Shown here in pieces: positions 1 to 39,606 of a stretch of 39,606 nt of DNA (within the stretch, counting starts at the first letter, position 1; every line of letters begins with the position of its first letter). The notes under the pieces are model-generated. The model was not told the origin of the DNA. It saw only the letters and a list, made by a program, of their open reading frames with translations, and did not search any database. This stretch comes from Sulfurovum sp. (GTDB lineage Bacteria > Campylobacterota > Campylobacteria > Campylobacterales > Sulfurovaceae), in contig JAMOTA010000022.1 of assembly GCA_027068435.1 (NCBI GenBank), positions 1 through 39,606 on the forward strand, written 5' to 3'. Position numbers and translations under genes: made by a program.

Positions 1-2655
1 ATTTTTCTCTTCTAAATTAGACAAAATTCCTTTTGATTCTATTTTCTCCAAAAGTGCTTTAGCTTTTCCCTCTGTGCTTGAACCATAAGACTCAGTCATA
101 ACAGGACCTTTTACAAAGGAACGATTGATTAAATCTTGGTCTAAAAAATTTTGATAGAGTGATGAAGCCTCCAATACATACTCTTTTACTATAGAAAATG
201 CCTTGCCTTTTTTAAGATGCAGTTTCCCATTTTTCAAATCTCTGTTGCCTCGTTTTATCAAACGACTTAGCTCATCTACCATAGAATCTTGTATCTCTTC
301 TAACTCTTTCTCTTCTACTTCTGTTCTAACTTTTCTCTCTACTGTGATGAGTAGCTTTTCAATCTTTTCTAACTCTTTATCTGTAAAAGTCGTTTTCCAT
401 TCTATATTTTTTAGTAGATAAGTAGTATAGTATTGTCCTGATATAAGTTTATTGTAATCTACCTCTGTCAAAGCATCTTTCACCTCGCCTAGATGATACT
501 CTGCTTTAAAAACTTTTACCTCTTTTTGAGTATAAAAGAGACCTTCTTTTTCTTTCAAACTCTCTTTTTCTTCTAAGAAATTTTCTATAGATTTTTCCAT
601 AATCTTTTTTAGTTCATCAGCCACTTCTGCATAAAAGTCACTCATCTCTAGCTCATTGTTTTCTGAATATGAGGGTAAAACATTTACCATCTTTGCCCCC
701 TCAATATCTTTAAGAAGGGCTGTTATATGCTGAAAACCATTGTTTGAACCATCTATGGCTATAGGTATGGCAGTAGTAAAGTTTTGGGTGTCATCTACAT
801 AACGCTCATACTCAAAACACCATGCCAAAAACTTAAATGGATCTCCTGCTTTTTTCCAAAAACTCTCTTTTCTATAATCTTTGGCAGAGGCTAAAATCTG
901 CTCATGTTTTTCTTTAACCCATACAACACGCTTCTCAAAGATCTCTTTATCTACTTCTCCATAGCAGTTTGCACCATGCATAAAGAACCATTTTAATCCC
1001 TCATCACTCAAAGTCTTCTCCTTAGCAAATAGCAAAAGTGACTTAGGCATGTCTCCTGATTGAGGATTTAAAAGAGTTTGTTGTGGGTAAACCCGTCCTC
1101 TAAAGTCCATACGCCATACAAAGTAAAACTGCTCAAAATCTTGCATCTCCTTAGCTATCTGAACTATGGTATTGAACCCCTGTTTATATTTAGCTATTTC
1201 ATAATAAATTTCACTATCTAGTTTAAAATTAGAAGAGTTATCACTCTTCTTTATCTCTTTCATGGCTCTCTTTATTCGTTTTTTATCACTTTGAGTAAGC
1301 TCATAATCTTTGACTTTAATAAATTTTGTTTTTTTAAAATGTTGCTCTATCTTCTCTTTAGATTGTCCATATAAATTAGCAGATAGTAGTTCACGCAAAA
1401 TCCGATAATAGGCAAAATCCACTTGATTTTTCTTTTTCATATAGTTTATATCGGAGTGATAATCTTCCAAAACCTCCAATATTTTGCTATTGATTTTAAA
1501 AGGTGTTTTCTGTAGATGATTTACAGCATCCATTACTGTTTGAGGTATAATCTTTCCAACTAAAGCTTCTCTATCTTTTTTACTAGAAGCTTTTACAAGA
1601 GAGAAGTCAAAGCGTCCATCCATCTTCTCATCAGCTAGAAAACCACCTCCATACATCTCTTTCCAGTCCAAAGGCTCTATTACCATTGGTTTATAGACCA
1701 TAGATGCACCATGAGCAATACGCTTATCGGTTTTATTCATCTTCTCTAGCAACTTACCATTAAGCTTAATATAGTTAAAGTTTTTCTCATCATTTGGTTT
1801 AGTATACTCTTTGACTATCTCTGCTTTTACAGCCAAATCTAACATCTTTTGACCTATCTCTAGCTCAGTCTTATTAGATATTAAAGCTTTAGATAGCTGT
1901 TTTATCTGTGAAAAATTATCATTTTGGTAATCTCTATAAGTTTCTTTAAGCTTATCATCCTTTAACTCTTCTATATCTCGTAAAAAACGGTAAGCTATGC
2001 GATTGTGAAGAGTCTCGCCTATATTTCCTCCAAAGCTCTGTCTGCTATTGGCAGAGTTTTCATCATCTGCATTATCGCTCTGTTGAAGTGAAAGCAGATG
2101 CACCATTGCCATATTTACAATTTCATTACTTCCAAGCTGCCAAATAGCTAGAGAAACTCTTTGAGGAGTCTCCTTAAAAATACTATTATTCTCTTCAGAT
2201 AGAGAGTTGTAGTAGTCAGCACCAATGCTAAGGTGACTCTTTAAATCTTTTAAAACTTCTAATATTGCTTCTTTTAAGTTTTTTTCATCCATTTTATTAA
2301 AATTATTTTTACTATTTTTGATTGCCTCTAAAGTTTTGTTTAAATGCTTCTTATCAAAAAGTACCCATGTTAATGGTTTAGCTACAGCATCGTGAATATT
2401 TTTATACTCTACACCTAAAAGCTTGGTATAGTGATCATTATCTTGTTGTATTACCTTACTCACGACCTCTTGTAGATACTCTAAAGTAAATTCTTCAACT
2501 ACTACAATAAATTTTTGAACATAACTTAAAAGTCCTCCTGCTTTAGCAAAACTTTGTACATTAGAACTTTTATTTGAGAGTAACTCATTAATTCTATCTT
2601 CAAGTAAATCGTAAGAAGCATTTTGTAATTTTTGTTGTTCATTTAGTAAATTCAT
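1..2655 (-). CDS. T7-like single-subunit DNA-dependent RNA polymerase (C-terminus beyond window)
   Basis: Open from an ATG at 2655 to the window edge (885 codons, no stop), so the C-terminus is missing. Hand translation gives the phage/mitochondrial-type RNAP signature in order: an EPLDWKEMYGGGF block (T7 has EPKPWTGITGGGY); MDFRGRVYP with D517, R519 and R521 (T7 D421, R423, R425); NPQSGDMPKSLLLFAKEK; HGANCYG; FKFLAWCFEYE; motif A AIDGSNNGFQHITALLKD with catalytic D635 (T7 D537); KMVNVLPS; and motif B RSFVKGPVMTESYG with R845, K849, Y857 and G858 (T7 R627, K631, Y639, G640). The D517-D635 spacing (118) matches T7 (116). The N-terminal part is about 96 residues longer than in T7, and motifs A and B are 210 apart instead of 90, so a charged Lys/Glu-rich insert of about 120 residues lies in the fingers side. 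The promoter-specificity loop and second catalytic Asp (T7 D812) should lie off the left edge. Start supported by AAGGA six bases upstream. Family assignment is very secure; promoter and role are unknown. Confidence 0.95.
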   Translation of the reverse strand, partial: MNLLNEQQKLQNASYDLLEDRINELLSNKSSNVQSFAKAGGLLSYVQKFIVVVEEFTLEYLQEVVSKVIQQDNDHYTKLLGVEYKNIHDAVAKPLTWVLFDKKHLNKTLEAIKNSKNNFNKMDEKNLKEAILEVLKDLKSHLSIGADYYNSLSEENNSIFKETPQRVSLAIWQLGSNEIVNMAMVHLLSLQQSDNADDENSANSRQSFGGNIGETLHNRIAYRFLRDIEELKDDKLKETYRDYQNDNFSQIKQLSKALISNKTELEIGQKMLDLAVKAEIVKEYTKPNDEKNFNYIKLNGKLLEKMNKTDKRIAHGASMVYKPMVIEPLDWKEMYGGGFLADEKMDGRFDFSLVKASSKKDREALVGKIIPQTVMDAVNHLQKTPFKINSKILEVLEDYHSDINYMKKKNQVDFAYYRILRELLSANLYGQSKEKIEQHFKKTKFIKVKDYELTQSDKKRIKRAMKEIKKSDNSSNFKLDSEIYYEIAKYKQGFNTIVQIAKEMQDFEQFYFVWRMDFRGRVYPQQTLLNPQSGDMPKSLLLFAKEKTLSDEGLKWFFMHGANCYGEVDKEIFEKRVVWVKEKHEQILASAKDYRKESFWKKAGDPFKFLAWCFEYERYVDDTQNFTTAIPIAIDGSNNGFQHITALLKDIEGAKMVNVLPSYSENNELEMSDFYAEVADELKKIMEKSIENFLEEKESLKEKEGLFYTQKEVKVFKAEYHLGEVKDALTEVDYNKLISGQYYTTYLLKNIEWKTTFTDKELEKIEKLLITVERKVRTEVEEKELEEIQDSMVDELSRLIKRGNRDLKNGKLHLKKGKAFSIVKEYVLEASSLYQNFLDQDLINRSFVKGPVMTESYGSSTEGKAKALLEKIESKGILSNLEEKN

Positions 2656-2667
2656 TTTGTATCCTTA
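2656..2667 (-). promoter_or_regulatory. Shine-Dalgarno overlapping a stop codon: couples nuclease and RNAP translation
   Basis: On the minus strand the nuclease gene ends in AAT TAA and the same bases continue as TTAAGGATACAAAATG. The AAGGA ribosome binding site (2666-2662) therefore shares bases with the TAA stop (2667-2665), and the RNAP ATG follows after a 6-base spacer. This fixes the RNAP start and indicates co-translation of the two genes from one mRNA. Confidence 0.8.
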
Positions 2668-3807
2668 ATTTATATGAAAAAAATTTCGAACTAAGTTTTG
2701 AAATTTAACAACATTTACTTCTGACTCATGATAGACAGAAACTCCTGCTAGTCTTGCTCTTCTTAATGTTGAGTGTTGAAAGTTACTAGATACTTTTGTT
2801 CCCATATATGACTCTTTAGACTTCGAAGAGATATTAGCAATTATAGCTTTTGAGGATTTTCCAAAATAGTCTATGATAGCATCGTATTTATATATCATCT
2901 CCAATCCCTCTAAATTTTGAGAAAACTTACACTCTACTGTAAAAATACGATTATTGTGTATGAGAAGAATATCAAATTCATTCATAACTCTATACTGATC
3001 TTTAGGTTCTATATTTTTATCGTCAAAATCTATCTTTACACCCATAAGTATATCATCTGGATTTAACTCTTCACAAAGCCAAAAAATATACTCTTCAAAA
3101 AGATCACCTTGAAGTACTTTTTGTTGAGAAGGGATAAGTTTATAATTTTTATCTAAAATCTTTAGTTTATATAGGATTTGCAACATATCCTCTACCATAG
3201 ATAAATTAAAATTATTTTTATAACCAAAATGCTTATCAATAATAGTTTTTCTTACTTTTTTAAATAATGACTCATTTTTATACAGTGAAAAAATATGTTT
3301 TTTTCTTGATTGAAGTTGTGTTTTCGTCTGTTTTGAAACTATATTATAATCAAGTAGTGTCAAATAACTGTCAATATCTATGTGGCTATCTAGCTTTGAA
3401 GTATTCATACTACCATTTGGTTCAATTATGTGCAGATCATTGTCAAAGTGGTCATAACTAAGTACTTTTCCACCTTCATTGTGTATGAGTCTTGTCAAGA
3501 TTATGGTCATAGCAGGGTAGCCATCTGTAGCATTTAGCCAAAGTTCACTTTCGTTGTTAAACTGTTTTTTTGCTACGGTATTTATATCTAAAGCACTATC
3601 TTCATTTGTTGTAATAATTTTTATATACCAATCAAGGCTATTTTTATCTGAAAATGTATGCATCCCTTTTTGAAGTATTTTAGCTCTATCATAGTTAGAT
3701 GGATCATCATCACAAAGTAGTACGTGTTGTTTTATTTTGTCTTTATATGCGTATAATACGGGGATAATACGAGAAATATCTTCTCCAACAATGCTTAGTA
3801 GTGTCAA
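2665..3807 (-). CDS. CARF-domain nuclease of the Card1/Can2 (DUF1887) type
   Basis: 380 residues, close to full length for Card1. The N-terminal half looks like a CARF (Rossmann-like) sensor: LLSIVGEDISRIIPVLYAY at the start, then LWLNATDGYPAM at 89-100 where CARF proteins normally carry NxTGGTKxM. After a helical linker (about 155-230) comes a PD-(D/E)XK nuclease: GDLFEEY at 234-240 (helix Glu), EFDILLI with D279, and FTVECKF with E292 and K294. Family knowledge: Card1/Can2 enzymes are activated by cyclic oligoadenylate from type III CRISPR and then cut DNA and/or RNA. All nuclease residues are present, so activity is likely; the ligand motif is degenerate, so the ligand may differ. The start is TTG at 3807 with AAGGAA seven bases upstream. 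It is the first gene of a pair with the RNAP and begins 29 bp after mrdA; that spacer holds a TATATAAA stretch that could be a weak -10. No cas gene or CRISPR is visible. Confidence 0.85.
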   Translation of the reverse strand: MTLLSIVGEDISRIIPVLYAYKDKIKQHVLLCDDDPSNYDRAKILQKGMHTFSDKNSLDWYIKIITTNEDSALDINTVAKKQFNNESELWLNATDGYPAMTIILTRLIHNEGGKVLSYDHFDNDLHIIEPNGSMNTSKLDSHIDIDSYLTLLDYNIVSKQTKTQLQSRKKHIFSLYKNESLFKKVRKTIIDKHFGYKNNFNLSMVEDMLQILYKLKILDKNYKLIPSQQKVLQGDLFEEYIFWLCEELNPDDILMGVKIDFDDKNIEPKDQYRVMNEFDILLIHNNRIFTVECKFSQNLEGLEMIYKYDAIIDYFGKSSKAIIANISSKSKESYMGTKVSSNFQHSTLRRARLAGVSVYHESEVNVVKFQNLVRNFFHIN

Positions 3808-3836
3808 AATTTTTTCCTTCTTCTTTATATATAAAT

Positions 3837-5678
3837 CTAGTGAGTTATATTAACTTTCTCTTTACTCTCTTCTTCAACCTTCTCCTTAAAATAATCATTC
3901 TTATACAACCATTTATAAATATCTGCTGCTATAGGTCCTGATGTACTTCCTCCGTGTCCTCCATGCTCAACAAGAACAGTTACGATATATTGAGGGTTTT
4001 TGTAGGGTGCGTAGGTGGTTATCCATGCGTGTGACCTACGATAATACTTTAACTCATCTTCTTTAAGACGTGTTTTTGTTGACTGAGGGATAGAAACAAC
4101 TTGTGATGTACCTGTTTTACCTGCAACCTTAATAGATAAATTACTCATTGTTTTAAAGGCTGTACCAGATTTTAGATTACAGACATCATACATACCTTTT
4201 CTAATTTCAGATAAATAATATGGGTCAAATTTCATAGGAACTATTATCTCTTTTTTAGGTGTTTTATCTATTGTTTTAACAATACTAGGTGTTACAAGAT
4301 TAGAAGTGGCAATAAGTGCTGTATAACGTGTAATTTGTAGTGGTGTTACAAGGTCATACCCCTGCCCTATGGAAGCGATAACTGTTTCACCCATATACCA
4401 TGGTTGATTAAAACGTTTTTTCTTCCACTGTTTGTCAGGTATGACGCCATGATACTCACGTGGGAGATCGACACCTGTTTTAACACCTAGTCCAAAAGAG
4501 CGTAACTGTCTTGCCATAGCGTCTATGCCTATTTTTAAACTCTTATTATAAAAATAGACATCACAACTCTCTCTAATAGCACGACGTAAATCAACTTTTC
4601 CATGTCCCCATCGAGCCCAACATCTAAATTTATGTTTGCTTTTTCCAAGAGTTATATGACCATTACAATACTCTGATGTACCTAAAATATTGTGTTGTTC
4701 ATTTTCAAAAGCCAGTGCCATTCCCATTTTAATCGTTGAACCAGGTGGATATGTTCCATGAATAAATTTATTAGTAAAAGGGTGTGCTAAATCACTTTGA
4801 AGTGCTTTCCAATTTTTAGAGCTAATACCTCCAACAAAAAGATTAGGGTCATATGATGGATAACTTACTGCTGCTAAAATTTCCCCATTAGTTTTCATAA
4901 CAATAGCAACACCAGTATTATTTCCAAAACGCTTATAAATCATCTGTTGTAGATTAATATCAATATTTATCTTTAAATTTTTATTATCTTTAGGCTGTTC
5001 TTTTTCTAAGATATCTACTACTTTATTTGTTGCTGTTACTTTACTTATCTCATAACCTAACTTACCTTGAAGTACATAATTATAGTATTTTTCTAAACCA
5101 CTTTTTCCTATTTTTCCTATCTCTTTAACCACTCTATCTTTATTATTCTCTTTTTTGTTGGATCTTCCTGTATAACCAACAATATGAGCACCATATTTAC
5201 CATAAGGGTAATAACGTTTTGTCTCTGCTTCTATTTTTATCTCATCATAAAGACTTAACTTTGGATACGCACCCATCATATCTGGGTAATGTATAAAGTT
5301 TACCACTTTAATATACTCATGATTATAATATGAATCATGTTTATTATAAACTTTCAACATTACAGTTTTATTAAGATCTGGAAAAGTTTCTATTAGTTTA
5401 TCTACAATGTTTTCTAATTTATTTGCTTTATGGCTTTTCTTCTTTAACTTCAAATGAGGCATAATAGAGATAGAAAAACCTATTTGGTTCATCGCCAACA
5501 GATTGCCATTTGTATCTACTATCTCCCCTCTTACAGGTTTTATGAAGCGTTTTCTTTCTATATTGTCTTTCGCTAAACCTTCATAGTAAAAATTAGACTT
5601 AATGCTTACATGGTAAAGTCTAGCCATCATACCTGCCCAAATAAGTAGAAAAATTATAATAACAATTTTATATTTCAT
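3837..5678 (-). CDS. mrdA: Penicillin-binding protein 2, peptidoglycan DD-transpeptidase
   Basis: 613 residues, the usual size for class B PBP2. It cross-links peptidoglycan during cell elongation with RodA/MreBCD, anchored in the inner membrane. One N-terminal membrane helix (about 4-20) is followed by the dimerisation domain (RKRFIKPVRGEIVDTNG at 42-58) and the transpeptidase domain. The three catalytic motifs are intact: S314-T-I-K (PPGSTIKMG), S371-C-D (ESCDVYFYN) and K521-T-G-T (AGKTGTSQ). Its ATG overlaps the end of the upstream mreD-like gene by 4 bp (ATGA), so the two are coupled. It is the last envelope gene of the long minus-strand operon before the accessory nuclease/RNAP pair. Confidence 0.95.
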   Translation of the reverse strand: MKYKIVIIIFLLIWAGMMARLYHVSIKSNFYYEGLAKDNIERKRFIKPVRGEIVDTNGNLLAMNQIGFSISIMPHLKLKKKSHKANKLENIVDKLIETFPDLNKTVMLKVYNKHDSYYNHEYIKVVNFIHYPDMMGAYPKLSLYDEIKIEAETKRYYPYGKYGAHIVGYTGRSNKKENNKDRVVKEIGKIGKSGLEKYYNYVLQGKLGYEISKVTATNKVVDILEKEQPKDNKNLKINIDINLQQMIYKRFGNNTGVAIVMKTNGEILAAVSYPSYDPNLFVGGISSKNWKALQSDLAHPFTNKFIHGTYPPGSTIKMGMALAFENEQHNILGTSEYCNGHITLGKSKHKFRCWARWGHGKVDLRRAIRESCDVYFYNKSLKIGIDAMARQLRSFGLGVKTGVDLPREYHGVIPDKQWKKKRFNQPWYMGETVIASIGQGYDLVTPLQITRYTALIATSNLVTPSIVKTIDKTPKKEIIVPMKFDPYYLSEIRKGMYDVCNLKSGTAFKTMSNLSIKVAGKTGTSQVVSIPQSTKTRLKEDELKYYRRSHAWITTYAPYKNPQYIVTVLVEHGGHGGSTSGPIAADIYKWLYKNDYFKEKVEEESKEKVNITH

Positions 5679-6130
5679 AATACAATTACCACTAAAAAGT
5701 CAACAATAATACTATAAATTAATATACTATCTAAAATTACCGTTGTTGTTTGAAATAAAAAATCATACGAGAGAATAAAAAGTAAATAGACAATATCAAT
5801 AAACATCACAGTTAAAATAGGTTTACAGATTTTGCACTCATTAAAGTAGCCAAGCGAAGGGTAGATAAAAAGATAAATCATAAGTACCACAATAAAAATA
5901 AGAAAAAATGGCAAAGACAGATTGACTTCTAAGTTAATAAAATAGATAACAGCAAGAGCAATATAATGAACTTTTCCTTTTTCAATACCCTCTATTAACA
6001 AGTAACCCATAATACCAATAAGAAGAGGGAAAAAGACATATATAGAGATAAGCATAGGATAAAAAAGTATAAATGAAATTATCATTGACCAAGTAAAGAA
6101 GAAAGATACAATCTTTTTTAACTCATACAT
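5675..6130 (-). CDS. Multi-pass membrane protein, MreD-like
   Basis: 151 residues, almost entirely hydrophobic, with about five predicted membrane segments (roughly 10-32, 33-48, 55-72, 75-92, 105-150) and few charged loops. I do not see a diagnostic motif. Its size, topology and position directly before mrdA, with a 4 bp overlap, fit MreD, the poorly conserved membrane subunit of the rod-shape elongation complex. That assignment rests mostly on context. A cluster CKIC near residue 99 is unusual and has no obvious role. Confidence 0.5.
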   Translation of the reverse strand: MYELKKIVSFFFTWSMIISFILFYPMLISIYVFFPLLIGIMGYLLIEGIEKGKVHYIALAVIYFINLEVNLSLPFFLIFIVVLMIYLFIYPSLGYFNECKICKPILTVMFIDIVYLLFILSYDFLFQTTTVILDSILIYSIIVDFLVVIVL

Positions 6131-6143
6131 ACGATACGAATCC

Positions 6144-6605
6144 TTAGGAGAGCTTATAGACTAAAGCTATTTCGTTACATACAGGAAAATGTATACACTT
6201 AATACAATCTGCCCAAATTTTGTGTTCAGGTATAACCTCTTTATGTATCTCTTTAAAACCTAGCTTTTCAAAAAAAGCAGGGAGATAAGTTAAAACAAGA
6301 ACATCCTCTTCAACACCTAATTCTTTAGCTTCATCAAGTGTATAATTAACAATCTCTTGACCTATATTTTGACCTCTGTACTCACTATTTACAATAAGAC
6401 TTCTTATCTCTGCTAATCTTTTTGAGTGTACATGAAGTGCTGCATATCCTACGATAGTATTATCTACTTTAGCCAATACATAAGAGCGTATATTAGTTGC
6501 AACTTCATCTTCAGTTCTGTTGAGGATAACACCCTCTTTAACCTCTGATACTACTAAAGCCTGCATTGCAGGAATATCACTTAACTGTGCTTTAACTAAC
6601 TTCAT
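6144..6605 (-). CDS. GNAT N-acetyltransferase, short ArgA-like (N-acetylglutamate synthase type)
   Basis: 153 residues covering one GNAT domain. The acetyl-CoA binding motif A is visible as RSLIVNSEYRGQNIGQ (about 68-83), after the core strand IVGYAALHV, with the C-terminal YLPAFFEKLGF typical of the family. Stand-alone GNAT-only N-acetylglutamate synthases are known in bacteria that lack full-length ArgA, and the C-terminal CIKCIHFPVCNE stretch resembles that short form. It would catalyse the first step of arginine synthesis. Its ATG shares one base with the engB stop (TAATG), so it is translated with that operon. Substrate assignment is moderately sure; the GNAT fold is clear. Confidence 0.7.
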   Translation of the reverse strand: MKLVKAQLSDIPAMQALVVSEVKEGVILNRTEDEVATNIRSYVLAKVDNTIVGYAALHVHSKRLAEIRSLIVNSEYRGQNIGQEIVNYTLDEAKELGVEEDVLVLTYLPAFFEKLGFKEIHKEVIPEHKIWADCIKCIHFPVCNEIALVYKLS

Positions 6606-7243
6606 TAAACTTCTGTCTCTTTCTCTTTTTCAAAATTATTTTCAATATCAAATATGGTTTGAAGAATTTCATGATGTACTCTATCATGCCCATTTTTTTT
6701 AAGATTTGAAACAGTTATAGACCCAGGGAACTCTCTTTTTAACTTATTACGCTCTTTTTGATTAAGTTTGTCTATCTTTGTAAAGACAGTAAGATATCTT
6801 TGATCTGGACGTATAAACTCATTTATATAGTTTACTACATCATCATCTATTTTAGCATGAGGATGACGAGCATCACGTAAGTGTATAAATATACGGATAG
6901 AGACACGATGCTTGATAAACTCTACTAAGTTTGTCTGCCATACTTGCTTAAGTGTCTTAGAGACTTTTGCATACCCAAAACCAGGAAGGTCAACAAAACG
7001 TACAGGGTAACTCTCTTCATTGTAAAGATAACGTGTTTCAAAAAAGTTTATAAGTTGTGTTTTTCCTGGGGTTGCTGAACTCTTTGCTAAGCTTTTTCTT
7101 TGGGTAAGAGAGTTAAGTGTTGAACTTTTTCCTACATTAGAACGACCTAGAAAGACTACTTCACTCATATCTTCTGGTAATGAATCTGCAATACTCTGTG
7201 CAGATTTAATAAATTTTGCTTCTACTATACGTGGTGTACTCAT
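6605..7243 (-). CDS. engB: Ribosome biogenesis GTPase EngB (YsxC/YihA)
   Basis: 212 residues, a single TRAFAC GTPase domain. G1 is GRSNVGKSS (33-41), G2 region SSATPGKTQ (55-63), G3 DLPGFGYA (85-92), G4 TKIDKL (155-160). The family binds GTP and helps late assembly of the large ribosomal subunit. It overlaps lptA by 4 bp upstream and the acetyltransferase gene by 1 bp downstream, so translation is coupled through this stretch. The C-terminal tail is rich in Glu/Lys. Confidence 0.95.
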   Translation of the reverse strand: MSTPRIVEAKFIKSAQSIADSLPEDMSEVVFLGRSNVGKSSTLNSLTQRKSLAKSSATPGKTQLINFFETRYLYNEESYPVRFVDLPGFGYAKVSKTLKQVWQTNLVEFIKHRVSIRIFIHLRDARHPHAKIDDDVVNYINEFIRPDQRYLTVFTKIDKLNQKERNKLKREFPGSITVSNLKKNGHDRVHHEILQTIFDIENNFEKEKETEV

Positions 7244-7704
7244 TTTTTATTCTCCATATCAAAAATAAATTTTACGGGTTTCTTCTTACTACCCTTAATA
7301 TTTATTTTACCTGTTAACATATTTAGCATAATTTCATTACCATTTATATGTCTTTTATTGATTAAATCATCTATTAGTGCTTTTTCTTTTAAAATATATA
7401 CCGATTTTAAAGGGTAGTAAATTACTCTCTTTGCAGAGCCTTTATAGTGGCTCTTATCTTTTATAAATTCAAAGTTTACATTACCTATAGCTTCATACAT
7501 TTTTGTTTTATTATTATCATTAAAATAGACAATTACTTTATCACCAGAGAGGTAATTTTTAAGTTGACTAATCTTTACATTTCCTAGAAAGTGTATCTCT
7601 TTTTTAAGATTTTTAGCTTCCATAGAGTCAGAAGATATCTCTACTTTTTCAGCAAACAATAAAAGAGAAAAACTCATTATAAATATAATTCTTAGAAATT
7701 GCAA
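7240..7704 (-). CDS. lptA: Lipopolysaccharide transport periplasmic protein LptA
   Basis: 154 residues with an N-terminal signal sequence (MQFLRIIFIMSFSLLLFAE) and an OstA-type beta-jellyroll: KVEISSDSMEAKNLKKEIHF, then repeated short strands ending in KINIKGSKKKPVKF. LptA forms the periplasmic bridge that carries LPS from the inner-membrane LptBFG-C complex to LptDE. The start appears to be TTG at 7704, with AAGG six bases before it; an internal ATG (M10) would cut the signal peptide short. It lies directly after lptC. Confidence 0.85.
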   Translation of the reverse strand: MQFLRIIFIMSFSLLLFAEKVEISSDSMEAKNLKKEIHFLGNVKISQLKNYLSGDKVIVYFNDNNKTKMYEAIGNVNFEFIKDKSHYKGSAKRVIYYPLKSVYILKEKALIDDLINKRHINGNEIMLNMLTGKINIKGSKKKPVKFIFDMENKK

Positions 7705-7745
7705 GATAAACCTTTTTTAAAAATAGTAGTTATTATATCATCATA

Positions 7746-8258
7746 TTACTTTTCAGCAGTATAAACCACAGATTCAATCTGATTACCTAACACCTCTTGC
7801 TTTACAACATCATAACGCAGAGTATCACCCGTCACACTATTTTGAAGCATTTTTCCTACAAAAGGTGAAGTAATATCTAAAATTTTAGTTTTTTTATCAT
7901 AGATAGCATTTTCAGAACTGTATGAGAAACCCTCTTGGTTATTAAACACAACATTACCTGTAAGGTAGAGTTTATTATCTATAAAAACCCCTCTATTTGC
8001 ACATAGAGACTCTATCTCTTTTGTATAGTACTGAATCTGATGAAGTGTTAACACGTCACTATCACGTACACCATAAGTAGTAAATGCTCTTCCTTGCATA
8101 CTCTGTTTATTTACCTCTGTGAGTGTAGTATCTGTAAATTCTAACTCTTTAGTAAATAACGTATCATTATATTTCTGTTGCGTTAAATTAACCATTGATA
8201 CTAAACCTAAAATTAGCAATATACCGATAATAATAAAAAATTCTAATTGTAATCTCAT
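7746..8258 (-). CDS. lptC: LPS export protein LptC
   Basis: 170 residues with one N-terminal membrane helix (FFIIIGILLILGLVSMVNL, about 7-25) and a periplasmic beta-rich domain (LHQIQYYTKEIESL, LTGNVVFNNQEGFSYSSENA, VTGDTLRYDVVKQEV). This is the single-pass anchor that receives LPS from LptBFG and hands it to LptA. It sits immediately before lptA (41 bp) in the same operon, which supports the call because LptC sequences diverge strongly. Confidence 0.8.
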   Translation of the reverse strand: MRLQLEFFIIIGILLILGLVSMVNLTQQKYNDTLFTKELEFTDTTLTEVNKQSMQGRAFTTYGVRDSDVLTLHQIQYYTKEIESLCANRGVFIDNKLYLTGNVVFNNQEGFSYSSENAIYDKKTKILDITSPFVGKMLQNSVTGDTLRYDVVKQEVLGNQIESVVYTAEK

Positions 8259-8276
8259 AGTCTTAAATACTTCTCT

Positions 8277-8849
8277 TTAAAGTACACCCTTAGTACTTGG
8301 GATACCTGCATTTTCATTGAGTGTAACAGCTCTACGAAGTGCTACAGCTAAAGCTTTAAATGCACCTTCAATGATGTGATGTTTATTTTTTCCTCTATTG
8401 CAAGTGAGATGTAGTGTCAATGGTAAGTTGAAAGTGAATGCTCTAAAGAACTCCTCTACTAACTCAACATCAAAATTACCTACTTTTCCCTCTAAAGGAA
8501 GTTCATAAAAGAGAAAAGCACGGTTTGACAAGTCAATATCACAACTTATACTCGCTTCATCCATCACTACTGTAGCATTTCCAAAACGCTCTATACTCTG
8601 TACTGGATAGATAGCACTTCTTAATGCTTGAGCAATAACAATCCCAACATCTTCAACGGTATGGTGGTCATCTATATGAGTATCTCCTACACAGTGAACA
8701 TCCATATCTATATGGGCATGCTTAGTAAATGACTCTAACATATGGTCGAAAAATCCTACACCTGTATTGATATTAGATTTTCCTTTTCCATAAAGGTTAA
8801 GTTTTACAGAGATTTGAGTCTCTTTAGTCTCTCTTTTCATTTCTATCAT
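8277..8849 (-). CDS. hisB: Imidazoleglycerol-phosphate dehydratase
   Basis: 190 residues, the monofunctional IGPD form. It dehydrates imidazole-glycerol phosphate to imidazole-acetol phosphate in histidine synthesis. The two Mn-binding repeats are visible: GFFDHMLESFTKHAH with HIDDHHTVEDVG (about 32-70), and CNRGKNKHHIIEGAFKALA near the C-terminus. There is no phosphatase domain, unlike the E. coli fusion. It is a lone his gene inside an envelope operon, 18 bp upstream of lptC. Confidence 0.95.
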   Translation of the reverse strand: MIEMKRETKETQISVKLNLYGKGKSNINTGVGFFDHMLESFTKHAHIDMDVHCVGDTHIDDHHTVEDVGIVIAQALRSAIYPVQSIERFGNATVVMDEASISCDIDLSNRAFLFYELPLEGKVGNFDVELVEEFFRAFTFNLPLTLHLTCNRGKNKHHIIEGAFKALAVALRRAVTLNENAGIPSTKGVL

Positions 8850-8872
8850 TTTATCTCCTTAGTTTTTATCTA

Positions 8873-9424
8873 TTAATAGGGTGTATCGGTATAGCTTCGT
8901 CTTGCCTCTTCACGGTATTGTAAAGAAGGCACTTCACCTGCAAAACCTAAAGCTTTTATGGAAACTTTAGCAATACCCATCTTATCAAGTCCTAGCTCTT
9001 TACCTGCTATATAACTACAGTCAATAATACGTCCTCTAACAAAAGGACCTCTATCATTAATACGAACAATAGTACTTTTCCCATTTTCTAAATTTGTAAC
9101 TTTTACCATCGTATCCATAGGCCATGTTTTATGTGCAGCAGTTCTTTTATACATATTGTAGCGTTCCCCATTACTGGTGTACTTTCCATGGAAATTTGGA
9201 CCATACCAACTAGAGATACCTCGTACAACTTTTCCTACTCTTGCAGATCTAGGATAATATCTTTTCCCACGTATTTTATAAGGTTTCATAGTAGCTCTAT
9301 GTCTTGCAGCACTTGTGTATTTTGTTGCTTTTATTACCCCTCTATATCTTTGTGAACACCCAGTCATGCTAAGCATAAATAAGAGAATAAACATAACTAA
9401 AAATAGATTTAACGCACTTCTCAT
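8873..9424 (-). CDS. rlpA: RlpA-like lipoprotein (double-psi beta-barrel, septal lytic transglycosylase family)
   Basis: The protein has a lipoprotein signal with lipobox LSMTGC and a double-psi beta-barrel: GISSWYGPNFHGKYTSNGE, AAHKTWPMDTMVKVTNL and VRINDRGPFVRGRIIDCS. RlpA proteins act on peptidoglycan lacking stem peptides, from the outer membrane. The longest ORF begins at 9436, but the ATG four codons further on (9424) has GGAG six bases upstream, so I prefer that start (183 residues). No C-terminal SPOR domain follows, so this is a short form. Confidence 0.85.
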   Translation of the reverse strand: MRSALNLFLVMFILLFMLSMTGCSQRYRGVIKATKYTSAARHRATMKPYKIRGKRYYPRSARVGKVVRGISSWYGPNFHGKYTSNGERYNMYKRTAAHKTWPMDTMVKVTNLENGKSTIVRINDRGPFVRGRIIDCSYIAGKELGLDKMGIAKVSIKALGFAGEVPSLQYREEARRSYTDTPY

Positions 9425-9495
9425 AGTATACTCCATACTGTATAATAAATTTAAATAAAATTATCACGTTATTTGACTTCATTGTTGCTTGATTA

Positions 9496-10596
9496 TTACT
9501 CTTCTAAAGCCTTTTCAAATATCTCTTCATTTACAGGAATAATCAAAAGTGTATCTACGGTTAAAAATTCATCTTTAATTTGGTTAGCAATTTTAATCTC
9601 ATAAACTGTACTTTTATACTTCTTTGCAATAGATTCAAGTGTATCACCTAAAGATACAATGTAAGAGAGTAGATAAGGTTTTATCGGCTTTGCCTTCTCT
9701 ATCTCTTCTATTATCTCATACTTCAGATAAAAAAGCATCATCTTCTCTTCAGGTATAAAAATTTTATATAAGCCCTTTTTCTTAGATACATACCCTTTTT
9801 TATACTGTCTATTCATAGCCAGAAGTACAGAGGGTTTCATCTCCATCATTTTAGCTAAATCTGCTAGTTTTGTACCCTCTTTGACTTCTACTTGCATCAT
9901 ACTATTTTTAGAAGTATAAGTGTTTGTAGAGAAGTCTAACATCGTACTCTCACCTATCATCGCTACTAGAAGAATTTTTTTAATATACTCTCGTGTCTCC
10001 AAAGGTAAATACTTTGATTGGTTATCTAAAAGTATATACAACTCAGAGCTACCCGCTTTTTTAATGGCTTTTGATAAACGTCCTTCACCACAGTTATATG
10101 CCATAGCAGCCAAGTACCATTTACCAAACTGATGATGTAGTTTAGCAAGATAGCGTATCGCTGCACTAGTAGAACTCCAAGGGTCACAGCGTTCATCAAA
10201 ACTGTTACAGACTGAAAGGTTGTAATGTTTTGCAGTTTTAGGCATAAACTGCCATAACCCAACTGCCTTTTTAGGAGAGACAATAGCAGGTGAAAAACCA
10301 GACTCAACCATAGACAAGTAAAGAAAAAGATCTGAGAGACCACTATCCATGAGGCTACCTCTCATCATAGGCATATAGAGTTCACCTCTTTTTATGGAGT
10401 TTTTATAAAAGCGTTTCATTCTTTTTTCGTTGTGAAGTACAAAGCTTTCAAAACTTGCATCATAGATATATGATTCATCTACATCAAACTCTGAAAACAC
10501 ATACGCATAGCTAGGGTATTTTTCTGTAAGTGAGAGTGAAAATGCATAGTTCATCAGTAAAAGGGTAAACCATACGATATTTTTTATGCTTTTCAT
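9496..10596 (-). CDS. mltD: Membrane-bound lytic murein transglycosylase D with LysM repeats
   Basis: 366 residues: signal peptide (1-20), then an SLT domain with catalytic Glu98 in LSMVESGFSPAIVS, AVGLWQFMPKTAKHY and AYNCGEGRLSKAI, then two LysM-like units (about 234-286 VEVKEGTKLADLAKMMEM, and 309-357 YIVSLGDTLESIAKKYKS). It cleaves glycan strands of peptidoglycan, with LysM giving wall binding. It lies 14 bp after tatD. The context with rlpA, lptCA and mrdA makes this an envelope operon. Confidence 0.92.
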   Translation of the reverse strand: MKSIKNIVWFTLLLMNYAFSLSLTEKYPSYAYVFSEFDVDESYIYDASFESFVLHNEKRMKRFYKNSIKRGELYMPMMRGSLMDSGLSDLFLYLSMVESGFSPAIVSPKKAVGLWQFMPKTAKHYNLSVCNSFDERCDPWSSTSAAIRYLAKLHHQFGKWYLAAMAYNCGEGRLSKAIKKAGSSELYILLDNQSKYLPLETREYIKKILLVAMIGESTMLDFSTNTYTSKNSMMQVEVKEGTKLADLAKMMEMKPSVLLAMNRQYKKGYVSKKKGLYKIFIPEEKMMLFYLKYEIIEEIEKAKPIKPYLLSYIVSLGDTLESIAKKYKSTVYEIKIANQIKDEFLTVDTLLIIPVNEEIFEKALEE

Positions 10597-10610
10597 TATG
10601 TTAACAACTT

Positions 10611-11381
10611 TTAAATAGCAAAAAGTTTTTTACTATTTTTAGTTGTAAGTTCTGCCATTTCTTTACTTGATATACTACTTAATTCACACATTTTATCTAT
10701 TACAAATGTTGTAAAAGAGGGTTCATTTCTCTCTCCTCTATGAGGATGAGGAGTCAAATATGGAGCATCTGTCTCAACAAGTAGTTTTTCTTTTGGTATT
10801 TTAGGGTAAACATTAATCAACTTCTTTGCATTTTTAAAAGTAATCACTCCCCCTATACCATAATAGAAATTTTTATCTGCAAGTTTTAGTAGTGACTCAT
10901 CTGCATTATAACAGTGTAAAACCCCTCCCTCTGCACCTGCATACTCTTCAAGTAGTGCTAAGGAGTCTGCACTTGACTCTCTTATATGTACGATAAGTGG
11001 TTTTTTTAATGCTTTTGCCCAGAGTATTTGGTCTATAAAGACCTCTTTTTGACGTTTTTTTTCAGCAAATATCTCTGATTCGTCTTTAGGTAACCTAAAG
11101 TAATCTAACCCACACTCACCTATAGCTATACATTTAGGGTGATTTACAAATTTTTCAAGATAACTTTTATTATAATTTTTAGCATCATAAGGATGGACAC
11201 CTACAGCAAAATAGACACACTCATACTTTTGGGCTATCTCAACAGCTCTCTCCAAACTCTCAGGGTCAGCACCAGGGATAATAAACTGCTCAACTCCACT
11301 CTCTTTTGCATGCTTCAGTACTTCATCTAAGTCATCGTTATAACGTTCATCATCTAAGTGACAATGTGTATCTATTATCAT
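10611..11381 (-). CDS. tatD: TatD-family metal-dependent hydrolase/DNase
   Basis: 256 residues, TIM-barrel amidohydrolase-type fold. Metal ligands are visible: H6xH8 in DTHCHLDD, Glu in AIGECGLDYFR, His in LIVHIRES, His in GVLHCYN, and Asp in LVETDAPYLTPHPHRG. TatD proteins are Mg/Mn-dependent 3'-5' exonucleases linked to DNA repair. It is the first gene of the minus-strand operon; a TATAAT box lies about 30 bp upstream. Confidence 0.92.
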   Translation of the reverse strand: MIIDTHCHLDDERYNDDLDEVLKHAKESGVEQFIIPGADPESLERAVEIAQKYECVYFAVGVHPYDAKNYNKSYLEKFVNHPKCIAIGECGLDYFRLPKDESEIFAEKKRQKEVFIDQILWAKALKKPLIVHIRESSADSLALLEEYAGAEGGVLHCYNADESLLKLADKNFYYGIGGVITFKNAKKLINVYPKIPKEKLLVETDAPYLTPHPHRGERNEPSFTTFVIDKMCELSSISSKEMAELTTKNSKKLFAI

Positions 11382-11411
11382 TTTTAGCCTATTTTTGAAA
11401 TATTTTTATGC

Positions 11412-11417
11412 ATTATA
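11412..11417 (-). promoter_or_regulatory. -10 box for the tatD-mrdA operon
   Basis: The minus strand reads TTTTGCTATAATGC before tatD, a perfect TATAAT with the T-rich, GC-preceded context repeated at other promoters here (aspS, cysS). No clear -35 hexamer, as is usual for Campylobacterota sigma-70 promoters. Confidence 0.7.
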
Positions 11418-11509
11418 GCAAAATTTACACTTTTATTATATCTCATGTACCTATCTCTTATACGTAATAAGCTATAGTTTATCTATTATAGAACAATTAC
11501 AAGGAGTTA

Positions 11510-12049
11510 ATGTCTATGAATGTTTATATTATTATAGGTGCTGGTGTAGTTATCCTAGTAGCCTTATTTTTATTTCTCAATAAAAATAAAAGCAACACAG
11601 AAGTAAAAAAACGTCCAACAAATAATGCCGCAAGCGTGAAAAAGCCTGCTAGAGAAGAGGTACAAAGAGAAGTTCCTAAACAAAGCGTTAAGAAGGCACC
11701 TCAAATCGCCTTACCGCAATGTAACTTTTCTCCATTTGACCACTCACGACTATTTGATATGGGGCTTGAGAAAGAGGAAGTGTCTGAATTTGTTCAAGAA
11801 CTTATCCCTCAAATCGCATCACAAATTCCACTTATTGAAAAAGCATTAGCTAATTCAGACTTTGTTCAACTAGAGTCTTTAACCCATGCGATAAAAGGTT
11901 CATCTACTACAGTAGGTACAGGAGGTGTTGCTGACTTACTCTCTGAGTTTAATACCTATTTAAAAAATGGAACTGAAAAAGAGGTTATTTTAACTTATCT
12001 TAAGTACTTAAAGCATTACCATGCACAATTGGTAAAACAGTACACTTAG
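11510..12049 (+). CDS. Membrane-anchored histidine phosphotransfer (HPt) domain protein
   Basis: 179 residues. An N-terminal membrane helix (YIIIGAGVVILVALFLFL, about 6-23) is followed by a basic, low-complexity linker (25-68) and an HPt four-helix domain with the phospho-accepting His126 in LTHAIKGSSTTVGTGGVADL. HPt modules shuttle phosphate between response-regulator receiver domains in phosphorelays. No kinase or regulator gene is adjacent, so its partners are unknown. AAGGAG upstream fits either the first ATG (3-base spacer) or the second (9 bases); the latter would give 177 residues. Its TAG stop overlaps the recN stop by 4 bp in a convergent arrangement. Confidence 0.8.
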   Translation: MSMNVYIIIGAGVVILVALFLFLNKNKSNTEVKKRPTNNAASVKKPAREEVQREVPKQSVKKAPQIALPQCNFSPFDHSRLFDMGLEKEEVSEFVQELIPQIASQIPLIEKALANSDFVQLESLTHAIKGSSTTVGTGGVADLLSEFNTYLKNGTEKEVILTYLKYLKHYHAQLVKQYT

Positions 12050-13575
12050 CTTCTTAGCTTCTTTGCAAACTCAACAGCTTGCAAAGTGGGGTTTTCCCCA
12101 CCTATAATCCGTGCTATCTCATGTACTCTACCCTCATTTGTTAAAACTTCTACCCTACTTGATTTACCCTCTTTTGTAACCAATATATGCTGATTGGCTA
12201 ATGCAGAAAGATGTGGTTGATGAGAGATAGAAAAAATCTGATACACACTAGAGAGTTTTGCTATCATCTTTGCAATAGCAATAGATTCATCACCACTTAC
12301 ATTTGCATCTATCTCATCTAAAATAAGTACCCCTTGACTTTTACTATTTTCTTTAAGTGTTGTAGTCATGAGTGCTAAACGTACTCTATTAAACTCTCCA
12401 CCACTAAGCGTTGACATAGCAGAATCACCTAGAAGTATGCTAATGTTATCTAAACCATTGTCATCTAATGAAGCATGTGAAAACACAAACTCTAAAACAG
12501 GAAGTTTTAACATCTCCAAATACTCTTCTAACGCTTTTTCTAAAACTAACGCCTCTTTTTTTCTTACTTTAGATAATCTACTAGAGAGAACGGTAAGCTC
12601 CGTAAACTCCAAATCTATAAATGATTCTAACATACTTTTATCTTCTTCTATATTCTCAAAACCTAAGAGTTCTATTTTTTTAGCCTCTTTGTATGCTATC
12701 GCTTCTTCTAATGAACCATATTGATTTTTAAGTGTAGTAAGGTCACTCAACCTATCTAAAACCTCTTCAACATTTATCTCTTCGAGTTCATCTGCAAGTA
12801 TGCTTGTCTCTTCAAAGTCTGCTCTGAGCTGGTTCATCATCTCTGTAAAAGTGGCACTCTCTTTATCTAAAAGACGATAAACCTCTTCTACTGATCTCTC
12901 ATAACTAAATATCTCTGTTGCAACACCCATAGCATCTCTAATCTTATCTATGCGAGAGAGTTGCTGTTTTACTCTCATTAGCTCCACTTCTTCATTGACT
13001 TTAGGATTGATACGTTCTATTTTATCTATCTCGTACTTAGCAAACTCTATATGTTGTGCAAGCTTTTTTTCATCATCTTTTAGCTTTTCAAGTTGTGCAA
13101 TTTTTGACTTGTAGTGTATGTATCTTTTTTTATACTCTTTTAGTAGTTTCTTAAAACTTTTGTCTTTTTGAATAAGACTATTATCTATCATCACTAAAAG
13201 TGAAGAAGAAGTAAAGCCCCCTTTATCACGCACAGAGAGGTATTTTACATAAGGAGAAAAAAGTTCAGCTAAAGCTTTTTTAGAAATATTTTGACCATCT
13301 ACAAAATAACGAAGTTTCTCTTTTTTAAGTGTTTTTATCGTTAATTCATCTTTAAAGCTATATGCTTCACTCTCTAGTGTCGTTGGTTTCAATAAATTTA
13401 ACTCACACAGTGCTGCTGCACCTTGAGTGACATGACCAAAACTTGAAAGTATTGCAGACATTAGTACAGACTTTCCAGCCCCACTAGGTCCCGTTAAGAC
13501 TACAAGCCCTTTATTAAACTCAAGTTCCACTTCATCAAATATAACCAAATCACGCAGATATAATCTCTCTATCAA
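12046..13575 (-). CDS. recN: DNA repair ATPase RecN
   Basis: About 509 residues, SMC-like. It has the N-terminal Walker A GPSGAGKSV, long central coiled coils, the ABC signature STLSGGEFNRVRLAL and Walker B GVLILDEIDANVSG. RecN acts in double-strand break repair by holding DNA ends together. The reading frame is open from a TTG at 13590, but a second TTG at 13575 gives the family-like start MIERLYL, has GGGGAG seven bases upstream and overlaps the nadK stop as TTGA, so I take that as the start. It is slightly shorter than the E. coli protein. Confidence 0.93.
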   Translation of the reverse strand: MIERLYLRDLVIFDEVELEFNKGLVVLTGPSGAGKSVLMSAILSSFGHVTQGAAALCELNLLKPTTLESEAYSFKDELTIKTLKKEKLRYFVDGQNISKKALAELFSPYVKYLSVRDKGGFTSSSLLVMIDNSLIQKDKSFKKLLKEYKKRYIHYKSKIAQLEKLKDDEKKLAQHIEFAKYEIDKIERINPKVNEEVELMRVKQQLSRIDKIRDAMGVATEIFSYERSVEEVYRLLDKESATFTEMMNQLRADFEETSILADELEEINVEEVLDRLSDLTTLKNQYGSLEEAIAYKEAKKIELLGFENIEEDKSMLESFIDLEFTELTVLSSRLSKVRKKEALVLEKALEEYLEMLKLPVLEFVFSHASLDDNGLDNISILLGDSAMSTLSGGEFNRVRLALMTTTLKENSKSQGVLILDEIDANVSGDESIAIAKMIAKLSSVYQIFSISHQPHLSALANQHILVTKEGKSSRVEVLTNEGRVHEIARIIGGENPTLQAVEFAKKLRS

Positions 13576-14441
13576 TGAGTATCTCCCCAAGAGAGTTTTT
13601 CTCTCAATACTGAAAAATAATTTTGCTCTTTTCTATGTAGAAGTTTTGCTCCTATCTTAGCCCCTTGAATACTCAAAACATCACCAGGTGACATCTCATA
13701 ATGGTCTTGTCCATCTATAACAGCGATAACTTTTTCACTTGGAGAACTAAGCTCAATAGTAAAGTCTGCAGGTACAACCAAAGGTCTTTGGTTAGTTAAA
13801 GAGTGTGCAGAGACTGCTGTCATAATAAACGCTTGAGTTAAAGGGTACATTACTGGTCCGCCTGCTGCTAAATTGTAGGCTGTAGAACCTGTAGGTGTAG
13901 AGATAATCAACCCATCTCCTTTATAAGTATTGAACCATTCACTATCTATAGAGGCATTAATCTTTACCATTTTAGAGATAGCTTCTCTAGTGATAACCAC
14001 ATCATTTAATGCAAAAAATGGCTGTTTTTTTCCCTCTTTTGTCAAGATACAACCCTCTATCATCATACGATTATCTATACGGTATTCACCTACAAAGAGC
14101 TGTTCTAAAAAGTTCTCTACAGCATCTATAGTAATATCTGCTAGAAAACCTAAATTTCCTGCATTTATACCTACTACTGGTTTATGGTATCCATAACTTC
14201 TACGTACCAAAGAGAGAAGTGTTCCATCTCCACCAAGAGAGACTAAAAAATCTGACTCTTCACATAAGGTTTTAAAAGAGACTCCTTTTAAACCTATCAT
14301 TTTTGCTGATTTTTCAGAGAGTAAAACCGATATACCTCTTGTTTCAAATTGCGATTTTATCTTCTCATATAAAGGGCGTATATCTTCTGATTCAGGCTTA
14401 AGTATAAACCCTGCTGTTTTAATCTGTTTTAGTTTTTGCAA
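13572..14441 (-). CDS. nadK: NAD kinase
   Basis: 289 residues. It phosphorylates NAD to NADP. The diagnostic GGDGTLL motif (catalytic Asp), GINAGNLGFLADI and TPTGSTAYNLAAGGPVMYP are all present, followed by the C-terminal beta domain. The start is TTG at 14441. The stop overlaps the recN TTG, so the two are translated as a unit; the nadK-recN pairing is common in bacteria. Confidence 0.95.
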   Translation of the reverse strand: MQKLKQIKTAGFILKPESEDIRPLYEKIKSQFETRGISVLLSEKSAKMIGLKGVSFKTLCEESDFLVSLGGDGTLLSLVRRSYGYHKPVVGINAGNLGFLADITIDAVENFLEQLFVGEYRIDNRMMIEGCILTKEGKKQPFFALNDVVITREAISKMVKINASIDSEWFNTYKGDGLIISTPTGSTAYNLAAGGPVMYPLTQAFIMTAVSAHSLTNQRPLVVPADFTIELSSPSEKVIAVIDGQDHYEMSPGDVLSIQGAKIGAKLLHRKEQNYFSVLREKLSWGDTH

Positions 14442-14517
14442 AAGCTGAAATCTCCGTCTATTTTATTGTTGTTAGGTTAGCATAATATACAGAGGTTAAA
14501 ACTTTATAAAACACATT

Positions 14518-14778
14518 TTAACCACTTATTAATGCTATTTTCTCTCTTCTACTCATCTTTTTTATTGTATATTCACGTTTCGAAGCTGAGCTTCTATCTG
14601 GGTATATCTCACTAAGTACTAGATGAACAGGTCTTCTTCCTCTTGTGTATTTTGCACCTTTAGATGAACCATTATGTTCTGCTATACGACTCTCTAACTC
14701 TTTTGCAATACCCGTATAGAATGTTTTATCTATACATTCAACAATATAGACATAGTAAGAACTCTCTTTGCTACTCAT
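14518..14778 (-). CDS. GIY-YIG domain protein (UPF0213/YhbQ type)
   Basis: 86 residues, a stand-alone GIY-YIG nuclease-fold domain: YYVYIVECIDKTFYTGIA supplies the GIY-YIG strand pair (here YVY and YTG), followed by LESRIAEHNGSSKGAKYTRG with the conserved Arg, His-Asn and KYT-R positions. Proteins of this small family are implicated in DNA binding/cleavage, but the cellular role is unclear. It overlaps the end of the upstream repeat protein by 8 bp, so the two are co-translated. Confidence 0.85.
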   Translation of the reverse strand: MSSKESSYYVYIVECIDKTFYTGIAKELESRIAEHNGSSKGAKYTRGRRPVHLVLSEIYPDRSSASKREYTIKKMSRREKIALISG

Positions 14779-15370
14779 GTTCTAACGAATACGGTTTAAA
14801 GTAGAGACGGATAGCATCAAATGAGATAAACAAGCTTTCTGAGTCTATATCTGTACGAATAAGAACATCTTTCTTTTTTAATTCTGAAAAGTACTGATAA
14901 TAGATAGTAGCAATCATAGTTCTACCAGAGTATGCTTTACAAAAATCCACTTCAATAAAGTAAGCTCTTCTCATACCCAATATTTTATAATACTCCGTAT
15001 TGATAAAGGTGTATTTTCGCTTAGCATATAAACGTTTGTGTTTCATCTCTTTAATTTTTTGTTTTTCTAATCTTTGAGCATTGAGCTTTTCTAAAATACT
15101 CTCTTTCTCTTCCATAGAGTAAGAGGAGGTTTTTTCCTTATCTTTAATTTGCTGTTTTAATCTCTCATTATTGAGTCTATCTAAAATAAACTGCTTCTCT
15201 TCATTACTGTAGGTCTCATTTTTAGAGATATTTGCAATATGTAATTTTTCTTTTTCTTGCTGATGCTTCAGTCTCTCTTTATTAAGTTTTTGAAGAATAA
15301 ACTGTTTCTCTTCATTACTATACTTCTCTTTTTTAGAAATATTATCTTTTGGTGATTTTTCTACTTCCAT
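14771..15370 (-). CDS. Protein of unknown function with three tandem helical repeats
   Basis: 199 residues that I do not recognise. The N-terminal half has three copies of a 21-residue unit beginning YSNEEKQFILQKLN (17-37), YSNEEKQFILDRLN (54-74) and YSMEEKESILEKLN (84-104), spaced 37 and 30 residues apart, very rich in Glu/Lys/Gln and likely helical. The C-terminal part (about 118-199) is different, beta/alpha-like with many aromatic residues (YTFINTEYYKILGMRRAYF) and ends FDAIRLYFKPYS. No signal peptide or membrane segment. It precedes and overlaps a GIY-YIG gene, so they may work together. RBS GGGAGGAG lies before the ATG. Confidence 0.75.
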   Translation of the reverse strand: MEVEKSPKDNISKKEKYSNEEKQFILQKLNKERLKHQQEKEKLHIANISKNETYSNEEKQFILDRLNNERLKQQIKDKEKTSSYSMEEKESILEKLNAQRLEKQKIKEMKHKRLYAKRKYTFINTEYYKILGMRRAYFIEVDFCKAYSGRTMIATIYYQYFSELKKKDVLIRTDIDSESLFISFDAIRLYFKPYSLEHE

Positions 15371-15411
15371 AATTGTTTACTCCTCCCTTTAATAGTATAT
15401 AAGTTAAAGAT

Positions 15412-15417
15412 ATTATA
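15412..15417 (-). promoter_or_regulatory. -10 box for the repeat protein/GIY-YIG pair
   Basis: The minus strand reads TGTTATAATATC about 40 bp before the ATG at 15370, a perfect TATAAT. Confidence 0.55.
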
Positions 15418-15469
15418 ACATATAGTCTTTAGAGTCTAACTAATTATCCATAATACAGCACTTTTTAGA

Positions 15470-15475
15470 TAGAAT
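15470..15475 (+). promoter_or_regulatory. -10 box for metG
   Basis: TTTTTAGATAGAATC: TAGAAT preceded by a T-run, 63 bp before the metG ATG. One mismatch from TATAAT. Confidence 0.45.
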
Positions 15476-15538
15476 CTTCTTTATCATTTTACACTCTTAT
15501 GTAAAACCAGAAACTCATCTGTTTAAGGAACTTCAACT

Positions 15539-17491
15539 ATGTCTTGTAACAAAAAAGCCTATATTACTACACCTATTTATTATGTAAACGATATTGCACA
15601 TATCGGTCATGCATATACCACTATTATCGCAGATACACTTGCTCGTTATTCTCGTATGTCTGGATTAGATACTTTCTTTCTCACAGGTACCGATGAACAC
15701 GGACAGAAGATAGAGGAAGCTGCAAAGTCAAGAGGAAAAACAACTAAAGAGTATGCAGATGAAATTTCTGCTACCTTTAAAAATCTTTGGGATGATTTTG
15801 ACATCTCTTACGATAAATTTATTAGAACTACAGATGCTGACCATATGGTTGGGGTACAAAAAGCATTTTCTGCTATGCATGAAAAAGGTGACATTTATAA
15901 AGATACTTATAAAGGTCACTACTGTATTTCATGTGAAACTTTTTTTCCACTTCTTCAACTTGTAGATGGTGAATTTTGTCCAGAGTGTGGGAAAAGTACA
16001 ACTGTAGTAGAAGAAGAGAGTTATTTCTTTAGACTCTCTAACTATCAAGATAAACTGCTTAAATATTATGAAGAGCATCCAGAATTTATCTTGCCAAAAA
16101 GTAAAAGAAATGAAGTCATTCGTTTTGTTGAGGGAGGATTAACTGATCTATCTATCACAAGAACAAGTTTTGACTGGGGTGTAAAACTTCCAGAAAACTT
16201 CAATGACCCTAAACATGTTATGTATGTGTGGCTAGATGCACTTATGAACTATCTAACTGCATTAGGTTACGGTAAAGATGATGCAAATATGGAACAGTGG
16301 CCTGCACGTGTACACCTTATCGGTAAAGACATCTTACGTTTTCATGCTATCTACTGGCCAGCATTTCTTATGAGTCTTGATTTACCACTTCCTAAGCATA
16401 TTGCAGCTCATGGATGGTGGACTCGTGATGGTGAAAAAATGTCAAAATCTAAAGGTAATGTTGTTGACCCTAGAGCCGTGGCAGATGCATATGGCTTAGA
16501 CAACTTCCGTTACTTTATGCTTAGAGAAGTACCTTTTGGTGGAGATGGTGACTTTAGCCAAAAAGCACTGATTGACCGTATTAACTCTGATTTAGGTAAT
16601 GATTTGGGTAACCTACTCAACCGTCTTATAGGGATGAGTGGTAAATACTTTGCTGGTAGTGTTGATTCTACAAATGTAGAGAAATACTATCAATCAGAGT
16701 TAGATGATGTACATGCTTCACTTGAAAAATTAGAGCCTTTACTTTTTGATATGCAGATACACCGTTACCTTGAAGAGCTTTGGAGACCACTCACTGTAGC
16801 CAACAAAGCCATAGATATGTATCAACCATGGACACTTATGAAAGAGGGGAAAAAGGAAGAGGCAATGGCACTTAACGGTCTCATCGCTGCAATACTCTCT
16901 AAAGTATCTATCATGCTTTACCCTGTAATGCCTGAAGTTTGTACAAAAATTTCAAATGCCTTACACTTTAGTATAGATAACAAAAGTTGGAACGCTATGG
17001 TAAAAGATACTCAACTTCTTGACATCTTTGTATTAGAGAAAATAGACCCACTTTTCCCTCGTATAGAAGAGCCACTACTTGAACAAGCAGAGCCTATAGA
17101 GAAAAAGCCTAAAGTTAAAGTTAAAGATAAAGTTAAAAAAGAGGAAAAAGTAACAGAAGGAGTAGCACTTATAGGGATAGATCAATTCTTTCAAACTTCT
17201 CTAAAAGTTGGTACGGTTGTAAAAGCTGAAGAGGTACCAAAAAGTAAAAAACTTCTTCTACTTCAAGTAGATGTAGGTGAAGATGAACCTAGACAAGTTG
17301 TCGCAGGAATTAAAGAGTGGTATTCAACAGATGATATGTTAAACAGTCAAGTATGTGTGGTAGCAAACCTCAAACCTGCTAAACTTATGGGTTTAAAGAG
17401 TGAAGGTATGCTACTTGCAGCAAAAGATAAAGATGGTCTTTGTATGATTCGCCCTGAGAAGCCAAAAACGGCTGGAACACCTATAGGTTAA
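15539..17491 (+). CDS. metG: Methionyl-tRNA synthetase
   Basis: 650 residues, class I synthetase charging tRNA-Met. The HIGH motif is at 21-24 (DIAHIGHAYTT), KMSKS at 300-304, with a one-knuckle zinc site (CISCETFF ... CPECGK) in the connective peptide. A Lys/Glu-rich linker (about 515-540) leads to the C-terminal EMAP/Trbp111-type tRNA-binding domain (LKVGTVVKAEEVPKSKKLLLL ... GLKSEGMLLAA), which also mediates dimerisation. AAGGAAC precedes the ATG. The next gene follows after 10 bp in the same direction. Confidence 0.97.
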   Translation: MSCNKKAYITTPIYYVNDIAHIGHAYTTIIADTLARYSRMSGLDTFFLTGTDEHGQKIEEAAKSRGKTTKEYADEISATFKNLWDDFDISYDKFIRTTDADHMVGVQKAFSAMHEKGDIYKDTYKGHYCISCETFFPLLQLVDGEFCPECGKSTTVVEEESYFFRLSNYQDKLLKYYEEHPEFILPKSKRNEVIRFVEGGLTDLSITRTSFDWGVKLPENFNDPKHVMYVWLDALMNYLTALGYGKDDANMEQWPARVHLIGKDILRFHAIYWPAFLMSLDLPLPKHIAAHGWWTRDGEKMSKSKGNVVDPRAVADAYGLDNFRYFMLREVPFGGDGDFSQKALIDRINSDLGNDLGNLLNRLIGMSGKYFAGSVDSTNVEKYYQSELDDVHASLEKLEPLLFDMQIHRYLEELWRPLTVANKAIDMYQPWTLMKEGKKEEAMALNGLIAAILSKVSIMLYPVMPEVCTKISNALHFSIDNKSWNAMVKDTQLLDIFVLEKIDPLFPRIEEPLLEQAEPIEKKPKVKVKDKVKKEEKVTEGVALIGIDQFFQTSLKVGTVVKAEEVPKSKKLLLLQVDVGEDEPRQVVAGIKEWYSTDDMLNSQVCVVANLKPAKLMGLKSEGMLLAAKDKDGLCMIRPEKPKTAGTPIG

Positions 17492-17501
17492 AGGATATAG
17501 T

Positions 17502-18482
17502 ATGAGAATTGAAGATATTTTAAACCTCACAGAAGGTACACTTAGTAACACACCAAAAGTAAAAGCTATAGAGTCAGCTACTGTTTACTACTCTAAAGTA
17601 GAACATGGCGACCTCTTTTTCTCTTCAAATCAAGAAGAGATAGAGCAAGCCATAGAAAATGGTGCGTATGCTATTATTTATGACGATGATAGCATTATAA
17701 GAAAAGATAAAGAGATAGCATGGATAAAAGTTTCAAACATTCAGTTAGCTGCTTTTAAACTTGTCCGTTATGTTATTATTAAAAAAGAGGCAAATTTCTA
17801 TTTACTCTCAGAGCATGAGCTTACATTTCTTAAAATGATACTCTTGCATAAAGGTAACGTTGCTTTCATATCAGATGATTGGCGTAAAGCATTTGAGCAA
17901 ATACTTAACTCTGATAATGGTCTTTTTGTAGGTTCAGATAAAGATCTTTTACAAATGATTAAACCCGATATAAAGAAGATAGAGAGAGAAGTAGAAGGGT
18001 ATCCTATTTCAGATACTCTTTTTAAATCTACCTTTAAAGTAGATGGTTATGTCTATCAGGAAAAAGAGTTGATACCTTTTCATTTAGAGTATCTTTTACG
18101 TGTAGTGCAGTTTTGTAAAACAGAAGATTTACCTTTCTCTGTAGATCGTATTAAATACACAAAACATTTTATCCCTGTCTTTATAGATGGAGAACTTAAA
18201 ACAACAAAACCTAGTGATAGTGATAAAGTTGCAATTTTCACAGATAATATTAAAGACATCGTTGAAGCAAGAGAGTACATTAAACGTAGTAATATGTGGG
18301 TAAAAGGTATTGTTCTTACTCCACCTAAAACAAAAGTACCAGGCATTGACCGTCCACATTGGTTTGAAAGTGAAGAAGAGGTACGAGAAATACTTAAAAA
18401 CACCCTCTTTAACTATGCTTTTATCTACAATGCAGATAAAAGTACCCTCAACACGATAAAAGAAGAGTATAGTCTATTTTAG
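17502..18482 (+). CDS. Protein of unknown function, Mur ligase N-terminal-like start
   Basis: 326 residues. The first ~80 residues (IEDILNLTEGTL, then VYYSKVEHGDLFFSS and AIENGAYAIIYDDD) resemble the N-terminal uridine-binding domain of MurE/MurF ligases (DSRkV..GDlFva..GA.aii). However, no Mur ATP-binding GKT motif or ligase core follows: the region 80-326 has no motif I know. It is 10 bp after metG, so it is probably in the same operon. It may be a degenerate Mur-like protein kept for another function. No signal peptide. Function unknown. Confidence 0.7.
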   Translation: MRIEDILNLTEGTLSNTPKVKAIESATVYYSKVEHGDLFFSSNQEEIEQAIENGAYAIIYDDDSIIRKDKEIAWIKVSNIQLAAFKLVRYVIIKKEANFYLLSEHELTFLKMILLHKGNVAFISDDWRKAFEQILNSDNGLFVGSDKDLLQMIKPDIKKIEREVEGYPISDTLFKSTFKVDGYVYQEKELIPFHLEYLLRVVQFCKTEDLPFSVDRIKYTKHFIPVFIDGELKTTKPSDSDKVAIFTDNIKDIVEAREYIKRSNMWVKGIVLTPPKTKVPGIDRPHWFESEEEVREILKNTLFNYAFIYNADKSTLNTIKEEYSLF

Positions 18483-18485
18483 ACT

Positions 18486-19124
18486 CTACCCTTTCTTTAA
18501 AACCACCATATTTTTTCCATTATCTTTTATAAATGTACATCTATTCATTTGTGCTAAGACTTTAAAAGTTTTAGCTGTAAAGAAAACAATGTGTGTAGGG
18601 TCTTGGTGATAATACCACTTTTTAAAACCATCTATATCATTGGGATGAAACTGCGTCTGTAGAGCTAAGTACCCACCCTCTTCTAATGTATCTACTAACT
18701 TTTCAAAAACAACTCTTGGCTGATGCAGATGTTCAAAAACTTCTGTAGAGACTATCAGCTCATATTTTTTATCTTTATCTAAAGTATCTGGATGGTAGAT
18801 AGGGTCATAATAATCACACGCTATGCCCTCTTTTTTAAGTAATGATGAGAGCAAAGAGCTTCGCCCACAACCAAAATCTAATGCGACATTAGGTTTTTTA
18901 ACTAAAGGAAGTACAAAATCTAAAAAACGGTAAAAATAGGCTTGATACCCCTTATCTTCTTCATTATTTTCATGAAGATTATAACGCTTTTTTTGCGTAT
19001 CAAAATCTTGATAACATAGAGGAGATTTACAAATATACTCACACTTTTTACAAAAATAATAACTAATATCTGTTTTTTCATCTTTAAATAACTCTGTAGC
19101 TTTATCACAAATATGACAGTTCAA
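18486..19124 (-). CDS. SAM-dependent methyltransferase with N-terminal zinc ribbon
   Basis: 212 residues. The N-terminus has CHIC and CKKC pairs (about 3-6 and 26-29), a zinc-ribbon-like module. A class I methyltransferase domain follows: motif [11 protein letters not shown] (about 82-91), acidic YYDPIY, and [19 protein letters not shown] with GGYLALQTQ. Substrate cannot be inferred. The start is TTG at 19124 with AAGGAG five bases before it. It converges with the metG partner gene (3 bp between stops). Confidence 0.85.
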
Positions 19125-19206
19125 TAGTACTCCTTTATATAGAGCATATCTTACTACTTAGTTTATTAACTTTAGGATTCAAATTTAACCCTTATCAATT
19201 TTTAGC

Positions 19207-19212
19207 TATAAT
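19207..19212 (+). promoter_or_regulatory. -10 box for aspS
   Basis: TTTTTAGCTATAATCGCG: perfect TATAAT 31 bp before the ATG with T-rich upstream sequence, the same form as the cysS and tatD boxes. Confidence 0.7.
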
Positions 19213-19243
19213 CGCGTCATTATATACAAGATTAGGATACTCA

Positions 19244-21016
19244 ATGAGAACACATTATTGTGCAGAAGTAAATGAAGAACATATAGGACAAGAAGTCACG
19301 GTTGCAGGTTGGGTTTCTAGCCGTAGAGATCATGGTGGGCTTATATTTATAGACCTTAGAGACAAAGACCAAGTAATTCAACTAGTATGTGACCCAGCAG
19401 ATAATGTTGAAGTACATAAAATTGCTGAAGAGATAAGAGACCAATTTGTTCTTGTAGCAACAGGTAAAATGAGAGCTAGAGGAGAGGGTCTTGAAAACCC
19501 TAAACTTAAAACTGGTAAAGTAGAAATGGTTGTTGAAAAACTTGTTATAGAAAACCGTTCTAAACCTATGCCGTTTGAGCTTAATGATGATAAAGTGAAT
19601 GAAGAGATTAAGCTTAAGTACCGTTACTTAGAGTTACGTACACAAAAAGCCTATGACATCTTTAAACTTCGTTCAAATGCTACTATTGCAACACGTAATT
19701 CTTTAGATGAGTTAGGATTTTTAGAAGTAGAAACACCTATTATTACTAAGTCTACACCTGAAGGAGCGAGAGATTATCTTGTACCATCACGTGTACATGG
19801 TGGTGAGTTTTATGCACTTCCACAGTCTCCACAACTTTTTAAACAACTTTTAATGGTTGGTGGTTTTGATAGATATTTTCAAATTGCAAAATGTTTTAGA
19901 GATGAAGATCTTAGAGCGGACAGACAACCTGAATTTACACAAATAGATGTTGAAATGAGTTTTTGTGATCAAGAAGATGTTATTGAAGTAGCAGAGAAAC
20001 TTATTCACGATATTTTCAAAAGATGTAAATTTGACATCCCTACAAAGTTTAACCGTATGACATATCAAGATGCTATGGAAAACTATGGTTCAGATAAACC
20101 TGATATGCGTTATGATCTTAAAATGGTTGATGTTATCGATATTTTTGAGCGTTGTGATAATGAGATTTTCTCAGGTATTGCAAAAGACCCTAAAGCTAAC
20201 CGTATTAAAGCACTTAAAGTACCTAAAGGTGATGAGATTTTCTCTAAAAGAGAGATGAAAAAGTTTGAAGAGTATGTACGTAAATTTGGTGCATCTGGTC
20301 TAGGTTATTTTCAAATGAAAGAAGATGGTCTTAAAGGTCCTTTGACTAAATTCTTTACAGAAGAGGACATTGAGCTTATTACAGAGCGTTGTGAACTTGA
20401 AGTTGGTGATGCTGTATTCTTTGGTGCAGGAGCTAAAAAACTTGTACTTGACTATATGGGAAGATTTAGAATCTTCTTAGCAGAGCATGAAAAACTAAAT
20501 CTTATTGATAACAGTAAGTTTGAATTTTTATGGGTAATGGACTTCCCTATGTTTGAAGTAGAAGATGGTAAAACTAAAGCTATGCACCATGCCTTTACTA
20601 TGCCTGTAACAGATGAGAATGGTAAAATCGTTTATGATGATATAGAAGAGCTTAAATCTGTTGCTTATGATATAGTACTAAATGGTACAGAACTTGGTGG
20701 AGGATCTATTCGTATCCATAAAGAAGAGCTTCAAAAAGAGATATTTACATTGATGGGTATTTCAGAAGAGGAAGCCGAAGAGAAATTTGGTTTCTTACTA
20801 GATGCCTTTAAATTTGGTGCACCACCACATGGTGGATTTGCTTTAGGACTAGATAGACTCATTATGCTTATGACAGGTTCATCATCTATTAGAGAAGTAA
20901 TTGCTTTCCCTAAAACACAAAAAGCACAATGTCTTCTTACAAAAGCTCCAAGTCCAGTAGATGAAGAGCAACTTAGAGATCTTAGTCTAAGAATTAGACA
21001 ACAAGTTACAGTATAG
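19244..21016 (+). CDS. aspS: Aspartyl-tRNA synthetase, bacterial type (probably non-discriminating)
   Basis: 590 residues, the bacterial AspRS layout: N-terminal OB-fold anticodon-binding domain ([24 protein letters not shown]), class II core with motif 2 ([23 protein letters not shown] in pieces), an inserted GAD domain (about 290-415), and motif 3 GLALGLDR type ([16 protein letters not shown]). Established knowledge: Campylobacterota usually lack AsnRS and use a non-discriminating AspRS with GatCAB; whether this one is non-discriminating is inference. RBS AGGA is 6 bases before ATG. Confidence 0.96.
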
Positions 21017-21035
21017 GTTCAATTTTATTGAACCT
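21015..21035 (+). terminator. Hairpin after aspS
   Basis: A perfect 9-bp stem AGGTTCAAT / ATTGAACCT with a TTT loop, overlapping the aspS stop. It is followed by TAAAATAG, not a strong T-run, so it may be a weak terminator or a processing signal before adk. Confidence 0.45.
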
Positions 21036-21092
21036 TAAAATAGTCGTTAATATCGGCTTATAACATATTATATTATTTGAAAAAGGAAAGAA

Positions 21093-21683
21093 ATGAAAAA
21101 TCTATTTTTAATCATTGGAGCACCAGGTTCTGGTAAAACTACAGATGCAAGTATAATTGCTGAAAAAAATGACAATATAGTACACTATTCAACAGGTGAT
21201 ATGCTAAGAGAAGAGGTAGCTAATGGTTCTGAACTTGGTTTAGAAATAGAGAGTTATATCGCAAAAGGTGCTTTAGTACCTTTAAATATTATTGTAAATA
21301 CTATTGTTTCTGCTATCAACAATGCCCCTGTTGCTAATGTACTTATCGATGGGTATCCAAGAAGTACAGAGCAGATGATTGCTTTTGATAAACTCGTAGA
21401 AAAAGAGGATAATATCAGACTTGCATCAGTGATTGAAGTAAGAGTAAGTGAGCAAGTTGCTAAAGATAGAATCCTTGGACGTGCAGCAGATGCTAAGCCA
21501 GGTGAAGAGCGTTCAGATGACTCTATTGAAGTGTTTTTTGATAGAATGAAAATCTATACAGACCCATTGGCTGAGATTCAAGCATTCTATACTGAAAAGA
21601 ATCTTTTGACTGTTATTTCAGGAGAGAGAACTCTTGAAGAAGTAGTTGAAGATATGGAAGCATTTGTTAAAAGCAAAATATAA
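21093..21683 (+). CDS. adk: Adenylate kinase (short form)
   Basis: 196 residues; interconverts ATP+AMP and 2 ADP. P-loop GAPGSGKTTDA (8-18), AMP-binding STGDMLREEV and LIDGYPRSTEQM, then the LID region RILGRAADAKPGEERSDDSIEVFFDRM, which lacks the zinc-binding Cys of Gram-positive enzymes. Shorter than the E. coli enzyme (214), as is common in Campylobacterota. It follows aspS by 76 bp; AAAGGAAAG is the RBS. Confidence 0.95.
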   Translation: MKNLFLIIGAPGSGKTTDASIIAEKNDNIVHYSTGDMLREEVANGSELGLEIESYIAKGALVPLNIIVNTIVSAINNAPVANVLIDGYPRSTEQMIAFDKLVEKEDNIRLASVIEVRVSEQVAKDRILGRAADAKPGEERSDDSIEVFFDRMKIYTDPLAEIQAFYTEKNLLTVISGERTLEEVVEDMEAFVKSKI

Positions 21684-21706
21684 TCCATACCTTACACGTT
21701 CCACAC

Positions 21707-21736
21707 TGCAGTTCCCACACCTTTGTGGAAACTGCA
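21707..21736. terminator. Hairpin between convergent adk and TauE-like genes
   Basis: TGCAGTTCCCACA / TGTGGAAACTGCA, a 13-bp stem with one mismatch and a CCTT loop, in the 63 bp between two convergent stops. No T-run on either side, but the position fits a bidirectional terminator. Confidence 0.5.
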
Positions 21737-21746
21737 TATTAACACC

Positions 21747-22487
21747 CTAAAATAAAATTTTCTTCACTAACATACCTAAAGCAAATAGATACAGTAATAA
21801 AAGTGCCGTTTTATGATTTTTAGAAGTAACATGATCTTTTAACCAAATACCTAATGTTACTCCTATAAGTGATGCACTTGCTACTATTAAAGCATTACTA
21901 AAATCAATGCTCCCAATACTTAGCCTACTAATCATCCCAGAGATAGAAGAAAATACCACAAAAAATAACCCTGCACTCACAGCTTTTTTCAATGGATAAT
22001 GTAACAGACCCACTAAAAGTGGTGTTAAGATAATAGAGCCACCGATACCTAAAGTGATAGAAAAAATACCTATACCTACACCTATAATAAAAAGAACACC
22101 CTTATGTAGTGATTTGGTATTTGTATCATCTTCATGGTTTTTAGAGAAAAAGAGTCTAAAAAGTGCAAAAAGTAAAAGCCCAAAGAAGGTAAACTGTAAT
22201 ACTTCATTACTGATATACGATGTAACATATCCACCGATATATCCACCTAAAAATCCACCAAGTCCTACAAAGATACCCTCACCTATGACAAGTTGTCCTT
22301 TTTTATGATTGAGGTAAGAACCATAGATAGAAGAGAAAACCATCTGTACAATAGAGATACCAATGGCATCTTTAATATCAAATCCCAATACTAAAAGTAT
22401 AGGTACAAGAATCATACCTCCACCTATACCAAAAAAACCTGACATCGTACCGATAAAAATGCCAATAACAATAAGTTCTAAAATCAT
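21747..22487 (-). CDS. TauE/SafE-family membrane transporter/permease
   Basis: 246 residues with about eight hydrophobic helices. The TauE/SafE repeat signature appears twice: GTMSGFFGIGGGMILVPILL (15-34) and GIFSITLGIGGSIILTPLLV (about 138-158). The family exports sulfite, sulfoacetate or other small organic anions; the substrate here is unknown, though sulfur-oxidising relatives often carry several copies. RBS TAGGAG precedes the ATG. Confidence 0.85.
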   Translation of the reverse strand: MILELIVIGIFIGTMSGFFGIGGGMILVPILLVLGFDIKDAIGISIVQMVFSSIYGSYLNHKKGQLVIGEGIFVGLGGFLGGYIGGYVTSYISNEVLQFTFFGLLLFALFRLFFSKNHEDDTNTKSLHKGVLFIIGVGIGIFSITLGIGGSIILTPLLVGLLHYPLKKAVSAGLFFVVFSSISGMISRLSIGSIDFSNALIVASASLIGVTLGIWLKDHVTSKNHKTALLLLYLFALGMLVKKILF

Positions 22488-22511
22488 AACAACTCCTAAA
22501 ATAAACCCAAA

Positions 22512-22517
22512 ATTATA
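22512..22517 (-). promoter_or_regulatory. -10 box for the TauE-like gene
   Basis: The minus strand reads ATGCTATAATTTTGG, a perfect TATAAT 25 bp before the ATG at 22487. Confidence 0.6.
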
Positions 22518-22629
22518 GCATATTAAAAAAAGATACTAAAAATGCACAAATAGTAGCACCTTACATCTATAATTAGCTATGATTTTATCAATTATAGTAC
22601 CCATTAATTACTTATCAACCTCTTTTAGT

Positions 22630-22635
22630 TATAAT
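22630..22635 (+). promoter_or_regulatory. -10 box for the aminotransferase gene
   Basis: TCTTTTAGTTATAATAAATG: perfect TATAAT with a T-rich lead, 28 bp before the ATG at 22663. Confidence 0.65.
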
Positions 22636-22662
22636 AAATGAATTTATATTTAAGGGTTTCTC

Positions 22663-23832
22663 ATGTTATCAGAACGTATTCATACACTGTCACCATCACT
22701 TACTATTGCTATTACTATGTTAGCTCAAGATTTAAAAAAGTCAGGTAAAGATGTACTTTCATTCTCTGCAGGAGAACCAGATTTTGGTACACCTAGACGC
22801 ATAAAAGATGAAGCAATTAAAGCAATTGAAGAGGGTTTTACACAATACACAGCTGTATCTGGTATTATAGAAGTTCGTGAAGCAGTTGCTAGTAAACTAA
22901 AAAGAGATAATAACCTTGACTATGATGCATCAGATATTATCGTTAGTAATGGTGCAAAGCACTCTTTGTTTAACCTTTTTCAAGCAGTCATTAACCCTGG
23001 TGATGAAGTTATTATTCCTGCTCCATATTGGGTAACTTATCCTGAACTTGTTAAGTACGCTTCTGGTACACCAGTGATTATAGAGACCAATGAAATCCAA
23101 GGTTTTAAGATTACACCAGAACAACTTAAAGCAGCCATTACACCTAAAACAAAAATGATTATTCTTACTACTCCTTCAAACCCTACAGGCTCTATCTATA
23201 GTAAAGCTGATTTAGAAGGTTTAGCTGAAGTACTTAAGGGTACAGATATTATTGTTGCAAGTGACGAGATGTATGAAAAACTTGTTTATGATGTAGAGTT
23301 TGTAGCAACAGCAAGTATTAGTGATGACATGTTTCAAAGAACAGTTACTATTAATGGATTAAGTAAATCTGTAGCTATGACGGGGTGGAGATTTGGTTAT
23401 CTAGCATCAGCAAACAAAGAGTTAATATCTGTGATGAATAAGCTTCAGAGTCAAAGTACTTCAAATATAAACTCAATTACTCAAAAAGCTGCGATTCCTG
23501 CACTAAACGGTGAAGTTGATGAAGAGATAGAGATGATGAGAAGAGCATTTGAGGGACGTGCAAAAGAGGCAGCAGAGCTTATGAATGAGATAGATGGTCT
23601 CTCTGTACTTAAGCCACAAGGAGCATTTTACCTTTTTGTAAATATTAAAGATATTACAGATGACTCTATATCATTTTGTAAAGAATTACTTCAAGAGACG
23701 GGTGTAGCCGTTGTTCCAGGAATTGGGTTTGGCTCTGAGGGGTACTTTAGATTCTCATTTGCTACAGATATGACTACCATAAGAGAAGGTATTAGACGTA
23801 TTGGTAAATTTGTTAAAAACAAAAAAGCTTAA
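22663..23832 (+). CDS. aspC: Class I aspartate aminotransferase (PLP-dependent)
   Basis: 389 residues, fold-type I aminotransferase of the AspAT I-gamma/AspB group. Substrate and cofactor motifs: SAGEPDFGTP (35-44), Asn172 in PSNPTG, the Asp in VASDEMYEKL, and the Schiff-base Lys235 in NGLSKSVAMTGWRFGY. It transfers amino groups between aspartate and 2-oxoglutarate. The complete domain ends FRFSFATDMTTIREGIRRI. Monocistronic layout with its own -10 box and a strong hairpin after the stop. Confidence 0.92.
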   Translation: MLSERIHTLSPSLTIAITMLAQDLKKSGKDVLSFSAGEPDFGTPRRIKDEAIKAIEEGFTQYTAVSGIIEVREAVASKLKRDNNLDYDASDIIVSNGAKHSLFNLFQAVINPGDEVIIPAPYWVTYPELVKYASGTPVIIETNEIQGFKITPEQLKAAITPKTKMIILTTPSNPTGSIYSKADLEGLAEVLKGTDIIVASDEMYEKLVYDVEFVATASISDDMFQRTVTINGLSKSVAMTGWRFGYLASANKELISVMNKLQSQSTSNINSITQKAAIPALNGEVDEEIEMMRRAFEGRAKEAAELMNEIDGLSVLKPQGAFYLFVNIKDITDDSISFCKELLQETGVAVVPGIGFGSEGYFRFSFATDMTTIREGIRRIGKFVKNKKA

Positions 23833-23840
23833 TTTCACTA

Positions 23841-23866
23841 CTAAAGAGTAATATTTTACTCTTTAG
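23841..23866. terminator. Strong hairpin after aspC
   Basis: A perfect 11-bp stem CTAAAGAGTAA / TTACTCTTTAG with a TATT loop, 9 bp after the aspC stop. Only a short T-containing tail follows, but position and stem support a terminator. Confidence 0.6.
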
Positions 23867-23899
23867 ATCTCCTAATCTATTTAATAAAAAAGAATCTCC

Positions 23900-25990
23900 A
23901 TGCAATATTTAAAACCGTTCTTAAGATTCACCCTGCTCGTTTCATTTTTTTTGCTTACACTTCAAGCTAAAGAGCGTGAACCTATCAATATATCTATGGT
24001 TATCTCTGGTGGGGTAAGTCTTGGTGCTTATGAGTCTGGTTATAACTGGGCAATGATTAAGATGTTAAAAAAAGTAAGAAAGAATGGGAACCTTGTAAAA
24101 CCTAATTTACGTTCTGTTGCAGGTGCATCAGCTGGTTCTATCAATGCATTACTCTCTGCTATGTATTGGTGTCAAGAAGAGTCTGCACCGTTAAATGAAG
24201 TAGATAACAATCTTTTTTATGAAACATGGGTAAACCTAGGTATAGAAGATCTTATGATAGAGGGTAAAGATCCTGATAATAAAAGTACACTTTTTACTCG
24301 AAAAGGTTTAGAAGATAAAGCTGAAAAAATAAAAAAACATTTAGAAAAGTCTATTTATAAAAAAAATTGTGAAGTTCCTATTGGTGTCTCAGTAACAAAA
24401 GCTAAACCTATTATTGAAACTATACAGGGTATCAAAATAAAAAACCAACACTTCTCTATACCACTAACATTAAAAGAGAAAAATGGAAAAGCTGTGGTTG
24501 TAAATAGAGCCATGCCTCCAAGTACAGATTTTTATATCTCAATTCCAAATATAGAAAATGATAAAGATAAACTTATTGATGTTCTTTTTGCATCTGCTGC
24601 CTTTCCTGGAGCATTTCAACAAGTTAAATTACAATATAAGTACAAAGGTAAAATTAAATCTCACTACTTTATAGATGGTGGTGCATATGACAATATTCCT
24701 CTTCAACTTGCCATTGAACTTGACAAAAATGCTACACATTTTATTTTTATAGACCCAAATAATATTAGAAAAGAACCTACAGAAGAGGAAGAAGATGAAG
24801 AGGAAGAGTTACCTGTTGGATTTATTACAACAAATTCCATACCCTTGCTTAGTAGTTTAGAGATTTTTCAATCTATGAAACTCTATCAAGCAATAAATCA
24901 ATATATTAGAAATGATGAAAGTAAGAAATTAATACTCTCCTCTCGTTTTCATCCTCTCACAGGTGGATATTTATCACATTTTGCTGCATTTTTAGACAAA
25001 AATTTTCGTATGTATGACTATTATGTAGGTGTTTATGATGCCATCTACCATCTAGCTGCAACCTTTAAAACTAAAGATCAATATGCTCACCTTTCACAAA
25101 TAGAGCTTATGAATCAACTTAAAACAAGGCTAGGGATTGACAAACATAAAGAGGCTATAGCTGCCTATAATCTCTTTTTAAAAACAGAGTTTTACCAGTT
25201 TAAACCGAAAACTACAAATAGATACTCTGCTATTTATAATGCATTTAATACAAATCTCTCCGATGCAAAACGATATGATAATAGTGAATTTCAAACATTT
25301 CTTACTAAACTTGATATGAGATACTTAGATAAGTATAAAAACTCTTTTCTCTCTTATGCAAAAAGAGATGTTAAAAATTGGTATAAAAGACCATTAAGAG
25401 GTATTGTCAATAGAGTCACTACCTTAGAAAATGACAGAGCAACTGTTTATGAGGACCATGAGTCCATCGCAAAATTAGCTAATGTCTCTGCATGGGTAGG
25501 TAGTAGTTTTATTAAGAAAAAGCTTGGATTTCAGTTTTTACCACTAAATGTCCCACAGGATGAAGGAAAAGAAAATTTACGCACAGCTCTTAGACTTCTA
25601 CCTAGTGAAGTAGCTACTGACATGAAAAATGGTGGACTAAGCTTTGGATATACTGCTCTTTATTATACCAATATGGATATTATCAATGGTTTTGAAGCAA
25701 AAGCTTCTTATATAATAAGTGACAAAGAGTCTGATATCGTTCGAATGGATATTAATGCATATACAGAGTACGATAGCTTTATGAAAGTAGGAGCTGGTGC
25801 AAGTTTCTTTGGAAACATAGAAGGTTCATTTTACAATAGAGATACTGCATTTGGACTCAATGCCTATATAGATATTGTAGATATTTTTAGACTTACTTAT
25901 GTATATAGAGATGGAAAAGATATAGATAATAACTATTTCTATTTTGGTATTGAAAATATACCTAGTTTTATCTATTGGTTAAACCGTTAA
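23900..25990 (+). CDS. Patatin-like phospholipase with C-terminal outer-membrane-like domain
   Basis: 696 residues. Signal peptide (1-23), then a patatin domain: oxyanion SGGVSLGAYESG (36-47), nucleophile Ser77 in GASAGS, and catalytic Asp259 in YFIDGGAYDNIP. An acidic stretch (EEEEDEEEE, about 293-302) interrupts the domain's end. The C-terminal ~200 residues show alternating beta-strand patterns (GGLSFGYTALYYTNMDI, VGAGASFFGNIEGSFY, FRLTYVYRDGKDIDNNYFYF), suggesting a barrel or surface-attached domain like PlpD-type (type Vd) autotransporters; no clear POTRA is visible. It probably hydrolyses phospholipids at or outside the outer membrane. Confidence 0.8.
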   Translation: MQYLKPFLRFTLLVSFFLLTLQAKEREPINISMVISGGVSLGAYESGYNWAMIKMLKKVRKNGNLVKPNLRSVAGASAGSINALLSAMYWCQEESAPLNEVDNNLFYETWVNLGIEDLMIEGKDPDNKSTLFTRKGLEDKAEKIKKHLEKSIYKKNCEVPIGVSVTKAKPIIETIQGIKIKNQHFSIPLTLKEKNGKAVVVNRAMPPSTDFYISIPNIENDKDKLIDVLFASAAFPGAFQQVKLQYKYKGKIKSHYFIDGGAYDNIPLQLAIELDKNATHFIFIDPNNIRKEPTEEEEDEEEELPVGFITTNSIPLLSSLEIFQSMKLYQAINQYIRNDESKKLILSSRFHPLTGGYLSHFAAFLDKNFRMYDYYVGVYDAIYHLAATFKTKDQYAHLSQIELMNQLKTRLGIDKHKEAIAAYNLFLKTEFYQFKPKTTNRYSAIYNAFNTNLSDAKRYDNSEFQTFLTKLDMRYLDKYKNSFLSYAKRDVKNWYKRPLRGIVNRVTTLENDRATVYEDHESIAKLANVSAWVGSSFIKKKLGFQFLPLNVPQDEGKENLRTALRLLPSEVATDMKNGGLSFGYTALYYTNMDIINGFEAKASYIISDKESDIVRMDINAYTEYDSFMKVGAGASFFGNIEGSFYNRDTAFGLNAYIDIVDIFRLTYVYRDGKDIDNNYFYFGIENIPSFIYWLNR

Positions 25991-26047
25991 AGAGGTTATT
26001 TATCATAAAGAGGTAAAATACCTTATCAATTTAACATAGAGAAAAAC

Positions 26048-27454
26048 ATGAGATTAAAATCTATTTTCACCAACAGTTTCGGTATTTTATTTTCAAGAGT
26101 GACAGGTTTAGGACGTGATGTACTTATGGCTTCTGCTTTGGGAGCTTCTGTATGGAGCGACATGTTCTTTATAGCCTTTAAACTCCCCAATCTCTTTCGC
26201 CGTATATTTGCAGAAGGTGCATTTACACAAGCTTTTATGCCCTCTTTTATCGCTTCTAAGCATAAAGGTGTTTTTGCTACGGCTATTTTTTTAAGATTTA
26301 TCCTCTTTCTTATGGCTATATCTTTGCTCATTACCTTTTTTCCTGAACCTATTACCAAACTTCTAGCATGGGGGTGGGATGAGCAAACTATAGCCAACAC
26401 TTCACCTATGACTGCTATCAATTTTTGGTATTTAGATCTTATTTTCATTGTTACATTTTTTGCTACACTCTTACAGTATAAAAACCATTTTGCAACAACT
26501 GCCATGTCCACAGCACTTCTTAACATCTCTATGATAGCCGCACTATATATCTACATGAAAGAGGAGCCAAAAGCTGTAGCTTATGCACTAAGTTTTGCCG
26601 TACTCATAGGTGGACTTCTTCAAGTTATAGCACATCTTATAGCACTCAAAAAATTCAACTTAAATAAAATACTTATAGGTGGATGGAAGTATAGAAAAAC
26701 CAAAGATGTCAAAGAGGAGAAAAAACATTTCCAATCACTTTTTTTACCAGGTATCCTTGGAAACTCCACCCCTCAGATATCTGCTTTTATAGATACTATT
26801 TTAGCTACATTTCTTATGACTGGTTCAGTCTCTTACCTCTTCTATGCAAACCGTATTTTTCAACTTCCTCTGGCTATTATCGCTATTGCAACTGCTACTG
26901 TACTCTTTCCTGCTGTCTCAAAAGCACTTAAAAACAACCAAGAAGATAAAGCCTATGCAAACCTAAATCAAGCTTTTTGGTTACTCTCTTTTTTACTTGG
27001 AGCTTCTATGATAGGTGGTATTTTACTAGCTGAACCCATCGTGTGGTTACTCTTTGAGAGAGGTAAATTTACAGAAGTTGAGACACTTGAGACAGTCAGC
27101 GTACTAAAAATGTATATGATAGGACTACTCCCTTTCGGACTAGCCAAACTCTTTTCTCTCTTTTTGTATGCCTCTCATAGACACTTAAAAGCTGCAAAGA
27201 TAGCACTTTATTCACTTGTTACTTCAGTCACAGCCTCACTACTTCTCATGCAACCACTTGGAGCATCAGGACTAGCTCTAGCAGGAAGTTTAGGAGGTTG
27301 GGTACTCTTTGTATTTACTGTAAAAGAGGTAGGTACAGAGCATTTTATAGCTATTATCAAGACAAAATACTCCCTCTATTTTCTCTTAACAATGTCTTTG
27401 TTTACTATTGTTATTTATTTTATTAATCAGTGGTTACTTACATTTATAAGGTAA
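26048..27454 (+). CDS. murJ: Lipid II flippase MurJ (MviN)
   Basis: 468 residues, about 13-14 membrane helices. The N-terminus carries the MurJ signature: FSRVTGLGRDVLMASALGA, FFIAFKLPNLFRRIFAEGAF and TQAFMPSF. A second conserved block FLPGILGNSTPQISAFIDTILA and LPLAIIAIATATVLFPAVSK follows. It flips the lipid-linked peptidoglycan precursor across the inner membrane. It lies between the patatin gene and cysS, 57 bp after the former. Confidence 0.93.
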   Translation: MRLKSIFTNSFGILFSRVTGLGRDVLMASALGASVWSDMFFIAFKLPNLFRRIFAEGAFTQAFMPSFIASKHKGVFATAIFLRFILFLMAISLLITFFPEPITKLLAWGWDEQTIANTSPMTAINFWYLDLIFIVTFFATLLQYKNHFATTAMSTALLNISMIAALYIYMKEEPKAVAYALSFAVLIGGLLQVIAHLIALKKFNLNKILIGGWKYRKTKDVKEEKKHFQSLFLPGILGNSTPQISAFIDTILATFLMTGSVSYLFYANRIFQLPLAIIAIATATVLFPAVSKALKNNQEDKAYANLNQAFWLLSFLLGASMIGGILLAEPIVWLLFERGKFTEVETLETVSVLKMYMIGLLPFGLAKLFSLFLYASHRHLKAAKIALYSLVTSVTASLLLMQPLGASGLALAGSLGGWVLFVFTVKEVGTEHFIAIIKTKYSLYFLLTMSLFTIVIYFINQWLLTFIR

Positions 27455-27480
27455 TAATTTAAAATTTCTAATTCACTTGC

Positions 27481-27486
27481 TATAAT
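27481..27486 (+). promoter_or_regulatory. -10 box for cysS
   Basis: CACTTGCTATAATCACG: perfect TATAAT 35 bp before the cysS ATG, the same GCTATAAT context as the aspS and tatD promoters. Confidence 0.65.
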
Positions 27487-27520
27487 CACGATTATATAAC
27501 ATTTAAAGGCTTTTCTTATT

Positions 27521-28921
27521 ATGCATATTTATGACAGCGTACAAAAAACAAAACTTCCTTTTGAACCCATCCATAAGGGTGAAGCAAGCATTTATGTTTG
27601 TGGTCCTACTGTTTATGATGATGCCCATTTAGGTCATGCACGAAGTTCATTGGCTTTTGATCTGCTCTCTCGTACCCTTAAAGCCTTTAACTACAAAGTG
27701 ACTATGGGAAAAAATTTTACAGATATAGATGACAAAATCATCAAAAAAGTAGAAGAGACAGGTAAATCAATGGAAGAGATAACCTCTTTTTACATAAAAA
27801 GATATGTAAAAGAGATGGAGGCTATTGGCGTACAACGTGCGGAGATAGAACCTAAGGCTACAGAGTCCTTAGAAGCTATTGAGAGTATGATACAAAAACT
27901 TATAGATAAAGATTTTGCTTATGTTATCTCCACTGGTGATGTCTATTTTGATACAAGCAAAGATAATTGTTATGGTAACATCTCTCATCAAGTAGGTGAA
28001 GATGACGACAATCAAAGTCGTGTAGAACACACCTCCTTTAAACGCAACCCCAAAGACTTTGCACTATGGAAAGCATGTAAAGGTAGTGAAGATATCTGTT
28101 TTGATACAAATTTTTCATCTGGTCGCCCAGGGTGGCATATAGAGTGTTCTGCAATGATAGAAAAACACTTTAAAGGCAGTGATACGTATAGTATAGATAT
28201 ACATGGAGGAGGTGCTGACCTACTCTTTCCTCATCATGAAAATGAAGCCGCTCAGAGCCGTTGTGCTACGGGGCATGAACTCTCTAAGTACTGGATGCAT
28301 AACGGTTTTGTACAGATAGATGGGGAGAAGATGAGTAAATCATTAGGAAATAGCTTTTTTCTTAAAGATGCTCTTAGTGTTTATGATGGAGAAGTTTTAC
28401 GTTACTACCTAAACTCTGTACATTACAGAAATAACTTTAACTTCAATGAAGAAGATTTATTAACTTCAAAAAAAAGATTAGACAAACTCTATAGACTTAA
28501 AAAACGTGTAAGTCCAGGTAAAGGTTCTTCTGTAAATAAAAATTTTAAACAAGCCCTACTTCATGCGATGGGTGATGATTTAAATATCTCTATAGCCCTT
28601 TCAGTTATAGATGAGATGATAGCTACTACTAATGATGCTTTAGACAGTGAACCTAAAAATAAAGCCCTTAAAAAAGAGACTCTAGCTAACATAGAGTTTA
28701 TAGACTCTCTTTTAGGTTTTGGTAATAAAGAGCCATTTTCTTACTTTCAAATAGGGGTAGATGAGGCCCTTAAAAAGAGGATAGAAATACTTTTAGAAAA
28801 GCGAACTGAAGCTAAAAAAGCCAAAGATTTTGAATCTTCTGATGCCATACGAGATGAACTAATAGCTATGAACATCGCCATTATGGATACAGCAGAGGGT
28901 ACACTTTGGGAAAAAATATAA
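27521..28921 (+). CDS. cysS: Cysteinyl-tRNA synthetase
   Basis: 466 residues, class I synthetase. YVCGPTVYDDAHLGHARS holds the zinc-binding Cys and the HIGH-like HLGH; FSSGRPGWHIECSAM and HGGGADLLFPHHENEAAQS are diagnostic of CysRS; KMSKSLGNSF is the KMSKS loop. The C-terminal helical domain ends normally (KDFESSDAIRDELIAMNIAIMDTAEGTLW). Confidence 0.96.
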   Translation: MHIYDSVQKTKLPFEPIHKGEASIYVCGPTVYDDAHLGHARSSLAFDLLSRTLKAFNYKVTMGKNFTDIDDKIIKKVEETGKSMEEITSFYIKRYVKEMEAIGVQRAEIEPKATESLEAIESMIQKLIDKDFAYVISTGDVYFDTSKDNCYGNISHQVGEDDDNQSRVEHTSFKRNPKDFALWKACKGSEDICFDTNFSSGRPGWHIECSAMIEKHFKGSDTYSIDIHGGGADLLFPHHENEAAQSRCATGHELSKYWMHNGFVQIDGEKMSKSLGNSFFLKDALSVYDGEVLRYYLNSVHYRNNFNFNEEDLLTSKKRLDKLYRLKKRVSPGKGSSVNKNFKQALLHAMGDDLNISIALSVIDEMIATTNDALDSEPKNKALKKETLANIEFIDSLLGFGNKEPFSYFQIGVDEALKKRIEILLEKRTEAKKAKDFESSDAIRDELIAMNIAIMDTAEGTLWEKI

Positions 28922-28976
28922 GCTATATGCTTTAGAAGGTATCAAGCTAGCAAGTAGTTTATAACGCAATAGTGGT

Positions 28977-28982
28977 TATAAT
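28977..28982 (+). promoter_or_regulatory. -10 box before the small outer-membrane protein gene
   Basis: AGTGGTTATAATAGT: perfect TATAAT 45 bp before the ATG at 29027. Confidence 0.5.
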
Positions 28983-29026
28983 AGTAGATACCAAAACTAT
29001 ATTTTAGACTTATATAAAGGGCTTTA

Positions 29027-29533
29027 ATGTTTCATGCATTGCTACTTTCTCTTCTTTTTACATCACTTGTTTTTGCTAATAGTGTTCCTGAATTTCCTTT
29101 TATTGGATTCTCTGTTTCAAACCAAAGACTCGATACAAAGATAAAGACTTTAGAGAAAGAGACTACATACAGGTTTAAATATGGTAAACAGACGCAAGAC
29201 TGGAGAACCACCTTCACTTTCGACTACACCAAAGATAGCTATCAAGGCATAGGGCTAGAAGTAGATAAAATACTCCTAGATGGTATGTTTGATACACCTA
29301 AACTTAGACCCTATTTAGGTGCAGTTGCTGGATACATGAAGTTTGATGATACAGAGTTTACTCAAAACTATAAGGAACATAACAGTTACTATTATGGTGG
29401 TAACTTTGGTTTTATTATCTATGCGACAGACTACATTGATATTGATATAGGTTACCACTACTACATTGTAGATGACCTAGATTTTTTAGACAACATTCAT
29501 GGTGCTACTTTTGCCATACATTACTTTTTTTAA
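29027..29533 (+). CDS. Small outer-membrane beta-barrel-like protein, unknown function
   Basis: 168 residues with a signal peptide (MFHALLLSLLFTSLVFA, cleavage after about 17) and alternating amphipathic strands: YRFKYGKQTQDWRTTFTFDYT, RPYLGAVAGYMKFDD, YYYGGNFGFIIYATDYIDIDIGYHYY, ending in HYFF with terminal Phe, the usual outer-membrane insertion signal. Size fits an 8-stranded barrel. Function unknown. It is 16 bp upstream of pyrD and probably cotranscribed. Confidence 0.7.
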   Translation: MFHALLLSLLFTSLVFANSVPEFPFIGFSVSNQRLDTKIKTLEKETTYRFKYGKQTQDWRTTFTFDYTKDSYQGIGLEVDKILLDGMFDTPKLRPYLGAVAGYMKFDDTEFTQNYKEHNSYYYGGNFGFIIYATDYIDIDIGYHYYIVDDLDFLDNIHGATFAIHYFF

Positions 29534-29549
29534 CTAACGGAGCGTAACC

Positions 29550-30620
29550 TTGTCACTTTTTTCTTATAACAACCTCAAAAAGATACTTTTTAAATTAGAC
29601 CCAGAGACTGCACACAGTATTGCAGGGCTTGGACTTAGAGCTGTTTCTCACTGCCCTACTATACAAAATATGATTAAAAATCAAAATTTTGTTACAGACC
29701 CTATTATTCAACAGACAATATTTGGACGTAACTTTCAAAACCCCGTAGGACTTGGAGCAGGCTTCGATAAAAATGGTCAATACATCACTGCTATGCCAAC
29801 TATGGGGTTTGGATACACAGAGATAGGTACAGTCACTCCCATGCCACAAGAGGGAAACCCTAAACCTAGACTTTTTAGACTCATAGAAGACCAATCTATC
29901 CAAAATGCTATGGGTTTCAATAACAAAGGAAGTGACTACATGCTAGAGCGTCTTGACAAGCTCTATTTTCTTGACTATCCTCTAGGTATCAATATTGGTA
30001 AAAATAAACTAACATCTGAAGAGAATGCACTTAATGATTATGAAATCTTGTTTAAAGCATTTAAGAATTATGGTGATTATATTGTCATAAATATCTCTTC
30101 ACCAAATACTCCAGGTTTAAGAGATTTACAAAATGAGTCATTTATTAAAGCCATATTTGCAATGGCTAAAGAGATAACTTCTCAACCTGTTCTACTTAAA
30201 ATTGCTCCAGATATGGAAGCACAAGATGCTATAGACTTATGTAATGTTGCAGTAGAAGCAGGAGCAGCAGGTATCATTGCAACCAACACAACAATAGACT
30301 ATAGTTTAACTGACAGTTCTCAAAAACAAGACTTTGGTGGTATTAGTGGTGCATTACTTACGGAAAAGTCTTATCAACTATTTAGAGCCATAGCTAAAGA
30401 ACTTTATGGTAAAACTTTACTTATCTCTGTAGGAGGTATAGACTCAGCTGAAGAGGCTTACAGACGTATCAAGGCTGGTGCATCATTGGTTCAAGTCTAT
30501 AGTATGCTTGTTTACAAAGGACCTGCACTTATTAAAGAGATTAATGAGGGGCTTATTAAACTTTTACAAGCAGATGGCTATAAACATATAAGTGAAGCTA
30601 TTGGTGCAGATTGGAAATAA
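29550..30620 (+). CDS. pyrD: Dihydroorotate dehydrogenase (quinone), class 2
   Basis: 356 residues. It oxidises dihydroorotate to orotate in pyrimidine synthesis with quinone as acceptor, at the inner membrane. FMN-site blocks NPVGLGAGFDKNGQ and MGFNNKGSD, catalytic Ser in VINISSPNTPGLRDLQ, and LISVGGIDSAEEAYRRIKAGA are present. The N-terminal helical segment marks class 2. The start is TTG at 29550 with GGAG seven bases before it. Confidence 0.95.
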   Translation: MSLFSYNNLKKILFKLDPETAHSIAGLGLRAVSHCPTIQNMIKNQNFVTDPIIQQTIFGRNFQNPVGLGAGFDKNGQYITAMPTMGFGYTEIGTVTPMPQEGNPKPRLFRLIEDQSIQNAMGFNNKGSDYMLERLDKLYFLDYPLGINIGKNKLTSEENALNDYEILFKAFKNYGDYIVINISSPNTPGLRDLQNESFIKAIFAMAKEITSQPVLLKIAPDMEAQDAIDLCNVAVEAGAAGIIATNTTIDYSLTDSSQKQDFGGISGALLTEKSYQLFRAIAKELYGKTLLISVGGIDSAEEAYRRIKAGASLVQVYSMLVYKGPALIKEINEGLIKLLQADGYKHISEAIGADWK

Positions 30621-30641
30621 ACACATAAGATTTAATATTGT

Positions 30642-30657
30642 GGTGGGTTAATCCACC
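30642..30657. repeat. Intergenic palindrome, copy 1 (GGTGG...CCACC)
   Basis: GGTGGGTTAATCCACC between pyrD and the M16 peptidase gene, a 5-bp stem with possible inner pairing. A close relative, with the same GGTGG/CCACC arms, lies at 33691-33708. It could be a short REP-like element or a terminator stem. Confidence 0.5.
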
Positions 30658-30673
30658 CTACACGGAGAAATAA

Positions 30674-32014
30674 ATGAACATATACATATTTTTAAAACAG
30701 TCAATCTTAGGATTGATGCTTATTACAGGAGTATTAATGGCAAATTCACTACCAGAACATTTTACAAAAACACTAGAAAATGGGATGCAAATAGTTGTTA
30801 TCCCTATGGATAATCATTCAGGTGTTATTACTTCAGACATCTACTACAAAGTAGGTAGCAGAAATGAGGTGATGGGTAAGAGTGGTATGGCTCACATGCT
30901 AGAACACTTAAGTTTCAAGTCAACGAAAAAACTAAAAGAGGGTGAATTTGATACCATAGTCAAAGGACGTGGAGGAGTAAATAACGCCTCTACAGGTTTT
31001 GACCAGACACACTACTACATTAAGACAGCAAGTAAAAATTTAGCGATGACTATTGACCTTTTTGCTGAACTCATGCATAACTTAAACCTTATAGATGAAG
31101 AGTTCCAAAAAGAGCGTAATGTTGTAGCAGAAGAGAGACGTTTACGTACAGATAATAACCCTATGGGATACCTCTATTTTCGTATCTTTAACACACACTT
31201 TACCTACCATCCATATCACTGGTTGCCTATAGGTTTTATGGAAGATATTTTATCTTGGAAGATAGAAGATATTAGAACATTTTACCAACATTACTACCAA
31301 CCTAATAATGCTATTTTAGTTGTAGCTGGTGATATTGACTATAAAGAGGTCTTTAAAGAGGCAGAAAATCATTTCGGTAATATTAAAAATGAATATGAAG
31401 TTCCTAAAGTTATAGCGGTAGAGCCTAAAGTAGATGGAGCAAAAAGAGCTATCTTACACAAAGAGAGTAACCAAGTAGATACGATTGCTATTACCTACTC
31501 AATCCCTAATTTTGAAGATGATGACCAAGTTGCACTCTCTGCCATTAGCCATATTTTAAGTGCAGGAAAAAGTAGTCGTTTTGAAAAAACACTTGTTACA
31601 GAGAAACAACTTGTTAACCAAATCTATGGATACAATATGGAATTAAAAGACCCTGGAGTTTTTTTAATTATGGCTATGGTATCTCCTAACTCCTCTTTAG
31701 ATGTTGTAGAAAAAGAGATACTCAGTGAGTTAGATAAACTGAAAAATGGTAGTGTAACTCAAGCCGAATTAGATAAGGTAAAAATCAACACAAAAGCAGA
31801 GTTTATCTACTCTTTAGAGAGTTCTTCTTCTGTAGCAGGACTCTATGGTGAGTACTATGTAAAAGGAAATATCAAACCTTTACTTGAATATGAAGAGAAA
31901 TTAGATAAAATTACACTCAAAGATATTAGTGATATCGCTAAAAAGTATTTTGACCATGAATTTTCAACCACAGTCATACTTAAAAAGAACAAAGAGGAAA
32001 AGATTAATGAATAA
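30674..32014 (+). CDS. M16-family zinc metallopeptidase (insulinase/PqqL-like)
   Basis: 446 residues. Signal peptide (about 1-23). The inverted zinc motif HxxEH is H74-M-L-E77-H78 (GMAHMLEHLSFK), with the distal Glu ligand in VVAEERRLRTDNN, and the C-terminal M16 half follows (QPNNAILVVAGDIDYKEVF, then the inactive domain). It is a periplasmic or outer-membrane-facing processing protease; its substrate is unknown. Its end overlaps dapA by 8 bp. Confidence 0.9.
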   Translation: MNIYIFLKQSILGLMLITGVLMANSLPEHFTKTLENGMQIVVIPMDNHSGVITSDIYYKVGSRNEVMGKSGMAHMLEHLSFKSTKKLKEGEFDTIVKGRGGVNNASTGFDQTHYYIKTASKNLAMTIDLFAELMHNLNLIDEEFQKERNVVAEERRLRTDNNPMGYLYFRIFNTHFTYHPYHWLPIGFMEDILSWKIEDIRTFYQHYYQPNNAILVVAGDIDYKEVFKEAENHFGNIKNEYEVPKVIAVEPKVDGAKRAILHKESNQVDTIAITYSIPNFEDDDQVALSAISHILSAGKSSRFEKTLVTEKQLVNQIYGYNMELKDPGVFLIMAMVSPNSSLDVVEKEILSELDKLKNGSVTQAELDKVKINTKAEFIYSLESSSSVAGLYGEYYVKGNIKPLLEYEEKLDKITLKDISDIAKKYFDHEFSTTVILKKNKEEKINE

Positions 32015-32900
32015 CTACATAACTGGTGCAACCACTGCACTTATTACTCCATTTAAAAATGGTACTTTAGATGAAGCAACGTATGCAAAACTTATAGAGA
32101 GACAGATAGCACACAACATAGATGCTGTTTGTCCTGTAGGAACTACGGGTGAGTCTGCGACACTTAGCCATGATGAACATAAAAGATGTATTGAGATAGC
32201 AGTAGAAGTATGTAAAGGTACAAAAACAAAAGTACTCGCAGGTGCAGGAAGCAATGCAACACATGAGGCAATAGACATTGCTAAACATGCAGAGTCATGT
32301 GGAGTAGATGCACTTTTTTCAGTAAGTCCATACTACAACAAACCTAGTCAAGAGGGTCTTTACCAACACTATAAAGCCATTGCAAGTGCAGTAAATGTAC
32401 CTTTTATGCTTTATAATGTACCAGGACGTACAGGTGTTGACATCTTAGCAGATACAGTAAAAAGACTTTTTGATGATGTAGAGAATATTATGGGTATTAA
32501 AGAGGCTACTGGATCCATAGAGAGAACTGTTGAACTTTTAGCAAAAATACCTGATCTTTATGTCTTCTCTGGTGATGATGCCATTGATTTTCCTATCTTA
32601 GCTAGTGGTGGGAAAGGGGTAACTTCTGTAACTTCTAACCTTTTACCAGATATGAAAGCGAACTTAGCACATGCAGCACTTGAGGGTGATTATAAAACCT
32701 CTAAAACAATTAATGATGAGCTTTTTGCCATTAATAAAGTACTCTTTTGTGAAAGTAACCCGATTCCTATAAAAGCTGCTATGTATATTGCAGGACTTAT
32801 AGATACTTTAGAGTATAGACTTCCTTTAGTTCCTCCAAGTATTGAAAACATGAAAAGAATTGAAGATGTAATGAAAAAATATAAAATAGTAGGAGCGTAA
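32007..32900 (+). CDS. dapA: 4-hydroxy-tetrahydrodipicolinate synthase
   Basis: 297 residues. It condenses pyruvate with aspartate semialdehyde in lysine/diaminopimelate synthesis. GTTGESATL (45-53), Tyr136 in LYNVPGRTG, and Schiff-base Lys165 in GIKEATGS are conserved. The frame is open from 31929, but the ATG at 32007 gives the family-standard start (MNNYITGATTALITPF) and has AGAGGA upstream, so it overlaps the protease gene by 8 bp. Confidence 0.96.
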   Translation: MNNYITGATTALITPFKNGTLDEATYAKLIERQIAHNIDAVCPVGTTGESATLSHDEHKRCIEIAVEVCKGTKTKVLAGAGSNATHEAIDIAKHAESCGVDALFSVSPYYNKPSQEGLYQHYKAIASAVNVPFMLYNVPGRTGVDILADTVKRLFDDVENIMGIKEATGSIERTVELLAKIPDLYVFSGDDAIDFPILASGGKGVTSVTSNLLPDMKANLAHAALEGDYKTSKTINDELFAINKVLFCESNPIPIKAAMYIAGLIDTLEYRLPLVPPSIENMKRIEDVMKKYKIVGA

Positions 32901-32901
32901 T

Positions 32902-33681
32902 ATGTCAGATATGCAAGGTAAAACACTTGTTATAACAGGTGCAACCAAAGGTATAGGAAAAGCAGTAGCAGAGAAATTTGCTCAAAATGGTGTAAACATC
33001 GCTTTTACTTACAACTCAAACGAAGAGATAGCCAATGAAATTGCAGCAGACTTAACTGCTAAGTATGGTGTCAAAGCAAAAGCTTATCCTCTTAATATTT
33101 TGGAACTTGATGAGTTTAAACCACTATTTTTAGAGATAGATAAAGATTTTGATAGAGTTGATTTCTTTGTATCAAATGCGATGATTTATGGTCGTCCTGT
33201 TGTAGGTGGTTATGGTAAGTTTATGAAACTTCGTCCTAAAAAAGGTTTACAAAACATTTACACTGCAACAGTAGGTGCTTTTGTACGTGGTTCACAAGAG
33301 GCAGCTGTACGTATGGAAAAAGTTGGTGGTGGAGCTATTGTTACACTTAGCTCTACAGGAAACCTTATTTACATCGACAACTATGCTGGACATGGTACAA
33401 ACAAAGCAGCCGTAGAAGCGATGAGTCGTTACGCAGCTGTTGAACTAGGAGATATGGATATTAGAGTTAATGCTGTATCTGGTGGTCCAATAGACACAGA
33501 CGCGCTTAAAGCATTTACCAACTATGAAGAGGTAAAAGCAGAAACTATTAAACGTTCAGCAGTAAATAGAATGGGAAGTCCAGAAGACTTAGCTGGTTCT
33601 GTTTACTTCTTGTGTACAAAAGAGGCTAGCTGGATTACAGGTCAAACCCTAGTGGTTGACGGTGGAACAACTTTTAGATAG
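32902..33681 (+). CDS. fabL: Short-chain dehydrogenase, FabL-type enoyl-ACP reductase
   Basis: 259 residues, SDR fold. Cofactor motif TGATKGIG (12-19) suits NADP(H). The active-site spacing is Tyr-x6-Lys (NYAGHGTNK), as in FabI/FabL and not the Tyr-x3-Lys of ordinary SDRs, and the block NAVSGGPIDTDAL closely resembles Bacillus FabL. It would carry out the last reductive step of fatty-acid elongation. It begins 1 bp after dapA, with AGGAG inside the dapA end. Another SDR function cannot be excluded. Confidence 0.75.
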   Translation: MSDMQGKTLVITGATKGIGKAVAEKFAQNGVNIAFTYNSNEEIANEIAADLTAKYGVKAKAYPLNILELDEFKPLFLEIDKDFDRVDFFVSNAMIYGRPVVGGYGKFMKLRPKKGLQNIYTATVGAFVRGSQEAAVRMEKVGGGAIVTLSSTGNLIYIDNYAGHGTNKAAVEAMSRYAAVELGDMDIRVNAVSGGPIDTDALKAFTNYEEVKAETIKRSAVNRMGSPEDLAGSVYFLCTKEASWITGQTLVVDGGTTFR

Positions 33682-33690
33682 CCATTATTT

Positions 33691-33708
33691 TGGTGGATTT
33701 ATCCACCA
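33691..33708. repeat. Intergenic palindrome, copy 2
   Basis: TGGTGGATTTATCCACCA, an 8-bp perfect stem around a TT loop, directly after fabL. It shares the GGTGG/CCACC arms with the copy at 30642-30657. Confidence 0.55.
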
Positions 33709-33743
33709 TCATTCAACAGATAATTATAATAAAAGAGAAACAG

Positions 33744-34304
33744 ATGAACAAATCACAAATATTTAATATACCCAATATTTTAGCCTTTACACGTCTTCTA
33801 CTCGCTCCTGTGATGTTTCTCTTTTTAGTTAACCAAGATGCTACTTTATTTGAGGGTATTCATCCATCTTGGCTTAACTACATCGCTGCTTTTATTTTTG
33901 TACTTGCTTCTGCTACAGACTTTTTTGATGGATACATTGCAAGAACCTTTGACCAAATCACTGTTTTAGGCTCTATACTTGACCCTTTAGCAGACAAAAT
34001 GCTTACACTAGCGGGATTTCTAGGACTTATGATGTTAGGCTCTGCTTCTCCTTGGGCTGTTTTTCTTATTATTACTCGTGAGCTTTTTATTACAGGTCTT
34101 CGTGTCTCAGCAGTAAGTCAAGGACTTGATATCTCAGCTTCATGGATGGGTAAAGTGAAAACTGTTGTACAGATGATAGCAATAGGTTTTTTACTCATGG
34201 GTTGGATGGGTGGAGAGATACTACTTTGGATAGCTGTTGTACTTACACTCTACTCAGGATACGAATACGTAAGAGATTTCTTTAAAAATACCAAACTTTC
34301 ATAA
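33744..34304 (+). CDS. pgsA: CDP-diacylglycerol-glycerol-3-phosphate 3-phosphatidyltransferase
   Basis: About 186 residues and five membrane helices. The CDP-alcohol phosphotransferase motif D-G-x2-A-R-x8-G-x3-D-x3-D is complete (FDGYIARTFDQITVLG then SILDPLADK). It makes phosphatidylglycerophosphate for PG lipids. The frame is open from 33690, but the ATG at 33744 gives the family start MNKSQIFNIPNILAFTR and follows AAGAGAAACAG; the longer version would run through the palindrome. Confidence 0.93.
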   Translation: MNKSQIFNIPNILAFTRLLLAPVMFLFLVNQDATLFEGIHPSWLNYIAAFIFVLASATDFFDGYIARTFDQITVLGSILDPLADKMLTLAGFLGLMMLGSASPWAVFLIITRELFITGLRVSAVSQGLDISASWMGKVKTVVQMIAIGFLLMGWMGGEILLWIAVVLTLYSGYEYVRDFFKNTKLS

Positions 34305-34361
34305 AAATATATTTGCTTAAAAATTAATCACTATTTTCATTTATATTACATTAACATTTGA

Positions 34362-34367
34362 TATACT
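34362..34367 (+). promoter_or_regulatory. -10 box for the first porin
   Basis: ATTTGATATACTTTTG: TATACT 31 bp before the ATG at 34399, with TTAACA about 10 bases before it. Plausible strong promoter for an abundant protein. Confidence 0.45.
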
Positions 34368-34398
34368 TTTGTAAATTAACACAAAACAAGGAAATAAT

Positions 34399-35529
34399 AT
34401 GAAACTAACTAAATTAAGTTTAATAGCAATCATCGCAGTGAATGCAGCAGTAGCAGGTGGAGACATAGTTGAGATAGAAACACCAAGCGAGGCATGCAAC
34501 AGTAACACTACTATCAATGGTAAATTACAAGGGTACTACATCACTAATGATGCTACAGATGATATGTTTGGTGACCAATCACAACTAGGTTTTGCAGCAA
34601 CTTTAGATGTTAGCCACAAATTTAACAACTGGTTAACAGCAAACTTTTCAGCTATTGGGTATGTAAATGCATTTAAACAACCAAATATGATATATATGGA
34701 AGGCAATAAAAACGGTGCTTTTTTCAATGTAGCAAACTTAACTGCAACTTTTGGAGACACTACATTCGTAGCAGGTCGTCAACTTCTTGATACCCCAATG
34801 CTTGGTAGTTTTGACTGGTTATTAGCTACTAGTGGATTTGAAGCATATACATTAGTTAATACTTCTATCTCTAATGTAACATTTGTTGCTTCTTATGTAA
34901 GAACATTAAGAGCTCAAAATTCAGGTGACAACTTTGTAAATCTTACAGATATAGGAGATGGTAATAACTGGACAGTGGGTGTAGCTTATGACGATAAAGC
35001 TATTTCAGGTAGTGTTTGGTACTATAATGTAGATGCTGCTAATTATACACAAGTATATACTGATGCAGGTTATAACTTTGGTTCATTTAAAGTTTCTGGG
35101 CAATTCGCATCAACAGATTATAATACAGGCTTAGACTCAACTGCATTTGCAGGAAAAGTTGAAACAACATTCTCTAATATTACTTTAATGGCAGCTGTAA
35201 GTTCAATATCTGATAGAGCAGCTGGTTTTGTTGAGAGAGATAGTTTCTATACTAGTTCATGGAATACATTTGCATCCACTATTGCTATTGCTAACGATGA
35301 TACAATGTCATGGAAAGTTGGAGCTTCAACTACTTATGCAGGTATAGATGCGGAACTTTCTTATGCTGGATATAGTGATGAAGGTTCAGAGTTTGACCTT
35401 ATTTTAGGATATAATATTACTAATTGTACTTCTGTTTCAGCTGTATATAGCATGACTGATTATGATATAAATACTGATACTACTGATTCTCTAAATGCAC
35501 TTGAACTAGTTGTAACTTACAAGTTTTAA
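34399..35529 (+). CDS. Outer-membrane porin, Campylobacterota type
   Basis: 376 residues. Signal peptide (MKLTKLSLIAIIAVNAAVAGG, about 1-19), then repeated amphipathic strands (TTINGKLQGYYITNDAT, LGFAATLDVSHKF, VAGRQLLDTPMLGS) and a terminal VVTYKF with Phe at the end. The FVAGRQLLDTPM block is also found in the second porin of this window (KLGRQTLDTPHAD), so the two are paralogues. It forms a diffusion pore; specificity unknown. AAGGAAA is the RBS; a long hairpin follows. Confidence 0.8.
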   Translation: MKLTKLSLIAIIAVNAAVAGGDIVEIETPSEACNSNTTINGKLQGYYITNDATDDMFGDQSQLGFAATLDVSHKFNNWLTANFSAIGYVNAFKQPNMIYMEGNKNGAFFNVANLTATFGDTTFVAGRQLLDTPMLGSFDWLLATSGFEAYTLVNTSISNVTFVASYVRTLRAQNSGDNFVNLTDIGDGNNWTVGVAYDDKAISGSVWYYNVDAANYTQVYTDAGYNFGSFKVSGQFASTDYNTGLDSTAFAGKVETTFSNITLMAAVSSISDRAAGFVERDSFYTSSWNTFASTIAIANDDTMSWKVGASTTYAGIDAELSYAGYSDEGSEFDLILGYNITNCTSVSAVYSMTDYDINTDTTDSLNALELVVTYKF

Positions 35530-35550
35530 TTAAAAACTAATCTCAAACTA

Positions 35551-35583
35551 CCTTAGAAGGACTCTTTTTAAGAGTCTTTAAGG
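35551..35583 (+). terminator. Terminator hairpin after the first porin
   Basis: GACTCTT / AAGAGTC around a TTT loop, extended by an outer CCTTA / TAAGG pair, 22 bp after the stop, followed by a T-rich stretch (TATCTTTCTCTCTTT). Confidence 0.7.
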
Positions 35584-35728
35584 GTATCTTTCTCTCTTTA
35601 CAAACCTAATATTTCACACATTACAACATTAATTTAAATCGCCAATTCTAACAATTATTTTATGATAACAAATATCAATTTAACATTTTTTAAGCTAAAT
35701 TACCGTATATTACTCACTATGAATTGTA

Positions 35729-35747
35729 AATGATAATAATTTTCATT
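35729..35747 (+). promoter_or_regulatory. Putative Fur box upstream of feoB
   Basis: AATGATAATAATTTTCATT, a 19-bp imperfect palindrome (8 of 9 pairs) closely matching the GATAATGATAATCATTATC Fur consensus, 33 bp before the feoB ATG. A second, weaker GATAACAAATATC site lies near 35664-35676. Ferrous iron uptake genes are classic Fur targets, so the match is credible though untested. Confidence 0.65.
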
Positions 35748-35780
35748 TTAACTCTAAATAAACCTAAGGATAATTAATCC

Positions 35781-37856
35781 ATGAAACCTATAATTATTGC
35801 TCTTGCAGGACAACCTAATGTTGGCAAATCATCACTTATTAATGCTATCTCTAATGCCAAACTAAAAGTTGGTAACTTTTCAGGTGTAACTGTAGATAAA
35901 ACTGAAGTGGTGTTTAACATTTGTGATGAAACAAAGTGTAGAGACTATGAAGTACATATTATTGACCTACCAGGGGCATACTCCCTTACAGAATATACCA
36001 TAGAAGAGAAAGTTACAAAAAGCTTTTTACAGAGTGATGAGTATGATATTATCGTCAATGTTGTAGACTCTACAAACTTACAAAGAAACCTTCTCTTTAC
36101 CACTCAACTTCTTGAAACAGGTAAAAAAGTCGTTATAGCCCTCAATATGAATGATGAAGCTAAAAAAGAGGGAATAGAGATAGATGAAAAACAGCTATCT
36201 TCCATTTTGGGTGTACCTTGTATTAAAACCTCTGCATCAAGAAAAGAGGGGATTGATGCTCTTCAAGAAGCTATTGTTGAAGTGTTTGAAAAAAATGAAA
36301 CTACTGCAAAAGTAATATACTCAGACCCAATAGAAGAAGAGATAGCACATATTGTTACTTTTATGCAAGAGAAAAAATATAAAAGTACCCTTTCCTACCG
36401 TCATCTTGCAGTAAAACTTCTACAAGAAGATGAAGATGTTTATAAAAAAATGCATGAAGAACCTATATGGCTAGAGATGTTGCCTATTGTAAGAGAAGGA
36501 TTAAATCACCTCTATTTACATAGTGATACAAAAGACTTAGATGAAATATTTGCAGATGAACATTTTGCCTTTGCTAAAGGGGCTAAGATGGAAGTTATGT
36601 CAGTCAAATCAATGAGGGCAAAAAATCTCACACAAAAAATAGACAATTTACTTATCAATAAAATCTTAGGTATTCCACTTTTTCTTTTCTTTATGTGGGG
36701 ACTATTCCAACTTACTTTTGAACTAGGTTCACTCCCTATGGACTACATTGATGCTGGTTTTTCATGGTTAGGAGAACAGGCAAAAGTTCTATTAGGAGAT
36801 GGTAATATAGGTTCGTTAGTAGCCGATGGTATAATAGCAGGTGTGGGTTCTGTTATTATGTTTTTACCCAATATTATTATACTTTTTATAGGTATTGCCC
36901 TACTTGAGACTACAGGGTACATGAGTCGTGTGGCTTTTTTACTTGATGGATTTTTCCATAAATTTGGCTTACATGGTAAAAGCTTTATTCCTCTTGTAAC
37001 AGGGTTTGGCTGTTCAGTACCTGCTTACATGGCAGCAAGAACACTTAAAAATGAAAAAGATAGACTCATTACGCTATATATTATTGGGTTTATGAGTTGT
37101 GGTGCTAGATTACCTATTTATGTACTCTTTGCAGGTGCATTTTTTGCAGAAGAAGAAGCAGGAAATATTCTTTTTATTATCTATATTTCAGGAGCAATGC
37201 TTGGATTAGTTATGGCAAAAGTGTTAAAAACTTTTGTATTTAAAGGAGAGGATGAACCTTTTGTAATGGAAATGCCAAAGTATCGTATGCCATCACTAAA
37301 GCTCATTTGGCACACGGTATATGGACAAGCAAAGTCTTATCTTAAAAAAGCTGGTACATTCATTTTAGCAGCTGCTATACTCATTTGGTTTGCTTCTAAC
37401 TATCCAAAAATAGATGCACCTAGCAACTTAGAAGTAAATCAAGTAAAACTATATGAACTTGAACACAGTTACTTAGGTATTGTAGGTCATGCATCAGAAC
37501 CATTCTTTGCACCACTTGGAATGGACTGGCGTATGGCAGTTGCACTAGAGACTGGATTGGCAGCTAAAGAAGTTGTGGTTTCTACACTCGGTGTACTCTA
37601 TGCACTAGGAGATGAAGTAGATGAAGGTAATGAGGGACTTATTGAACAGATAAAAATGAATATTCCTTTTGCTTCTGCTATTGCATTTATTGTATTTATT
37701 ATGATTTATCTACCTTGTTTGGCTGCTTCTATGGTTTTTGCCAAGGAAGCTGGAGGCTGGAAGTATTTAGTTTATCTATTTATTATGACCACTACTACAG
37801 CATGGATATTTAGCTTTATTGCTTATAAAACAACACTACTTATTATGGGAGGATAA
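35781..37856 (+). CDS. feoB: Ferrous iron transporter FeoB
   Basis: 691 residues. N-terminal G-protein: G1 GQPNVGKSS (10-18), G3 DLPGAYSL (62-69), G4 NMND (122-125), G5 SAS (151-153). A helical spacer follows, then the membrane part with the two Gate motifs (GFGCSVPAYMAARTL and SCGARLPIYVLFAGAFF) and the LPCLAAS segment. It imports Fe2+ across the inner membrane. Shorter than E. coli FeoB (773). A Fur-like site lies upstream; feoA follows 3 bp after the stop. Confidence 0.96.
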   Translation: MKPIIIALAGQPNVGKSSLINAISNAKLKVGNFSGVTVDKTEVVFNICDETKCRDYEVHIIDLPGAYSLTEYTIEEKVTKSFLQSDEYDIIVNVVDSTNLQRNLLFTTQLLETGKKVVIALNMNDEAKKEGIEIDEKQLSSILGVPCIKTSASRKEGIDALQEAIVEVFEKNETTAKVIYSDPIEEEIAHIVTFMQEKKYKSTLSYRHLAVKLLQEDEDVYKKMHEEPIWLEMLPIVREGLNHLYLHSDTKDLDEIFADEHFAFAKGAKMEVMSVKSMRAKNLTQKIDNLLINKILGIPLFLFFMWGLFQLTFELGSLPMDYIDAGFSWLGEQAKVLLGDGNIGSLVADGIIAGVGSVIMFLPNIIILFIGIALLETTGYMSRVAFLLDGFFHKFGLHGKSFIPLVTGFGCSVPAYMAARTLKNEKDRLITLYIIGFMSCGARLPIYVLFAGAFFAEEEAGNILFIIYISGAMLGLVMAKVLKTFVFKGEDEPFVMEMPKYRMPSLKLIWHTVYGQAKSYLKKAGTFILAAAILIWFASNYPKIDAPSNLEVNQVKLYELEHSYLGIVGHASEPFFAPLGMDWRMAVALETGLAAKEVVVSTLGVLYALGDEVDEGNEGLIEQIKMNIPFASAIAFIVFIMIYLPCLAASMVFAKEAGGWKYLVYLFIMTTTTAWIFSFIAYKTTLLIMGG

Positions 37857-37859
37857 AAG

Positions 37860-38081
37860 ATGAAATTAATTGAATTAACTAAGGGAAATAGTGCAGAGAT
37901 TATTAAAATACATGCAGATAAAGTTTTAAGAGACCGTTTAAGCTCTTTTGGAATTATGAGAGGGGAAAAATTAACTGTAAGAGGTTGTTCTCTTGCCAAA
38001 CAGACTATTGAGATAGAGGTAGGTTCTACACTCATCGCACTACGTGCAGATGAAGCAGAAAAAATAGAAGTAGCAAAATAA
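37860..38081 (+). CDS. feoA: FeoA-domain protein
   Basis: 73 residues, a single SH3-like FeoA domain: LRDRLSSFGIMRGEKLTVRG and LAKQTIEIEVGSTLIALRADEA, which is the typical pattern (L..LG...G..v.v). FeoA works with FeoB in Fe2+ uptake. It follows feoB by 3 bp, in reverse order to E. coli (feoA-feoB). Confidence 0.92.
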   Translation: MKLIELTKGNSAEIIKIHADKVLRDRLSSFGIMRGEKLTVRGCSLAKQTIEIEVGSTLIALRADEAEKIEVAK

Positions 38082-38084
38082 ACT

Positions 38085-38107
38085 AAGGTATGTTTTACAT
38101 ACCTTTT
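38085..38107 (+). terminator. Terminator-like hairpin after feoA
   Basis: AAGGTATGT / ACATACCTT, a perfect 9-bp stem with a TTT loop and TT after it, 4 bp after the feoA stop. It separates the feo genes from the next porin or attenuates read-through. Confidence 0.7.
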
Positions 38108-38131
38108 CAAATTATTAAAGGAAGAATTAAA

Positions 38132-39373
38132 ATGAGTAAATTTAAATTAAGTATAGTATGTATAATGATAATGAGTCTTGATATAGTTGCAGAAGAGAAG
38201 CAAAATATTGAACTACAAAGTGTTAGAGGTATTTTAGGTGATTATATCCTTTTAGAACATACTCAAGGTCAATTACGTGCAGGGTATATTGGCTTTTCAG
38301 AGAATACTTTAGCAAGAACAAATGGTTATGCTCTTGGTGGACACTACCATTTTGATACAAAAGAATACTATGGACTAAAGATAGGTGCAGAAGCATATAC
38401 TGTACTTAACTTAGCTATAAATCAAAAGAGTATAAATGAAAACAGCGATTTTTTTAATAAAAACAGTAATAGCTTCATTTTACTCTCTCAAGCCTATTTA
38501 AGTGGTAAATGGGGTAATACAGAGATAAAACTAGGAAGACAAACACTTGATACCCCTCATGCAGATAGTGATGATATTAGAATGATGCCTAACTATTTTG
38601 AAGCATATACTATAACCAATAACGATATCGATAATCTAACACTAGCTGCTGGTATGATAGATAAAATGGCAGGGTGGGAAAATGGTATAGATAGTCAAAA
38701 GTTTGTTGATGTAGGTGAAACACTTGGTGTCAATAAAATAGATGGTATCTACTATGCTTCTGCCTCTTATGAAGGGATTAAAAACCTATCAGTAGCACTT
38801 TGGTACTACCACTACAGTGATATTGCTAATGTACTGTATGCAGAAGCAGGCTACAATTTCACAGTTACATCAGCAAACTCTTTTACCTTGGGGCTACAGT
38901 ACGACCAAAGTCAAGAGAGTGGATCTTCACTTTTAGGTAAACAAGATGCCCAAACCTTTGGAGTAAACCTTGAAGCAAGATTTGATGCACTAGGTATAAC
39001 TCTACTTGCTGCATATAATCAAGATAACAGTGATACAGGTGCTATGCCTCTTAGCTTAGGAGGAGGAGCACTCTTTACATCCATGGAAGACCAAACACTC
39101 GATGCAATAGGTACCAAGGGAAGTGCATGGGTAGTAGGTGCAAGTTATAACTTTAAAAATATTGCTATTGATAATCTTATATTTGGTATTGCTTATGGTA
39201 ATTTTGAAGCTAAAGATGATTTAATATATAAAGCCAATGAGATAGACACTGTATTAGAATACAGTTTTAATAAACAATTTACCCTTACTACTGCTTTAGC
39301 CATGGTTGACTTTAAGGTAAAAGGAATGAATGACTATAAACAATTTAGAATTATTACAAATTACAATTTTTAA
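38132..39373 (+). CDS. Outer-membrane porin, second paralogue
   Basis: 413 residues from the ATG at 38132, which has AAGGAAG upstream and gives a proper signal peptide (MSKFKLSIVCIMIMSLDIVA); the frame is open further left (38090) but that would overlap the hairpin. The body shows barrel strands with KLGRQTLDTPHADSDDIR, YFEAYTITNNDIDNLTLAAG and ends YKQFRIITNYNF with terminal Phe. Resembles OprD-like Campylobacterota porins. Placement after feoBA hints at iron-linked expression, but the hairpin between makes this uncertain. Confidence 0.8.
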   Translation: MSKFKLSIVCIMIMSLDIVAEEKQNIELQSVRGILGDYILLEHTQGQLRAGYIGFSENTLARTNGYALGGHYHFDTKEYYGLKIGAEAYTVLNLAINQKSINENSDFFNKNSNSFILLSQAYLSGKWGNTEIKLGRQTLDTPHADSDDIRMMPNYFEAYTITNNDIDNLTLAAGMIDKMAGWENGIDSQKFVDVGETLGVNKIDGIYYASASYEGIKNLSVALWYYHYSDIANVLYAEAGYNFTVTSANSFTLGLQYDQSQESGSSLLGKQDAQTFGVNLEARFDALGITLLAAYNQDNSDTGAMPLSLGGGALFTSMEDQTLDAIGTKGSAWVVGASYNFKNIAIDNLIFGIAYGNFEAKDDLIYKANEIDTVLEYSFNKQFTLTTALAMVDFKVKGMNDYKQFRIITNYNF

Positions 39374-39605
39374 GAGGTGCTGACACAGAATTTATTACAG
39401 TCCCGATATCCATAGGGAAAAGATTAGATACATATATTTTTTTCCTATAATAAGGTACTGTAGATGCAGGAGAAGAAGAAAAATCCTTTTCTACAATTGT
39501 CTCTCCTAGTTTCTTTGCAATGGCATCTTTTGACTTTTTCAGTTCTTCTATCTCATCTTTGTACTCTTTGACTACTGTACTTTTATCAAATGCTAATGAC
39601 ATATT
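39354..39605 (-). pseudogene. Partial IS3-family OrfA-like fragment at the window edge
   Basis: Minus-strand frame entering from the right edge and ending at 39354, overlapping the porin's last codons. Its first ~42 residues (NMSLAFDKS, then VKEYKDEIEELKKSKDAIAKK, LGETIVEKDF) look like the C-terminal coiled coil of an IS3-type OrfA; the AAT before the ATG fits an ENMSLAF-like context, so the real start is outside. After EKDF the sequence becomes unfamiliar (SSSPASTVPYYRKK), suggesting a truncated or rearranged element. Recognition is from memory of the family and is not certain. Confidence 0.4.
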
Positions 39606-39606
39606 C

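Follow-up and report, generated by a model that had tools for sequence, protein, structure and literature searches.

Single-subunit RNA polymerases are familiar as the enzymes of phages, mitochondria, and plastids. The occurrence of such an enzyme immediately behind a CARF nuclease gene in a Sulfurovum genome raises the question of which genes it serves there, and to what end. The window analyzed here, 39,606 nucleotides in length, is the entire contig C22, and the relatives with which it is compared are, like it, metagenome assemblies, with no isolate among them. Our preferred reading, to which we assign a probability of roughly 0.6, is that the pair belongs to a type III-B CRISPR locus, at one of its ends, and that the T7-type polymerase there transcribes an adjacent array of tiny effector genes.

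A CARF nuclease and a T7-type polymerase at a contig end

Both genes were confirmed on the minus strand. The polymerase gene (1–2,655), truncated by the contig end, encodes the N-terminal 885 amino acids of about 1,078, and matches Pfam RNA_pol (E 1.1e-40), the PHROG RNA polymerase family (E 8e-106), and T7 RNA polymerase in the PDB (E about 4e-44). A full-length relative, P0028, is 97% identical and comprises 1,078 amino acids. The first two catalytic motifs are visible in the window: DGSNNG around the first catalytic Asp (736–753, minus strand), which aligns with DGSCSG of T7 RNA polymerase and whose Asp we take to be that of T7 motif A, and RSFVKGPVMTESYG (82–123, minus strand), presumably motif B with its Lys and Tyr. 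The last motif (HDS) is seen in P0028. Across 21 aligned relatives the catalytic Asp, Lys, Tyr, and Asp motifs are invariant, including DGSNNG and the K, VMT, and SYG elements of the presumed motif B.

The upstream gene (2,665–3,807, minus strand; TTG start) encodes 380 amino acids that combine a CARF domain with a PD-(D/E)XK nuclease, as in Can2 and Card1. It matches Pfam Card1_endonuc (E 2.4e-7), CARF_Card1 at E 0.004, under the cut-off of that family, and the PADLOC family CARF4--CARF_PDDEXK (E 2.4e-57); its predicted structure (mean pLDDT 94.5) retrieves VC1899, Can2, and Card1 in Foldseek (E 1e-17 to 3e-16). Within the stretch NEFD...ECK (N276–K294; 2,926–2,982, minus strand), which we presume from the PD-(D/E)XK motif to be the active site, residues N276, E277, D279, E292, and K294 are invariant in an alignment of 51 sequences. 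The protein thus shares both the fold and the nuclease residues of the Can2/Card1 type. That type is not in itself unusual; here, two divergent lineages of it precede the polymerase.

Between the CARF stop codon (2,665–2,667) and the polymerase ATG lie 9 bp, and an AAGGA ribosome-binding-like word overlaps the stop (2,656–2,667, minus strand); given this spacing and overlap, translational coupling of the two genes is a plausible prediction. Since the contig boundary falls within the polymerase gene, the left flank of the pair is missing and has to be supplied by relatives. In the bin of the window, a search with the full-length relative as query returned no further polymerase piece, NrN-CorA was not found, and a Cas10 search gave only a sub-cut-off match in a response-regulator-like ORF. 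The window itself holds no repeat array of at least 24 nt, and profile searches for the Cas1 and Cas10-palm families had no match on it.

The polymerase of relatives lies within type III-B CRISPR loci

In some Campylobacterota, a phage-type RNA polymerase of this kind sits inside a type III CRISPR locus, beside an array of tiny genes. For the comparison of loci, 18 proteins, 14 of which derive from G099, served as tblastn queries against 28 loci. Among the nine loci of the polymerase clade, five carry cmr/cas10 genes on the available sequence, two run into NrN-CorA, and the contigs of the remaining two are too short. The genes around the polymerase encode NrN-CorA, Cmr proteins, a reverse transcriptase (RT), Cas1, and Cas2, with Pfam matches to CorA, Cas10-Cmr2, Cmr3, RAMPs, RVT_1, Cas1, and Cas2, and a 31-copy repeat array was detected in the same context. 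The type III-B assignment is clearest in L023, where Cas10-Cmr2_palm2 (E 3e-29) is accompanied by Cmr2_N, Cas_Cmr3, and RAMPs; Cas10/Cmr homologues also occur in L037, L039, L041, and L043, and in part in L196. An assignment of L041 to Gracilibacteria is doubtful, because its polymerase frame has no in-frame TGA.

The CorA protein of L039 matches NrN of the PDB over its N-terminal residues 3–234 (E 1.2e-36) and CorA in Pfam (E 5e-8), a combination of phosphodiesterase and CorA that marks the SAM-AMP branch. Type III-B CRISPR with SAM-AMP signaling, NrN, and CorA has been described (Chi et al., 2023; PMC10600005), and that paper reports an NrN-CorA fusion in Aliarcobacter butzleri and its relatives. 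Going by the main text of that paper, the two systems have in common the Cmr genes, Cas10, a fused NrN-CorA, and genes for RT and Cas1, but next to NrN-CorA the present loci also contain a T7-type polymerase, promoter-like sites in several copies, and tiny ORFs. Two further loci (L027 and L028) contain CARF, CorA, and Cmr genes and lack polymerase, promoter-like sites, and tiny ORFs alike. The best reading of the relatives' locus is a SAM-AMP-type III-B CRISPR system with a predicted private transcription circuit, and we infer that the window's own copy belongs to such a locus.

These comparisons recast the original prediction of a two-gene antiviral module standing apart from CRISPR. The pair does recur, the CARF gene immediately preceding the polymerase gene in the window, L022/L040, L036, L037, and L039, and its setting in relatives points to antiviral defense as proposed; that same setting, a type III-B CRISPR locus, contradicts the separation from CRISPR. 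Nor do the two genes make up the module: the array of promoter-like sites and tiny ORFs is the steadier partner of the polymerase (eight of nine clade loci), and the CARF gene is the exchangeable part of the locus, because an AAA-ATPase/PDDEXK_9 protein occupies its position before the polymerase in L038 and the window's CARF is only 27–31% identical to those of L036, L037, L039, and L022.

An array of tiny genes with conserved leaders

The array consists of conserved tiny ORFs (8–28 amino acids) that fall into five families, together with a protein of 72–77 amino acids; among the nine clade loci it was not seen on L041. Families A, B, and C, in the four to five loci that align without gaps, have pN/pS values of 0.24, 0.38, and 0.29, against 0.47–2.27 in shifted frames, and are thus under purifying selection. 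Ribosome-binding-like words precede the tiny ORFs; the ORF listing that gave the five families had been confined to ORFs with such a word. The leaders form a hairpin whose loop, of the UGWRAU type, hardly varies and whose stem covaries; 52 of 54 stem cells are paired, a value reached by none of 5,000 shuffles. The array strand carries 34 such hairpins and the opposite strand none, with 8 in 108 kb of flanks; a search of eight loci against Rfam gave no match to a known RNA family. A second leader hairpin is also visible and is not counted as evidence, because it was picked by best stem.

We infer a RelE/ParE-like fold for the 77-amino-acid protein from its structure prediction; neither Foldseek nor sequence comparison gave a significant match to RelE/ParE toxins, and no antitoxin gene was recognized beside it. 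Use of the family as an exclusive marker for the polymerase was rejected, since distant forms (32–42% identity) occur without this polymerase in 12 of the 15 matching genomes. Among viral sequences, 38 stretches fit its pattern, none of them confirmed as a homologue.

Promoter-like sites confined to the array

A promoter-like site of 24 nt precedes many of the tiny ORFs. Five of ten genomes contain it, in 17 copies that all fall within the polymerase-adjacent array, and the reversed-pattern control yields none. Across 398 genomes, all seven sites with zero or one mismatch lie in such arrays; at three mismatches, other genomes yield five sites and the reversed pattern nine. One of the seven, in G278, came to light through the site alone, and there it adjoins tiny ORFs, NrN-CorA, Cmr1, and Cas10. 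When nine annotated T7 promoters served for scoring, the 18 array sites from six loci took ranks between 5 and 126, at zero shift, in scans covering 12,762–46,442 positions; they rank less well, 25 to 1525, with T3 promoters as the yardstick. No clear excess of sigma-70-like sites was found in the array (6 vs. 4.6 expected in L037, 5 vs. 5.0 in L039).

Site types differ between loci: L023 and L036–L039 share one, G011 has a CCCTTC type, and L042 and L043 have ACATATAG-like sites with a different core and no T7-like score. Identity to the window's relative is 29% for the polymerase of L042 and 34% for that of L043. At the position of T7 R746, in what we take to be the specificity loop with its promoter contacts, the polymerases of L023, L036–L039, and P0028 have K, and that of G011, whose reading frame is broken and interrupted by N, has R. 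That this residue tracks the site type is suggestive and no stronger, because G011 is a single case.

The resemblance to T7/T3-class phages (NC_001604, NC_003298) extends to the type of enzyme, the ACTAAAG promoter core, and the serial arrangement of promoters; stem-loops with an RNase III annotation follow some of the T3 promoters, in likeness to the array leaders. Unlike these phages, the present system is chromosomal, lies in a CRISPR locus with no phage structural genes recognized, and has a predicted regulon of a handful of tiny ORFs, and its polymerase is less than 30% identical (26–28%) to the ten best phage records.

A candidate circuit and its alternatives

In the proposed circuit, host RNA polymerase would make the CARF–polymerase message, and the resident T7-type polymerase would then read the array sites, each transcript beginning with a hairpin leader and encoding either a short hydrophobic peptide or the 77-amino-acid protein. 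These products may arrest growth or harm the membrane of infected cells, in parallel with the CARF nuclease and the NrN-CorA of the SAM-AMP type. Infection, a CRISPR signal, or the level of the polymerase alone are candidate triggers, and a private polymerase could keep the effector arm running even with the host enzyme under phage control. It is likely that the polymerase switches on the array genes alone, and the immune locus would then have a transcription circuit of its own.

The foremost alternative is that the T7-type polymerase makes functional hairpin RNAs from the array in large amounts, for use by the RT, the Cmr complex, or the 77-amino-acid protein, with the tiny ORFs merely protecting or marking the RNA. 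The strand-specific leader hairpins, with their loop and covarying stem, and the RT and Cas1 genes of the same locus would suit such a role, but the tested ORF families conserve amino acids while synonymous sites vary, and do so in the coding frame only; together with the ribosome-binding-like words and the lack of an Rfam match, this makes the idea improbable. The presence of RT and Cas1 wherever the flank is long enough could mean that the polymerase serves CRISPR itself, transcribing the CRISPR array, the cas genes, or invader DNA for RT-Cas1 adaptation. As promoters of cas genes or CRISPR arrays the sites were rejected, since five whole genomes have none outside the tiny-ORF array, a result that bears on the site-dependent mode and not on site-independent use of invader DNA or RNA; we consider this service role rather more improbable still.

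Two further alternatives start from the phage side. The array might be a trap for invading T7-like phages, whose polymerase would fire the sites so that the peptides kill the cell, the resident enzyme acting as an amplifier. The sites do resemble annotated T7 promoters, but from locus to locus their type changes together with the resident polymerase, and viral contigs contain no exact match to the site pattern, so that a trap seems quite unlikely. Least credible is a domesticated or parasitic phage remnant hitch-hiking in a defense island, for all that the enzyme family is phage-type and that a T7-like prophage, labeled by eye from its ORFs, is present in the same order (G428, L189). A prophage origin of the clade is unsupported: it comprises 72 of 130 tips in the tree (support 1.0) and none of the nine viral ones. 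Ten larger flanking ORFs of three clade loci (L022, L039, L043) gave no PHROG head, packaging, connector, or tail match and one weak match to a repair exonuclease (3e-6), as opposed to phage genes beside the polymerase in seven of seven more distant, non-clade loci (L044–L050), whose ORFs were chosen for their phage-like look. The original remark that no phage genes are visible is borne out to that extent, no phage hallmark having been found in the flanking ORFs of those three loci. The invariant catalytic motifs and the conservation of site, ORFs, and hairpins across loci likewise argue against a remnant.

Relation to known systems and significance

Type III accessory genes have reportedly been surveyed by Shah et al. 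The term "RNA polymerase" is absent from the main texts of PMC12669027, PMC11229360, PMC10600005, and PMC12255297. In the available text of PMC5513706 its two occurrences refer to an RNA-virus polymerase and to the title of a cited work about T7 polymerase replicating RNA, and the passages of PMC7515739, which covers both subjects, concern a phage's own single-subunit polymerase. No paper among the matches listed reports a type III CRISPR locus with a T7-type polymerase in it. We propose, tentatively and at somewhat less than even odds, an orthogonal form of CRISPR-locus transcription in which the resident T7-type polymerase, acting on private promoters and needing no host polymerase, drives a sudden output of toxic micropeptides, an effector arm not previously described.

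Material for testing is at hand in the polymerase and its candidate promoter, the small peptides, and natural variants with differing promoter cores, and pairs of polymerase and candidate promoter may give new orthogonal expression tools. If the circuit is real, a CRISPR-linked bacterial chromosomal clade of single-subunit polymerases, equipped with its own candidate promoters, would put this enzyme to a new use and add a new layer to type III immunity.

The gene pair and its relatives

The predicted pairing of a CARF nuclease with a T7-type RNA polymerase was borne out, with both genes on the minus strand of the window and the polymerase beginning 9 bp after the nuclease: the nuclease occupies 2665-3807, and the polymerase, recognized through RNA_pol, PHROG RNA polymerase and T7 RNAP matches, occupies 1-2655 and is cut by the contig end. 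Profile matches, the predicted structure (Foldseek: VC1899, 1e-17; Can2, 5e-17; Card1, 3e-16) and five invariant residues (N276, E277, D279, E292 and K294, without variation in 51 aligned sequences) place the nuclease in the Can2/Card1 type. Contig C22, all of which the window covers, comes from a 2.0-Mb assembly of 59 contigs (genome G000), in whose bin the remaining polymerase piece was not found; a relative, P0028, is 97% identical across the window polymerase's 885 residues and has 1078 residues of its own. A penicillin-binding-protein-2-like gene (by eye; 3837-5678, same strand) precedes the CARF gene by 29 bp, and in G011 the CARF gene lies 29 bp behind a transporter-like gene, so the cassette appears to be carried downstream of housekeeping genes.

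When 100 genomes were searched per protein, the window's own counted, the nuclease had matches in 14 and the polymerase in three. A profile built from 21 polymerases matched five of 398 genomes of the order (G000, G011, G099, G104 and G428), the G428 enzyme (826 aa) lying among T7-prophage-like ORFs. Scanning genome contigs yielded 16 polymerase loci, nine of them (L035-L043) in the clade of the window's copy, assigned through at least 53% identity (L035-L040) or by tree (L041-L043), and seven outside it (L044-L050). The pair itself recurs, as the original prediction had proposed to check, with CARF directly upstream of the polymerase in L022/L040 (the G011 locus), L036, L037 (the G104 locus) and L039. 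It stands farther upstream in L043, an AAA-ATPase/PDDEXK_9 protein takes its position in L038, and L035 (the G099 locus) starts with a transposase. L024 (G005:C175) has a CARF nuclease sharing 73% identity with that of the window; in place of the polymerase, a NERD/helicase-like protein (assigned by eye) comes next, followed by the start of NrN. Upstream of the CARF gene, the word AAAGTTCGCAAACC and its inverse are repeated in L036 (1-577) and L039 (8500-8816), with just a similar inverse in L037 (1-60); these could be an operator or insertion-sequence ends.

Type III-B context

The suggested search for cas10 or cmr genes paid off in relatives, five of the nine clade loci carrying Cmr/Cas10 genes on the available DNA (L035, L037, L039, L041 and L043); the window contig stops inside the polymerase and contains no CRISPR-like repeat. 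Contigs of L036 and L038 stop within NrN-CorA, a fused protein of the SAM-AMP branch, and those of L040 and L042 without any cas gene. In G099 the order is transposase (by eye), polymerase, a 77-aa gene on the opposite strand, NrN-CorA, Cmr1, Cas10, an 87-aa gene, Cmr3, Cmr4, Cmr5, Cmr6, reverse transcriptase (RT), Cas1, Cas2 and a 31-copy repeat array, with Cmr1, Cmr4, Cmr5 and Cmr6 named from position. For its homologue in L039, a match to PDB NrN (E 1.2e-36) confirms the NrN part of the NrN-CorA protein.

Context was compared by running tblastn with 18 query proteins, of which the G099 locus supplied 14, against 28 loci. Best NrN-CorA segments are 57-65% identical to G099 in L036, L037, L038, L039, L043 and L196 (the G278 locus) and 47% in L041, versus 38%, in the CorA part only, in polymerase-free L027 and L028; Cas10 shows the opposite trend (37-51% in L037, L039, L041, L043 and L196; 70-75% in L027 and L028). 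The polymerase and NrN-CorA thus seem to travel jointly as a cassette that moves between differing Cmr backbones.

Several peripheral features were also read. The G099 RT frame (L023 12648-15155) looks interrupted, with about 390 bp, containing a repeated stretch, between a 212-aa RT ORF and a 493-aa Cas1 ORF; the L037 RT match is likewise split. The Cmr gene set of L196 (G278:C82, 3619-5952) is interrupted between Cmr1 and Cas10, and once more downstream, by small ORFs, nucleotidyltransferase-like ones with partners, which resemble inserted toxin-antitoxin-type genes. G000 has three other CRISPR arrays with Cas1, on C27 (L134), C30 (L136) and C47 (L135): by their ORFs, one is near type I-like genes (38 copies), one has a 1193-aa Cas9-like protein, and the third, whose contig measures 4 kb, has a Cas1 of 286 aa. 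The L041 contig (JAMOTU010000042.1), labelled Gracilibacteria, carries a Cmr set and a polymerase without in-frame TGA; it is probably misbinned.

An array of tiny ORFs

Between polymerase and NrN-CorA, or upstream of the polymerase in L042 and L043, lies an array that spans roughly 0.75 to 1.7 kb (truncated at the contig end in L022 and L042, not seen on L041) and holds several units on the opposite strand. A typical unit comprises a 24-nt site, a leader of about 70-86 nt, a ribosome-binding-like word and a short ORF; some ORFs lack a site, those of family E among them at most loci. Sorted by eye, the families are A (72-77 aa, MHITYHAxERFLQRVF...), B (20-28 aa, hydrophobic, MIPIPxCAQ...), C (13-19 aa, MANPLCELICIILxx), D (8-11 aa, MGICICFP) and E (17-23 aa, ...FLPPLxWL). 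The three families tested are under selection, with pN/pS of 0.24 (A, five loci), 0.38 (B, four) and 0.29 (C, four) versus 0.47 to 2.27 for shifted frames, in loci picked for gapless alignment. The most hydrophobic 15-mers of four family B peptides average 1.5 to 2.6 (Kyte-Doolittle). In both of the loci that were scanned, terminator-like hairpins end the array ahead of the polymerase stop codon, against a chance expectation of about one. The 77-aa protein also has distant homologues, in gene clusters L178, L179, L180, L183 and L187, several of which, as read from sequence, combine ZorAB-like membrane ORFs with an AAA ATPase; it is perhaps a small protein common to several defence systems.

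The first leader hairpin has a UGWRAN loop and a middle stem pair of C-G, U-A or G-C. Its inner stem pairs in 52 of 54 cells over 18 units, and none of 5000 shuffles was as good, a result that is not a probability because the units are related. Hairpins of this shape, searched with a loop form set after the leaders had been read, number 34 on the array strand and none on the other in eight of nine arrays, the exception being the 315-bp L196 array; flanks hold eight on both strands of 108 kb. Rfam gave no match in eight loci.

Candidate promoters

The pattern TTYCCCAASTRGTGACTAAAGARA, with at most three mismatches, found 17 sites in five of ten genomes, every one in the array; the reversed pattern found none in the same genomes. 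Exclusivity to the array in these five genomes is directly observed, as are the site itself, gene content and order, and selection on the three ORF families. Site-free genomes were G000 (array absent from the bin), G011 (variant TTTCCCAACCCTTCACTAAAGAAG), G440 (L041), and G441 and G442 (variant cores). A pattern from L042 recovers two of four listed sites, whose cores had been picked after reading. Across 398 genomes TTYCCCAASTRGTGACTAAAGARA gave 12 sites in eight genomes: six already known, a new one-mismatch site in G278, and five three-mismatch sites (G353, G201, G116, G079 and G036), to be read against nine for the reversed pattern. The G278 site, at a contig end, adjoins a family C ORF and the start of a family B-like ORF, followed by NrN-CorA, Cmr1 and Cas10, in fulfilment of a prediction. 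A 20-nt form of the site pattern had no exact match in viral contigs.

Matrices were built from nine annotated T7 and seven T3 promoters, with one-base shifts permitted. Under the T7 matrix, 18 sites (L022, L023 of G099, L036-L039) rank 5 to 126 among 12,762 to 46,442 positions, at zero shift; the T3 matrix puts them at 25 to 1525. For the six sites of L042/L043 the T7 matrix gives ranks of 458 to 3233. Since the sites share one motif, their ranks do not count as independent results.

Phage or cellular polymerase

Phage hallmarks accompany all seven non-clade loci (one or two ORFs tested each). Among ten larger flanking ORFs of L022, L039 and L043, none had a PHROG structural match; four had no PHROG match, and six matched function-unknown families, a kinase or a metallo-phosphoesterase/repair exonuclease. 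When 130 polymerases were placed in a tree, all 17 with a link to family A grouped in one clade of 72 tips (support 1.0) that includes none of the nine viral or prophage tips; 15 were linked through an equal length of the longest contig, by eye, from 120 of 148 and 120 of 271 matches listed, and L042 and L043 were added. The top match in viral contigs is 33% identical, the ten best phage records 26-28% (none of 2570 matching covers 80% of the query), and four plasmid matches 25-31%.

A proposed circuit

We infer that the polymerase reads the array sites, given the enzyme type, the T7-like core, the exclusive co-location and a site that changes where the enzyme differs; it would then transcribe the array units from its own candidate promoters. 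The peptides are candidate effectors, since family B looks membrane-active, a toxin-like fold is predicted for family A, and their neighbours, NrN-CorA and the CARF nuclease, are of effector types described for type III immunity (PMC10600005, PMC11229360). They may act as antiviral effectors alongside these two proteins. We give roughly three chances in five to the whole explanation, a type III-B locus with a private polymerase transcribing a tiny-ORF effector array, and trust the CRISPR association and private sites more than the peptide function; the estimate is tempered by loci drawn entirely from metagenome assemblies, the cut window locus, the broken G011 polymerase, the array-less L041, distant family A genes elsewhere and expression that is predicted. 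Array transcription would in most loci run toward the polymerase 3' end, and antisense RNA might damp the polymerase. A private polymerase would have the advantage of not depending on the host enzyme when phage attacks.
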